This document shows positions 1-53,420 of a stretch of 53,420 nucleotides of DNA, piece after piece. Position numbers and translations under genes: made by a program. Position 1 is the first letter of the stretch, and the number at the start of each line of letters is the position of its first letter. This DNA is from Candidatus Brocadia sp. (lineage in GTDB: Bacteria > Planctomycetota > Brocadiia > Brocadiales > Brocadiaceae), in NCBI GenBank assembly GCA_011525665.1, contig WYAU01000072.1:1-53420 (forward strand), read 5' to 3'. A model generated the notes under the pieces. It worked only from the letters and a program-made list of their open reading frames with translations. It did no database searches and was not told where the DNA came from.

Positions 1-1
1 G

Positions 2-229
2 CTGCGCAGGGCGTGGACGAATTTTGATCTGACGATAGAAGAAGGTCTCAAACAATTGGTGACCATTTGTTCAATGGAAGTGAAGGTGAAAGGTCAAAAT
101 GCGCGTTGTCAGAAGACACCACGCCCACGACAGCAATCACGTGAACTATTAGAGGAATTGCAGATAATGTTGCCGGAGGCATTGCCCTGCCGGAAGATAC
201 GGATAGTCACAAAAAAACTTCCCCATTAA
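2..229 (+). CDS. C-terminal fragment of a transposase (5' end outside window)
   Basis: The frame is open from base 2 to a TAA at 227-229 and gives about 75 residues rich in Arg, Lys and Leu. It ends with a segment (around LLEELQIMLPEALP) that resembles the C-terminal tail of DDE transposases of the IS4/IS1634 type. The start lies before the window, so the catalytic residues cannot be seen and the family is uncertain. It is followed at once by a terminator-like hairpin, as at the end of an IS element. Assignment as a transposase is by resemblance only. Confidence 0.45.
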   Translation: MRRAWTNFDLTIEEGLKQLVTICSMEVKVKGQNARCQKTPRPRQQSRELLEELQIMLPEALPCRKIRIVTKKLPH

Positions 230-248
230 CAAAAAAAGCAATAAAATT

Positions 249-274
249 AAGGCTTTCATAGCCTTTTTATTTTT
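249..274 (+). terminator. Rho-independent terminator after the transposase fragment
   Basis: AAGGCT at 249-254 pairs with AGCCTT at 260-265 around a 5-base loop and is followed by a T-rich run. It lies 20 bases after the stop of the transposase fragment. A second small palindrome (TTCACC/GGTGAA, 273-288) follows and might be part of an IS end. Confidence 0.6.
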
Positions 275-459
275 CACCCTGGGGTGAACATCCGTCAAAG
301 GGAACTTCATTGTAAGTCACCGGCGTGAAATTCGACCGAGATTACGCCGAGGACTCAGACGGACGCTCAGTTGAACGACGAAGGGGAGACCTTCCACCGG
401 TTATTCAAGAATATTGCTGGTCACCCTAAATGCGTTTACAGAGAATGAAGTCTGTACAA

Positions 460-1830
460 TCACCAGCGATACAATGCCGTATATTTTATGGTTACCTCCG
501 AATCTTTTTTCAATGAAATTAAAAATTCAAGGGTATTGGCATCTTTTTTATTATACGTATGCGAAGACTCGCGAATTTCCCAATCACCCCAGAGGCGTTC
601 GGTTACCAGGACTCCGATATCTTCTCCTTTATGGTTGCGCAGCTTGATTTCCCAGGTTTCTTCCCGTGCCCGGTCACTTAATTGTTTATAACTTATTTGC
701 TTTCGTTCTCCAACCACGTCAAATGCATCACCCACATACAACCGGATTTTTTCATCTTTAGGAGTGTGGTCAACGTGATCCTCGCCGAGAAAAACCTGGG
801 ATTTATCCTCGTCGGACTTATAAACCCGTACCTTTCCGGCTGGAATAGGGAGTCCTAATCCATTTTTCTCTGAATTTGTAAATTCCAATTTAACATTGAC
901 TTTCTTTTCACTTTTGGATCCGTCATATTCGTAAATCTTTTTTACGGGCGTTGTTGCCGTCGGAAACAGCGAAAGCTGCTTGATTTGGTTATTTTTAATC
1001 GTTGCGGCACGCTGAAGCGTATAAAGATGATACTCAAAGAAGGCCTTTTCTTCAAATTGCGTAGCCGGAGCGGCTTCTGCCATTGCCCGTTCCTTATAAC
1101 CGATATAGCGCGGTGGCGGAGGAGTTATCCGGTGGACATCACCCGCTATCAATTTGAGCTTTGCATTCTCGTAATCCGTCCCCGATTGATTGTTGACGGA
1201 AACCCAGGCGGACAAATCCAGTGTTGTTTCATCTTTGTTCACCAACGCAACGTATTCTGCATGCCAGCCGATTCCATCCGTTAAATAGCTTGTCTCCATA
1301 GTGTGTTTGCCGGCTTTTTCGGCAGAAAGGTACCAGACCAGTGTCGGTCTGGTAATAAGACCCGCCGGGAGTTTCGGGAAGTCCATATTTTGAATATTTG
1401 CTGTTGCGATTGATTGAATCCCACCCTCTTTTTTCTCCAGGATCACACTTCCACCGGCGCTCAGCAGTTTTCCCTCAAAGACCTTGCCCTCTTTGGTAAA
1501 GAGTTGGATGACCTGATCGATATACTTTTGCAATATTTTTTCTGTGCTCACCAGATCATATTCATAGTTTTGCTCGAGGATAGTTACGTGATCCGGTGCC
1601 GTAAGCGATTTAAAATGGACAGAAGTAGGGTCAACAAGAGAAGCCACATCGGTAAAGCGTATTTCCTGACTTCCTGCCTTTAAATCCATTTCACGAACGT
1701 CGCGGACAAGACCGAGGTTATTCTGATAAACGGTAATGGAGACTTGCTTCTCCTGTGCCATGGAATAAGAATTGGAAAACGGCAAAAGAAGCGGACAAAA
1801 AAGAATGGCAATAAAAATATAATTTTTCAT
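460..1830 (-). CDS. Secreted DUF4139 domain protein
   Basis: A 456-residue protein. The start was set at ATG 1828-1830 because GGAGG sits about 9 bases upstream and the protein then opens with a classical signal peptide (MKNYIFIAILF, cleavage near SYSMAQ). The frame extends 20 codons further upstream without a better start. The body is the beta-rich DUF4139 type, with conserved stretches around TVYQNNLGLVRDVREM at the N-terminus and SGTDYENAKLKLIAGDV in the middle. No catalytic residues are known to me for this family; a periplasmic or surface role is inferred from the signal peptide. It is separated from its neighbours on both sides and is probably transcribed alone. Confidence 0.8.
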   Translation of the reverse strand: MKNYIFIAILFCPLLLPFSNSYSMAQEKQVSITVYQNNLGLVRDVREMDLKAGSQEIRFTDVASLVDPTSVHFKSLTAPDHVTILEQNYEYDLVSTEKILQKYIDQVIQLFTKEGKVFEGKLLSAGGSVILEKKEGGIQSIATANIQNMDFPKLPAGLITRPTLVWYLSAEKAGKHTMETSYLTDGIGWHAEYVALVNKDETTLDLSAWVSVNNQSGTDYENAKLKLIAGDVHRITPPPPRYIGYKERAMAEAAPATQFEEKAFFEYHLYTLQRAATIKNNQIKQLSLFPTATTPVKKIYEYDGSKSEKKVNVKLEFTNSEKNGLGLPIPAGKVRVYKSDEDKSQVFLGEDHVDHTPKDEKIRLYVGDAFDVVGERKQISYKQLSDRAREETWEIKLRNHKGEDIGVLVTERLWGDWEIRESSHTYNKKDANTLEFLISLKKDSEVTIKYTALYRW

Positions 1831-1946
1831 TCTGCAAACCTCCGAGTAAAATGCAGCGCGACCGCAAATAAAAGTAGAAATATGTTCCAATAAATGCCGC
1901 TTAACTAAATTGAAAATTCCTTATACGATCGGGTTAAGAGTTAAAG

Positions 1947-1991
1947 GTTGCGTGTTGTGTTGAAAAAAAACTCGCAACCCGCAACACGTAA
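1947..1991. repeat. Inverted repeat in the DUF4139/MFS intergenic region
   Basis: GTTGCGTGTTG (1947-1957) faces CAACACGTAAC (1982-1992) with one mismatch around a loop holding a run of eight A. It lies just beyond the stop of the minus-strand MFS gene and upstream of the DUF4139 gene. It could act as a transcript end, but the T-run on the minus strand lies inside the loop, so it is not a standard terminator. Confidence 0.35.
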
Positions 1992-2010
1992 CGCGCACCT
2001 ACTTTACAAA

Positions 2011-3300
2011 CTAAGGTTCCGTAAAAAGCTCATTCCTTTCACGAGCGGCGGTTGTTTCACTGATAGGACGGGATTCCCCCTGCCATGCCTTAAAACGAAG
2101 GAGGAAAACAAGTCCCGGAATAGCTGCTATAGTGCAAAAGATAAAAAAGTGAACCCATCCTAATCGCTCAGCCAAAAACCCGGTGGGTGAAGAGACGATC
2201 ACCCTTGGAATGCCCATGAGACTGCTCAAAAGGGCATATTGCGTGGCGGTAAACCTCTTATTGCAGAGGCTCGCCATAAAAGCCGTAAAGGTGGAGGTGC
2301 CCATACCGCCGGTCAAATTTTCAAATGTAACCGTAGCAACCAGTACGGAATGATATGCTCCTACAGAAGCAAGCGCAGAAAAAGAAAGGGTTGATATGGC
2401 CTGAAGTATCCCAAAAATCCAGAGGCCTTTGCAAAGTCCCAATTTTATCAGAAGGATGCCTCCGATGAGGCCACCTGCAATTGTAGCAAATATCCCGAAG
2501 GTCTTTACAACCGCTGCCAATTCCGTCTTGGTAAATCCCATCTTTAAAATAAAAGGTGTCGTCATACTGCCCGCCATGACATCGCCGATTTTATAGAGGA
2601 GAATAAAGGCCAAAATCTCAAAGGCCCCCATCCTCTTAAAATAATCGATAAAAGGTTCTATAACCGCTTCACGCAGGGATTTTGGCGGAATCACCTGCCC
2701 TTCCCTGTTTGGCGCCAGGCATGTTGTAATTATACCGATGAGAAGGGAAGCGGCCAGCAGCAGATAGACGTAATTCCAGGGGATACGGTCGGCCAAAAAC
2801 AGGGCAAACGCCCCGGAAATAAGCATACCTAAACGATAGCCGTTAACGGCCAGAGAAGAACCCAGGCCCAATTCTTCATCACTTAAAAGTTCCCGCCGAT
2901 AGGCATCAACAACAATGTCCTGGCTCGCACTAAAAAAGGACACAAGCACAGCAAGAAAGGCCACAATCCAGGGGGATTCGGCAGGCCTCACCAAAAAAAA
3001 GGCTCCGATAGCCAGCATAAGCAGGATTTGGGAAATGAGCATCCATCCGCGGCGTCGACCCAGAAGCGGAGGCACATATCGGTCCATAAAAGGAGCCCAG
3101 AGGAACTTGACCGTGTAAGGAAGCCCCACCAGGGAAAATAAGCCAATCACCGCAAGATTAATCTTTTCATCAGTCATCCATGCCTGAAGTGTCGAACCCG
3201 TGACTAAGAGAGGGATGCCGGAGCTTACGCCCAAAAAGAAGGTAACCAGCATCCGCCAGCTGAAAATAATCCTTACCATAGATCCCTGCATATTATTCAT
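2011..3300 (-). CDS. AmpG-like MFS transporter (muropeptide/anhydromuropeptide permease family)
   Basis: A 429-residue integral membrane protein with about 12 hydrophobic segments. The N-terminal third carries the pattern typical of AmpG-type MFS permeases: GIPLLVTGSTLQAW, then LVGLPYTVKFLWAPFMDRY and the GRRRGWM loop between helices 2 and 3. Characterised AmpG imports GlcNAc-anhydroMurNAc peptides from cell-wall turnover; the substrate here is inferred from family only. The first ATG (3298-3300) has no clear ribosome site; an ATG seven codons later has AGGGA about five bases before it and may be the true start. Upstream lie a perfect hairpin and a GC-rich repeat. Confidence 0.75.
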   Translation of the reverse strand: MNNMQGSMVRIIFSWRMLVTFFLGVSSGIPLLVTGSTLQAWMTDEKINLAVIGLFSLVGLPYTVKFLWAPFMDRYVPPLLGRRRGWMLISQILLMLAIGAFFLVRPAESPWIVAFLAVLVSFFSASQDIVVDAYRRELLSDEELGLGSSLAVNGYRLGMLISGAFALFLADRIPWNYVYLLLAASLLIGIITTCLAPNREGQVIPPKSLREAVIEPFIDYFKRMGAFEILAFILLYKIGDVMAGSMTTPFILKMGFTKTELAAVVKTFGIFATIAGGLIGGILLIKLGLCKGLWIFGILQAISTLSFSALASVGAYHSVLVATVTFENLTGGMGTSTFTAFMASLCNKRFTATQYALLSSLMGIPRVIVSSPTGFLAERLGWVHFFIFCTIAAIPGLVFLLRFKAWQGESRPISETTAARERNELFTEP

Positions 3301-3316
3301 GCGGTTTTTAGGGTGG

Positions 3317-3341
3317 CATGGACAAACGGAGTTTGTCCATG
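3317..3341. repeat. Perfect 11-bp palindrome upstream of the MFS gene
   Basis: CATGGACAAAC (3317-3327), a GGA loop, then GTTTGTCCATG (3331-3341). There is no T-run, so it is not a terminator. It looks like a small dispersed palindromic element; it would form a hairpin in the 5' leader of the MFS transcript. Confidence 0.5.
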
Positions 3342-3391
3342 TTTAAATTCACGTATAGGAATTTCAAAGTTTGTGTCATAGCATACCAGAC

Positions 3392-3441
3392 AACCCCCTG
3401 AATCCCCCTAGTTCTAAGGGGGACTTGAGGAAATCCCCCTT
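3392..3441. repeat. GC-rich palindromic repeat (CCCCCT/AGGGGG type)
   Basis: Two C-runs and a G-run: ACCCCCTGAATCCCCCTAG is followed by TTCTAAGGGGGACTTGAGG and another C5 tract. Elements of the same make-up recur at 28930-28970, 37420-37480 and 46800-46872, and inside gcvPB near 15900. It lies between the truncated hicA and the MFS gene. Confidence 0.5.
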
Positions 3442-3546
3442 AATAAAGCTTGCTATATTTGAAAGTTGCTGCCAAAGGCAGCCTAATTAATTAAGGAAAA
3501 AGTTTACATGGATATTGAAAATGAATAACGAACCCCGCACATAATG

Positions 3547-3726
3547 TTAAATTAAAAATGCATTGTCAGCCATGGTAAAAGAGTTAATTGGATTTGCCCT
3601 TGGAATAGTGATAATACGTTCTCCATTGGTCATTGTAATATGTTTTCCCTGTCTTGTAATCCAAAAACCCGCCTTTTCAAAAGCCTTTACGGCTCTCTGG
3701 TGGTTTATACCCGGTAGCTTAGGCAT
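3547..3726 (-). CDS. hicA: HicA-type toxin, C-terminally truncated
   Basis: A 59-codon frame directly after hicB (3 bases between the hicB stop and this ATG). It starts MPKLPGINHQRAVKAFEKAG and contains the HicA core (GFWITRQGKHITMTNGE with the catalytic-type His, then IITIPRANPINSFTMA). HicA toxins are dsRBD-fold mRNA interferases. Family members continue for 15-20 more residues after the FTMA position with a conserved helix; here the frame runs into DNAFLI and stops, so the last helix is missing and the toxin may be inactive. The DNA beyond the break is AT-rich and leads into repeat sequence, which suggests an insertion or deletion cut the gene. Confidence 0.7.
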   Translation of the reverse strand: MPKLPGINHQRAVKAFEKAGFWITRQGKHITMTNGERIITIPRANPINSFTMADNAFLI

Positions 3727-3729
3727 AAT

Positions 3730-3924
3730 TTATTCTACTTCTACGTAACGAGATACCTTATCTTTGCTTAATTCTTCAACAGTCTCTAAATATGTTTTTA
3801 TAGCGTCTTTAATATTCTCTAAAGCCTCCTCCTCCGTCTGACCTTGTGACCAACAACCAGGCAGACCAAGAACCCAAACGGCATAACCTTCTTCGGTTTT
3901 TTTGAGATTTACCTTGTATTTCAT
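3730..3924 (-). CDS. hicB: HicB-family antitoxin
   Basis: A 64-residue protein starting MKYKVNLKKTEEGYAVWVLG, followed by the HicB signature LPGCWSQGQTEEEALENIKDAI. The start at 3922-3924 was chosen over an ATG 12 codons upstream because GGAGG lies 7 bases before it. It has the partial RNase H-like fold region only; no C-terminal DNA-binding domain is visible, as in short HicB forms. It precedes hicA with nearly no gap, so the two would be translated together. Its partner toxin is truncated, which may leave this an orphan antitoxin. Confidence 0.8.
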   Translation of the reverse strand: MKYKVNLKKTEEGYAVWVLGLPGCWSQGQTEEEALENIKDAIKTYLETVEELSKDKVSRYVEVE

Positions 3925-3995
3925 AAATGCCTCCGAGATACTTTTAAATTTTTTATCCATAAAAGCAAGGGATCATTGCAATATGCCCTATGCCC

Positions 3996-5507
3996 TTACA
4001 GATAACTCTTATCCAACTCCACCAGCGCTTCGTTTTGTTTCTCCATCAGGGCGTATTTCCTTGCCAGTTTGCTGTGACGTCTGCCATAGGCGGCATAGAT
4101 GATGGAACCTAGTGCCAGCCATGCAAGGAGTCTGAGCCAGGTGGAAAATTCGAGGCGCATCATCATGTATCCACAGAAAAGGATGCCCAGGATGGGTATT
4201 ACCGGGACAAAGGGACACTTAAAGGCGCGGGGATGATGGGGATCTTTGATACGAAGGATGATAACTGCGGCAGAAACAAGGCAGAAGGCAAGGAGTGTCC
4301 CTATGTTGACCAGTTTTGCAATTTCTTCGATGGGAAAGCAACAGGCAGTAAGGGCGACACAGGCACCCACAATGATGGTAGATATATAGGGTGTGCCGAA
4401 ACGGGGATGGACGGCGGCGAAGATTCGTTCGGGCAGAAGACCGTCCCTGGCTATGGCCCAGAATATCCTGGATTGACTCAGGAGTAATACCAGGAGCACA
4501 CTGGTCAGTCCCGCCACGGCCCCGACCGAGATGAAAAAGGATACCTTTGTCAGTCCATACCGGCTAAAGGCATCTGCCAGGGGTGCATCGATATTAATGT
4601 CTTTATAGTAAACCATACCGGTAAGGACGGCAGTAACGGCAATGTATAAAATAGTACACAGTACCAGCGATACAATGATGCCAATGGGTACGTCCCTCTT
4701 CGGGTTTCTCGCCTCCTGGGCGGTAGTAGAAACTGCATCGAACCCGATATAGGCAAAGAAGACATATGCCGCACCGGTACCAATACCGCCAATACCATAC
4801 GGCGCAAAGGTATCAAAGCTATTGCCCCAATTATCACTCTTTACATAAAACCACCCAACAAAAATCACCAGGAGTATGACGGCTAGTTTTATTCCTACGA
4901 TGATACTGTTGAAACGCGCACTCTCTTTTATGCCAATGACCAGTAATGTAGTAATGGCGATAATAATAAGCGCGGCGGGCAGGTTGAATACGATGGGGAT
5001 TCCATGAATAAAAGGCACACTTTGAGCGAACAGGTCTTGTGCCTGGTGAGACAATGTCCAGTAGTCATTGGTAAGCCAGGGAGGAATATGTAAGCCAAAG
5101 AGTCCCAGTAATTTTACAAAATAATGTGACCATCCTACGGCCACAAGGCTTGATGCAAGGGAATATTCAAGAATAAGGTCCCATCCAATGATCCAGGCAA
5201 AGACCTCTCCCAGGGCCGCATATGAATACGTATAAGCGCTGCCGGCCAGAGGAACCATGGATGCAAACTCGGCGTAACAGAGGGCAACAAAGATACAGGC
5301 AAGACCTGAAAGGACAAAGGAAAGTATCAAGCCAGGGCCGGCAAACTCTCTGGCAGCGAGACCCGTCAAAACAAATATCCCGGCTCCAATGACGGCACCA
5401 ATCCCCAAGGCAGTTAACGAGAATGGGCCTAATACCCGTTTGAAGTGGTGGTGATCAGATTCCTCGGCAAGGTCACGGAGGGCCTTTTTTGCAAACAGTT
5501 TTTTCAT
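3996..5507 (-). CDS. APC-family amino-acid permease (cationic amino acid transporter-like)
   Basis: A 503-residue protein with about 12 transmembrane segments. The first segment holds the APC signature GIGAVIGAGIFVLTG, followed by AGPGLILSFVLSGLACIFVALCYAE, as in the CAT/YfnA group that moves amino acids by proton symport or exchange. The soluble N-terminus (MKKLFAKKAL) and a basic C-terminal tail match the family. It is the last gene of a minus-strand run (epimerase, pgsA, ribBA, permease), 53 bases after ribBA. The substrate cannot be read from the sequence. Confidence 0.85.
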   Translation of the reverse strand: MKKLFAKKALRDLAEESDHHHFKRVLGPFSLTALGIGAVIGAGIFVLTGLAAREFAGPGLILSFVLSGLACIFVALCYAEFASMVPLAGSAYTYSYAALGEVFAWIIGWDLILEYSLASSLVAVGWSHYFVKLLGLFGLHIPPWLTNDYWTLSHQAQDLFAQSVPFIHGIPIVFNLPAALIIIAITTLLVIGIKESARFNSIIVGIKLAVILLVIFVGWFYVKSDNWGNSFDTFAPYGIGGIGTGAAYVFFAYIGFDAVSTTAQEARNPKRDVPIGIIVSLVLCTILYIAVTAVLTGMVYYKDINIDAPLADAFSRYGLTKVSFFISVGAVAGLTSVLLVLLLSQSRIFWAIARDGLLPERIFAAVHPRFGTPYISTIIVGACVALTACCFPIEEIAKLVNIGTLLAFCLVSAAVIILRIKDPHHPRAFKCPFVPVIPILGILFCGYMMMRLEFSTWLRLLAWLALGSIIYAAYGRRHSKLARKYALMEKQNEALVELDKSYL

Positions 5508-5560
5508 CGTTCAAATGTTCTTCGTACCCTTTTGCGCCTTTATGGTTTTCCCGATACAGA

Positions 5561-6790
5561 CTACACCTTTTCTATGATGTGTCCGAGTTTTTCCTTCTTC
5601 GTCCGCAGATAATGCTTGTTTTCCTCCTGCGGCTCCATAACAATGGGTACCCGTTCCACGATCTCCAGACCGTATCCGGCAAGGGCAGCAAACTTTTTTG
5701 GATTGTTGGTAAGCAACCGCATCTGCGTTACACCCAGGTCTCTCAGAATTTGTGCCCCGATGCCGTAATCGCGTTTATCGGCAGGAAAACCAAGTCGTTC
5801 GTTTGCCTCAACGGTGTCGAGTCCCTTTTCCTGCAACAAATAGGCGTGAAGTTTGTTCTCCAGACCAATCCCCCGGCCCTCCTGCCGCATATACAGCAAC
5901 ACGCCCTTCCCGTGATGCTGGATTATCCGGAGGGCGCTGTGAAGTTGCTCGCCACAGTCACAACGGAGAGAACCAAAGACGTCGCCTGTCAGACATTCAT
6001 CATGCACCCTTACCAGCACCGGTTCATTATGTAAAGGGGAGGGTTCATTCCCGCTCTCATTACCTATGTTCAGACAAAGAGCCAGGTGGAGATACTCATC
6101 GACAAAGGATCGGTAGAGATGAAGAGTAAAGTTCCCGTAGATCGTAGGTAATTTTACCGTGACGCGCTTTTCAATCAACCGTTCCTGTTCATGCCGAAAT
6201 TTAATAATATCGGCAATAGTACAGATTTTGAGATTATGTTTTTCAGCAAACTTCCTGAGATCAGGGAGTTTTGCCATATTCCCGTCTTCTGTCATAATCT
6301 CACAGATCACTGCTGCGGGTTTAAGTCCAGCGATGCGTGTCAGGTCTACTGCGCCCTCAGTGTGTCCGGTCCTGACAAGCACGCCTCCCCTTTGCGCTTT
6401 GAGGGGAAACACGTGGCCAGGCCTGACAAGGTCGTCTGCAGTCGCTTTATCGTCAATAGCAGTTAGTACCGTTGTAGCCCTGTCCCTTGAAGAAACTCCC
6501 GTTGTAATGCCATTTCTGGCATCAATAGAAACGGTAAAAGGCGTCTGAAAGTTTGACGTGTTATGGGATACCATGGGATAGAGGTCGAGTTCTTCCGCAC
6601 GTTCCGCGTTGATAGCAAGGCAAATGATGCCCCGTGCGTGCATGAGCATAAAATTAATCGCTTCCGGGGTGATCTTTTCAGCGGCAATAGTAATATCCCC
6701 CTCGTTTTCACGATGCGCATCGTCAACCAGAATGATCATTTTGCCCTGTTTCAGGTCTTCTACGGCCTCTTGAATCGTGTTAAATTGCAT
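5561..6790 (-). CDS. ribBA: Bifunctional 3,4-dihydroxy-2-butanone 4-phosphate synthase / GTP cyclohydrolase II
   Basis: A 409-residue fusion catalysing both entry steps of riboflavin synthesis. The N-terminal half (about 1-205) is RibB, with the DDAHRENEGD metal/ribulose-5-phosphate loop and HTEGAVDLTRIAG. The C-terminal half (about 206-400) is RibA, with the zinc site DECLTGDVFGSLRCDCGEQ (three Cys), MRQEGRGIGL and the LTNNPKK end of the GTP site. Both halves look complete. The leader (6791-6990) shows no FMN riboswitch. It lies between pgsA and the permease on the same strand. Confidence 0.96.
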   Translation of the reverse strand: MQFNTIQEAVEDLKQGKMIILVDDAHRENEGDITIAAEKITPEAINFMLMHARGIICLAINAERAEELDLYPMVSHNTSNFQTPFTVSIDARNGITTGVSSRDRATTVLTAIDDKATADDLVRPGHVFPLKAQRGGVLVRTGHTEGAVDLTRIAGLKPAAVICEIMTEDGNMAKLPDLRKFAEKHNLKICTIADIIKFRHEQERLIEKRVTVKLPTIYGNFTLHLYRSFVDEYLHLALCLNIGNESGNEPSPLHNEPVLVRVHDECLTGDVFGSLRCDCGEQLHSALRIIQHHGKGVLLYMRQEGRGIGLENKLHAYLLQEKGLDTVEANERLGFPADKRDYGIGAQILRDLGVTQMRLLTNNPKKFAALAGYGLEIVERVPIVMEPQEENKHYLRTKKEKLGHIIEKV

Positions 6791-6990
6791 GGGAAAAAAA
6801 CCTCTCTTCTCTCAAATTCTGACGAGTAAATTTATAAACGTTCGGCGAGCAGCCCCGGCAAACAGGAGTCAGTGATACCGGAAAACTGATGGCTGTTACT
6901 TACAAAAAACTTACATAAATAGTATTACAAAAGACAGATAATGTAAAGCCTTTTTGTGTAAATACGGTTAAGAAGGGGGCAGGGAGCGCA

Positions 6991-7539
6991 TCACAATTGT
7001 TTTACCCCTCTGTACATATACAGAAGCCCGGAAATAAAGGTGAAAATAACGGTCATCCACCATATGATGACGAGTGCCGGCAAGGGAATATGGTTTCCGA
7101 TGATCACGGCTATGATAGCAACAATCTGAAGGGCTGTGGCTGCCTTGCCCAGTATCGTTGGTTGACAATCCATCCTCCCGGTAATGAGAAGCAAAGCGAA
7201 GGTGCCAAACATGAGCAGCAGGTCGCGGCAGACAATCACTGCCGGAATCCAGTTGGGAAACCTCGGTTCGGGCCAGATACGATCAGAGGAAAGTATGATG
7301 CAGGAGACCACCAGAACAAGTTTGTCTGCAACCGGGTCCAGATACCTCCCCAGGTTCGTTATTTCATTTCTTTTCCTGGCCAGATAGCCGTCCAGCATAT
7401 CGCTGAGGCCGATAACCACCATGATAAAAAGACAGACATAGCGGTAGTGATTATTGTGCTGGACTTGTGTTATACAAAACACTAAAGGAGGAATAAAAAA
7501 TATCCTGCTGAGGCTTATTTTATTGGAGAGTGTCAACAT
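6991..7539 (-). CDS. pgsA: CDP-diacylglycerol-glycerol-3-phosphate 3-phosphatidyltransferase
   Basis: A 182-residue membrane enzyme making phosphatidylglycerophosphate from CDP-DAG and glycerol 3-phosphate. The CDP-alcohol phosphotransferase motif D-x2-DG-x2-AR-x8-G-x3-D-x3-D is complete (SDMLDGYLARKR, then LGRYLDPVADK). Four to six hydrophobic segments follow the family pattern, and the length is normal. The protein begins MLTLSNKISLSRI, as in PgsA. It follows the epimerase gene by 45 bases. Other CDP-alcohol transferases, such as PssA, share the motif, but the length and N-terminus favour PgsA. Confidence 0.88.
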   Translation of the reverse strand: MLTLSNKISLSRIFFIPPLVFCITQVQHNNHYRYVCLFIMVVIGLSDMLDGYLARKRNEITNLGRYLDPVADKLVLVVSCIILSSDRIWPEPRFPNWIPAVIVCRDLLLMFGTFALLLITGRMDCQPTILGKAATALQIVAIIAVIIGNHIPLPALVIIWWMTVIFTFISGLLYMYRGVKQL

Positions 7540-7584
7540 GGGAAAACCTCATTGACGATATTTTCTGTAATTGACAACTTTGTG

Positions 7585-8532
7585 TTACGTTCTTTCTTTA
7601 TGCCATGCTACGAACAAACGGATACCCTGCTCAATGGATACTGTGGGCCTGTACTGTAAAAAACGTTCCGCTTTTCTGATGTCCGCGTAAGTTCTGCGCA
7701 CGTCTCCCGGTTGTTCCGGAAGTCTTTTAATTTTCGCCTTTTTTCCCAATTCCCGTTCAATGAGTTCTATAAGTTTTGCCAGCTGGATCGGCGTTGAATT
7801 ACCCAGATTAATAATTTCAAAATCACATTGTCTATGTAAGGCAGAGACCACACCGTCTATGACATCAGAGAAAAAGGTGTAATCCCTCTGCGTCGTTCCG
7901 TCGCCATAAAGGGAAATCTGCTGGTCATGGTCAATAAGTTCGGTAAATTTACGTATGGCAAGGTCAGGCCGTTGCCTCGGTCCATACACGGTGAAAAATC
8001 GGAGACAGACAATAGGTATCTTGTAGAGATGATGGTAGTTATAACAATAAAGTTCCCCCGCCCGTTTGGTCGCTGCATAAGGAGAGATAGGTTCATTTAC
8101 GGGGTCATCTTCCGAGAACGGGATTTTTTTGTTATTTCCATAAACCGAAGAAGACGAACCAAAGATAAAGTGCCTGACCTTATATATTTTTGAAAGCTCA
8201 AGCAAGTTTAACGTGCCCTGGCAGTTGACCTCTTCATAGAGCAATGGCCGTTCGATTGACGGCCTTACTCCGGCATACGCCGCAAGATGAACAACCTTTT
8301 CAATACGGTTTTTCTCAAATACCTCCTTGCATGAAACAGTGTTGCAGATATCGGTTTCGTATAGTGTTAACCGCGGATTATGGATGGCCGCTGAGATATT
8401 TTCTCTTTTATAGGCAGGCCTGTAGAAATCATTAAAATTATCAATGACAACTACCCGTTCACCCTGAGACAACAATTTTTCCACCAGATGCGAACCGATA
8501 AAACCGGCGCCACCGGTAACGAGAATTGCCAT
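7585..8532 (-). CDS. NAD-dependent sugar-nucleotide epimerase (UDP-glucuronate/UDP-glucose 4-epimerase-like)
   Basis: A 315-residue extended short-chain dehydrogenase. The Rossmann motif GGAGFIGSH is at residues 7-15, followed by an acidic NAD-binding residue at the end of strand 2 (VVVIDNFNDFY). The catalytic pair is YAATK (Tyr-x3-Lys), with the upstream Ser in FGSSSSVYG. The RFFTVYGPRQRPD segment is typical of UDP-glucuronate 4-epimerases. The product probably feeds envelope polysaccharide; the exact sugar is not readable. The start has AGGA about nine bases upstream. It heads the minus-strand run that continues with pgsA and ribBA. Confidence 0.85.
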   Translation of the reverse strand: MAILVTGGAGFIGSHLVEKLLSQGERVVVIDNFNDFYRPAYKRENISAAIHNPRLTLYETDICNTVSCKEVFEKNRIEKVVHLAAYAGVRPSIERPLLYEEVNCQGTLNLLELSKIYKVRHFIFGSSSSVYGNNKKIPFSEDDPVNEPISPYAATKRAGELYCYNYHHLYKIPIVCLRFFTVYGPRQRPDLAIRKFTELIDHDQQISLYGDGTTQRDYTFFSDVIDGVVSALHRQCDFEIINLGNSTPIQLAKLIELIERELGKKAKIKRLPEQPGDVRRTYADIRKAERFLQYRPTVSIEQGIRLFVAWHKERT

Positions 8533-8627
8533 GAATCGATCGTCCTTTCATGTGCTTATCGTATTGCAGTTTTACGATTTAATATAGCAGAGGAGTCCTC
8601 TGAGTCAAGTGAAAAAACAACTTTGAC

Positions 8628-8656
8628 TTGACACGTCCCTTTTTTATGTGTACGAT
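8628..8656 (+). promoter_or_regulatory. Sigma-70-type promoter for carAB
   Basis: TTGACA at 8628-8633 and TACGAT at 8651-8656 with a 17-base spacer, pointing at carA (start 8733). This would give a leader of about 70 bases. The leader shows no pyrimidine-responsive attenuator. Confidence 0.65.
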
Positions 8657-8732
8657 TTACCGACTTAAATTTAGCCGCCGGGAGAAGAAGACACGGACGT
8701 GATTAAAAACCTTACACCTTTCATGAAAATTT

Positions 8733-9860
8733 ATGAATAAAAAACGGGCGATACTTGTCCTTGCAGATGGAACAAGTTTCCCAGGATATTCTTTGGGTTC
8801 AGAAGGGGAGGCGATTGGCGAGGTCGTTTTTAATACGAGCATGATGGGCTACCAGGAAATCCTTACGGACCCGTCGTACAAAGGTCAAATGGTAGCCATG
8901 ACTTACCCGCTCATCGGTAATTATGGGATAAATGAAAAAGACTCCGAATCTCACAACCCCTTTTTAGAGGGTTTTATCGTAAAGGAATACAGTCCTATTC
9001 CCAGCAACTGGCGTTCACAAATCAGTCTGGATGAGTTTCTGAAAAATAGGGGGATTGTAGGGATTCACGGAATTGACACCAGAGAATTGACAAGGAAGTT
9101 GCGGGACTGCGGAGCCCAGCAGGGTATTATTTCAACGGTAGATTTTGATCTTTCGAGTCTCATTAAAAAAATAAAATCAGCTCCTGGATTAGATGGAATA
9201 GACCTGGTAAAAACAGTGACATGTGATGGGTTGTATGAATGGAAAGAGCCTGCCCCGTCCGGGTGCATACCGAAAAGATACAAGGTTGTTGTCTATGATT
9301 GTGGCGTAAAACACAACATCCTCAGAAAATTGAACAGCGCCGGGTGCTCCGTAACGGTAGTCCCGGCACACACCCGGTCGCAAACCGTTTTGAGTATGGA
9401 ACCGGACGGAGTCGTGCTTTCTAACGGACCCGGTGATCCTGCATCTGTGCCTTATATGCTTGAAAATATCAGGGGTTTGTTGGGGAAAAAACCCGTATTT
9501 GGTATTTGCCTCGGACATCAGTTGCTGGCGCTTACGCTGGGGTTAAGGACTTACAAGTTGAAGTTTGGGCATCATGGAGGAAACCAACCTGTCATGGATT
9601 TGTCCACCAGAAAAGTGGAAATTACTGCGCAAAATCACAGCTTTGCAGTAACAGCGCCACAGGAAGGCACCATGCAAAAAAGTCCTTTTGGTAGTGTGGA
9701 GATTACCCACGTCAATCTCAATGACAAGTCGGTAGAAGGATTGAAATGCCTCTCAATACCGGCCTTTTCCGTTCAATATCACCCGGAGGCATCGCCGGGC
9801 CCGCACGATGCGGGTTATCTTTTTGAGAGATTTATAGAAATGATGAAACGGCAAAATTAA
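8733..9860 (+). CDS. carA: Carbamoyl-phosphate synthase small (glutaminase) subunit
   Basis: A 375-residue subunit that hydrolyses glutamine and passes ammonia to CarB for arginine and pyrimidine synthesis. The N-terminal CPSase_sm domain ([30 protein letters not shown]) is followed by a class I glutamine amidotransferase domain. That domain carries the nucleophile Cys in [11 protein letters not shown] and the His/Glu pair in [11 protein letters not shown]. The length is normal. The ATG at 8733 has no strong ribosome site, but residues [13 protein letters not shown] match the family start. carB follows 129 bases later with a hairpin between. Confidence 0.96.
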
Positions 9861-9865
9861 TCTCT

Positions 9866-9897
9866 TGCTTTCCTGTAATTTTCCGCTTAGGAAAGCA
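9866..9897 (+). other. Stem-loop in the carA-carB gap
   Basis: TGCTTTCCT (9866-9874) pairs perfectly with AGGAAAGCA (9889-9897) around a 14-base loop. There is no T-run, so full termination is unlikely; it may be a processing site or mRNA end that sets the carA:carB ratio. Function is inferred only. Confidence 0.4.
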
Positions 9898-9989
9898 GGA
9901 ATTGCAGAAAAGATTTAGGGGAAAGTTAACCGTTATGGTGATTTTCCCGGATTTTGCCGTCCTCAGAGGAGGTAAACGAAAAAGAAACA

Positions 9990-13271
<3,282 letters not shown>

Positions 13272-13375
13272 ACAATCCGAAATTTTTTCGTTGATTGTTC
13301 TCCCCTTTTGTGCTTCAATTTTTTTCAGCCGGTGACAAGACCTGCTTTCGTAGTTTTATATTCCGGGGGGGTGGC

Positions 13376-14722
13376 ATGGATTACATTCCAAACACTGAAC
13401 GTGATAGAGAAATAATGCTGAAAGAAATGGGGATATCCTCGTTTGAGGCACTCCTTGAATCTATCCCAAAGGCGTTAAGAAAATTTTCTTTACCGTTGCC
13501 CGGAGGCCTTTCCGAACCGCAGGCATTAAAAGCCTTAAAAGATTTGAGTGAAAAGAACGGGAATACCGATACATACATTTCTTTCCTGGGCGCCGGTGCC
13601 TATGATCATTATATCCCTTCCGTCGTTGACCACCTTGCGTCGAGGAGTGAATTTTACACCTGCTATACGCCATACCAGCCTGAGGTAAGCCAGGGCACGC
13701 TTCAGGCAGTCTATGAATTCCAGACATTAATGTGCGAGCTAACCGGTATGGACGTGGCCAACTCTTCCCTGTACGATGGTTCCACCGCATTGACTGAGGC
13801 AGCGCTCTTGTCCATACGGTTAAAGGAAAAAAATAAGATCATTTGCTCGCGGGCAATCCATCCTGAATACCGGCAGGTGCTCAAGACCTATTTAAAAGGA
13901 ATGCAAACCGGGATCGTGGAAATAGATGCGCCCGAAGGTGTCACGGATATAAATCGCTTAGAGAAGGTTGTAGACGATAATACCGCCGCCGTACTCGTCC
14001 AAAACCCAAACTTCTTTGGTTGCGTCGAAGACATGGAGACCATCTCGGATATAGTCCACAAACATGGCGCACTTTTTGTCGCCTGCGTAAACCCTGTTTC
14101 GCTGGGCATCCTCAAACCGCCGGGGGAATACAATGCCGATATTGCTGTTGGTGAGGCCCAGGTTTTAGGAAACTATCTGAACTACGGAGGGCCATATCTG
14201 GGTTTTTTCACGGCAAAAAAAGATTTCTTGCGCAAGATGCCGGGAAGGATAACAGGCGAAACGGTTGATGGCGCCGGGAAAAGGTGTTTTGTCCTCACCC
14301 TCCAGGCAAGGGAGCAGCACATCCGAAGAGAAAAGGCTACTTCCAATATTTGCACCAATCAGGCGCTCCTTGCGCTAAGGGCATGCATCTACCTCAGTGC
14401 CCTGGGGAAAAAAGGCGTGGTGGAACTTTCCCGTCTCAATTTCCAAAAAAGCCATTATGCGTATGAAAGGCTGTGCGACCTGAAAATCCTTGAGACGGCA
14501 TTTCAACAGCCGTTTTTTCATGAATTTGTGATGAAAATAAAAGGCAATCTTCGTATCGGCAAGATCAATAAAGACCTCCTGGCAAAGGGAATTGTTGGCG
14601 GGTTGGAGCTTTCCGGACTTTATCCTGATTTAGACAATAGTATGCTCCTGTGCGTAACGGAGACAAAGACCAAAGAATCGATTGACCGTTTGGTTACTGA
14701 ATTAGCCCAAATATTTAATTAG
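13376..14722 (+). CDS. gcvPA: Glycine dehydrogenase (decarboxylating) subunit 1
   Basis: A 448-residue alpha half of the split P-protein of the glycine cleavage system. The start at ATG 13376 is preceded by a G-rich ribosome site (GGGGGGGTGGC) and gives the family N-terminus MDYIPNTERDREIMLKEMG. Conserved stretches include FLGAGAYDHYIPSVVDHL, TCYTPYQPEVSQGTLQ and SLYDGSTALTEA. PLP chemistry is completed only with the GcvPB half encoded downstream. The genes for the T, H and L proteins are not in the window. No glycine riboswitch is visible upstream. Confidence 0.95.
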   Translation: MDYIPNTERDREIMLKEMGISSFEALLESIPKALRKFSLPLPGGLSEPQALKALKDLSEKNGNTDTYISFLGAGAYDHYIPSVVDHLASRSEFYTCYTPYQPEVSQGTLQAVYEFQTLMCELTGMDVANSSLYDGSTALTEAALLSIRLKEKNKIICSRAIHPEYRQVLKTYLKGMQTGIVEIDAPEGVTDINRLEKVVDDNTAAVLVQNPNFFGCVEDMETISDIVHKHGALFVACVNPVSLGILKPPGEYNADIAVGEAQVLGNYLNYGGPYLGFFTAKKDFLRKMPGRITGETVDGAGKRCFVLTLQAREQHIRREKATSNICTNQALLALRACIYLSALGKKGVVELSRLNFQKSHYAYERLCDLKILETAFQQPFFHEFVMKIKGNLRIGKINKDLLAKGIVGGLELSGLYPDLDNSMLLCVTETKTKESIDRLVTELAQIFN

Positions 14723-14750
14723 GCCTTCGGCGACTTTTTCATGGGTATAT

Positions 14751-14778
14751 GCAGAGGCAATTCATAAATTGCCTCTGC
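14751..14778. repeat. Perfect 11-bp hairpin between gcvPA and gcvPB
   Basis: GCAGAGGCAAT (14751-14761) faces ATTGCCTCTGC (14768-14778) around a six-base loop. There is no T-run. A second palindrome, GAGCACG/CGTGCTTC, lies at 14814-14834, so the 152-base gap carries two hairpins. They may be small mobile palindromes or mRNA processing sites. Confidence 0.5.
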
Positions 14779-14874
14779 AAAGATTGAAATTCCTACGCAT
14801 TAAATTAAATTGCTGGAGCACGCACAACGTGCTTCTCCTTCAATATATTTAACGGTTGTTAAAGAGATAAAAAT

Positions 14875-16485
14875 ATGAACAATACCGAACCGCTCATCTT
14901 TGAAAAATCCTCTCCGGGCCGGCGGTGCTTTGTCTTCCCTGCCTGTGATGTACCGGAGAAACCCATAGCAAATTTTCTCCCGCAAAATCTTTTAAGGAAA
15001 CAGGAGACGAAATTACTCGAGGTTTCAGAGATCGATGTCGTACGTCATTTCACCAGACTCTCCCAACTGAACTTCTGCGTGGATACCAATTTTTACCCTC
15101 TAGGCTCATGTACCATGAAATATAATCCCAAGATTAATGAAGATGTATCCCGCCTGGAGGGTTTTACGAAACTACACCCCTATCAGCCCATTGAGCAGTG
15201 TCAGGGTATCCTGAAACTCCTTTACGACCTTGAGCAAATCCTTGTAGATATTTCAGGGATGTCGGCATTTACGTTACAACCTGCCGCAGGTGCACACGGC
15301 GAATTAACGGGCATGCTGATCATACGTGCCTATCTGGAGAAAAAGGGAGAAACCAGGCACAAGATCATCATCCCCGATTCAGCGCACGGCACCAATCCCG
15401 CCTCTGCCGCCCTTTGCGGTTATGAAGTTGAATCGATTCAATCAAATGCCGGCGGTCTCGTTGACAGAGAGAAATTAAAGGCATCCTTTACCCGCGATAC
15501 GGCTGCCCTCATGATCACCAATCCCAATACCCTGGGTCTCTTTGAAAAGGATATTCTGGAGATATGCAAGATCGCCCACGATGCAGGCGGGCTTGTCTAT
15601 TGTGACGGGGCAAACATGAATGCACTCCTGGGCATAGCCCGACCGGGTGATATGGGCGTAGATATCTTACACCTGAACCTCCATAAGACTTTTTCCACCC
15701 CCCATGGCGGAGGAGGACCAGGCGCCGGCCCCATCGGTGTTACCGAGGCATTGAAGCCATTTTTACCAGTCCCGCGCATCGAATTAGTAAATGAAAACTA
15801 TCCAGACACTTGCTTAAAAAATGAAACTGCCATGAGGTACAGAATCACAGAGAAGGACGAAAATCTTCCTCTTCGACAGGGAAAGAGAGAACAATCAAAT
15901 TCCCCCCCCCTGATGGGAGGGGGTGGGGGGGAGGGTGAACGAAGAGTATTTACAGAAAAATATATCCTGAATTCTGACTACCCTGATTCCATAGGCAGGG
16001 TCAGGGCGTTTTACGGTCATGTTGGCATGATGATCAGGGCTTATACCTATCTGTTGTCCCTGGGCAAAGAAGGCCTTTGCAAGGTGGGTGAACATGCCGT
16101 TTTAAATGCCAACTACCTGCGTCATAAACTCAAAAAATACTATGACATTCCCTATGGGAAGACCTGCATGCACGAGTTTGTCATCTCCGCCAAAAAACAA
16201 AGGCAAAAAGGTGTCTCTGCCCTGGACATTGCCAAGAAACTCTTAGATTACGGTTTCCACGCCCCCACGATTTACTTCCCACTGATTGTGGAAGAGGCCC
16301 TAATGATAGAACCCACAGAGACGGAATCGCGGGAGACATTAGATGCCTTTACTGCCGCCATGATCCGGATAGCCGAAGACATTGATCGGCAACCAGAGTT
16401 GATACACAACACACCTCAAACCACGCCCATCGGCCGCCCTGATGAAGTAAAGGCCGCTCGTGAACCGAAATTAAGATGGAAGTAG
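14875..16485 (+). CDS. gcvPB: Glycine dehydrogenase (decarboxylating) subunit 2, with an internal insertion
   Basis: The beta half of the glycine decarboxylase P-protein. The PLP lysine is Lys271 in NLHKTFSTPHGGGGPG. Other conserved parts are FYPLGSCTMKYNPK, LQPAAGAHGELTG and PDSAHGTNPAS. It has 536 residues, about 50 more than usual. The extra part lies at residues 303-358 (about 15781-15950), between LPVPRI and EKYILNSDYPDSIGRVRAFYGH, which otherwise sit close together. It contains a Pro/Gly/Glu-rich stretch (SPPLMGGGGGEGER) coded by a GC-rich palindromic repeat with a nine-C tract. The frame is kept throughout, so the protein is probably made. The insert falls after the PLP site, probably in a surface loop. 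Confidence 0.93.
   Translation: MNNTEPLIFEKSSPGRRCFVFPACDVPEKPIANFLPQNLLRKQETKLLEVSEIDVVRHFTRLSQLNFCVDTNFYPLGSCTMKYNPKINEDVSRLEGFTKLHPYQPIEQCQGILKLLYDLEQILVDISGMSAFTLQPAAGAHGELTGMLIIRAYLEKKGETRHKIIIPDSAHGTNPASAALCGYEVESIQSNAGGLVDREKLKASFTRDTAALMITNPNTLGLFEKDILEICKIAHDAGGLVYCDGANMNALLGIARPGDMGVDILHLNLHKTFSTPHGGGGPGAGPIGVTEALKPFLPVPRIELVNENYPDTCLKNETAMRYRITEKDENLPLRQGKREQSNSPPLMGGGGGEGERRVFTEKYILNSDYPDSIGRVRAFYGHVGMMIRAYTYLLSLGKEGLCKVGEHAVLNANYLRHKLKKYYDIPYGKTCMHEFVISAKKQRQKGVSALDIAKKLLDYGFHAPTIYFPLIVEEALMIEPTETESRETLDAFTAAMIRIAEDIDRQPELIHNTPQTTPIGRPDEVKAAREPKLRWK
15895..15945. repeat. GC-rich repeat inside gcvPB
   Basis: Nine C at 15902-15910 are followed by TGATGGGAGGGGG and further G-runs to 15935. 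The make-up matches the intergenic C-run/G-run elements of this window. It encodes part of the extra segment of GcvPB. The homopolymer makes frameshifts by slippage plausible. Confidence 0.6.
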
Positions 16486-16733
16486 GGTGGGTTAAGCGGA
16501 GCGAACCCACCAGAATAAAGGATGCAAACATCCCATTCGATGGATTATGCGGCTTATTAGAACATTTAAGCTTTGAAAAAAGGATTCGTGGTAGCCATCA
16601 TATATTTACAAAAGATGGTGTTGAACAAATACTCAACTTACAGCCTAAAGATGGTAAGGCAAAGCCTTATCAAGTAAAACAGGTAAGAAATGTAATATTA
16701 AAATATAAATTAGGAGAGAGGGAGAATGAGTAA
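16476..16733 (+). CDS. hicA: HicA-like toxin with a repeat-derived N-terminus
   Basis: An 85-residue frame. From residue 16 it matches the HicA/YcfA type (DANIPFDGLCGLLEHLSFEK, RIRGSHHIFTKDG with the conserved His residues, then LQPKDGKAKPYQVKQVRN). The first 15 codons are not HicA-like. They are read from the palindrome GGTGGGTT...AACCCACC (16486-16511), and the only ATG in frame (16476) lies inside the last codons of gcvPB. So the original 5' end seems to have been replaced by the repeat. Whether a stable protein is made is unclear. Its end overlaps the hicB start by 8 bases. Confidence 0.65.
   Translation: MEVGWVKRSEPTRIKDANIPFDGLCGLLEHLSFEKRIRGSHHIFTKDGVEQILNLQPKDGKAKPYQVKQVRNVILKYKLGERENE
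16486..16511. repeat. Palindromic repeat GGTGGGTT...AACCCACC, copy 1
   Basis: Arms GGTGGGTT (16486-16493) and AACCCACC (16504-16511) surround a short AAGCGGAGCG core. A longer copy with the same arms lies at 17892-17939. This copy sits exactly between the gcvPB stop and the hicA body. Confidence 0.65.
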
Positions 16734-16935
16734 ATATGAGATAATCATTTACTGGAGTGAAGAAGACAAAGCTTTTATCGCCGAGGTTCCGGAATTGCCT
16801 GGCTGCGCTGCAGATGGAAGCACGTATCAGGAGGCTCTTGCTCATGTTGAAATTGTTATTCAAGAGTGGCTAGAGACTGCAAAAGAATTAGGTCGTCCCA
16901 TTCCTGAACCAAAAGGTAGATTAGTTTTTGCATAA
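16726..16935 (+). CDS. hicB: HicB-family antitoxin
   Basis: A 69-residue short HicB: MSKYEIIIYWSEEDKAF, then the signature VPELPGCAADGSTYQEAL and a helix ending EWLETAKELGRPIPEPKG. It overlaps the end of hicA by 8 bases (GAGAATGAGTAA), so translation is coupled. The gene order is toxin first, opposite to the locus at 3.5-3.9 kb, and the two HicB proteins are only distantly alike. No DNA-binding domain is visible. It probably still neutralises or outlives the altered HicA. Confidence 0.8.
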   Translation: MSKYEIIIYWSEEDKAFIAEVPELPGCAADGSTYQEALAHVEIVIQEWLETAKELGRPIPEPKGRLVFA

Positions 16936-17160
16936 AAGATAGGTGCAAAAATTAAGCTCATCGCCATATTACACAAAAATAAAGGTGGATTTGGCGCAAA
17001 AAACATCACCTTACTCCACTCTTATACCCAGACTCATCCTTGATTTAACAAAAGGTGTTTAGTATATTGCTACATGTAGTGTCATTCTGTAAAATAAGAT
17101 ATATTGAGAAATACTCAATTTTTGCTGTATTCTCATAAATTATTACAGCATTATTTCTGC

Positions 17161-17292
17161 ATACTTAAATTTTATGAAGAACGACAAACAGGTCTTGGAA
17201 AGAGATTTATCGAGGCATTAACTGATACGATAAACCGAATAAAGAGGAACCCTGAACTTTATAGAAATAATAGTTGCAGTTATGTATCTTAG
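17161..17292 (+). pseudogene. ParE/RelE-type toxin remnant
   Basis: Residues KFYEERQTGLGKRFIEALTD and NRIKRNPELYR match the middle of ParE/RelE-superfamily toxins. The expected N-terminal strand is not recognisable, and the frame breaks after PELYRNN, before the C-terminal beta strands that hold the active surface. No antitoxin gene precedes it. The stretch 16936-17160 is AT-rich and shows no gene. Confidence 0.6.
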
Positions 17293-17439
17293 ACGTAAAC
17301 CAGGTTATTGGAAAACCAGGGTTTAACTTTTTCAAAAAGATCCTAACACTCACTCCAGTGGATGACTGATAGCCGATGCTGATTTCGGCCTATATCTCAC
17401 GGTTTGAACGCCAGTTGGCATTTTGATGTTCACGATGTT

Positions 17440-18027
17440 ATGTCAACCGAGACTAACAACCTTCAACATAAGTGGGGACTTTCCGAGGGAATGACTCTCG
17501 CCCTATCGCCGATTGTCGCTTACTTTCTCGCTTATCAATATGAGGTCGGGTATTTTGCGTTTTTTTGCGTTCCGATCGAACTGATCACTGTAGATACTAC
17601 TACGCTTTTAGTTATCGGCTCAACCATTGTGGGGTTTCTGATAATCCTATTCCAATTTGATGATATGTTAATTAGATTGACACCAGAAGGACTACTTAAG
17701 CTGCCGGGAAAGGTATGCGCGATATTGGACCGTTACAGCCGTCACCATAAGACGACATCTAGCTTTAGCTACCGTATCCTTGTCACCAAGATTTCTTTCA
17801 ATCAACAGCAAAAACTGTTTCTACTGAAAAACCACATCCGGCCAGGGTGGATTAAGGCGCCGTCTTTTGCGCCGAATCCATCTCTCGTGTTGGTGGGTTC
17901 GCTTCGTCCTTCGCAAACTCAGGACAGGCTTAACCCACCCTTACGCGCTGGAATCTACACTTTCGTCAGCAAATATTCGTTGTCTCTATTATTGACGGAT
18001 GGTTATTTTCACAGGCATCCCGGTTAA
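17440..18027 (+). CDS. Hypothetical membrane protein interrupted by palindromic repeats
   Basis: I do not recognise this family. From the ATG at 17440 the first 100 residues contain two or three hydrophobic segments (MTLALSPIVAYFLAYQYE, then TTLLVIGSTIVGFLIILFQF) and a basic cytoplasmic stretch. From about residue 135 the frame runs through two palindromic repeats (17846-17882 and 17892-17939), which code for GWIKAPSFAPNPS and LVGSLRPSQTQDRLNPP. The C-terminus is therefore repeat-derived, and the original gene was probably longer. No strong ribosome site is visible. It may be a decaying gene. Confidence 0.4.
   Translation: MSTETNNLQHKWGLSEGMTLALSPIVAYFLAYQYEVGYFAFFCVPIELITVDTTTLLVIGSTIVGFLIILFQFDDMLIRLTPEGLLKLPGKVCAILDRYSRHHKTTSSFSYRILVTKISFNQQQKLFLLKNHIRPGWIKAPSFAPNPSLVLVGSLRPSQTQDRLNPPLRAGIYTFVSKYSLSLLLTDGYFHRHPG
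17846..17882. repeat. Palindromic repeat GGTGGATT...AATCCA(C/T)C, copy 1
   Basis: A 37-base element with arms GGTGGATT and AATCCATC and an inner GGCGCCGTCTTTTGCGCCG hairpin. A copy of exactly the same length lies at 34048-34084. It lies within the membrane-protein reading frame. Confidence 0.6.
17892..17939. repeat. Palindromic repeat GGTGGGTT...AACCCACC, copy 2
   Basis: Arms GGTGGGTT (17892-17899) and AACCCACC (17932-17939) enclose a 32-base core. It shares the arms with the element at 16486-16511. It lies 9 bases after the GGTGGATT element, forming a composite of two families. Confidence 0.6.
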
Positions 18028-18121
18028 AAAGACATGCTGAAATACCCTTGATCTTTTCCAAAACCCCTCACGGTACTGCAGTTTGGGAAAAAAAGTAAAA
18101 CCCGGCGAAGACTAAATTTTA

Positions 18122-18150
18122 TTGACTTCACAGACTAAATATAGTATCTT
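18122..18150 (+). promoter_or_regulatory. Promoter for tRNA-Glu
   Basis: TTGACT (18122-18127) and TATCTT (18145-18150) with a 17-base spacer, ending 54 bases before the tRNA. Confidence 0.5.
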
Positions 18151-18203
18151 CTATCGCATAATTTTAAGAATTCAGCTAGTGTTATTTTCCTTGTATTTAT
18201 CAT

Positions 18204-18276
18204 GCCCCCATCGTCTAGCGGCCCAGGATGCCAGGTTCTCAGCCTGGAGACAGGGGTTCAAATCCCCTTGGGGGTA
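18204..18276 (+). tRNA. tRNA-Glu (anticodon CTC)
   Basis: A full cloverleaf is visible. The acceptor is GCCCCCA/TGGGGGT, with a G-T first pair. The anticodon stem CCAGG/CCTGG encloses loop TTCTCAG, and the T arm is AGGGG-TTCAAAT-CCCCT. The loop gives anticodon CTC (codon GAG). The D-arm start TCGTCTAGCGG is typical of bacterial tRNA-Glu. CCA is not encoded. Confidence 0.95.
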
Positions 18277-18406
18277 CTTAACAAAGGCAGCAAAAAGGCA
18301 AGGGAAATTATTCCTTCATCAGGTGTGATGCTCTTTTTCACATCCCCTCTACCCGGTTTAAAACTCCAAACACAACGATATCCCGTAAATTGAGGAAAAC
18401 GAATAT

Positions 18407-18937
18407 ATGCATAAAAGGTTTTGGAAAACGATACGTGTGCCGTACAAGGTGCTATTGTTATCGATTGCAGTTGTATTTTTGTCTTCAGTGCAATCGGAGG
18501 TATTTAGTAAAATAGATGAAGCGTCCCGGTGGAATATACAGGGATATGCTCGAAAAAACACTGCGACTATAAAAAATGCAAAAGCGGATTCTCTGGTGGT
18601 GATGGGAGCCTTTGCCACTGCGGAGGAACCTACAACAGAACCAATATCCCTCATATATGAATATCCGACATTTAGCAGATTCTATGTAGGGATCGTCATC
18701 GTCAATACGAGCGACAGGGATAAAGACGCAACAGTCGTCTTCGGGCTTTCAGGTCTCAGGAGCGGAAAAGAAGAAGTAGTGTTTACTATCCCGGGAGAAA
18801 GCACATTTTTGGCATATATTGATGATACCCTTGGAAGGCCGGGTTTTTATACATACAAAGTAGGTGTGAAGAACTTAGGAAGCTCAAAGATCACGCTGAT
18901 GCTGGAAGATAGCGATGATGGTGATGTGACTGAGTAG
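18407..18937 (+). CDS. Secreted protein of unknown function
   Basis: A 176-residue protein. It starts with a basic N-terminus and a hydrophobic segment (VLLLSIAVVFLSS) that reads as a signal peptide or membrane anchor. The remainder is rich in beta-type sequence (FYVGIVIVNTSDRDKDATVVF, TFLAYIDDTLGRPGFYTYKVG) and ends in an acidic tail. No known motif or cysteine is seen. It lies 48 bases before the NapH-like gene on the same strand, so a role with that membrane iron-sulfur protein is possible. Confidence 0.6.
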   Translation: MHKRFWKTIRVPYKVLLLSIAVVFLSSVQSEVFSKIDEASRWNIQGYARKNTATIKNAKADSLVVMGAFATAEEPTTEPISLIYEYPTFSRFYVGIVIVNTSDRDKDATVVFGLSGLRSGKEEVVFTIPGESTFLAYIDDTLGRPGFYTYKVGVKNLGSSKITLMLEDSDDGDVTE

Positions 18938-18985
18938 CATTGCTTTTTTTCACGCGTGGGTAATTATATTGCTCAAGTTGTGGCT

Positions 18986-20506
18986 ATGAATGTCAATAAG
19001 AAGAGATTCTTCGTCCTGTTGTTAATAAATATATTAATTGTTGTCCACATCATCCTGTGGTATAAGCTTGGCTATCAAAAAATCGGGACATTCAGTTTAA
19101 ACGGAATTGTGAGCCTTTTTGGAATGGGCTTGTTGAATTCCGCGGCAGTATTTTTCATTTTGGTGGTTTTAACAGCAGTCCTTTTTGGAAGACTGTTTTG
19201 CGGGTGGGGATGTCACTTTGCCTTTTTTCAGGAGTTTGCCTTAAAAATCCTTCATAAAATCGGAATAAATCCGCAAATCATCCACTCAAAAGCAAGCACC
19301 ATCCAGTACGTCTTTCTCCTGAAGACATTAACAGCAATTTTTGAATATTGGCTTATTTACGGTCATCCCCGGTTCCACGTAGGGTTCAGTGATACGCAGG
19401 TAATGACCGTAGACCTTCCGAGAAACCCCGCCATTATTGCTTCCTTTTTCATATGTGATGCCTTTCTCCTTATTTATCTTCTGGGGTCGAGGGCATTTTG
19501 CCGGTATGTATGTCCATGGGCGCCGATGCTTGCATTCTTTGACAATTTTAGTTTCTGGCGTATTCGGAAGGTTAATGACTGTAAAGGCTGTATGTGCTGT
19601 ACCCGGAGTTGCACCATGGGTATCCCGGTGCATGAGGAGATTGCCCGGCACAATGCTGTAGTTAATACAAACTGTATCCGCTGTCTTGCCTGTAAGGACG
19701 CCTGTCCGAACGGTACATTGAATTACAGATGGGGGCCAAATGTGGTGTCACTTACCCGTCGAATTGAATGGCTGATTCCCCGGCAGGGCAAGTATAGCTG
19801 GTACTGCGACTTTTTACTTATCTTCTGTGGATTAGTTGCGGCGTATTACACCCAAAGGTTGCTGGGGAGTTTTCAGACATTTCTCGGTGCCGCATGGGGA
19901 TTATGTCTGGGCATTGTAATTGTTAAATACCTGGAGTGTAAGCATGTATCCGTCTCGGAAACCGTCCAGCAAAAAAGAAGGTTCTTGTCTGTGGGTTTGG
20001 TAACCTTGTCTACGCTTGTTTGGTGCTGGGGAACAAGTACCCCACCCGATATTCGTCTCTTATTGAGGGGAAACAGGGCGCTGGATTCCATGGAATATGA
20101 TAAGGCCATAGCAATTTACAATCGCGCAATCCATGAATTTCCGTCCAGCCATGAAGTCCGCGCTGCTCTTGCGCTAACGTATAAACTGAAGGGTGATTAT
20201 CCTCGCTCTATAACGGAATATACAATTCTCATCGCAGGCAATCCTGGTAATGCCTCGCTCCATAATAATTTAGGAACTGTTTATTATAGAAACGGGAATT
20301 ACGATTTGGCGATTGAAGAATATAAAAGGGCTATTCAATTAGATGAGCATCTCACGGCAGCTTATGGCAATCTTGGGTTGGTATTTTTAAAGAAAGGAAA
20401 TGTAAAGGAGGCCATTCCCTTTCTGAGAAAAGTCTTCCAAAATGAAGAAGATATGTTAAAATATATCAAAGTGATATATGGATCTCATCAGGAACAAACC
20501 GGATAG
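18986..20506 (+). CDS. NapH/CcoG-like polyferredoxin membrane protein with C-terminal TPR domain
   Basis: A 506-residue protein from ATG 18986; a GTG at 18956 is in frame. It has an N-terminal membrane part with the NapH/NosR-type cysteine pairs FGRLFCGWGCHF and FCRYVCPW. Two 4Fe-4S clusters follow, CKGCMCCTRSC and CIRCLACKDACP, both of the form CxxCxxCxxxC. More membrane segments come next, then from about residue 355 three TPR units (for example RALDSMEYDKAIAIYNRAIH and NNLGTVYYRNGNYDLAIEEY). The first part is typical of quinol-oxidising or electron-shuttling proteins linked to periplasmic reductases. The TPR tail is unusual and suggests docking to a partner. The acceptor is unknown. Confidence 0.8.
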   Translation: MNVNKKRFFVLLLINILIVVHIILWYKLGYQKIGTFSLNGIVSLFGMGLLNSAAVFFILVVLTAVLFGRLFCGWGCHFAFFQEFALKILHKIGINPQIIHSKASTIQYVFLLKTLTAIFEYWLIYGHPRFHVGFSDTQVMTVDLPRNPAIIASFFICDAFLLIYLLGSRAFCRYVCPWAPMLAFFDNFSFWRIRKVNDCKGCMCCTRSCTMGIPVHEEIARHNAVVNTNCIRCLACKDACPNGTLNYRWGPNVVSLTRRIEWLIPRQGKYSWYCDFLLIFCGLVAAYYTQRLLGSFQTFLGAAWGLCLGIVIVKYLECKHVSVSETVQQKRRFLSVGLVTLSTLVWCWGTSTPPDIRLLLRGNRALDSMEYDKAIAIYNRAIHEFPSSHEVRAALALTYKLKGDYPRSITEYTILIAGNPGNASLHNNLGTVYYRNGNYDLAIEEYKRAIQLDEHLTAAYGNLGLVFLKKGNVKEAIPFLRKVFQNEEDMLKYIKVIYGSHQEQTG

Positions 20507-20520
20507 AAAGAGAGGGTTTT

Positions 20521-20817
20521 ATGGAAAATACTTATACCTGTGGAACATGTGGTTTGGTAACGACAAGTAAGGGACACCTTTGTAACCCGATACCTGCAAA
20601 AAAGGTTGTTGCATGCAAATTTTGCGGTACGGTGAGTGGTGACCCCCGGCACGTGTGTGCACCCCAGGTCGTAAATTTGAAATATATCTGTGACTCATGC
20701 GGCCGGCTTGCCTCGAAGCGCGATATGCTTTGCCGTCCTTCTCCCATACCAAAAGAGAAAAAGACAGTCAAAAGGACTGTTTCAAAAAAAGCGGGAAAAT
20801 CTAAAAAATCAAAGTAA
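20521..20817 (+). CDS. Small zinc-ribbon protein with a lysine-rich tail
   Basis: 98 residues, 14 bases after the NapH-like gene with GAGAGGG before the ATG, so probably in one operon. Three Cys clusters follow in a row: YTCGTCGLVTTSKGHLC, ACKFCGTVSGDPRHVC and YICDSCGRLASKRDMLC. Each is a CxxC followed 10-11 residues later by HxC or a lone Cys, suggesting three zinc knuckles. The last 25 residues are mostly Lys, Ser and Thr. It resembles small zinc-ribbon proteins that bind nucleic acids, but I recognise no named family. Confidence 0.7.
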   Translation: MENTYTCGTCGLVTTSKGHLCNPIPAKKVVACKFCGTVSGDPRHVCAPQVVNLKYICDSCGRLASKRDMLCRPSPIPKEKKTVKRTVSKKAGKSKKSK

Positions 20818-20836
20818 TGAAAGAAATGCTTGATGA

Positions 20837-20911
<75 letters not shown>

Positions 20912-21128
20912 TCGATTGATTTTTATGGTACAAAGACCGCAACCATGCACATATTATACGTTACAGAAATTTAAATACAAGTAAAAATATCGGGTATTTC
21001 AGGAATTACGGGGCGTACAATACGGCAAAGGAACAGGTAAAAACATGATGTGAATATTTTACGCTTTTGTTTGATAAGAGTATATGTTTAACCACTTTAT
21101 TCAGACTTACGGATGTGAAATATTTTGC

Positions 21129-21156
21129 TTGACATAGAATGGTGCAGGGCTAAAAT
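21129..21156 (+). promoter_or_regulatory. Promoter ahead of the riboswitch
   Basis: TTGACA (21129-21134) and TAAAAT (21151-21156) with a 16-base spacer. Transcription would start near 21163, about 40 bases before the aptamer. The stretch 20942-21128 shows no gene or tRNA. Confidence 0.65.
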
Positions 21157-21207
21157 AATGTCGCAGTAAAATTTATTTTCAATAAACAATAAGTAGCCAT
21201 ACACATT

Positions 21208-21311
21208 CAGATAAAGGCAAACCCTGGGTAACCAGGGGACGCAAAGTAAAGGGTCTTTTTAGGGGCGTATTGCAATACACCCTAACACTGTAAAAAGATA
21301 GCCTTACTGCC
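21208..21311 (+). promoter_or_regulatory. Cyclic di-GMP-I (GEMM) riboswitch aptamer
   Basis: The conserved parts occur in order. AAAGGCAAACC (21213-21222) comes first, then a CTGG-GTAA-CCAG hairpin with a GNRA tetraloop, GGGACGCAAAG (21236-21246) and GGGTCTTTTT. A long second stem has TCTTTTT (21254-21260) pairing AAAAAGA (21292-21298), capped by GTATTGCAATAC. It ends with GATAGCC...CTGCC (21297-21311). This follows the GEMM-I consensus. The base aligned with position 20 of the Vibrio Vc2 aptamer reads G, which is the c-di-GMP form, while A would mark the cGAMP-binding variant. The 3' part overlaps the terminator that follows. The riboswitch precedes a small zinc-ribbon gene and then nrfHA. 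Confidence 0.85.
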
Positions 21312-21360
21312 AAAGATGTTTTCCGAAAAAATCTTTGCAGTAAGGCTTTTTTTGTTTTTA
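21300..21360 (+). terminator. Riboswitch-controlled intrinsic terminator
   Basis: AGCCTTACTG (21300-21309), a bulged C and CAAAGAT pair with ATCTTTG and CAGTAAGGCT (21331-21347), followed by a T-rich run. The 5' arm includes the last 12 bases of the aptamer, so the two folds exclude each other. Ligand binding should block the terminator and turn the downstream gene on. That direction is inferred from the overlap. Confidence 0.88.
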
Positions 21361-21464
21361 AGATGGGTATACCAAAAAGTGAAATATTTGGAACAATATT
21401 GTACAGAGTTTTGTTTTTTTAATCGATTGTAATTTATCTTTATTAACCATTTCAGGAGTTCATG

Positions 21465-21731
21465 ATGAGTATCCAGCATAAAGAAAAATCAAAGCGCAAA
21501 ACCTTAAAAAAATACAATGAAAAAAACCTTTCCCTGAAAAATGTTTATACCGATAAGGCGGAAAGGAGTTGTCTTATGTGCGGAAAAAAATTTATTAGCC
21601 GGGGGCCACACAACAGGAGATGCCCAAAGTGTAACCAGAAAATAGATCAGGCAGCAGAAAACACGTTCTATATGCCGACAGTATATAATAACGATGGCAG
21701 CCCTGCGGGAGATTTTACGTCGGTAAGTTAA
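21465..21731 (+). CDS. Small zinc-ribbon protein under riboswitch control
   Basis: 88 residues from the second of two adjacent ATGs; AGGAG lies six bases before it. The N-terminal 30 residues are very basic (KEKSKRKTLKKYNEK). One zinc ribbon follows (SCLMCGKKFISRGPHNRRCPKC, two CxxC pairs), then a short polar tail. I recognise no named family. It is the first gene after the c-di-GMP aptamer and terminator and has its own terminator at 21757-21797, so it appears to be the main target. A nucleic-acid-binding regulator is a reasonable guess, not shown. Confidence 0.7.
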   Translation: MSIQHKEKSKRKTLKKYNEKNLSLKNVYTDKAERSCLMCGKKFISRGPHNRRCPKCNQKIDQAAENTFYMPTVYNNDGSPAGDFTSVS

Positions 21732-21756
21732 TAGTAAGCAGAAGAAATTGCGGTAC

Positions 21757-21797
21757 AAAAAAGGGTCGGGTGATAATCTATTACCTGACCCTTTTTT
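21757..21797. terminator. Terminator between the zinc-ribbon gene and nrfH
   Basis: AAAAAAGGGTC (about 21757-21766) pairs with GACCCTTTTTT (21787-21797), with a secondary GGT/ACC pairing inside. Because A-runs and T-runs flank both sides it could work in both directions. It separates the riboswitch gene from nrfHA, though read-through is possible. Confidence 0.75.
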
Positions 21798-21813
21798 GTT
21801 GTCAGATTATTTT

Positions 21814-21844
21814 TTGCGTTTTTACCAGAAAAATAGTTTATAAT
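21814..21844 (+). promoter_or_regulatory. Candidate promoter for nrfHA
   Basis: TATAAT at 21839-21844 is a perfect -10 box. The best -35 match is TTGCGT (21814-21819) at a long 19-base spacing. Transcription would start near 21851, 51 bases before nrfH, which supports the nrfH start at 21902. Confidence 0.5.
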
Positions 21845-21901
21845 CTTTACGTCATCAGAAATCCAGTTTATTCATACCGGTTTTCAAAAGTATGGGGAAA
21901 G

Positions 21902-22372
21902 ATGCGGGTCTTAGGGGGTTTAAAATTTTTCGTTCTCTTCATGTATTGTTGTGTGGGGATATTCATTGGTTTATGCGGTTACACGTTTTATTATGCGAAT
22001 GGGGCATCCTATCTGTCCAACGAACCGAGGGCTTGCGTTAACTGCCATATCATGCGTGAACAATACGATGGCTGGCAAAAGGCAAGTCATCACGCGGTTG
22101 CAACGTGCAACGATTGCCATATACCGCATGAGTTCGTGCAAAAATATCTCACAAAGCTAAAAAACGGTTTCTGGCATTCGAAGGGCTTTACCCTGCAGGA
22201 CTTCAGTGAGCCAATCCGGATACTGCCGGAGAATCGTGTTATTTTGCAAAAGAATTGTTTGTATTGTCACGGAGAATTTGTGAGCGAGATTGCTGTCCAT
22301 CCGGGCAATGATCAGCAAATGCTGGATTGTATCCATTGTCACAACCGTGTCGGCCACGGTCCGTCACGTTAG
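21902..22372 (+). CDS. nrfH: Cytochrome c nitrite reductase small subunit, NapC/NirT-type tetraheme
   Basis: A 156-residue membrane-anchored quinol dehydrogenase that feeds electrons to NrfA. It has one N-terminal transmembrane segment (residues 6-33) and four heme motifs: CVNCH 45-49, CNDCH 69-73, CLYCH 119-123 and CIHCH 143-147. Heme 1 reads CVNCHIM, with the Met two residues after the His that is the axial ligand in Desulfovibrio NrfH. The start at ATG 21902 was preferred to one 44 codons upstream, because that one lies inside the terminator and before the -10 box. nrfA follows 19 bases later. Confidence 0.9.
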   Translation: MRVLGGLKFFVLFMYCCVGIFIGLCGYTFYYANGASYLSNEPRACVNCHIMREQYDGWQKASHHAVATCNDCHIPHEFVQKYLTKLKNGFWHSKGFTLQDFSEPIRILPENRVILQKNCLYCHGEFVSEIAVHPGNDQQMLDCIHCHNRVGHGPSR

Positions 22373-22391
22373 AATGAGGAGAAACAAAGCT

Positions 22392-23831
22392 ATGAACCAT
22401 CAATCGCCGGTTCGTTTTCGGGATAATACGAAGATTTTCTGTTTGCTCATAATTGTTGTAGTAGCCGCAGCGACGGTGGGTGTAGTTCTTCTGTTAAAAA
22501 ATGTTGTCCGGCGCAAGGAAGAGGCGAAACAGTATGTCTTTCGTGTGGTAGAAGTGACGGAGGATACCATCGATCCCGTTATGTGGGGCAAAAATTATCC
22601 CCGTCAATATGATGGGTATCGGCGGACGGTTGATATGGAGCGTACCCGGCATGGCGGAAGCGAAGCCTTCAACAGGCTTGACGAATATCCGCACTGGCGC
22701 GAGATCTTTAAAGGCTATGCCTTCGGCGTGGATTATCGTGAAGATCGCGGACATGGCTACATGCTGTCCGACCAGGACATAACGGAACGTATAAAAATTG
22801 TCAAGCAGCCAGGCGCATGTTTGCACTGCCATTCTTCTGTCCTGCCCGCCTATCGCGAGGCAGGCATTAAAGCTGGTGTGCCAGCGGATGAAGCCCATAG
22901 GCGCGAGCAAATTATGAAAGGTTTTGAAATAGTCTGTGCCATGCCATATAGTGATGCCCGCAAGATGGTTTCCCATCCGGTATCCTGTGTAGATTGCCAT
23001 GATCCGGAGACTATGCAATTACGCGTAACCCGGCCTGCCTTTCTCAATGCGATTCAGGTATTGGCCAGATCGGATTATCCGTTGCCCCATTTACCCAGCA
23101 TTGAGCGCTGGCGCAACGATGGGCGTAAAGGTGAGTATGACGTCAACACCATGGCAACACGACAAGAAATGCGTTCATTTGCCTGCGGTCAATGTCATGT
23201 AGAGTATTACTTTCGAGGCGAAGGCAAGCTCTTAACGTATCCGTGGCAGAAAGGGATGAGGGTAGACCAGATCGGGGATTATTATGATGAAGAGGGCTTT
23301 AAAGATTGGACTCACAAAGCTACAGGTGCACCCGTACTCAAAGCCCAGCATCCCGAATTTGAAATGTGGAGCCAGGGGATTCATGCCCGCAGCGGCGTGG
23401 CATGTGCGGATTGCCATATGCCTTACAAGCGGGAAGGTGCAATCAAGATCAGCGATCACCATGTGCGCAGTCCGTTATTGAACATTTCCACTGCATGTCA
23501 GACCTGTCATCATTTCAGCGAATCGGAACTCAGGGAGCGTGTCGAATTGATTCAGGACCGCACGAGAGACTTAATGGCCCGTGCTGAGGTTGCGGTTGTT
23601 GCTCTTATTCACGATTTACAACAGGCGCAGGAATTTGGAGTACCTGCTGAACGATTGAAAGCAGCGCAAGCCCTGCACCGTAAGGCTCAGTGGAGATTGG
23701 ACTTTGTGGCGGCAGAAAATTCCATGGGCTTCCACGCCCCGCAGGAAGCCGTACGGATTCTAGGTGAGGCGATCGATTATGCACGGCAGGGGCAGCTTGA
23801 GGTATTAAAATTGGAAACATCGACACGTTAA
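22392..23831 (+). CDS. nrfA: Ammonia-forming cytochrome c nitrite reductase (pentaheme)
   Basis: A 479-residue protein reducing nitrite to ammonium with six electrons in the periplasm or paryphoplasm. It has an N-terminal membrane anchor or signal (residues 15-36) and five heme motifs at 143-147, 199-203, 265-269, 338-342 and 369-373. The first, catalytic, motif is CLHCH rather than the usual CxxCK, so the proximal ligand would be His. The active-site set looks present: YREDRGHGYM (Arg), CGQCHVEYYF (Tyr), WSQGIHARSGVACADCH (His331) and the NSMGFHAPQEA helix. The start at ATG 22392 has GAGGAG upstream. It follows nrfH by 19 bases in a clear two-gene unit. Confidence 0.93.
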   Translation: MNHQSPVRFRDNTKIFCLLIIVVVAAATVGVVLLLKNVVRRKEEAKQYVFRVVEVTEDTIDPVMWGKNYPRQYDGYRRTVDMERTRHGGSEAFNRLDEYPHWREIFKGYAFGVDYREDRGHGYMLSDQDITERIKIVKQPGACLHCHSSVLPAYREAGIKAGVPADEAHRREQIMKGFEIVCAMPYSDARKMVSHPVSCVDCHDPETMQLRVTRPAFLNAIQVLARSDYPLPHLPSIERWRNDGRKGEYDVNTMATRQEMRSFACGQCHVEYYFRGEGKLLTYPWQKGMRVDQIGDYYDEEGFKDWTHKATGAPVLKAQHPEFEMWSQGIHARSGVACADCHMPYKREGAIKISDHHVRSPLLNISTACQTCHHFSESELRERVELIQDRTRDLMARAEVAVVALIHDLQQAQEFGVPAERLKAAQALHRKAQWRLDFVAAENSMGFHAPQEAVRILGEAIDYARQGQLEVLKLETSTR

Positions 23832-24091
23832 TTTCCGATATTCTTACTGACGAGGCTAGGGACGAAAAGCTTTATCTTCTCCTGGATTCTTTTCATCTGT
23901 ACCCAGTTATTCAGACGCATACGTGATAAAGGGGTTGCCTCACGCCCTGCGGAAGGTTTGTCTTAATCACAGAGCAACCGTCGAGAAATGATTCTTCCTT
24001 ACAGCACTTGGTCATCCTGGTACAAAGTCACTACCCTCGCTTCCTGCTTCACGGAAAGCCATGTATCAAGGTTCAACGGCTCTATTTTTCG

Positions 24092-26137
24092 TTAAGAAAT
24101 ATCTTTTGGCGGTTTGAAGGGGAGTGCAAAGGTAAAGGTGCTCCCTTTCCCATATTCGCTTTTTACCCATATTTTTCCGCCGTGCAATTCGACCAGCCGT
24201 TTTGTAAGCGCCAGGCCAAGCCCTGTTCCTTCGTACCGGCGTGCATACGAGCTATCTACCTGACGAAACGCCTCAAACAATTTGTCCATATCTTCCGGTT
24301 TGATGCCGATGCCAGTGTCGCTCACTCCGATCTGGATATGCTGGTTTGAAAGCTTTACGCTGATGGTTATTCTGCCATTTTCCGGGGTGAACTTGACGGC
24401 GTTGGATAACAGATTGAACAGGATCTGTTTAAATTTTACTTTATCCGCCGCAAGAGAAGGTATGTCATCATGGATATGTGTATGTACGCTGATGCCCTTC
24501 TTGCGGGAAGATCCCAGGATCGTATTCACTACCTCGTTGATGGTCTCTTCTACAGGAAACTCCTCGTACTGGAGTTCTAATTTCCCGGCCTCAATCTTTG
24601 AAAGATCGAGGATGCTGTTAATCATATTGAGCAGGTGCTGTCCGCTGCTGTGGATATCGCCCACGTATTCCTTCTGTTCTGTGTTGAGGGTTCCGGTGAT
24701 TTCGTCCCTCAAAACCTCAGCAAAACCAATGATGGCGTTCAGGGGGGTACGAAGTTCGTGAGACATCGTTGACAAAAACTCCGATTTCAGCCTGTTGGCC
24801 TTTTCGAGCGCGATATTTGCCCTCTGCAACTCCCCGGTTCTTTCTTCAACCTTTTTTTCCAGGATGACGTTCAGGTCCTGAAGTCTGGTGATACGGATAA
24901 AATCAAGCCAGGATGCCACGTCTTCGTATTCAGCGACGTTAAGTCCTCTCTTTTCTTCTTCCGGACTTACACGGATGCCTACAATCTTCTTAAGGCACCA
25001 GAAAAAAAGCATTCCCATTCCGAATGCCCACACAAAGGCGGCTCCGGCGCCCGCTGCCTGGATACCGAGCTGATGCAATCGGTTACCGCTTTCTACCAGG
25101 AGGGTCGATTTTTCTGCAAAAGGAGCGACGCAAAGGGTGCCAATAACACCGCCGACGCCGTGAACTGCAACGGCTGCGACGGGGTCGTCGATTTTCACTA
25201 TCTTTTCAAAAAAATCCTGGGAAAGGATTGACACAATGCCGGCAATTAAACCAATACACACGGCGCCCTCGGGATTTACCCTGTTTGAGCCTGCCGTTAT
25301 GGCAACCAGACCGGCCAATACTGCCGTAAAGAGTTTTCCCGCGTTCAGTCTCTTTTCCATTACGTAATTAAATATAAGCGCTGAAGCTCCGGCCGCTGCC
25401 GGCGCCAGATTTGTGTTGGTAATGACAAGACCAATGTCAGCGCTGGCCCTGAGGAGGCTCCCTCCGTTAAATCCGAACCAGCCAAACCAGAGGAAAAAGG
25501 TGCCCAGTGTAGCCAGAGGAATATTATGCAACCCCATTCGGTTTGAAGAACCGTCAGGGTTATACTTGCCAATTCTTGGACCTACAACCATGGCCCCGGC
25601 AAGGGCGAACCATCCTCCAACCGAATGTACCACGGTAGAACCTGCAAAATCGATAAACCCCAATCTTCCCAGCCAACCGGACTGCTCCGGACAGAAGAGA
25701 TTTCCCCATGCCCAATGGCCGAAGATCGGATAGATAATGCCCGTTACGAACACGACTCCCAGGGCATTCGAAATAAAACTCGAACGTTCTGCTATGGCGC
25801 CCGTCAGTATGGTAGCAGCAGTGGCGGCGAATACCAGCTGGAAAAAGAAAAAACTGAACGCCAGGTTGCCCTGATGTGCCATCACACCCCGGGCAAAGAA
25901 ATGATCTAATCCAATCCACCCCACATGACTCTTTCCAAACATAAATCCAAATCCAAAGGTATAAAACACCAGAGAAGCTATGACGGTGACCATAAGGTTT
26001 CTGATAGAAACGCTAATGGCATTCTTGGATTGTGCGAAGCCCGCTTCATAGGAGGTAAAACCGAGTTGCATGAAGAATACCATGCATGCTGCCGCCATAA
26101 CCCAGATATGGTTGATATTTATCTGTATGCCTTCCAT
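24092..26137 (-). CDS. Ammonium transporter-histidine kinase fusion (Amt sensor kinase)
   Basis: 681 residues. The first 385 are a complete Amt/Rh domain with 11 hydrophobic segments, IDFAGSTVVHSVGG (Asp163 and pore His171) and AVAVHGVGGVIG (pore His326). A cytosolic linker and coiled coil (about 405-450) lead to HisKA, with the phospho-accepting His460 in STMSHELRTPLNAIIGF. A HATPase domain follows with N (FNLLSNAVKFTPENG), G1 (DTGIGI) and G2 (GTGLGLAL) boxes. There is no receiver domain. A protein of this plan from Kuenenia has been described as an ammonium-sensing kinase that does not conduct ammonium. Its response regulator is not adjacent. The gene starts 24 bases after the membrane protein upstream. 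Confidence 0.93.
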   Translation of the reverse strand: MEGIQININHIWVMAAACMVFFMQLGFTSYEAGFAQSKNAISVSIRNLMVTVIASLVFYTFGFGFMFGKSHVGWIGLDHFFARGVMAHQGNLAFSFFFFQLVFAATAATILTGAIAERSSFISNALGVVFVTGIIYPIFGHWAWGNLFCPEQSGWLGRLGFIDFAGSTVVHSVGGWFALAGAMVVGPRIGKYNPDGSSNRMGLHNIPLATLGTFFLWFGWFGFNGGSLLRASADIGLVITNTNLAPAAAGASALIFNYVMEKRLNAGKLFTAVLAGLVAITAGSNRVNPEGAVCIGLIAGIVSILSQDFFEKIVKIDDPVAAVAVHGVGGVIGTLCVAPFAEKSTLLVESGNRLHQLGIQAAGAGAAFVWAFGMGMLFFWCLKKIVGIRVSPEEEKRGLNVAEYEDVASWLDFIRITRLQDLNVILEKKVEERTGELQRANIALEKANRLKSEFLSTMSHELRTPLNAIIGFAEVLRDEITGTLNTEQKEYVGDIHSSGQHLLNMINSILDLSKIEAGKLELQYEEFPVEETINEVVNTILGSSRKKGISVHTHIHDDIPSLAADKVKFKQILFNLLSNAVKFTPENGRITISVKLSNQHIQIGVSDTGIGIKPEDMDKLFEAFRQVDSSYARRYEGTGLGLALTKRLVELHGGKIWVKSEYGKGSTFTFALPFKPPKDIS

Positions 26138-26161
26138 AAGTGTATCCGTAATGTTTTTTTC

Positions 26162-27559
26162 TTAACGAAGCAAGCAGTCAGTTTGATTCTGTCCATTGTA
26201 TTCCTCATTTTCAAAAATCGCCTGCAATCCAATGAACGGTTGCGGCTCATTCTTTATTCGCCTGACCATAAATTTCCTTATTCTCAGAAAATGATCTATG
26301 ATAAAGATGGCTGCCAATGGTTCTGGCGGAGGAGTGCCCTGTAAAATGACGATTTGTCCCTCATGTAACGGAAAAGGTCCCTCTGATTTTAAAGAGATGC
26401 TTTCACGGGAATAATCGCAGATGGTTACGCCACAAACGCTTTTGCCGTCTTCCGAATAAACGTTCAGCGCCGGCTGCGTCCATTCCCATGATTGACGGGG
26501 AAATTTCCGGTCAATTTCAAAGTGCGCGGTTTCCCGGGGCGGATGAAGGGCCTCAAAAACATATTTAAACCATGATAGGTTGGAATTGAATATGTCATTA
26601 ATAATCCGGTTGCGGTCTGCTATTTTTGCCTCGATGTGAAACATATCCACATTGGACGTCAGCCACAACTTCCGGAAATGATCTTCGAGTATCTCAAAAG
26701 GTTTTCCGGTTGTCTGCATCTGGAATTTAAATACCGGCATATTTGCGCCAACACACAAATTCAATGAATGATGGCTTGCGCTTCGTCCGAAGGTATAGGG
26801 TTGGAAATGTGCCGTGTTATCTACAATCATCATCCAGCATGCCGGATTATGTGCATAAAACCTGACTGCTGGTGCGACATTTGGATAGTTTCGGAGCCTG
26901 TCAAAGGCATGGGCAAAATCACTGTACAACCGTTGATGAAAGAAGGGGTCTGTCGGGTGTATTTTTGTTCTGTCGATATCAAGGACCTTTGCGACCTCCT
27001 GGCTGATGCTTTCAAGCAGTGTTCTGAAGACCGCCGTATCCCGGAAGACGTCGAGCAGAAGTATTTTCACATCGATCCCGCCCTCCATTTTTTTGCTGAG
27101 AGTAGAAAGCAATTCGTCGAGATGAACATTCTCTGAGAACGTGATGCCGAGAAGCCATACCCTTTTTTCGGCGTTTTCTATCGCATCGTAGATATCACCC
27201 TTTACATCTTTACGGGAAAAATAAATATGTGTTAACCCGCAGGTTGCTGCTGAACTGATAAGCCTGTTAGAGGTTTGTAAAAATTTTTCCAGGGAACCAC
27301 GGTTGTTATCAATGAGTTGATGCGTTGCCTGAAGCGTTTCTTTTAAGATACTCCTGATATGCCCGAAAATTTCCCACCAGAGGTATGCATACTCCAGGAT
27401 ATGGACGCACATTATTGCGCTGAAAATGAGAAGCAAATGCTTAACAATTTCAGGTATATTATGCCAATAACGCGGCAATAGGATGTTAAGGGTAACTGCC
27501 GCAAGAAAAAAGAAACCGGCGATCAGCATTCGGACAAATGGCCTTGGTCTTTCACTCAT
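26162..27559 (-). CDS. Membrane protein with PLD-like region and C-terminal PilZ-like domain
   Basis: 465 residues from ATG 27557-27559, which has GGAGG eight bases upstream; the frame runs 47 codons further without a better start. Two transmembrane segments lie near the N-terminus (MLIAGFFFLAAVTLNILL and IVKHLLLIFSAIMCVHIL). A central cytosolic region (IYDAIENAEKRVWLLGITF, GGIDVKILLLD) resembles phospholipase-D-like or signalling domains without a clear HxK motif. The last 100 residues look like a beta-barrel with VTICDYSRESISLKSEG, a possible degenerate PilZ. It is 24 bases from the Amt-kinase and cotranscribed with it, so it may be part of ammonium signalling. The domain calls are tentative. 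Confidence 0.6.
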   Translation of the reverse strand: MSERPRPFVRMLIAGFFFLAAVTLNILLPRYWHNIPEIVKHLLLIFSAIMCVHILEYAYLWWEIFGHIRSILKETLQATHQLIDNNRGSLEKFLQTSNRLISSAATCGLTHIYFSRKDVKGDIYDAIENAEKRVWLLGITFSENVHLDELLSTLSKKMEGGIDVKILLLDVFRDTAVFRTLLESISQEVAKVLDIDRTKIHPTDPFFHQRLYSDFAHAFDRLRNYPNVAPAVRFYAHNPACWMMIVDNTAHFQPYTFGRSASHHSLNLCVGANMPVFKFQMQTTGKPFEILEDHFRKLWLTSNVDMFHIEAKIADRNRIINDIFNSNLSWFKYVFEALHPPRETAHFEIDRKFPRQSWEWTQPALNVYSEDGKSVCGVTICDYSRESISLKSEGPFPLHEGQIVILQGTPPPEPLAAIFIIDHFLRIRKFMVRRIKNEPQPFIGLQAIFENEEYNGQNQTDCLLR

Positions 27560-28212
27560 GGTTATTGCCTCCGATTCATATAGCTTTGGTGTATCAACGT
27601 ATGTTTCCGCCATGTCTTTCATTGCCGGGTTCATTGCGTGAGCAGCGGGATTGCCCGTAATCACAACCTGCAAAGGATAAATATGAAGTAAAACGCACAT
27701 TACAGAGAACTGCGGGAGTGCATGCTATAGGATGAGTATCTTTTATGGCGTGCCCATAAACTGTAGCCCCCCCTCTAATTCAGGGCGCAGGTCTTCATAA
27801 ACGTTGCTGAGAAAGAGCTATTATGGATATGCATCTACACCTGAATGTGAATTCTCCCATTGCCTTGCACGGATTGAGAGGCAAAATACATACCTTGGCA
27901 CAGACAGAGAGGAAGATTTCCGGAACCCGTGCAGGCTTTATCTAAACCGTTGCGAAAAAGATACTTTCACTCTCAATTGTACTATAAAATTTATTTTTTT
28001 CAAGAGGTGTTGCCAACAAAAAAACAATTTAACGCCTGTTTTCCCGGAGCGCGGCTTCAGTTAGCAGGATAGTGACGTAAAGTTGCGCTTTAGGGAACGG
28101 TTTGTTCCGGGTAGGAAAAAAGAGACGGGTTGACTACAATTATTTAGCCGGGAAACGTGTGCTGCCGGTGAAGAGCGGCCATGATGAAGGCCAGTCGTTT
28201 GGATGCAGTCAT
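27560..28212. other. Intergenic stretch without a recognisable gene
   Basis: About 650 bases between divergently read neighbours. Reading frames here have no convincing composition or ribosome site. A minus-strand promoter candidate (TTGAAA as 27998-28003, TACAAT as 27976-27981, spacer 16) could serve the membrane-protein/Amt-kinase operon with a long leader. No terminator, tRNA or repeat was found. Confidence 0.35.
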
Positions 28213-28887
28213 TCACTTCCCCTTATTTGTTTTTGCCTTTTCTTCGTGTAAAGAATTGTCTCCGGGGTTTTGTGAGACAAACAGCTTTGTAGGTTCCGGG
28301 ACCGGACGCAGGCTAAGATTGTCATACCATCCTGCAACCTGTCCGTGCATCCAATCTTGCCTGGTTTCCGTAAAGACGGTGATTACGTCTTTTGATGGTA
28401 TAATCATAAGAGCAAATTCCATCCATAAAGAAGTGGTATTGCCAGCGATATAATTTTTGTTTGTCGTGGTAAAAGCGAGTGCAGGGTTCCAGGCGCCGTC
28501 TAAAATGCCGATGATGGTAACATCTCCAATATCATCGCCATAAAATGCAAGATGTCCGGTTAAAATATAGGGGGTATTTACGATTACCCTAACTTCCTGA
28601 TAGAGTCCGCCCCGTGCGGTTCCGTGAAAACCCACCTGCTGCGCCAGAGCAAAGAAACCGCTCGTCGTAGGCGGTAGAGGATTTCCAATGGTACCGGGGA
28701 TAGCGATGGTTATATGGGCGGGTGATTCTACGGGTGCCCCGTCTCCATCCCACGGGAAGGTCTCCCAGTATTTCCAACCCGTAATGTCTCCCGTTTCAAA
28801 ATCCCCGTTTTTCAGAAGTTCAGCGGCAGGCGATTGCCGGAGGATGCAGAAACTAAGAATGAATAAGATGAACAGGACGAATCTCAT
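28213..28887 (-). CDS. Secreted protein, beta-rich, carbohydrate-binding-like
   Basis: 224 residues from the ATG at 28885-28887. That start gives a clean signal peptide (MRFVLFILFILSFCIL, cleavage near SPAAE); the frame extends 38 codons further upstream through a GC-rich repeat. The mature part opens ELLKNGDFETGDITGWKYWE, a pattern seen at the start of jelly-roll carbohydrate-binding and PEP-CTERM-type surface proteins, and includes LWMEFALMIIPSKD and VAGWYDNLSLRPVPEP. No PEP-CTERM tail is present. It probably lies on the cell surface or in the periplasm. The ligand is unknown. Confidence 0.6.
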   Translation of the reverse strand: MRFVLFILFILSFCILRQSPAAELLKNGDFETGDITGWKYWETFPWDGDGAPVESPAHITIAIPGTIGNPLPPTTSGFFALAQQVGFHGTARGGLYQEVRVIVNTPYILTGHLAFYGDDIGDVTIIGILDGAWNPALAFTTTNKNYIAGNTTSLWMEFALMIIPSKDVITVFTETRQDWMHGQVAGWYDNLSLRPVPEPTKLFVSQNPGDNSLHEEKAKTNKGK

Positions 28888-28929
28888 TGTGCATATATAT
28901 GCAATTATTTTGCAGGAGGAAATTTCAAA

Positions 28930-28970
28930 CACCCCATAATCCCCCTCGAAACGGGGAGAAATAGGGGGAA
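28930..28970. repeat. GC-rich palindromic repeat (CCCC/GGGG type)
   Basis: ACCCCATAATCCCCCTCGA is followed by ACGGGGAGAAATAGGGGGA. It has the same build as the element at 3392-3441. It lies just upstream of the secreted-protein gene and partly explains the open frame that extends from it. Confidence 0.5.
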
Positions 28971-29007
28971 AGTCGCTGAAGACGCCATTATAATTGCCCA
29001 CTGTCGT

Positions 29008-30033
29008 CTACTTTCGGCTTGGTTTTAATCTTTTATACGTTGCGTATGCTTCATCGGCTTCTTCTTTCATACCTTTTTTATCATAGACAATGCTCAGGTT
29101 GAAGTGGGCAATGGCACAGTTCGGGTCTGCATCGATGGCCTTTTTATACTCCTCGATTGCCTCATCATACATTCCCTTTCTGAGGTAAAGATCGCCTATT
29201 TCATTGTGAACCTCAGGGGTATGTGCGCTAAGTTTATACGGGGAAGAGTCAGTTCTTCCCGGTGGGGACAGCTTTTGTTTTTCAGATGGTTTGGGTTCAG
29301 GGGATGCGACCCTCCTCGGCACTACCAGAGGTACGGACACGGTTGCCATCTTGATTTCTCCGGCGCGAAGCAGGCTGAGTTTGGCCTCCTTGCCGGCGGT
29401 TCTTTCGACCGACTCTTTAAAAGAGGCCGTGTTTTCGATTTTTTCTCCGTCCCACCCGGTTATAAGGTCTTCTACCTTAATACCCGCATGTGCCGCAATA
29501 CTTCCCGGCATAATGTTAACGACCAATACGCCCGTCTGCGCTTTTTTAAATCCAAACCACTCCTTGTTTTCTTTGGTAAGATTACATAAAAGAAGCCCCA
29601 AAGAGTCGTGGGATTCCAAAAACACAATTGCCGTACCCTTACACCACGATGTATGTCTCACACCGTAATCAGTTCCCCCCAGTTCACCGTATCCTGCCCA
29701 TGATTTCGAGGCCCCCGTGTCATATTGGATATTAATCACCGCCTGAGCACCCACTGCTCGCGCCTTTTCCCTTATTTTGGAGGCGAGGATATCGTGTCCG
29801 GAAAAGCCGAACTCACCAAGGCTGACTTCGCCTAATTTTTTGTATGTAACGTCAATATCACCCGTACACACAAATATCTCTTCATCTCTCTGCATATCGG
29901 AAGATTGTGTGCCCTTTTTCGGTTCAAGGGTTGATTCCTCCCTTTTAAAGGGGGATATCTTTTTCAAATAATCAGTCGAACCACATCCTGTTACGAGGAC
30001 AAGCGCAATCACGAAAGCTGTTTTAATATTCAT
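29008..30033 (-). CDS. Lipoprotein with PDZ and TPR domains
   Basis: 341 residues. The signal peptide ends in a lipobox (LVTGC), so the mature protein would be lipid-anchored at Cys17. After a linker comes an alpha/beta region (GHDILASKIREKARAVGAQAVINIQYD) as in heavy-metal-binding YbjQ-like proteins. A PDZ domain follows (about 165-235; GVLVVNIMPGSIAAHAGIKVEDLI), and the C-terminus holds two TPR units (EIGDLYLRKGMYDEAIEEYKK, AHFNLSIVYDKKGMKEEADE). It is likely a periplasmic scaffold or protein-quality factor. It ends 8 bases after the small membrane gene on the same strand, in a run with the U32 gene. Confidence 0.75.
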   Translation of the reverse strand: MNIKTAFVIALVLVTGCGSTDYLKKISPFKREESTLEPKKGTQSSDMQRDEEIFVCTGDIDVTYKKLGEVSLGEFGFSGHDILASKIREKARAVGAQAVINIQYDTGASKSWAGYGELGGTDYGVRHTSWCKGTAIVFLESHDSLGLLLCNLTKENKEWFGFKKAQTGVLVVNIMPGSIAAHAGIKVEDLITGWDGEKIENTASFKESVERTAGKEAKLSLLRAGEIKMATVSVPLVVPRRVASPEPKPSEKQKLSPPGRTDSSPYKLSAHTPEVHNEIGDLYLRKGMYDEAIEEYKKAIDADPNCAIAHFNLSIVYDKKGMKEEADEAYATYKRLKPSRK

Positions 30034-30040
30034 TCTTCCC

Positions 30041-30289
30041 CTATGTCTTCTTTCTTTTCAACTGTGTTCTTATTTTTGATTCCATTTTAGCACAATAGCG
30101 ATTGTAGAATTTTGTCTTTTTCAGCTTATTGACAAGAAAAGGTTTTCCGGGAAAGTTTGTGATATATAATCCTGCCAGGATTGTAAACAGTCCCGGTCCC
30201 GGTGTAAAGATCATCATGCAGCCAATAATGACAAGGCAAATGCCGCCGGTATTCTTCGCAACGTTCTTTATCGTCTTTTTCATCCGCAT
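30041..30289 (-). CDS. Small PGPGW-type membrane protein
   Basis: 82 residues. One or two hydrophobic segments surround the motif TPGPGLFTILAGLYI, close to the PGPGW motif of a small putative transmembrane family. The C-terminus is strongly basic (KMESKIRTQLKRKKT). Its ATG overlaps the end of the U32 gene by 10 bases, indicating translational coupling. Function unknown. Confidence 0.7.
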   Translation of the reverse strand: MRMKKTIKNVAKNTGGICLVIIGCMMIFTPGPGLFTILAGLYITNFPGKPFLVNKLKKTKFYNRYCAKMESKIRTQLKRKKT

Positions 30290-31521
30290 TTCCTGAGCAT
30301 AAAATATTTTTGGACAGGACGCGACATCTTTATCAGTACCTTTTGTCCGGCGTGCGCAGTTTCAATGGACTCGTGGCATTCGTTTCTGATGTCCCTGAGT
30401 ACCTGGGTAAAATCTTCACTCAAGCGCATCCCCATTATTTCTACGGAAGTGTTGCCCAAAAACCTGTTTTTTACCTGTATCTCTGCCACGTCACCGGAAA
30501 GGACATTATCAATCATGCCGAGATAGTCATATTCCGTGGCGGAGAAATTTCCGGTATGCGTTGTCTGACTCTGATAGCCTCGATTTCCGAAAAAGAATCC
30601 CGCTCCGTATTCCCTGTGACTTACCTTTTCAAGCTCGGATAACCATCTTGGCTCATATATATAAGTAGGGGGGTCTGCAAAATAACGGTCCAATGCCTCC
30701 CGGTACACCCGCGTTACCGCGGCGACGTAATACGGGCTCTTCATACGCCCTTCGATCTTCCATGCCGACACGCCTGCATGAGCCAGTTCGGGGATATACT
30801 GAATCATGCAGAGGTCCCGGGAACTCAGGATAAATGTGCCGCTTTCATCTTCCACAATCGGATATGTTTCGTTTGGCCGTTTTTCCTCTTTCAAGACGTA
30901 TTGCCACCGGCACGAATGGGAGCAATCTCCCAGATTGGCGTGCCGGTTGGTCATAAAGCTGCTCAGGAGACAACGCCCGGAATATGACATGCACATGGCG
31001 CCATGTATGAACACCTCGGTCTCTGTGTGTGAATTGTCCGTGATTTCTTTAATTTCCCCCAGGGTCAACTCGCGGGCGAGAACCACCCGTTTCACTCCGT
31101 GTTGTTGCCAGAACTCAACGGATTTTATATTGGTGGTATTGGCCTGTGTGCTCAGATGTATGGGGATATGCGGGGCAATTTCCCGAACTGTCAGAAAAAT
31201 GCCCGGATCTGAAACGATCACGGCATCAATCGGGATTTCTGCAAGCCTTTCCAGATAAGAACGTATTCCGGAAGTATGATAATTGCGGGCAAAGATGTTC
31301 AGGGCGATATAAATTTTCCTCCCTCGTTCGTGAACCCAGTCTGTTGCCTCCCGGATTTCCGGCAACGTCAGATTTGAAGCGCCCATACGCAGGTTAAAAC
31401 CTTCTCCCCCCGCATAGACAGCATCAGCGCCATATTCAATCGCTGTTTTGAGTTTTTCAATATCGCCCGCAGGCGCAACGAGTTCCGGTTTTTTGTATGA
31501 CGAGTTGTTTGTGTGAACCAT
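30280..31521 (-). CDS. U32 peptidase-family protein (tRNA hydroxylation TrhP/RlhA-like)
   Basis: 413 residues with the U32 layout: PELVAPAGDIEKLKTAIEYGADAVYAGG at the N-terminus, then the signature EVFIHGAMCMSYSGRCLLSSF and NLGDCSHSCRWQY, giving four conserved Cys. The end region is SAWKIEGRMKSPYYVA. Members once called collagenases include enzymes that hydroxylate tRNA or rRNA bases using prephenate. RNA modification is therefore more likely than proteolysis, by family. The length is typical. It heads a run with the PGPGW protein and the PDZ/TPR lipoprotein. Confidence 0.88.
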   Translation of the reverse strand: MVHTNNSSYKKPELVAPAGDIEKLKTAIEYGADAVYAGGEGFNLRMGASNLTLPEIREATDWVHERGRKIYIALNIFARNYHTSGIRSYLERLAEIPIDAVIVSDPGIFLTVREIAPHIPIHLSTQANTTNIKSVEFWQQHGVKRVVLARELTLGEIKEITDNSHTETEVFIHGAMCMSYSGRCLLSSFMTNRHANLGDCSHSCRWQYVLKEEKRPNETYPIVEDESGTFILSSRDLCMIQYIPELAHAGVSAWKIEGRMKSPYYVAAVTRVYREALDRYFADPPTYIYEPRWLSELEKVSHREYGAGFFFGNRGYQSQTTHTGNFSATEYDYLGMIDNVLSGDVAEIQVKNRFLGNTSVEIMGMRLSEDFTQVLRDIRNECHESIETAHAGQKVLIKMSRPVQKYFMLRKCG

Positions 31522-31571
31522 ATAATTTCTACCTTTTAAACCCCGCCTTAATGTAAATTATCGCAGATGTT

Positions 31572-32909
31572 TTATGGGCACCCAAGACATACCAATAAAA
31601 TTCCCGTGCCAATAGGCATAAATAAATTATCCAGTGATCTCAGAGGCAATGACTCTATTATACTGGAAAAGAATGCGGCGAGTAAAGCCGGGAAGATGGG
31701 TAAATAAATATACCCACACAGGAAGGCCACTAAGAGGGCAGCCAAAGAGCCTTCCACACTCTTTTTCACATTATAAGGGATACGATGGTTACCAAAACTC
31801 CTCCCTGCTATTGTAGCAGCGGTATCGGCAAATGCAACAATCCATATAACGGCGCTTGCGATAGCTGCAGGGAAAAACAGTGTGGAGAGAATAGCACCCA
31901 GGACTAAAGTTACCGGCCCAAAAGCAAAACCGCGTTCTTCCAGCTTGCGGATACTTGACCTTGTTATACCTCCGAGCAAAGGGAATGAGTAACCGTTTAC
32001 CCGCAGACATTCAGAGATCATATAAACTACCAGGAGGGAAAAAAGAACAAAAAGTGTTGTGTGGTAAATGAAGCCTGAAAAGAAAGGCACGAAAGCGATA
32101 AGGATATGCAAAAGTTTTCTTCTGATTTCCTGATGCCACGAATGGGCAAACTGTTTCCGCATACCCGCAAACAGGGTCTTATACGTATCGGCATCTTCAA
32201 TGTCCATAATATCAAGCATCTCGGACATGTTTCCGCTGTCGATTAAATACTGTGCCCGCTGACGAACGGCGTAATGCGCATTGACGCCGACAGCAATGGA
32301 TGCTTTGTGCATAATGTCAAGATTGTTGCGGTCATCAACAAGGACAACCGTATCCCGCCAGGCAAGATTATTTTTTTTCTGTATCTCTTCGATGAGCCTT
32401 CTTTTCCCATCAGGTTGGGAAAGTTCTCCAAACACCTCACCCGTCAATCGATTATTCCTTGTGCCGATCTCCAGTCCGTGTCCGCTGTTCGCCGAGAGTT
32501 TTGCCGCTAGGTCTTTTACAAAAAAATCCGGCACTCCGCTGCTTATGAGAACTACATCATAGCCATGTTTACGCAGCGTCTCAATTGTTTCCTTGGCATG
32601 CTTTATTATGGGAATTTTTTTGTAAACTGTTTGAACTTGTTCGAGTGTAATGCCTTTAAAGCGGGCATATATCCGTGTGGTCAGTTCCCGTATAGATATT
32701 CTGTTCATATTGAAAAGAAGGCACAGCATAGCCGTTCGTATATAAACCAATATTCCGAGGAAACGCGCTACGTGTAAAATGAATTGCCCCTTGAACAGGA
32801 CGCCATCGACATCCAGGATAATGAGTTTTTTCACTCCCGGTTGCGGAGAGAGGAAAGCAGCAGAGATGGCCTGGCTATGACTGGTCTGCGCTGCGGGTAT
32901 ATTTACCAT
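31572..32909 (-). CDS. HAD-family phosphatase fused to a phytol/dolichol kinase-like membrane domain
   Basis: 445 residues. The N-terminal part (about 25-225) is a HAD phosphatase: motif I ILDVDGVLF (Asp33, Asp35), motif II VVLISSGVP and motif IV VVLVDDRNNLDIM, SerB/HAD-IB-like. The C-terminal part (about 250-445) has six or seven membrane segments and the CTP-dependent lipid kinase pattern: RRKLLHI near its start and FADTAATIAGRSFGNHRIPYN then KKSVEGSLAALLVAF. Together they could dephosphorylate one compound and phosphorylate an isoprenoid alcohol or recycle a lipid carrier. That is inference. Proteins of either half alone are common; the fusion is less so. Confidence 0.8.
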   Translation of the reverse strand: MVNIPAAQTSHSQAISAAFLSPQPGVKKLIILDVDGVLFKGQFILHVARFLGILVYIRTAMLCLLFNMNRISIRELTTRIYARFKGITLEQVQTVYKKIPIIKHAKETIETLRKHGYDVVLISSGVPDFFVKDLAAKLSANSGHGLEIGTRNNRLTGEVFGELSQPDGKRRLIEEIQKKNNLAWRDTVVLVDDRNNLDIMHKASIAVGVNAHYAVRQRAQYLIDSGNMSEMLDIMDIEDADTYKTLFAGMRKQFAHSWHQEIRRKLLHILIAFVPFFSGFIYHTTLFVLFSLLVVYMISECLRVNGYSFPLLGGITRSSIRKLEERGFAFGPVTLVLGAILSTLFFPAAIASAVIWIVAFADTAATIAGRSFGNHRIPYNVKKSVEGSLAALLVAFLCGYIYLPIFPALLAAFFSSIIESLPLRSLDNLFMPIGTGILLVCLGCP

Positions 32910-32933
32910 CTGCTTCTTTTGAAATCGGGTGAA

Positions 32934-33176
32934 TCAAAATATCCCCCCTACAATCCGTTTGACAATGCCGAGGCCAATGAATACAATCACGGGGGAAAAA
33001 TCTATACCTCGCAGGGGAGGGATGAGTCTTCGTACGGGATTCAACACGGGATCCGTAATTTTGTAGAGAAATTGTATTGCCTGGTTATAAGGATTGTGCG
33101 GTACCCATGAGAGTACAATCCGAATGAGCAGTGCAATTTCGTAAAGGCTAATGAGTTTACCAAGAAGATCTCCCAT
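32934..33176 (-). CDS. YggT family membrane protein
   Basis: 80 residues with two hydrophobic segments around the YggT core: LYEIALLIRIVLSWVPHNP, then FLYKITDPVLNPVRRLIPPLRGIDFSPVIVFIGL. The length and motif order are those of a single-unit YggT protein. The role is not firmly known; links to cell division and osmotic tolerance have been proposed for the family. It lies 24 bases upstream of the HAD/kinase fusion, on the same strand. Confidence 0.85.
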   Translation of the reverse strand: MGDLLGKLISLYEIALLIRIVLSWVPHNPYNQAIQFLYKITDPVLNPVRRLIPPLRGIDFSPVIVFIGLGIVKRIVGGIF

Positions 33177-33381
33177 GCAACGACTCCTTTTTGTTTTGAA
33201 ATGCGGGAAGAGTTTTTATGTGCCAATGATACTCAAACGGAGAGAATTTTAACACAGGTCAAGGCAGAGAGCAACAAAAATAAATATACGGAAGTGTTGA
33301 TGAGATGATTACTTGAAATGGGGGATACAACATGATAAAATTAAAGTGTAATATCCGGGCAAGTATTGTAGAGATAATGAA

Positions 33382-33960
33382 TTGAAGATCAGAAGCCACT
33401 CTATAGGGATTAAGGCAATTACCCAGATTATTTTAGATGAAATCCACTCTGTACTCGAAAAGATTGATGAGAAAGCTTACGAAGCGTTTGTCTCAAACAT
33501 TCTTAGTGCAAAAAACGTTTTTGTCACGGGGCAGGGGCGATCCGGTCTGGTATCCCGTACCTTTGCTATGAGGCTTACCCATATCGGCTTAAATGCGTAC
33601 TGTGTTGGTGATGCCACAACCCCTAACATCGACAGGGGAGACCTGCTCATCGCATGCAGTAGTTCCGGCAGCACACACATTACCCGGTATATTGCAGGGT
33701 TGGCAAGAAAGGCCAGTGCGACCGTAGTTGCGGTAACCTCCCACAAAAACTCCCCCCTTGCGGGACAGGCGGATATCGTCATAGAACTGCCTGTCCGGGA
33801 AGTGAGCACCAATTATAAAAATAACGGATCCGTTCAATTTCGCAGTACGCTCTTCGAGCAGGCATGTCTGGTGTATTTGGACGGGATCATTCTTTCCCTG
33901 GTAAAAAGACTGAACAGCTCTGAAAATGAGATGCACCGGAGACATTCCAATCTGGAATAA
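33382..33960 (+). CDS. hxlB: SIS-domain 6-phospho-3-hexuloisomerase
   Basis: 192 residues with a TTG start; the ATG seven bases upstream is in another frame and stops at once. The SIS fold shows VFVTGQGRSGLVSRTFAMRL, then LIACSSSGSTHITRYIAGLARK and VVAVTSHKNSPLA, which match 6-phospho-3-hexuloisomerases (fructose 6-phosphate from hexulose 6-phosphate in the ribulose monophosphate route). The partner synthase HxlA is not in the window, so the role may be pentose supply or formaldehyde handling. It is an isolated plus-strand gene among minus-strand ones. Confidence 0.8.
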   Translation: MKIRSHSIGIKAITQIILDEIHSVLEKIDEKAYEAFVSNILSAKNVFVTGQGRSGLVSRTFAMRLTHIGLNAYCVGDATTPNIDRGDLLIACSSSGSTHITRYIAGLARKASATVVAVTSHKNSPLAGQADIVIELPVREVSTNYKNNGSVQFRSTLFEQACLVYLDGIILSLVKRLNSSENEMHRRHSNLE

Positions 33961-34047
33961 GTCCTGTGCTGGCGACATCAACAAACGGGAGATAATGTTG
34001 GGTTTTGTACCCCAACGCAACCTACTCCATTCAATTTTTGTCTAAGG

Positions 34048-34084
34048 GGTGGATTAATGCGTTGGTTTTTACGTCGAATCCACC
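34048..34084. repeat. Palindromic repeat GGTGGATT...AATCCACC, copy 2
   Basis: A 37-base element, the same length as the copy at 17846-17882. Arms are GGTGGATT and AATCCACC. It is preceded at 33995-34022 by another palindrome-like stretch (GTTGGGTTTTGTACCCCAAC). Both lie between the hxlB stop and the end of the hybrid kinase gene. Confidence 0.6.
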
Positions 34085-34120
34085 CTCACGGAATTTGTAA
34101 ATGGTGACGATGCTTTTCCT

Positions 34121-36184
34121 TCAGTGCTTCTTTAAAGTAGCAATATCGCTCAGGAAACGCTCTTTGGAATATGTCCCCTTCCTCATCACCAGGGAAACAG
34201 AGCGGTTCAGCTTTTCCTTATCTTCCCGGGTTAAATCCTTCGCTGTAACCACAATAACAGGAATCGTATTTGTTTCGGGGGAGTTTTTTAATCTGTCAAC
34301 CACATCAAATCCACTAATTTCAGGCATCATCAAGTCGAGAAGGATTACATCCGGTTTATCGTGAAAGGCCTTGTCGATTCCGTCTTTTCCTCCATAAGCC
34401 TTGAGAACCTCGTATCCTTCGGAAACCAGAAGCGTGCTGAGCAATTCGACCGATTTAGGTTCATCGTCGATAATCAGCACCCGGGTATGCAAGGCATCGA
34501 CAACGGGCGGTAATTTGTACGAAGCGAGTTTGGATAAGAGTTCGCTTCTGTTTACGGGTTTGCAGAGGTAATCGGTCGCGCCGAGCCCGAAGCCGATATC
34601 CTTATTATCGATAATCGATACAACGAGGACGGGAATATCTTTAACATCTTTATCTTCTTTTAGCTCATTTAACACCTCCCAGCCGTCTTTCCTGGGAAGC
34701 ATTACATCCAGGGTGATGGCAAAAGGCTTGAATGCTCTGGCCTTGTGAAGCGCCTCTTCTCCGTCAAATGCAGAAATTGTCTTATAGCCGGATTTATTTA
34801 AAAAAACGCAGAGTAATTCATTGGTTTTCGGATCGTCTTCTACCACAAGAACAGTCTCCTGTTCCGCCGGTTTCCCGGGTAAAAGAAATTCCTCTTTTCT
34901 CCTTTCCAGTCGTACGGATGGTTTTGCGGGCAGTGTAAAATAAAAGGTACTGCCGGCTCCCACCGTGCTTTCAAATCCAATACTGCCTCCGTGCATCTCG
35001 ACTAATTTTTTTGTAAGGGCAAGGCCCAGCCCCGTCCCTTCATATTTACGGGAATAAGAGCTGTCAACCTGTTTAAACTCCTCAAAGATCTTCGGGAAAT
35101 CTTCGGGAGCAATCCCGATGCCTGTGTCGGCAACACGAACTTCGATAAAATCCCCTTCGTTTTTAAATGATTTTGTGTATATGGCAATCCTTCCGTTTTC
35201 CGGGGTGAATTTGATGGCGTTGGAAAGCAGGTTATAGAGCATTTGCTTGAACTTAACGGGGTCCGCACGGAGGCGGTCGGCAGGATCGTGGAGATTTGTT
35301 TCAATTGCCAGCGATTTCTTCTGGGAGAGGCCTTTTAGTGTCGTTAAGACGGCATCAATCGCGCCGCCAATCTCGAACTCTTCGTATCTTAACTCCATTT
35401 TTCCCGATTCCACCTTGGAAAGATCCAGAATGTCATTGATCATCTGAAGGAGATGGTTGCCGCTGCTGTGGATGTCCGTAACGAAACCCAACTGCTCGTC
35501 GTTCAAATCTCCGCACAACTTGTCCCGAAGCACTTCCGAAAAACCGATAATCGCATTTAATGGGGTGCGCAGTTCATGGGACATGTTGGCAAGAAACTCA
35601 CTCTTGGACCTGTTGGCAGCTTCAATCTTTTTGTTTTGTATCCCGGTAAGTCGCACCTTTTCCTCCAGCGCGGCGTGGTAACTGTGGATGTAGGTGTCTA
35701 TGGCCAGCTGCATATCCAGATTCATGATCTTATCCAAAACCAGGATATAATCGGTAATCTTTTCAGGCTGGTCTTTGTACGTTTCAATAATAAGCGGATA
35801 AAGGAGCCTGTGGTAGAGGCAATATGCCCCGATGTACCAGGTGGGGTGCAGGTCTATGCGGTCGTGAGTCTTACCGACATTTAGCCGATGCTCAAAGTAT
35901 TTTTCGTCATAATTTCCCTCGGTGAGCATCAGGAGATATTCCTTTTGCGTGCGCCTGACCTTTTTGATGGTCTCTTCATCCGATAAAAAGGTCTTTGTCT
36001 CCCGGAATCGGAGAAGGTGGGCATAAAACTTATCTATTACGTCATCGGCGTGCCGATGAATAAGTCCTTTCAATTCTTTGAGCAGGGTCACGTCTCGTTC
36101 GGTAAAATCCAAAAAGTCCTTACGGACCCTACGTTCCTGTTCGCTGAGGCTTAGCTCATTAACAGGCATAATGTGTTCTTCCAT
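34121..36184 (-). CDS. Globin-coupled hybrid histidine kinase with two receiver domains
   Basis: 687 residues. The N-terminal 175 form a protoglobin sensor domain (FLDFTERDVTLLKELKG, then LNVGKTHDRIDLHPTWYIGAY with the likely proximal His107). HisKA has phospho-His203 (ANMSHELRTPLNAIIGF). The HATPase boxes are FNLLSNAIKFTPENG-like, DTGIGIAPED and GTGLGLAL. Two receiver domains follow: TVLVVEDD with phospho-Asp in FAITLDVMLP, and RVLIIDDE with Asp in VILLDLMMP. It is probably an oxygen, NO or redox sensor, by family. No output domain is attached. Its kinase core is very like that of the Amt fusion. An ATG five codons in is an alternative start. Confidence 0.9.
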   Translation of the reverse strand: MEEHIMPVNELSLSEQERRVRKDFLDFTERDVTLLKELKGLIHRHADDVIDKFYAHLLRFRETKTFLSDEETIKKVRRTQKEYLLMLTEGNYDEKYFEHRLNVGKTHDRIDLHPTWYIGAYCLYHRLLYPLIIETYKDQPEKITDYILVLDKIMNLDMQLAIDTYIHSYHAALEEKVRLTGIQNKKIEAANRSKSEFLANMSHELRTPLNAIIGFSEVLRDKLCGDLNDEQLGFVTDIHSSGNHLLQMINDILDLSKVESGKMELRYEEFEIGGAIDAVLTTLKGLSQKKSLAIETNLHDPADRLRADPVKFKQMLYNLLSNAIKFTPENGRIAIYTKSFKNEGDFIEVRVADTGIGIAPEDFPKIFEEFKQVDSSYSRKYEGTGLGLALTKKLVEMHGGSIGFESTVGAGSTFYFTLPAKPSVRLERRKEEFLLPGKPAEQETVLVVEDDPKTNELLCVFLNKSGYKTISAFDGEEALHKARAFKPFAITLDVMLPRKDGWEVLNELKEDKDVKDIPVLVVSIIDNKDIGFGLGATDYLCKPVNRSELLSKLASYKLPPVVDALHTRVLIIDDEPKSVELLSTLLVSEGYEVLKAYGGKDGIDKAFHDKPDVILLDLMMPEISGFDVVDRLKNSPETNTIPVIVVTAKDLTREDKEKLNRSVSLVMRKGTYSKERFLSDIATLKKH

Positions 36185-36279
36185 GATGGAGAAATGAATT
36201 TGAGGTTTTTAAAAACTGAATTAGAATTAATGCGGATATTTTACCACAACGTCTCACGAATGATAAGGAGAAACTGGCG

Positions 36280-37302
36280 TTAATACAACGGTTGGGTGGG
36301 ATAAATGCGCCACTTATCGGAGGGGTGTTTGTAAAACTCTCTCTTGATTCCGCCAAAAGACTCTGTTCGGGCGAGCAGCATGGACTGGTCTTGTTCCGAA
36401 ATGTTCTTAAACCCGCATGCAAAAGCCACATTCTCTTTGAGCTGTTCAATACTGTCCATGCCTGAAACTAAAGTGCTGACGGGCTGATTCCAGGCAAAAT
36501 ACAAGCATTCTTTTACCGTGGCGACTTTATCTTCCAGTAATATGCCGTTTGCCGTTGTTTTCATTGCAAGAATCCCTATGTCGTATTTCACGGCTTCCGG
36601 AATGACCTGTCGAACAAAACTCAGATAATGCGGATCCACGAGATTCACGGGCATTTGCACCGTCTCGATGATGTGGTGGTGTTTTTGAATGGCCTTTGCG
36701 AGCACTTCGGGGTTTCGATGTCCGGTAATCCCCACGTGGAGAATCTTTCCTTCTTTCTTTGCCTGCAGCGCAGCCTCTGTGGCTCCACCTGCCCGGAAAA
36801 TGGCATCTGCATCATCCTTCGTTTGCACGTCATGAAACTGCCATAAATCGAGATAGTCGGTTTGCAGCCGTTTGAGGCTTTCGTGCAATTCATTCAGCGC
36901 TGTAGTCCTGTCCCGTCCCCGGCTCTTGGTCATGACAAATGCCTTGTCCCGCCTGTCCTTTAATGCCTTTCCCAGACGCCTCTCGCTCTCGCCTTTATTG
37001 TAACTCCAGGCAGAATCGAAAAAATTAACGCCTTCGTCAAGTGCGGTATGAATCATCCGGATGGCGTAACGCTCGTCTCGCATCCGACCAAGGTGGTAAC
37101 CTCCGGCACAAAGCATGGAAACCATCTTATTGGTTTTACCCAGTAGACGTTTCGGCACGCCTTCCTCATTTTCATGGAGCGAAGGAGAAGAGACAAGACC
37201 TAAAGTGAAACTTTTGGGGAAATTCTTCGTAAATCCCGCTCCACAGGCAATAGCGAAAGTACCTTTAAGAAAATCCCTGCGATTAGTAAAGTTGTTTTTC
37301 AT
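36280..37302 (-). CDS. Tat-exported aldo/keto reductase
   Basis: 340 residues from the ATG at 37300-37302. A twin-arginine signal (NRRDFLKGTFAIACGAGF) precedes an aldo/keto reductase barrel. Visible residues are FFDSAWSYNKGESERRLGKAL (catalytic Asp and Tyr), FVMTKSRGRD (Lys) and DLWQFHDV (His). The C-terminal part LKENVAFACGF lacks the Cys-rich ferredoxin tail of some exported members. AKRs use NADPH, which is not expected outside the cytosol, so an exported form implies another cofactor source or cofactor bound before export. The upstream ATGs have no better ribosome site. Confidence 0.8.
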   Translation of the reverse strand: MKNNFTNRRDFLKGTFAIACGAGFTKNFPKSFTLGLVSSPSLHENEEGVPKRLLGKTNKMVSMLCAGGYHLGRMRDERYAIRMIHTALDEGVNFFDSAWSYNKGESERRLGKALKDRRDKAFVMTKSRGRDRTTALNELHESLKRLQTDYLDLWQFHDVQTKDDADAIFRAGGATEAALQAKKEGKILHVGITGHRNPEVLAKAIQKHHHIIETVQMPVNLVDPHYLSFVRQVIPEAVKYDIGILAMKTTANGILLEDKVATVKECLYFAWNQPVSTLVSGMDSIEQLKENVAFACGFKNISEQDQSMLLARTESFGGIKREFYKHPSDKWRIYPTQPLY

Positions 37303-37419
37303 ACGTGTCATCAAGCGACAGTGAGTCATCCCACCCATAAGACATCGTCGTGAGCTTAGTCAAACGATTGCTTCTGGCTGGAGTTTACCCTGAGTAATAA
37401 CGAAGGGCCTGTGCAATGA

Positions 37420-37480
37420 CAACTTTCCTCCCCTTCATCCCCTCCCTGCGAAGGAGATGGAAGAGGGGGGGTGAAAGGGA
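37420..37480. repeat. GC-rich palindromic repeat (CCTCCCC/GGGGG type)
   Basis: CTTTCCTCCCCTTCATCCCC is followed by TCCCTGCGAAGGAGATGGAAG and a G7 run then GTGAAAGGGAA. The arms match partly in inverse order. It belongs with the other C-run/G-run elements. It lies between the proA stop and the aldo/keto reductase start. Confidence 0.5.
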
Positions 37481-38733
37481 AAAGGACGCCGAAGCCATCC
37501 CTGTTATTTTATTATTTTCTCAACTGCCCGTTCCCAAAGATCACAAATTTATATGACGTGAGTTCCTCAAGGCCCATGGGACCACGGGCGTGGAGTTTGT
37601 CTGTGCTGATGCCAATCTCTGCGCCCATGCCAAATTCATAACCATCCGTGAAACGCGTAGAGGCATTGATGTATACGGCCGCAGAATCAACCTCTTTGGT
37701 GAATTTCAGGGCATTAGTGACATTCGCTGTGACAATCGCATCAGAATGATTTGACCCATATCTGGTTATATGAGTAATAGCATCGTCAATCGTAGATACC
37801 ACTTTTATATTAAGAATCAAGTCAAGATATTCGTTGTAATAATCGCTTTCCGTTGCGTGTTTTACATTGTTGCAAATGTTCCGTGTCTTGTCACAACCCC
37901 GGATTTCTACTCCGGAATCGAGTAATTTTTTTACGATATTAGGCAAAAAAATTTGTGCAATTTTTTCATGTAGCAGCATCGTTTCCATGGCATTACAGGT
38001 GGCAGGGCGTTGTACCTTGGCATTAAAACAAATCTCTTCGGCCATCTTGAGATCGGCAAATTCATCCACGTAGGTATGACACACGCCTTTGTAATGTTTG
38101 ATGACCGGGATGGTGGATTTTTCCACCACCGTGCGGATAAGCGCCTCGCCGCCCCGGGGGATAACGACGTCTACATACTGATCTGCCGTGAGCAAAAGGT
38201 CGATTGCTTCCCGTTCGATAACCTCCACGAGCTGGATGCATCGCGTGTCAAGCCCTGCTTTTTCCAGGGCGGATGAGAGGATTTTGTAAAGAGCAATATT
38301 GGAGTGGATTGATTCCTTTCCGCCACGCAAAATGACCGCATTTCCTGCCTTCAGGCACAATGCCGCCGCATCGGCAGTTACGTTTGGTCGTGATTCGTAA
38401 ATGATGACGACAACACCGATGGGTACGCGTATTTTTTGTATTTGCAAACCATTGGGCCGTGTGTGTCCGTCTATGATTTCTCCGACAGGGTCGGCAAGAC
38501 TCATGATTTGCCTGACCCCCTCCGCCATCCCTTTAATGCGACTGTCGGTAAGACGGAGCCGGTCTATAATGGCCTCGGATAGCCCGGCTTTTTGCGCCGC
38601 TCTGATGTCCTTTTCATTTTCTGTCCTGAGTGTGGCAGTTGAAGAAATGATGCCTTCCGCAACATAATGAAGAACAGTGTTTTTAATTTCAGTATTTGCT
38701 GAGGCAATGGTCCGCGATGCGGTCTTTGCGTTT

Positions 38734-40610
<1,877 letters not shown>

Positions 40611-40644
40611 TTAGGTAGGTTATAAAAAATAAAAAGTATCAGTT

Positions 40645-40673
40645 TTTATAGTAAATTTCCGGGAACTTGTCAA
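40645..40673 (-). promoter_or_regulatory. Promoter for the eno operon
   Basis: On the minus strand, TTGACA (40668-40673) and TATAAA (40645-40650) have a 17-base spacer. Transcription would begin about 65 bases before eno. Confidence 0.7.
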
Positions 40674-40694
40674 ACAGATTCTTGAAAAAAACAA

Positions 40695-40722
40695 TTGACT
40701 TGCCTTTCTATTATGCTATTGT
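40695..40722 (+). promoter_or_regulatory. Candidate promoter for cas6
   Basis: TTGACT (40695-40700) and TATTGT (40717-40722) with a 16-base spacer, back to back with the eno promoter. The leader to cas6 (start 40888) would be about 160 bases and shows no repeat units. Confidence 0.5.
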
Positions 40723-40887
40723 TGTCGGAGATGAAGGTGCAGACCGAAACCAAAAACTGCAAGGGAACGTGGAAATATGAATCCTTGTTTTTTGGTGTAA
40801 AATCCGCAATCCGAAATCACCGTATCAATTACTCCGTGTTTCTGTACACGAGAAAGATAGCCGATAACAGAGGGGAATGACTACACA

Positions 40888-41886
40888 ATGAGAATAAAGG
40901 TAATTCTCTCAGCAGATAAATCGGGCATCGTCGACTTCAACTATCAGCACCAGATTCAGGCCGTCATCTACGGCTTCCTGTCCAGGTCAAATCCTGACTA
41001 TGCCCAGTGGCTCCATCAGCAAGGATTCATTCACAAAAAAGACAAACGTTTTAAGCTCTTTGTCTTTTCCGGCATAACATTCGATGGCCCGATCAGAATT
41101 ATCCGCTCGAACAACGCAAACCATTCACATAATGTAGCTGATCAATGCAACCTGGAAAAATCTCCCTTCCTTACGAACGAGGGGAGGTTAAACTCTCGCA
41201 AAATTTACCGTGATTCCGGACCACTATCAAACAATTTCAGCAGATTAAATGGATTCTCATTCAATGCCTCTCAAACCAGTCCATTCACCTTTTCCTTTCA
41301 AATCGCATCCCCTGTTGATAAATTCATTCAACACTTAGTAGACGGCATATTCCGGGAAGGGAATGAAATTATCCTGGGACGACAAAAAGTAACCATTTGC
41401 AGGATTGAAACCCTCCCGGATCCCATGGCGTGTAATTCCGAAATCCCCGGTACTAAATCCGAAATTGTTGTTAAACCGCTTGAATCTCCCGTATTTGTGA
41501 AGAAACCCATGCCTTCGGATCAACAGGATATCTATTTATTTCCAGGAGACGAAGGATATTCAGAACTCCTCAATCAAAACCTCATGCACAAATATGAGAC
41601 CCTTTACGGCAGGCCTTATGAAGGAGAACCCTTAAAGTTCGACTTTCAGTGTGCACTGACTGGACGGCTTAAACGATTTAATCGGTTTAAACCCAAGGTG
41701 ATTAAATCCTTCAAAATCTTTAAAAATGGCAAGATAACTGGCGAGATTAAGGGGACACTCCAGCCATTTACAGTAAGCGGTTCTGTTGATTTAATCAAGA
41801 TCGGCCTTGAATGCGGCTTTGGACAAAACAACAGCATGGGGTGCGGATATGGAGAAACTGACAGATGTCTTTGCGGTTGCAGGTGA
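40888..41886 (+). CDS. cas6: Cas6 CRISPR RNA endoribonuclease with an internal insertion
   Basis: 332 residues, longer than the usual 230-280. It starts MRIKVILSADKSGIVDFNYQHQIQAVIYGFL and has WLHQQGF (a His near residue 43, a usual place for the catalytic His). The C-terminus carries the Cas6 glycine-rich loop (LIKIGLECGFGQNNSMGCGYGE). Cas6 cuts pre-crRNA at the repeat. Residues about 75-121 (about 41110-41250; CNLEKSPFLTNEGRLNSRKIY) look unrelated and split FDGPIRIIRSNN from GFSFNASQTSPFTFSF. That stretch contains a CCC/GGGG inverted segment and may come from a repeat. No array or effector genes are here, so it is an orphan, and activity is uncertain. Confidence 0.85.
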   Translation: MRIKVILSADKSGIVDFNYQHQIQAVIYGFLSRSNPDYAQWLHQQGFIHKKDKRFKLFVFSGITFDGPIRIIRSNNANHSHNVADQCNLEKSPFLTNEGRLNSRKIYRDSGPLSNNFSRLNGFSFNASQTSPFTFSFQIASPVDKFIQHLVDGIFREGNEIILGRQKVTICRIETLPDPMACNSEIPGTKSEIVVKPLESPVFVKKPMPSDQQDIYLFPGDEGYSELLNQNLMHKYETLYGRPYEGEPLKFDFQCALTGRLKRFNRFKPKVIKSFKIFKNGKITGEIKGTLQPFTVSGSVDLIKIGLECGFGQNNSMGCGYGETDRCLCGCR

Positions 41887-41905
41887 AGAATCTGGCATCA
41901 CATAG
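41849..41905 (+). pseudogene. Possible 5' stub of the next cas gene
   Basis: An 18-codon frame, MEKLTDVFAVAGEESGIT, starts inside the cas6 end and stops at TAG 41903-41905. The overlapping start is what an operon neighbour of cas6 would show. The reading frame is then lost and IS110 debris follows. This is an inference; the stub is too short for family assignment. Confidence 0.25.
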
Positions 41906-42029
41906 GGAGGAACGACCGATATCATGGAACAGGCTTTTCAGGGAAACAACGAGAGTGCGGGTAAACAGAAGAGTGGTAAGACAACTCAAGGGACAGATGG
42001 GTAAAATCCATAATAGTCCGGTGTGTATT

Positions 42030-42252
42030 AAGTGCGGCACGAACAAACGGAGGGTATTTAAAAACAAGTACCATAGGTTGGCAAGCCGGAGAGGTAAGAA
42101 AAAGGGAGCGCTTGCTGCTTGCAATAGGTCATAAGATATTAGTCGGTGCGTATCATATGCTCAGGCATAGAATTCAGTATAAAGAACCTGGAATAGATTA
42201 TCTCGACAAACGAAACAAGGAAAGAATCCAGGGACATTATATCAACAAATAA
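42030..42252 (+). pseudogene. IS110-family transposase C-terminal remnant, frameshifted
   Basis: FKNKYHRLASRRGKKKG in one frame and LAIGHKILVGAYHMLRHRIQ, then YKEPGIDYLDKR, in another read together as the C-terminal part of IS110/IS116/IS902 transposases. The shift lies near 42105-42118, and the TAA is at 42250-42252. The upstream part (41906-42030) is not recognisable. It explains the loss of cas genes after cas6. The rest of the gap to 42432 holds only a GTGAGCC/GGCTCAC palindrome (42369-42385). Confidence 0.7.
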
Positions 42253-42432
42253 ACCAACGTGGCGTATGAAGGTCGTTAGTAGAAAAGCAGGTAGCATAAA
42301 GGATAGAGGTGTTTGATTCAAATTGAAAAGATGAAGTAATCTGAAGTACCTTGATTTGTAAATTCATTGTGAGCCTTTGGCTCACAAAAAAGCCTATAGA
42401 TTATAACTATAGAGTATATTTTCGTGCCAATA

Positions 42433-43428
42433 CTATGGCCAGAATCCAGCCACTCGCTCGATGGCCCAAAAGCTCGCCATCGACCCGATACCATACGCTG
42501 GAATCTGCCAACACCACCGTGGCCACATAACCAAAATTCTCCGGATAATCATGCCAAGAAAGACCACACCCAGAATGAACAATATCTGGCCAAACTCCAC
42601 CCCGATGTTAAACGATAGCAATGCAACGGGAATATCTTTCTGAGGCAGACCCACCTCCGACAGTGCTCCTGCAAAGCCAAAACCGTGCAGGAGTCCGAAT
42701 AGGAAGGCAGCGACCCAGGGACGGCGTTCAGTAATGCCGGTTCGCCCCTTCCTGGAATGCACGCACTCACCGGCAACAAATACAATGCTCAGGGCAATAG
42801 CAGCCTCTGCCGGCTGCTGAGGTACGTGAACCAACCCCAACGTGGCGGCTGCCAGCGTTATACTGTGCGCAAGGGTAAAGGCGCTGATCGTTCCAATCAG
42901 ATGACGCCATCCCTTCACAATAATCAGCAACGCCAGCACGAACAACAGATGATCAATGCCTAACAGGATATGTTCTACTCCAAGGGCAAGATAGGTAGTA
43001 AAGACACGTGCTGCATTGGGAACTGGCTCAACAACGAATGACGGTGACGAAGGGGTCAGCCGCACTATCTGTATGGTCCCATCTGCCCGCTCCAGACGCA
43101 CCAATACCTCGGTAAGTGTGGCATTAAGCCCATCGATGGTAACACGCTCTCCCGCAAGCCCTCCCTGACAACGAATAGTCCGGCGCTCAATAGATGCATC
43201 TTCTGCCGTGTAGCTTTTGGTAGCTCCACACGGTTCACAGCACTCTGGCAGGCGTACTGAAATACCCAGACGCTGATCACCCCGAGCGGGAACCTTCCAG
43301 AGCATCTCGTAGGTTTCTTGTCCGGTCTGCCGCAATTCGAGGTAGGCAGGTCTTACTTCATGTGCGTGAACAATACCTGCGAAGGTAATCAGCCAGATAA
43401 TCATGGGAAAGAAGGTTTTGGGGTTCAT
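42433..43428 (-). CDS. HupE/UreJ family membrane protein
   Basis: 331 residues. The signal peptide ends VHAHEVRPAYLEL, followed by a periplasmic domain of about 125 residues. The HupE/UreJ-type membrane part then begins LGVEHILLGIDHLLFVLALL, with three His/Asp residues, and continues LTLAHSITLAA and LLFGLLHGFGFAGAL. The conserved histidines suggest metal (nickel or cobalt) transport, shown for some HupE proteins. The large soluble domain marks the long subfamily. Its ATG overlaps the stop of the PPIase gene by 4 bases (ATGA). No hydrogenase or urease genes are nearby. Confidence 0.85.
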   Translation of the reverse strand: MNPKTFFPMIIWLITFAGIVHAHEVRPAYLELRQTGQETYEMLWKVPARGDQRLGISVRLPECCEPCGATKSYTAEDASIERRTIRCQGGLAGERVTIDGLNATLTEVLVRLERADGTIQIVRLTPSSPSFVVEPVPNAARVFTTYLALGVEHILLGIDHLLFVLALLIIVKGWRHLIGTISAFTLAHSITLAAATLGLVHVPQQPAEAAIALSIVFVAGECVHSRKGRTGITERRPWVAAFLFGLLHGFGFAGALSEVGLPQKDIPVALLSFNIGVEFGQILFILGVVFLGMIIRRILVMWPRWCWQIPAYGIGSMASFWAIERVAGFWP

Positions 43429-44321
43429 TTCTTAGCCTTTCCATCCGCTAATTTTTCATCACTATTCCCATTGGGTTGCTCAATGGTCACGCTGTATTTC
43501 TCACGAAGGCGCTTGTAAATACTATCGTTCATCTCCCTCCGTTTAACGGCAAACCACTGGGTTTGAACGGTCTCTCGTGCCTCAGATAATTCAGGGATGC
43601 GACCTTCAGTCCGTTCGTGGAGGAATACCAGGTGTAATCCGTAACCGGATTCCACCGGCCCCTCCCATCGTCCCGGCTCAAGTTCAACTACCTTTGCTGC
43701 AAACCCATGGCCGAAAAGTCTCTCCACCTCGTTTATCGGTAACGACTCATAGTGATGGGGAAGTAAAATGGTGTCCCCAAATGTTGCGGGATCGCTCGTT
43801 TCGCCATTTCCTGCAAGCCCTGCGAGCAGACTCAGGGCGTCGCTGGTTGCTGACTCTCCCCGGATATCTTTGCTAAAGTAGATATGGCTGAATGTTAACT
43901 GCATCTGAGTACGGAATAAATCAGGGTTTTTTGCCAGGAATGACTTTAGCTCCCCTTCTGTAGGCTCTGACAAGGCTGCAATATCTTCGGAAAGAAACTC
44001 CATCTTCTGCCGCAGCCTCCTGCGTATGATGGTATCATCGCGATCGAGCCCCAAAGTCAGCGCTTCACGGTAAAAAATTTCTTCTTTAATAGAATCTTCT
44101 ATCAGCCCCTCCAATTCCTCTTGAGTCGGAGGGCGCTGCCAGGTGTTTGTCCATCCTGTAATGAGGGTCTCAATTTTACCGGCGGTAATGATGATCTCAT
44201 CATCATGCCGGTTTGAGGCTCCATTGCTGGCAATGCGGAAAACCAGATAAATTATCACTCCCAGAATCAGAAAATGGAGCAGAGGCTCGCGCATCCATTT
44301 GGCAACGGGTTTTTTCATCAC
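43425..44321 (-). CDS. Membrane-anchored parvulin-type peptidyl-prolyl isomerase
   Basis: 298 residues. An N-terminal anchor (PLLHFLILGVIIYLVFRIAS) is followed by a SurA-like helical region (EEIFYREALTLGLDRDDTIIRRRLRQKMEF). A rotamase domain comes next (about 140-250; LTFSHIYFSK, then VESGYGLHLVFLHER) and a coiled C-terminal tail. It would fold envelope proteins outside the inner membrane. It sits between DUF3604 and HupE/UreJ with a 4-base overlap to the latter. That three-gene group suggests a dedicated chaperone for its neighbours. Confidence 0.82.
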   Translation of the reverse strand: MMKKPVAKWMREPLLHFLILGVIIYLVFRIASNGASNRHDDEIIITAGKIETLITGWTNTWQRPPTQEELEGLIEDSIKEEIFYREALTLGLDRDDTIIRRRLRQKMEFLSEDIAALSEPTEGELKSFLAKNPDLFRTQMQLTFSHIYFSKDIRGESATSDALSLLAGLAGNGETSDPATFGDTILLPHHYESLPINEVERLFGHGFAAKVVELEPGRWEGPVESGYGLHLVFLHERTEGRIPELSEARETVQTQWFAVKRREMNDSIYKRLREKYSVTIEQPNGNSDEKLADGKAKK

Positions 44322-44349
44322 AAACTCATCTCTCTTTAAATTTTGAATT

Positions 44350-46305
44350 TTACCGGGGCGTATACCAAATCGGTGAAGTGTAGGCTCGCTCCTGTATGAT
44401 CATGGGGACTTCCTTTGGCATCTTTATGCCGAGACGTTTTGTGTCATATGCAGTCCAGCGCGGAGTTGGAATTTCTATGACACGGGCATAGTAAAAGGCG
44501 CTGAGTGAAGGATCAAAGTCGGGGTCTTTCCAGACCGTTATCAACTCTGGATCACCGATGGTATTGGTCCACGTGGTGTTTGCAACATCGACGGTGTTGC
44601 CGACTGGCGGCAGCCTGCCTGTCTTTGGGTCAGGTTTGCGTTTATCCGCATCGCTCCATACTACATCGTAGATTTTCTCGTGTACTTCGCCCTTCGCATC
44701 GAGCCAGCCCTTAATGATCTGGATGCGGTCAAGGTTGGCGCCGATGGGGTCTTTAAGCGCGGCAACAAGAAAGGCTGGAGGCTTACCGGCAGGTGGTTCG
44801 CGGAGGTCTCCACCCATCGGGACACCCTTCGTGTAACCTATAACACCGGGATTGCGTGTTTGCGCGTCCTTCGTCTCGAATTCCCAGCCGCCGAAGAATC
44901 GCACGATCATGCGTGGACCAGTGGTAGCATACGTCTCGCGGCGCTCCATCGCGTCAAACAAGGCTTCGCGGGTATTCTCCGTGGCCCAGACAGCGGCGTA
45001 GCCGGACGAGGTCTGTTCCCAGCCCATGATGATTGTCCCGGTCGCCGGATTCCTGGCCCACGGATGCATCGCACGGTCAGGGTTGGGTTCAACATTCGAA
45101 CTCTTTCCGAAGAAGTTGTCCTCCTCGACAGCAGAAAGCGCCGTGTGCGCGTCCGTGCTACCAATTAATCCGAACTTGTAAGGATTGACGCCAAGTTCCT
45201 TTTCAAGCTTGAGCCCGTTCTTAAGCGCTGAACGTGCATACTCGAACTCGAGCATCTCCGGCTTTTTAGCTTCGCTGAGATCCAGGTTGCCTTTGTCCCA
45301 TCGCTCGAAGCTGGCAAACTCGTCGTTAGGAGAAAGAAATGGATGTGTCTCTCCGTCACCCTTGATTTGCGTTGCCTCGTAAAGGCGCTCCCACTTCGCA
45401 CGCGTCTCGGCATACTCGCGGTCAATTGTCTTGCCGGTGAATGACTCGATAATCGGGAACATGCGTCCGTTGCTCAGGTTACCGTTGTGCGCTATGGCAA
45501 GCACGTCGCCGCCGGTCTTTTCTTCATACGTTGTCATCCACTTCCACAGATCACGGGGATTATCGCTACCCATGGGTGGATATGTAGTGAACGGCTCTAA
45601 TCGAGATGCCTTTTCTCTATTGTCTCGGAAAATGACGTTCCGGTGCAGGTTGTTACCGGCAGAGGTCGATGTCCACTCGTAACCGATGAATGCAGTGAAA
45701 CGTCCGGGATCATTCGCCGCCTCTGCGGCATTGATCGTCTCCCGCCAGGCCGAACGGTATGCCTTCGTGCCGGGGTTATACATCAGCGATTTGGGGAATT
45801 TTCCTCCCGTGAACGTCACAATGATATCAAGTGCTGCTTCCCCACCTTTGCCTGTTTGGATGAGGTCATACCACTTGCGCCCCAGCGGTTCGGCAAGAAT
45901 TTCGGGCTTGCCCGCAAACAGGTCAGGGAAGAAACCCATGTTATCGGAATGGTCAGCCACAACGAGGAAATCAAGCGGTCGGGAGAGTTTGACCTGCTGA
46001 CCGGTTGAAGCGATGATTTCCTCGCCCTTGGCGAGACGATAGGCATCCTTCGGACTCAACCTGCAGCCGAATGCACCCGCATCCATCGAAAACGATGTGT
46101 GCAGGTGCGTATCACCGAAGAACGGGCGCGCAGGGAAATTGCGACCCGCGTAAGGTGAGTAAGGCGGTTTCCTGAACGACTTCCTGGCAGTTTCCTTGTC
46201 CAGCGACCCGGTATCTTGCGCGAAGGTCAGCGATGACAGATTGAAAATTATCAACCCCGTGATAATAGCCGTATAAATTCGTACAACTTTTTTTACTCCT
46301 TTCAT
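44350..46305 (-). CDS. Secreted DUF3604 protein (PHP-like metal hydrolase)
   Basis: 651 residues with a signal peptide (TAIITGLIIFNLSSLTFA). The mature protein has FFGDTHLHTSFSMDAGAFG and LDFLVVADHSDNMGF, the His-x-His and Asp-His pairs of PHP-type metal sites. Later parts are FIGYEWTSTSAGNNLHRNVIF, FGLIGSTDAHTAL and ETYATTGPRMIVRFFGGW, all typical of DUF3604. A phosphoesterase or similar hydrolase in the periplasm is likely by fold; the substrate is unknown. The ATG has AGGGG just upstream. It leads the operon with the PPIase and HupE/UreJ. Confidence 0.88.
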   Translation of the reverse strand: MKGVKKVVRIYTAIITGLIIFNLSSLTFAQDTGSLDKETARKSFRKPPYSPYAGRNFPARPFFGDTHLHTSFSMDAGAFGCRLSPKDAYRLAKGEEIIASTGQQVKLSRPLDFLVVADHSDNMGFFPDLFAGKPEILAEPLGRKWYDLIQTGKGGEAALDIIVTFTGGKFPKSLMYNPGTKAYRSAWRETINAAEAANDPGRFTAFIGYEWTSTSAGNNLHRNVIFRDNREKASRLEPFTTYPPMGSDNPRDLWKWMTTYEEKTGGDVLAIAHNGNLSNGRMFPIIESFTGKTIDREYAETRAKWERLYEATQIKGDGETHPFLSPNDEFASFERWDKGNLDLSEAKKPEMLEFEYARSALKNGLKLEKELGVNPYKFGLIGSTDAHTALSAVEEDNFFGKSSNVEPNPDRAMHPWARNPATGTIIMGWEQTSSGYAAVWATENTREALFDAMERRETYATTGPRMIVRFFGGWEFETKDAQTRNPGVIGYTKGVPMGGDLREPPAGKPPAFLVAALKDPIGANLDRIQIIKGWLDAKGEVHEKIYDVVWSDADKRKPDPKTGRLPPVGNTVDVANTTWTNTIGDPELITVWKDPDFDPSLSAFYYARVIEIPTPRWTAYDTKRLGIKMPKEVPMIIQERAYTSPIWYTPR

Positions 46306-46350
46306 ATGCCCCTATTCTCCTTTCTCTGTTAAACCTATTTCTTAGAAAGT

Positions 46351-46707
46351 TTACTCAAGCCATTGTTGTGCCCTCTTCAAATCCGTTGATGCGAAATACT
46401 CGATAGCTACCGGCCGGAAGCCCTTGCCCAGGAATGCGTATACGGGACCCTTCCATTTCGGATCACCCACGACCGCAACCTTTTCAATGTCATTGTCATG
46501 CTCAAGTGCGAATGTCATATCTTCCCAGTCTGCGCCCCGTTCCCACCCCCGAAAATTCTCGAGGGTTACCAGCATTCTGATCTTGCCCCGGTGTTTGATT
46601 GCCTCTGAGGCAACGCCCTGAATTCGATCAAGCTCGGACTTCTTCAATTCGCCTGTAATCTTTACTTTTATGACCTGTTCTGATGAATTAAGAATACTGA
46701 ATGGCAT
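46351..46707 (-). CDS. SpoIIAA-like STAS domain protein
   Basis: 118 residues; GGAGGG lies just before the ATG. The pattern is that of SpoIIAA-like proteins: IKVKITGELKKSELDRIQ, KIRMLVTLENFRGWERGADWEDM, VEKVAVVGDPKW (reading as IEKVAVVGDPKW here) and FGKGFRPVAIEYF-like LGKGFRPVAIEYF near the end. No anti-sigma partner is adjacent. It is probably cytoplasmic; some members bind lipids. It precedes the DUF3604 gene by 45 bases on the same strand. Confidence 0.8.
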   Translation of the reverse strand: MPFSILNSSEQVIKVKITGELKKSELDRIQGVASEAIKHRGKIRMLVTLENFRGWERGADWEDMTFALEHDNDIEKVAVVGDPKWKGPVYAFLGKGFRPVAIEYFASTDLKRAQQWLE

Positions 46708-46799
46708 TTACCCTCCTTCCCCCCCGATATAACCATTACCCATAACCCTCAACTGTTTCTCTCCTTTCCATAAATTAGGTTGCCGCAAGCAGCGACTTT

Positions 46800-46872
46800 T
46801 TACCCACCCCTCAATCCCCTCCCAAGAGGGGACTTTTCAAATTCCCCTCTTGAGAGGGGCAAGGGGTGTGTT
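46800..46872. repeat. Double GC-rich palindrome
   Basis: ACCCCTCAATCCCCTCCCAA, GAGGGGACTT, then AAATTCCCCTCTTGAGAGGGG and CAAGGGGTGTG. Two nested hairpins result: TCCCCTC/GAGGGGA and CCCCTCTTGAGAGGGG. It is the fullest example here of the C-run/G-run family. Confidence 0.6.
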
Positions 46873-46921
46873 TATTCATGTCTCAACAAAAAGAATTTAA
46901 TTCCATAAAAGCACAAATCGC

Positions 46922-47572
46922 TTACTCAAATGCCAGAGGGTAGTTGCATAATATTCCAAGGGCAACACCGAGCACTATCCCGCCGATGACTAACAGCGCA
47001 ATTCTGTACCTGGTGGTTTCAAACTGCGTTGAGATACCGCCAAAGAACATGACCGATGCAAAGAGTACCGTGATCATAATATAATCGTCAGAATTCTCAT
47101 TGGCCTGTCTGGCCTCATCAAACTTCTGCTCAGACTATTCGCTCAGGCGTTTTGCTTCCTGTTCGGGTTCAAGACTATATTCTTCCATAATAAAAGGATG
47201 CGGAGGCGCCTGGGGATTCTGGAATGGCTTTGTGGCAAGCCAGGCATCAATTGCCTGTTTTGCTTCTGGTCTGAAACGTTGGTAAAAAAAGTCTGCAAAA
47301 AAATCTTTGTGTCGGTGTTTTGCCTTGAGGTATTCAATAAAGAGCAACCCATCAATCGTGCGCATTTGTCCGGCACGTACGGTTTGTTCAGAACTCTTAC
47401 GCCCCAGGGCATTCACCGCACTGAGCCGGAATGTCTGAATCCCTCCCCGCAGTGTAGCCTGATATGCACACCATGCCGAAGCTATGGTTGCCAGAGAAAT
47501 AATGATTGCGGTTACCAATTCAATGAAATGTTTTAAGCGTTCCTTTTCATCGTGTGTGTTTTCTTTTGCCAC
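46922..47572 (-). pseudogene. Three-helix membrane protein gene with an in-frame TAG codon
   Basis: From GTG 47572 (GGAGGT four bases upstream) the frame codes for one membrane helix (FIELVTAIIISLATIASAWCAY) and a soluble part ending EAKRLSE, then meets TAG at 47135-47137 (codon 146). The same frame continues for 70 codons (SEQKFDEARQANENSDDY, then two good membrane helices VLFASVMFFGGI and IALLVIGGIVLGVALGIL) and ends with TAA at 46922-46924. So one point change, a sequencing error or read-through separates a 145-residue product from a 216-residue one. I do not recognise a named family. Confidence 0.75.
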
Positions 47573-47611
47573 GAGCACCTCCAAAATGTCACCAGGGACT
47601 TGAAGAAGCAA

Positions 47612-48169
47612 TCACTTGTTTATTTTCGTGATTTTTGTGCCCTGTAGGCCAAGGCCTGCCATCAATCCCTTCTGACTGAAGAAAAACGCATATATCTGTG
47701 ATTGTAAGGTTGTGGTTGTTGCCGCCCCGGCTGCACCAATGTCCACAACTACAATGGTCGGCCCAACACCAAGCTCCCAGCCGTCACTCTTGTCGAGCCA
47801 ATCCATCGCCGGATCGCTCATGAAAAACAATGCGTACCCATATTTCTGTACACCGGCTTGCAGACCATACGAAAGCTGAACCGTGTTGTAATACCCGGCA
47901 GTATTTCCATCCTTGAGGAGAGCGCCCTCACCATATTGTCCACCCACAATAAATCCACCCTTGACAATGCGTGGAAAAACAAGGATGCCCTTTGCCTTTT
48001 CTCCCAGCGCCTTAGCTGCAGTAGACTTCAAATACAACGTCTCCAGGGCGCTTTTGGCATCACGTTCAATTTCTTTTGCACTAGCCGCCCCGGCATGATT
48101 TGCACCCATGAATATGCCTGCACTGAATACGAGCAGTAATAAAATAACTTTCACATGAACGTATTTCAT
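47612..48169 (-). CDS. SYLF (Ysc84) lipid-binding domain protein
   Basis: 185 residues with a signal peptide (VILLLLVFSAGIFMGANHAGA) and a complete SYLF domain: ALETLYLKSTAAKALGEKAKGILVFP, KGGFIVGGQYGEGAL, VQLSYGLQAGVQKYGYALFF and WELGVGPTIVVVD, ending SQKGLMAGLGLQGTKITKI. Family members bind phosphoinositides or membranes. Here it would act in the periplasm or outer envelope. GGAGA lies upstream of the ATG. It belongs to the 46-50 kb envelope run. Confidence 0.88.
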   Translation of the reverse strand: MKYVHVKVILLLLVFSAGIFMGANHAGAASAKEIERDAKSALETLYLKSTAAKALGEKAKGILVFPRIVKGGFIVGGQYGEGALLKDGNTAGYYNTVQLSYGLQAGVQKYGYALFFMSDPAMDWLDKSDGWELGVGPTIVVVDIGAAGAATTTTLQSQIYAFFFSQKGLMAGLGLQGTKITKINK

Positions 48170-48193
48170 CGTTGTGTTCTCCTTTTTGAATGA

Positions 48194-48685
48194 TTACTTA
48201 TCTGTTTTTATGAGTGGTATGCTTGCAGCAATTTCATAATAAAGCGCCACCTGGATCTTGTTCTCGACCTGGTAGTAGCGCATCACCTTGGTCTCAGGCA
48301 AGACTTCACGGAACTTGGGGAGATATGCCTTGCGGAGCTTCAGCGTCAGGGACTCGATGCTCATGTACTCATCAATCAGCTTCCGGGCAGTATCATTGGT
48401 CATCTTTTCATAGGCATCCCTATAGTCCTGAATTAATTTCAAGGTACGTGCGCGAATAAGGAACAGTTCATCCTGATACTGATTGTAGACAGGCCAGAAG
48501 GCTTTCGCTTCAGTTTCCGTGAGCTGCATGTTATCAGCGACAAGGAGCTTTTTATCGGCGCGTACCTTCTCAATAACTATTTGCATGTTGTCCGCCGGTT
48601 TGTCCTGCGCGGTCACTGTAACGGCCCATGCCATGATCGCCACGAATCCTAACCAAAAGAGTTTATTTTTACTTTTTGTCTTCAT
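48194..48685 (-). CDS. Periplasmic helical protein of unknown function
   Basis: 163 residues; GGAGG lies eight bases before the ATG. A signal peptide (LFWLGFVAIMAWAVTVTAQ) is followed by an almost fully helical protein: LLVADNMQLTETEAKAFWPVYNQYQDEL, RKLIDEYMSIESLTLKLRKAYLPKF and VLPETKVMRYYQVENKI. The pattern resembles short helical Spy/CpxP-type periplasmic proteins (LTETEAKAFWPVY, then LPKFREVLP), though the LTxxQ motif is not exact. A metal or stress role is a guess. It lies just upstream of the SYLF gene. Confidence 0.65.
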   Translation of the reverse strand: MKTKSKNKLFWLGFVAIMAWAVTVTAQDKPADNMQIVIEKVRADKKLLVADNMQLTETEAKAFWPVYNQYQDELFLIRARTLKLIQDYRDAYEKMTNDTARKLIDEYMSIESLTLKLRKAYLPKFREVLPETKVMRYYQVENKIQVALYYEIAASIPLIKTDK

Positions 48686-48788
48686 TGGTTTTCCTCCCTC
48701 GTCATTTCGTTGTCGTTGTAAAAGTATAACTTTATCTGTCCCACATAAAATGTTTTCCTCGTAATATTATGTTACTTTTTTTCCATTC

Positions 48789-50147
48789 TCAGAAATCTAT
48801 CTTCATGCGCACACCTCCCACGATTGTCGTTTCTACGTTCTCCCGGACAGTCTCGATGACCTGGATATCAGGTGTAATATGCAACCACGGGGTTATGGCT
48901 ACGTTATAATAGAGTTCTACTCCTTGTTCACCCTGTGTTCGTCTTTCAATGATTCGGGGGAGTTTGTCACTGATGGCTAAGAAGTAGTAGCCGATTCCAA
49001 AGCCATCGTTATCACGGCCAGGAATCAACCCCTTGCCACCAAGGCCGATGCTGTAAAACTCCTGAACCGGATTCACCTCTCCATTGGTTAACCCAAAGCG
49101 GCCAAACAACCCAAATCCTTGATCTGGCCTCTCTGGCTTTTTATAAAGGTACTGGTCGAAGTCGTACATGAATGACCAGTCATGGTCTTCACGCGCGAGC
49201 CCCGCGGCCGATCCGGTGATGATAGCACTTATAACCTGGCGGGGGTTCTGTTCAAACCGGATGCGGCTCCTGTCGCTCCACGTCCAACTTACTCGCTGAT
49301 GTCCGGCTAGTCCAAATGGTTTAATTGCAAATTCGAACACCTGAAACACAGTGGTACCCCGCTTGAAGACCGTATCAAATCCACTGTGATCCGCCGTCCC
49401 TTCGGAATCGAACACCAGAGTGGGCACTGTAAGCCATTCGGTCGGCCGGAGGATAATGCCAGCGGCCAGTGCGTCTATTGGAACCGTGGTCGCCAGGGCA
49501 GCGTTAAAGTTGAATGCAGTATTCATGAACTGCTCAGTCTCGTTGCTGGCAAAGACGTTTGTTTCACGGAGAGACATCTTTCCGGCCATAACGCCGACCC
49601 AGGGTGCCAAGAATTGTGTGAAATAAAGATCTGTCAGTGCAGTGACATCGTCTTCCGGCACAGGGAAGAGTGAGGTCGTATTGACAGGAAGCAGCGCCCC
49701 GGTATTAAGATTGTTGCTGTTTCCGTACCTGGTTTCTCCGCGGGCAACGAACAAACCTCCTGGCCACAAACCTGCCTTACCCGTGTCGAGCTGCACGCCG
49801 TATCGCACGTTCCCCTGGTAAGGGTAGTCAAAGTCGGTCCCACCCGTCCAGTTCCCCTGCAGGGTTTGGATGAGGCTTACATCAAACCGAATGCCCTTAT
49901 CCATCAACTGCTGTCGTGTGCCAGCCCAGTCGCCCGTCAGGCCTGCCTTGTGCCACATGTCACCAGTATAATCGAGCCAGGGTACCAGGCGAGGCATTTC
50001 GGTGGGAGGTTGATTCGTCGTTGTCTCTGATTCTTGTGGATTCACCGTGGACATGTCCACAACAGATTGGATTTCTTCAGCGCCTGCATTGGACAACATT
50101 GTTAATAATGTTACAATTATTACCCATGATTTCCAAAATGTATTCAT
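48789..50147 (-). CDS. OprB-family carbohydrate-selective porin
   Basis: 452 residues with a signal peptide (VIIVTLLTMLSNAGAEE). The mature protein opens LTGDWAGTRQQLMDKGIRFDVSLIQTLQGN, the OprB signature. It ends with a beta-strand terminating in Phe (VETTIVGGVRMKIDF), as outer membrane proteins do, and QGVELYYNVAITPWLHITPDIQVI precedes it. OprB porins pass sugars or small solutes. It supports a Gram-negative style outer membrane, as now accepted for anammox planctomycetes. It lies upstream of the periplasmic helical and SYLF genes. Confidence 0.88.
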   Translation of the reverse strand: MNTFWKSWVIIVTLLTMLSNAGAEEIQSVVDMSTVNPQESETTTNQPPTEMPRLVPWLDYTGDMWHKAGLTGDWAGTRQQLMDKGIRFDVSLIQTLQGNWTGGTDFDYPYQGNVRYGVQLDTGKAGLWPGGLFVARGETRYGNSNNLNTGALLPVNTTSLFPVPEDDVTALTDLYFTQFLAPWVGVMAGKMSLRETNVFASNETEQFMNTAFNFNAALATTVPIDALAAGIILRPTEWLTVPTLVFDSEGTADHSGFDTVFKRGTTVFQVFEFAIKPFGLAGHQRVSWTWSDRSRIRFEQNPRQVISAIITGSAAGLAREDHDWSFMYDFDQYLYKKPERPDQGFGLFGRFGLTNGEVNPVQEFYSIGLGGKGLIPGRDNDGFGIGYYFLAISDKLPRIIERRTQGEQGVELYYNVAITPWLHITPDIQVIETVRENVETTIVGGVRMKIDF

Positions 50148-50277
50148 AACAACCTATTCTTCCATGCATTGTTTTACAGTGTACTTTTTCCCTTGTTTTA
50201 GTTAAATTGAGATTTCAAAATTGCAAACTTTTCAGAGATATTCTTCCATGTTTGCGGCTTTGTCTGAGGAAAGTACT

Positions 50278-52644
50278 TTAGTCTTGTCCATCAGATTTAT
50301 CTCCTCGTCGGGCGGTTAAAAAACGCAATTGCTGCACCAATTGCTGATAATTTGAATTTCCGGGATAGTTCTTTTCTAGTCTGAGCGCATACCTTAACGC
50401 CTTTCCAAGCTCACCTCTGTCCCGATAAATTGTGGACAGAGAAAACAGCAAACCATGGTCGTAAGGATTATAATTCAATGCCTTCCTGAGAACCGATATC
50501 GCCTGTCCTGACTTTTCAAGTGAATTCAGCGCGACTCCATACCCATAGCTATATTGCGCATTCTCCGGGGCAAGTATTGCAGCTTTACGCAAATGGTGCA
50601 AGGCTCTTTTTTGCACACCGGTACGAATCAACAATAGACCCAGGGCGTGATGTGCTGATGCTGATTCTGGCGCAACTTCAAGGGCATTCTGTAAGATGAT
50701 TCTTCCTTTTTCATCCTGGTTCTGAGCGCGATAAACATCTGCGAGGTTGATATATCCGTGAATAAAGGCTGCCTCAATCTCGACTGCTTTCTTGTATGAA
50801 ACTGCAGCACGATCGTACTCACCGCGCTCGAGATAGAGATTCCCCAGGTTTATGTGTGCCGCCGGATAATCGGCATTGAGCAGTTGCGTCTCAACATATT
50901 CCTTGATAGTGGTCTCTCGTTGCTGCAACGCTGCTTTTGACAGCGAATTTGCCGGGGCTGCCGCTAAAGATCGTGCAGCAAGCGTACGCACCAGTCGTAC
51001 CGGATCCTGTAGCATCGGCAGCAGGTACGGTACCCGATCCTCTGGCGGCAAGATGTCCAAAGAGGTGACTGCTTCAGAACGAATGAGAGGATTGTCGTCT
51101 TGTAGCATTTTCCTGAGGGTTTTTAACGATGATTCGGTGGGATAATTGTTCAGTAGGAAAACTGCTGTGGCACGCACCATCGGTGATTGTTGATTGTCTT
51201 CAGCAAGATGAACGAGGTCGACATAGGTGCCTGGTATGCCCCTGCGCGCAGCCCAAAATACCTCACCATAATGCTTTTCCCTTTTCAGTGCCCAGTACCA
51301 CTTTTGGAGATATTCGGCTGCCCATTCCAGCGACTTGTCTGCATGACAATCGTTGCAAGGATTCGGTATACCCAGTTTCTTTGATAAGTCGGGTCGCGGG
51401 ACCCGAAAGCTGTGGTCACGACGCTGATCGGCGACCATGTAAGTACGAGCCGGCATATGACATTCAACGCATTGAGAACCTGCAGAATCCAACTTATGGA
51501 AATGGTGTTCGTGCGAGCCATATTTCTCCTCCTGATGGCATGAGTGGCACAATTCATTACCTTCCTTCCGGAGACGGGTAGTGTGTGGATCATGGCAATC
51601 TGTGCATACAATGCCTGACCGATACATCTTGCTTTGCAAAAATGAGCCATACTCATAAACCTCGTCCAGAATCTGACCGTCCGGATAGTAGAGGTTCTCC
51701 TCCAAGATTTGCAGGTAATGGGTGTCCAGCAACGGCTTTCCGTACACGTAGTCCTCGCTGATGATAGCACGTCGGCTATGACATCGCGCACACATCTCAA
51801 CCTCTTTCAGTCTGCGCTGCGGGGTGCTCGGCTTGTAGGTAGCCGACTTCTCATCGAACAACCAGGTTATCTCTTCATCATGTTCATCCTTCAAACGAAT
51901 TGACAGTCCCATGTCAGCATAGCGTTGTGTATCCGTTCCCCTTGCCTCTGCTTCAGCCCAATCAACATGCAATGAGCCTGGACCGTGACATGCCTCACAC
52001 GATACATCAATCTCCGACCACGTGGTATTGTACCGGTCTATAGCTGCATCGTAGTTTTTTTTCAGATTTGTTAAATGACATTCAGCGCACATATAGTTCC
52101 AGTTCTGTAAAATTCGTGTCCAGTAAAGCATATCATCTGGCGGAATACGTTCGTTGCCATAGATATGAAACCATCGCTGGCCGCCTTGCTCTTTCGGTCT
52201 CGTATCCCAGCACAGAGGCAGAGTCTGCACGCGACCATCAGGAAATTCAACCAGATATTGCTGTAAAGGCCGCACTCCGAAGGTGTATTTAATGGCGAAT
52301 TCCTGGAATTTACCCTTAAAACCTTCTGTGAAAACGAAAAACTTGCCATCCTTCTTATAAAACTTCGATATTACACCCATGTGATTAAACGAAGCGTTGT
52401 TGAAATCACCAAGCACCGTTGCTTCAGTAGCATAATCCATTGCAAGGTCGTGATTGGAGCCTAGATACAGAGTATAGATGTTTTCGTGACACGATTTGCA
52501 GAACTCCCTACCAACATAGTGTGCATTCATTGTTGTTTGAGCGGAAGTGTCATCCTGTATTTTATGACAGCCCATGTACATCAGGAGAGATGTACATACC
52601 ATTGCAACTCTAAGCATAGGGAAAAAGAGAGAGGGGTACTCCAT
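50278..52644 (-). CDS. Octaheme cytochrome c with HEAT and TPR repeats
   Basis: 788 residues. A hydrophobic N-terminus (MLRVAMVCTSLLMYMGC) may be a signal or lipoprotein anchor. Eight CxxCH motifs lie at 49-53, 186-190, 216-220, 285-289, 347-351, 366-370, 392-396 and 430-434. HEAT repeats follow (about 480-580; MVRATAVFLLNNYPTESSLKTLR-type units), then about five TPRs (600-780; AHINLGNLYLERGEYDRAAVSY). The heme part resembles secreted multiheme cytochromes with VDWAEAEARG after the third heme. The repeat tail suggests docking to a large complex in electron transfer outside the cytoplasm. No enzyme activity can be assigned. Confidence 0.9.
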   Translation of the reverse strand: MEYPSLFFPMLRVAMVCTSLLMYMGCHKIQDDTSAQTTMNAHYVGREFCKSCHENIYTLYLGSNHDLAMDYATEATVLGDFNNASFNHMGVISKFYKKDGKFFVFTEGFKGKFQEFAIKYTFGVRPLQQYLVEFPDGRVQTLPLCWDTRPKEQGGQRWFHIYGNERIPPDDMLYWTRILQNWNYMCAECHLTNLKKNYDAAIDRYNTTWSEIDVSCEACHGPGSLHVDWAEAEARGTDTQRYADMGLSIRLKDEHDEEITWLFDEKSATYKPSTPQRRLKEVEMCARCHSRRAIISEDYVYGKPLLDTHYLQILEENLYYPDGQILDEVYEYGSFLQSKMYRSGIVCTDCHDPHTTRLRKEGNELCHSCHQEEKYGSHEHHFHKLDSAGSQCVECHMPARTYMVADQRRDHSFRVPRPDLSKKLGIPNPCNDCHADKSLEWAAEYLQKWYWALKREKHYGEVFWAARRGIPGTYVDLVHLAEDNQQSPMVRATAVFLLNNYPTESSLKTLRKMLQDDNPLIRSEAVTSLDILPPEDRVPYLLPMLQDPVRLVRTLAARSLAAAPANSLSKAALQQRETTIKEYVETQLLNADYPAAHINLGNLYLERGEYDRAAVSYKKAVEIEAAFIHGYINLADVYRAQNQDEKGRIILQNALEVAPESASAHHALGLLLIRTGVQKRALHHLRKAAILAPENAQYSYGYGVALNSLEKSGQAISVLRKALNYNPYDHGLLFSLSTIYRDRGELGKALRYALRLEKNYPGNSNYQQLVQQLRFLTARRGDKSDGQD

Positions 52645-52666
52645 TATTTGTCAGCGTGATAATTAT

Positions 52667-53152
52667 TCAAAATTTCCTTGTTAATTGTACATCTGTAGTC
52701 AATTGCTGAATGTTAGACAACATAGTATACTCATGCTTTTTGTCGAGGTAAGCTGGTACCCAGGCCAACCCCAGCATCAGGAAGCCCGCTACACCGGCGC
52801 AGAGGACTTTGGCGTCCACCTGCAGCGCATGCACAACGAAGCTCAGCAGTCGTGCAACCACGAAGCCGGAAAAGATAAGAAAAGCAACGAGATAAAAGGC
52901 TGGATGCAAAAGATCGGGATGGAGATGGGTGATCCACTTTCCTACCAGCGCGGGTGCAAGCAATATAAGTGCGACGATCAAAGACGTGCGCCGACCGCCG
53001 ACCGCCAGCACCGCAAATATCATGACCATCGTCATCAGCATAGCTTCTACAAAGTTGCCATGCGGCAAGTCTTCCACAAACGGAGCGGTCACGATCAGCA
53101 GGCAAAGCGCCACAAGAAGTTCCACCGATGAATAGCGATTTGGATTCATCAT
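52667..53152 (-). CDS. Ion-channel-like membrane protein, truncated before the pore domain
   Basis: 161 residues with five hydrophobic segments (VELLVALCLLIVTAPF, MLMTMVMIFAVLAVGG, SLIVALILLAPALVG, FYLVAFLIFSGFVVARLL and VLCAGVAGFLMLGLAW). The layout matches the N-terminal half of small two-helix potassium channel-like proteins, where LLGLAWA is followed by the pore loop TxGYGD and a last helix. Here the frame turns into a polar tail (YLDKKHEYTMLSN) and ends. The pore is absent, so this is probably a truncated, non-functional channel. It begins four bases inside the end of a short upstream frame. Confidence 0.6.
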   Translation of the reverse strand: MMNPNRYSSVELLVALCLLIVTAPFVEDLPHGNFVEAMLMTMVMIFAVLAVGGRRTSLIVALILLAPALVGKWITHLHPDLLHPAFYLVAFLIFSGFVVARLLSFVVHALQVDAKVLCAGVAGFLMLGLAWVPAYLDKKHEYTMLSNIQQLTTDVQLTRKF

Positions 53153-53172
53153 GCGAACTGGCTCAGGATGTT

Positions 53173-53237
53173 CCGCCGCAGATTAGCGGCGTGGAAATTT
53201 GCCACGCCCGGCACAATCGTTAGGACGTTGTGCGTCG
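53173..53237. repeat. Three consecutive palindromes
   Basis: GCCGC-AGATTA-GCGGC is followed by GGCGTGG-AAATTTG-CCACGCC and then CACAA...TTGTG, all within 65 bases upstream of the channel-like gene. The second is a perfect 7-bp stem. They may be a small mobile palindromic element. A minus-strand frame of 32 codons (start near 53247) runs through them and overlaps the next gene by ATGA; it may be spurious. Confidence 0.5.
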
Positions 53238-53420
53238 ATGTTTTCATAGCGGTGTATTTTATGGTTTTTGTTCCTTTCAGTTTCATGGTTGCTGTCACTA
53301 GTGTCCGGTTATAAGTTGAACAAAGGCAATTGCTTATAAGGAAAGCATGGTTCGCTTTTGTAATCAGAATTTGTAAGTACTTGTAAAATAGGGACTTTCT
53401 CAAATAGGGTAATACTCAAA

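Follow-up and report, generated by a model that had tools for sequence, protein, structure and literature searches.

A predicted c-di-GMP ON riboswitch upstream of a zinc-ribbon gene in Candidatus Brocadia belongs to a set of about 35 near-copies in the genome

When a riboswitch stands before a small zinc-ribbon gene that is followed on the same strand by genes of nitrite reduction, one may ask which of these genes it serves, which ligand it answers to and in which direction it switches. Such a case occurs in a contig of Candidatus Brocadia, the whole of which (53,420 nucleotides, forward strand) is referred to here as the window. An earlier note, made from the bare sequence, had proposed that in this anammox-type cell, a host type borne out by the organism's identity, a c-di-GMP-I (GEMM-I) riboswitch brings a second-messenger input to dissimilatory nitrite reduction. 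The explanation that in our opinion accounts best for the whole, and in which we have considerable confidence, is an ordinary class-I c-di-GMP ON switch that acts on the zinc-ribbon gene, is laid over an older promoter of that gene and leaves the nitrite reductase genes nrfHA separate.

The earlier note had staked its aptamer on a match above the gathering threshold of the Rfam model RF01051, and the aptamer withstood this search: used alone against the window, the model matches positions 21206-21314 of the forward strand over its full length (1-87) with 67.6 bits (E 5.8e-13; gathering score 35 bits), which is the top score among the 35 matches above threshold in this genome. The match shares with the Vc2 type of RF01051, known from Vibrio cholerae, its architecture, the GGCAAACC and GGACGCAAAG blocks, the P2 tetraloop and the bases G20, A47 and C92, whereas it differs in having a long variable P3 loop and a P1 made of ACAU/AUGU, an internal loop and one G-C pair. 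Since the inner P1 of the window copy contains an A/A mismatch, this helix depends on that single G-C and on the outer pairing of ACAU (21203-21206, forward strand) with AUGU (21316-21319). The outer pairing displays a compensatory change, being C-G in five genomes and U-A, altered on both sides, in four; its covariation score in the orthologues was matched by 4 of 500 shuffles, while across 36 paralogues the excess of pairing over shuffles is small (47 of 3000 shuffles reach it). The pairs of P2 and P3 are 98% kept across 11 Brocadia genomes.

The riboswitch transcript has a sigma-70-like promoter at 21129-21156 (TTGACA-N16-TAAAAT, forward strand), as had been claimed; it agrees with 11 of 12 consensus bases, is the sole forward promoter that we found nearby, and its TTGACA is invariant, and its -10 element nearly so, in all 11 Brocadia. 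Indeed, promoter, aptamer and terminator are together nearly invariant in these 11 species, and the flanks are variable. The intrinsic terminator (21300-21353, forward strand, about -23.5 kcal/mol) consists of a 5' arm at 21300-21317, a 3' arm at 21331-21347 and a U-tract. Its 5' arm, AGCCUUACUGC-C-AAAGAU, comprises the aptamer 3' strand and a few further bases, so the re-use described in the earlier note is real, although the overlap is longer than the 12 bases given there. All 11 Brocadia show the same re-use, as do at least 33 of the 36 paralogues, and the pairs of the terminator are 99.5% kept across the 11 genomes. P3 and terminator pairs thus hardly vary and demonstrate conservation and no covariation, which is scarce because one strand must serve both aptamer and terminator and is hence near-constant. 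When growing transcripts were folded ligand-free by minimum free energy, a procedure that does not itself recover the native aptamer fold, the aptamer 3' strand was unpaired or otherwise paired before the 3' arm of the terminator emerged, and the structure became the terminator once that arm was transcribed. In short transcripts a leader GCAGUAA (near 21163-21169) paired with the 3' strand of P3 in this folding; it is absent in the orthologues and we take it as chance.

What we find, then, is the hallmark of antitermination, an intrinsic terminator mutually exclusive with the aptamer, in agreement with the earlier note, and because the shared strand recurs in 11 species and in the paralogues, an ON switch is the best reading of it; the ON logic that had been proposed thereby gains support from a terminator design common to 11 Brocadia. 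From sequence, predicted structure and conservation we infer that switching would proceed as follows. RNA polymerase would begin at 21129-21156; with the ligand absent, 21300-21317 would pair with 21331-21347, forming the terminator and stopping transcription before the gene, while with c-di-GMP bound, P1 and P3 would retain the 3' strand, no terminator would form and the zinc-ribbon gene would be transcribed. The pilM riboswitch of Geobacter metallireducens is likewise a transcriptional ON switch in which aptamer and terminator exclude each other, but it answers to cGAMP (PMC9262584), whereas in Brocadia G20 and the set of GGDEF domains indicate c-di-GMP.

The direction of switching has a competitor in which the ligand represses, through an OFF switch or translational control, or in which the aptamer is a decayed copy devoid of function, and the short, partly mismatched P1 of the window copy could be cited in its favor. 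Repression at the level of translation, however, fits poorly with a ribosome site that lies 140 nt off, and a terminator that needs the aptamer's own strand should be opposed by the ligand, not assisted by it. Decay is at odds with a core that is near-invariant among 11 species, and we regard all these possibilities as highly improbable. For the ligand of the ON switch the competing view is that the aptamer is either a member of the variant family c-di-GMP-I-GGC (RF03167) that senses another ligand or a cGAMP sensor of the Geobacter GEMM-Ib kind. Like members of the former family, the window sequence scores above the RF03167 gathering score (64.8 bits at 21207-21315); this is the model that cmscan prefers for the window, and it also wins the clan competition for the orthologous aptamers. 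RF01051 nevertheless yields more bits (67.6), and model position 37, a G in the RF03167 consensus, is occupied by A in the window and in every clear paralogue. We take this position to be A47 of Vc2, in a numbering that is our own and was obtained through the offset of the RF03167 alignment, and positions 20, 47 and 92 to be those that contact the ligand; the name GGC presumably denotes the bases at these three, so that the window copy is without G at the very position that would help to give the family its name. In the aligned sequences G20, A47 and C92 are present in all clear copies of the genome, and A at 47 together with G20 and C92 is the contact set of an ordinary c-di-GMP aptamer. We therefore rejected c-di-GMP-I-GGC as the family on account of A47, despite its win in the clan competition. 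As for cGAMP, the riboswitches of type GEMM-Ib that sense it have A at position 20. Here all clear copies have G20, and of the genome's 20 GGDEF domain matches, which with nine EAL matches would provide for messenger turnover, 19 were fetched and the selectivity position was readable in 17, giving 16 Asp, one Asn and no Ser, the residue that marks Hypr cGAMP synthases (PMC6456294). The base at position 20 and the lack of a Hypr Ser thus make cGAMP unlikely, and we give little credence to either ligand alternative; the bases of the aptamer point to c-di-GMP.

The gene that the ON switch would control, named as the direct target in the earlier note, is an open reading frame at 21462-21731 (forward strand) that follows an AGGAG ribosome site and, as described there, encodes a zinc-ribbon protein, of 88-89 amino acids and with a CxxC-13-CxxC core. 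Of the 33 family genomes, 27 have an orthologue, which adjoins the same tRNA-Pro gene in nearly all cases. Pfam, NCBIfam and the PDB gave only sub-threshold zinc-ribbon matches for the protein; in its AF2 model the core is a beta hairpin and a helix, but with a mean pLDDT of only 63 the model was too weak for a fold search. Beyond the tRNA-Pro gene, positions 20521-20817 encode a second small multi-cysteine protein, conserved in many Brocadiaceae, for which Pfam has no family.

Promoter, aptamer and terminator precede the zinc-ribbon gene in 11/11 Brocadia, which speaks for its being the direct target; they are absent from this place in all 16 further Brocadiaceae with the gene. Another element is shared by all 27 genomes: between the position of the terminator and the gene, 70-93 nt ahead of the start codon, lies GGAAC-N17/18-TGTT (N17 in 23 genomes, N18 in four; 21390-21415 of the window, forward strand), the N17 form of which would be expected by chance in 0.013 of 27 shuffled regions. 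GGAAC is the hallmark of the -35 element of ECF sigma promoters, and we therefore take this footprint as the older promoter of the zinc-ribbon gene. Exact GGAAC-N17-TGTT occurs once in the genome, as the window's own copy, and a genome scan for a wider regulon gave 12 near-matches against nine in the reversed control; with no excess of the motif, it is conservation and position that argue for a promoter. Since the footprint occurs in 27/27 genomes and the riboswitch in Brocadia only, the riboswitch unit appears to have been added upstream of it, most likely by a gain of unit and promoter together in the ancestor of Brocadia. Both promoters (21129-21156 and 21390-21415) are presumably in use, and the unit would add a c-di-GMP-dependent layer over existing expression from GGAAC-N17-TGTT.

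That nrfHA follow downstream on the same strand is correct: nrfH (21902-22372, forward strand; TIGR03153, 161.6 bits against a cut-off of 134.2) starts 170 nt past the zinc-ribbon gene and precedes a gene for an nrfA-like pentahaem cytochrome (22392-23831, forward strand; PF02335, 7.5e-130). If transcription read through into them, the riboswitch would also drive nrfHA and give c-di-GMP an input to dissimilatory nitrite reduction, and the narrow gap, the position of nrfH as the next gene in two other Brocadia and the co-orientation of nrfHA within about 2 kb of the zinc-ribbon gene in 5/11 Brocadia (G010 included) may be seen as favoring this. Yet the distance from the zinc-ribbon gene to an nrfH behind it stays within 1.5 kb in the window, L042 and L048 and, with a 1.1 kb insertion in between, in L040, and nowhere else; nrfHA are inverted in G012, lie elsewhere in G003, G004, G005 and G007, and were not found in G008, whereas the zinc-ribbon gene keeps its riboswitch in all 11. 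No riboswitch precedes the separate nrfHA loci that were scanned (G003 was outside the scan). Moreover, a strong terminator (21755-21799, forward strand, -29.9 kcal/mol), with counterparts of other stem sequence in three other Brocadia, separates the zinc-ribbon gene from nrfH, which has a promoter-like block of its own (TTGCGT ... TATAAT, 21814-21844, forward strand) that recurs in other Brocadia; in the ten Brocadia loci that were read, ATTATTTTCTTGCGTTTTTATCAAAATAGTAGTTAATAATC or a close form of it stands upstream of nrfH irrespective of where that gene lies. With nrfHA mobile, equipped with this block and shielded by a terminator, the nitrite-reductase reading of the earlier note is left unsupported, and we rejected nrfHA as a riboswitch target. 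Read-through control seems to us distinctly improbable: nitrite reductase does not appear to be under riboswitch control, and both genes are probably neighbors that would be transcribed independently of it.

Two observations concern this neighborhood. In the NrfA-like protein there are five haem motifs of the form CXXCH and none of the form CXXCK, and its scores fall below the NCBIfam cut-offs for ammonia-forming nitrite reductase. On the reverse strand, 24092-26137 encodes a fusion of an ammonium transporter with a histidine kinase (PF00909 with HisKA and HATPase), of a kind known from Kuenenia.

Taken alone, the zinc-ribbon locus offers a c-di-GMP ON riboswitch of the ordinary kind, and it is the wider regulon that deserves attention. 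Nearly all of the 35 RF01051 matches in the genome have one common aptamer-terminator unit. We compared this number with the family genomes, with sampled planctomycetes and with the count reported for Geobacter sulfurreducens: there are 20-56 copies per genome in Brocadia, 1-28 in other genera of the family and 0-5 in sampled planctomycetes outside it, the last comparison scoring the best 20 candidates per genome, so that the Brocadia counts within it are "at least" values. G. sulfurreducens is reported to have 17 GEMM-I copies, including tandem arrangements (PMC6456294), and in both organisms the copies, partly in tandem, are scattered ahead of genes for cytochromes, the envelope and other functions; the regulon described here differs in its size, in its host, an anammox planctomycete, and in the single expression platform common to most Brocadia copies.

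The first genes behind the copies include those for cytochrome P460, cytochrome c', Kelch, RCC1, Ig-like, beta-helix, M10 and M23 proteins, as well as an amidase, a DUF1559 pseudopilin-like protein, a sigma-54 response regulator and a PAS-GGDEF diguanylate cyclase; many of the recognizable targets are exported or surface proteins, and some are cytochromes or signaling proteins. The start of the cyclase lies 82 nt downstream of an ON-type c-di-GMP riboswitch (L082, G000:C60:252-5675) and the enzyme's GGEEF motif is intact (L187), and an intact cyclase behind an ON switch for its own product would give positive feedback. In B. pituitae at least nine riboswitch-target pairs recur, as judged from 30 of its 45 copies.

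About 35 near-copies in one genome suggest that in anammox bacteria RNA switches place an extensive gene network under c-di-GMP. We lean, with some reservation, towards the view that the c-di-GMP riboswitch regulon of Brocadia ranks among the largest known, with the unit at 20-56 sites, feedback through a cyclase and, at the present locus, an older promoter beneath it. In the open-access literature we found anammox or Brocadia linked to c-di-GMP riboswitches in passing mentions only, and judged from that literature the regulon may be undescribed. If real, it would connect envelope proteins and cytochromes with the state of the granule or biofilm. Anammox bacteria grow in granules and their genetics is difficult; the present analysis provides, for each genome, a list of about 35 genes or operons, defined by sequence, that are predicted to be induced together by c-di-GMP, and with such a list the relation of messenger level to aggregation becomes testable gene by gene, by RNA-seq of granular and planktonic cells and without genetics.

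Several single copies of the riboswitch merit mention. A contractile tail-sheath gene, of an injection system or phage-like, is the second gene behind one copy (L083, G000:C15:15882-21297). Two tandem pairs (L075 and L087, G000:C17) each precede a single exported-protein gene, and in L075 either copy has a separate terminator. In another copy (L078, G000:C71:6725-6850) the P3 3' strand is doubled in succession (GGCCUUACUGC / AGCCUUACUGCC). Finally, B. pituitae also carries a second c-di-GMP-I subtype (L147, L148, L150 and L151) that is without the shared AGCCTTACTGCC platform, with two of its copies close together.
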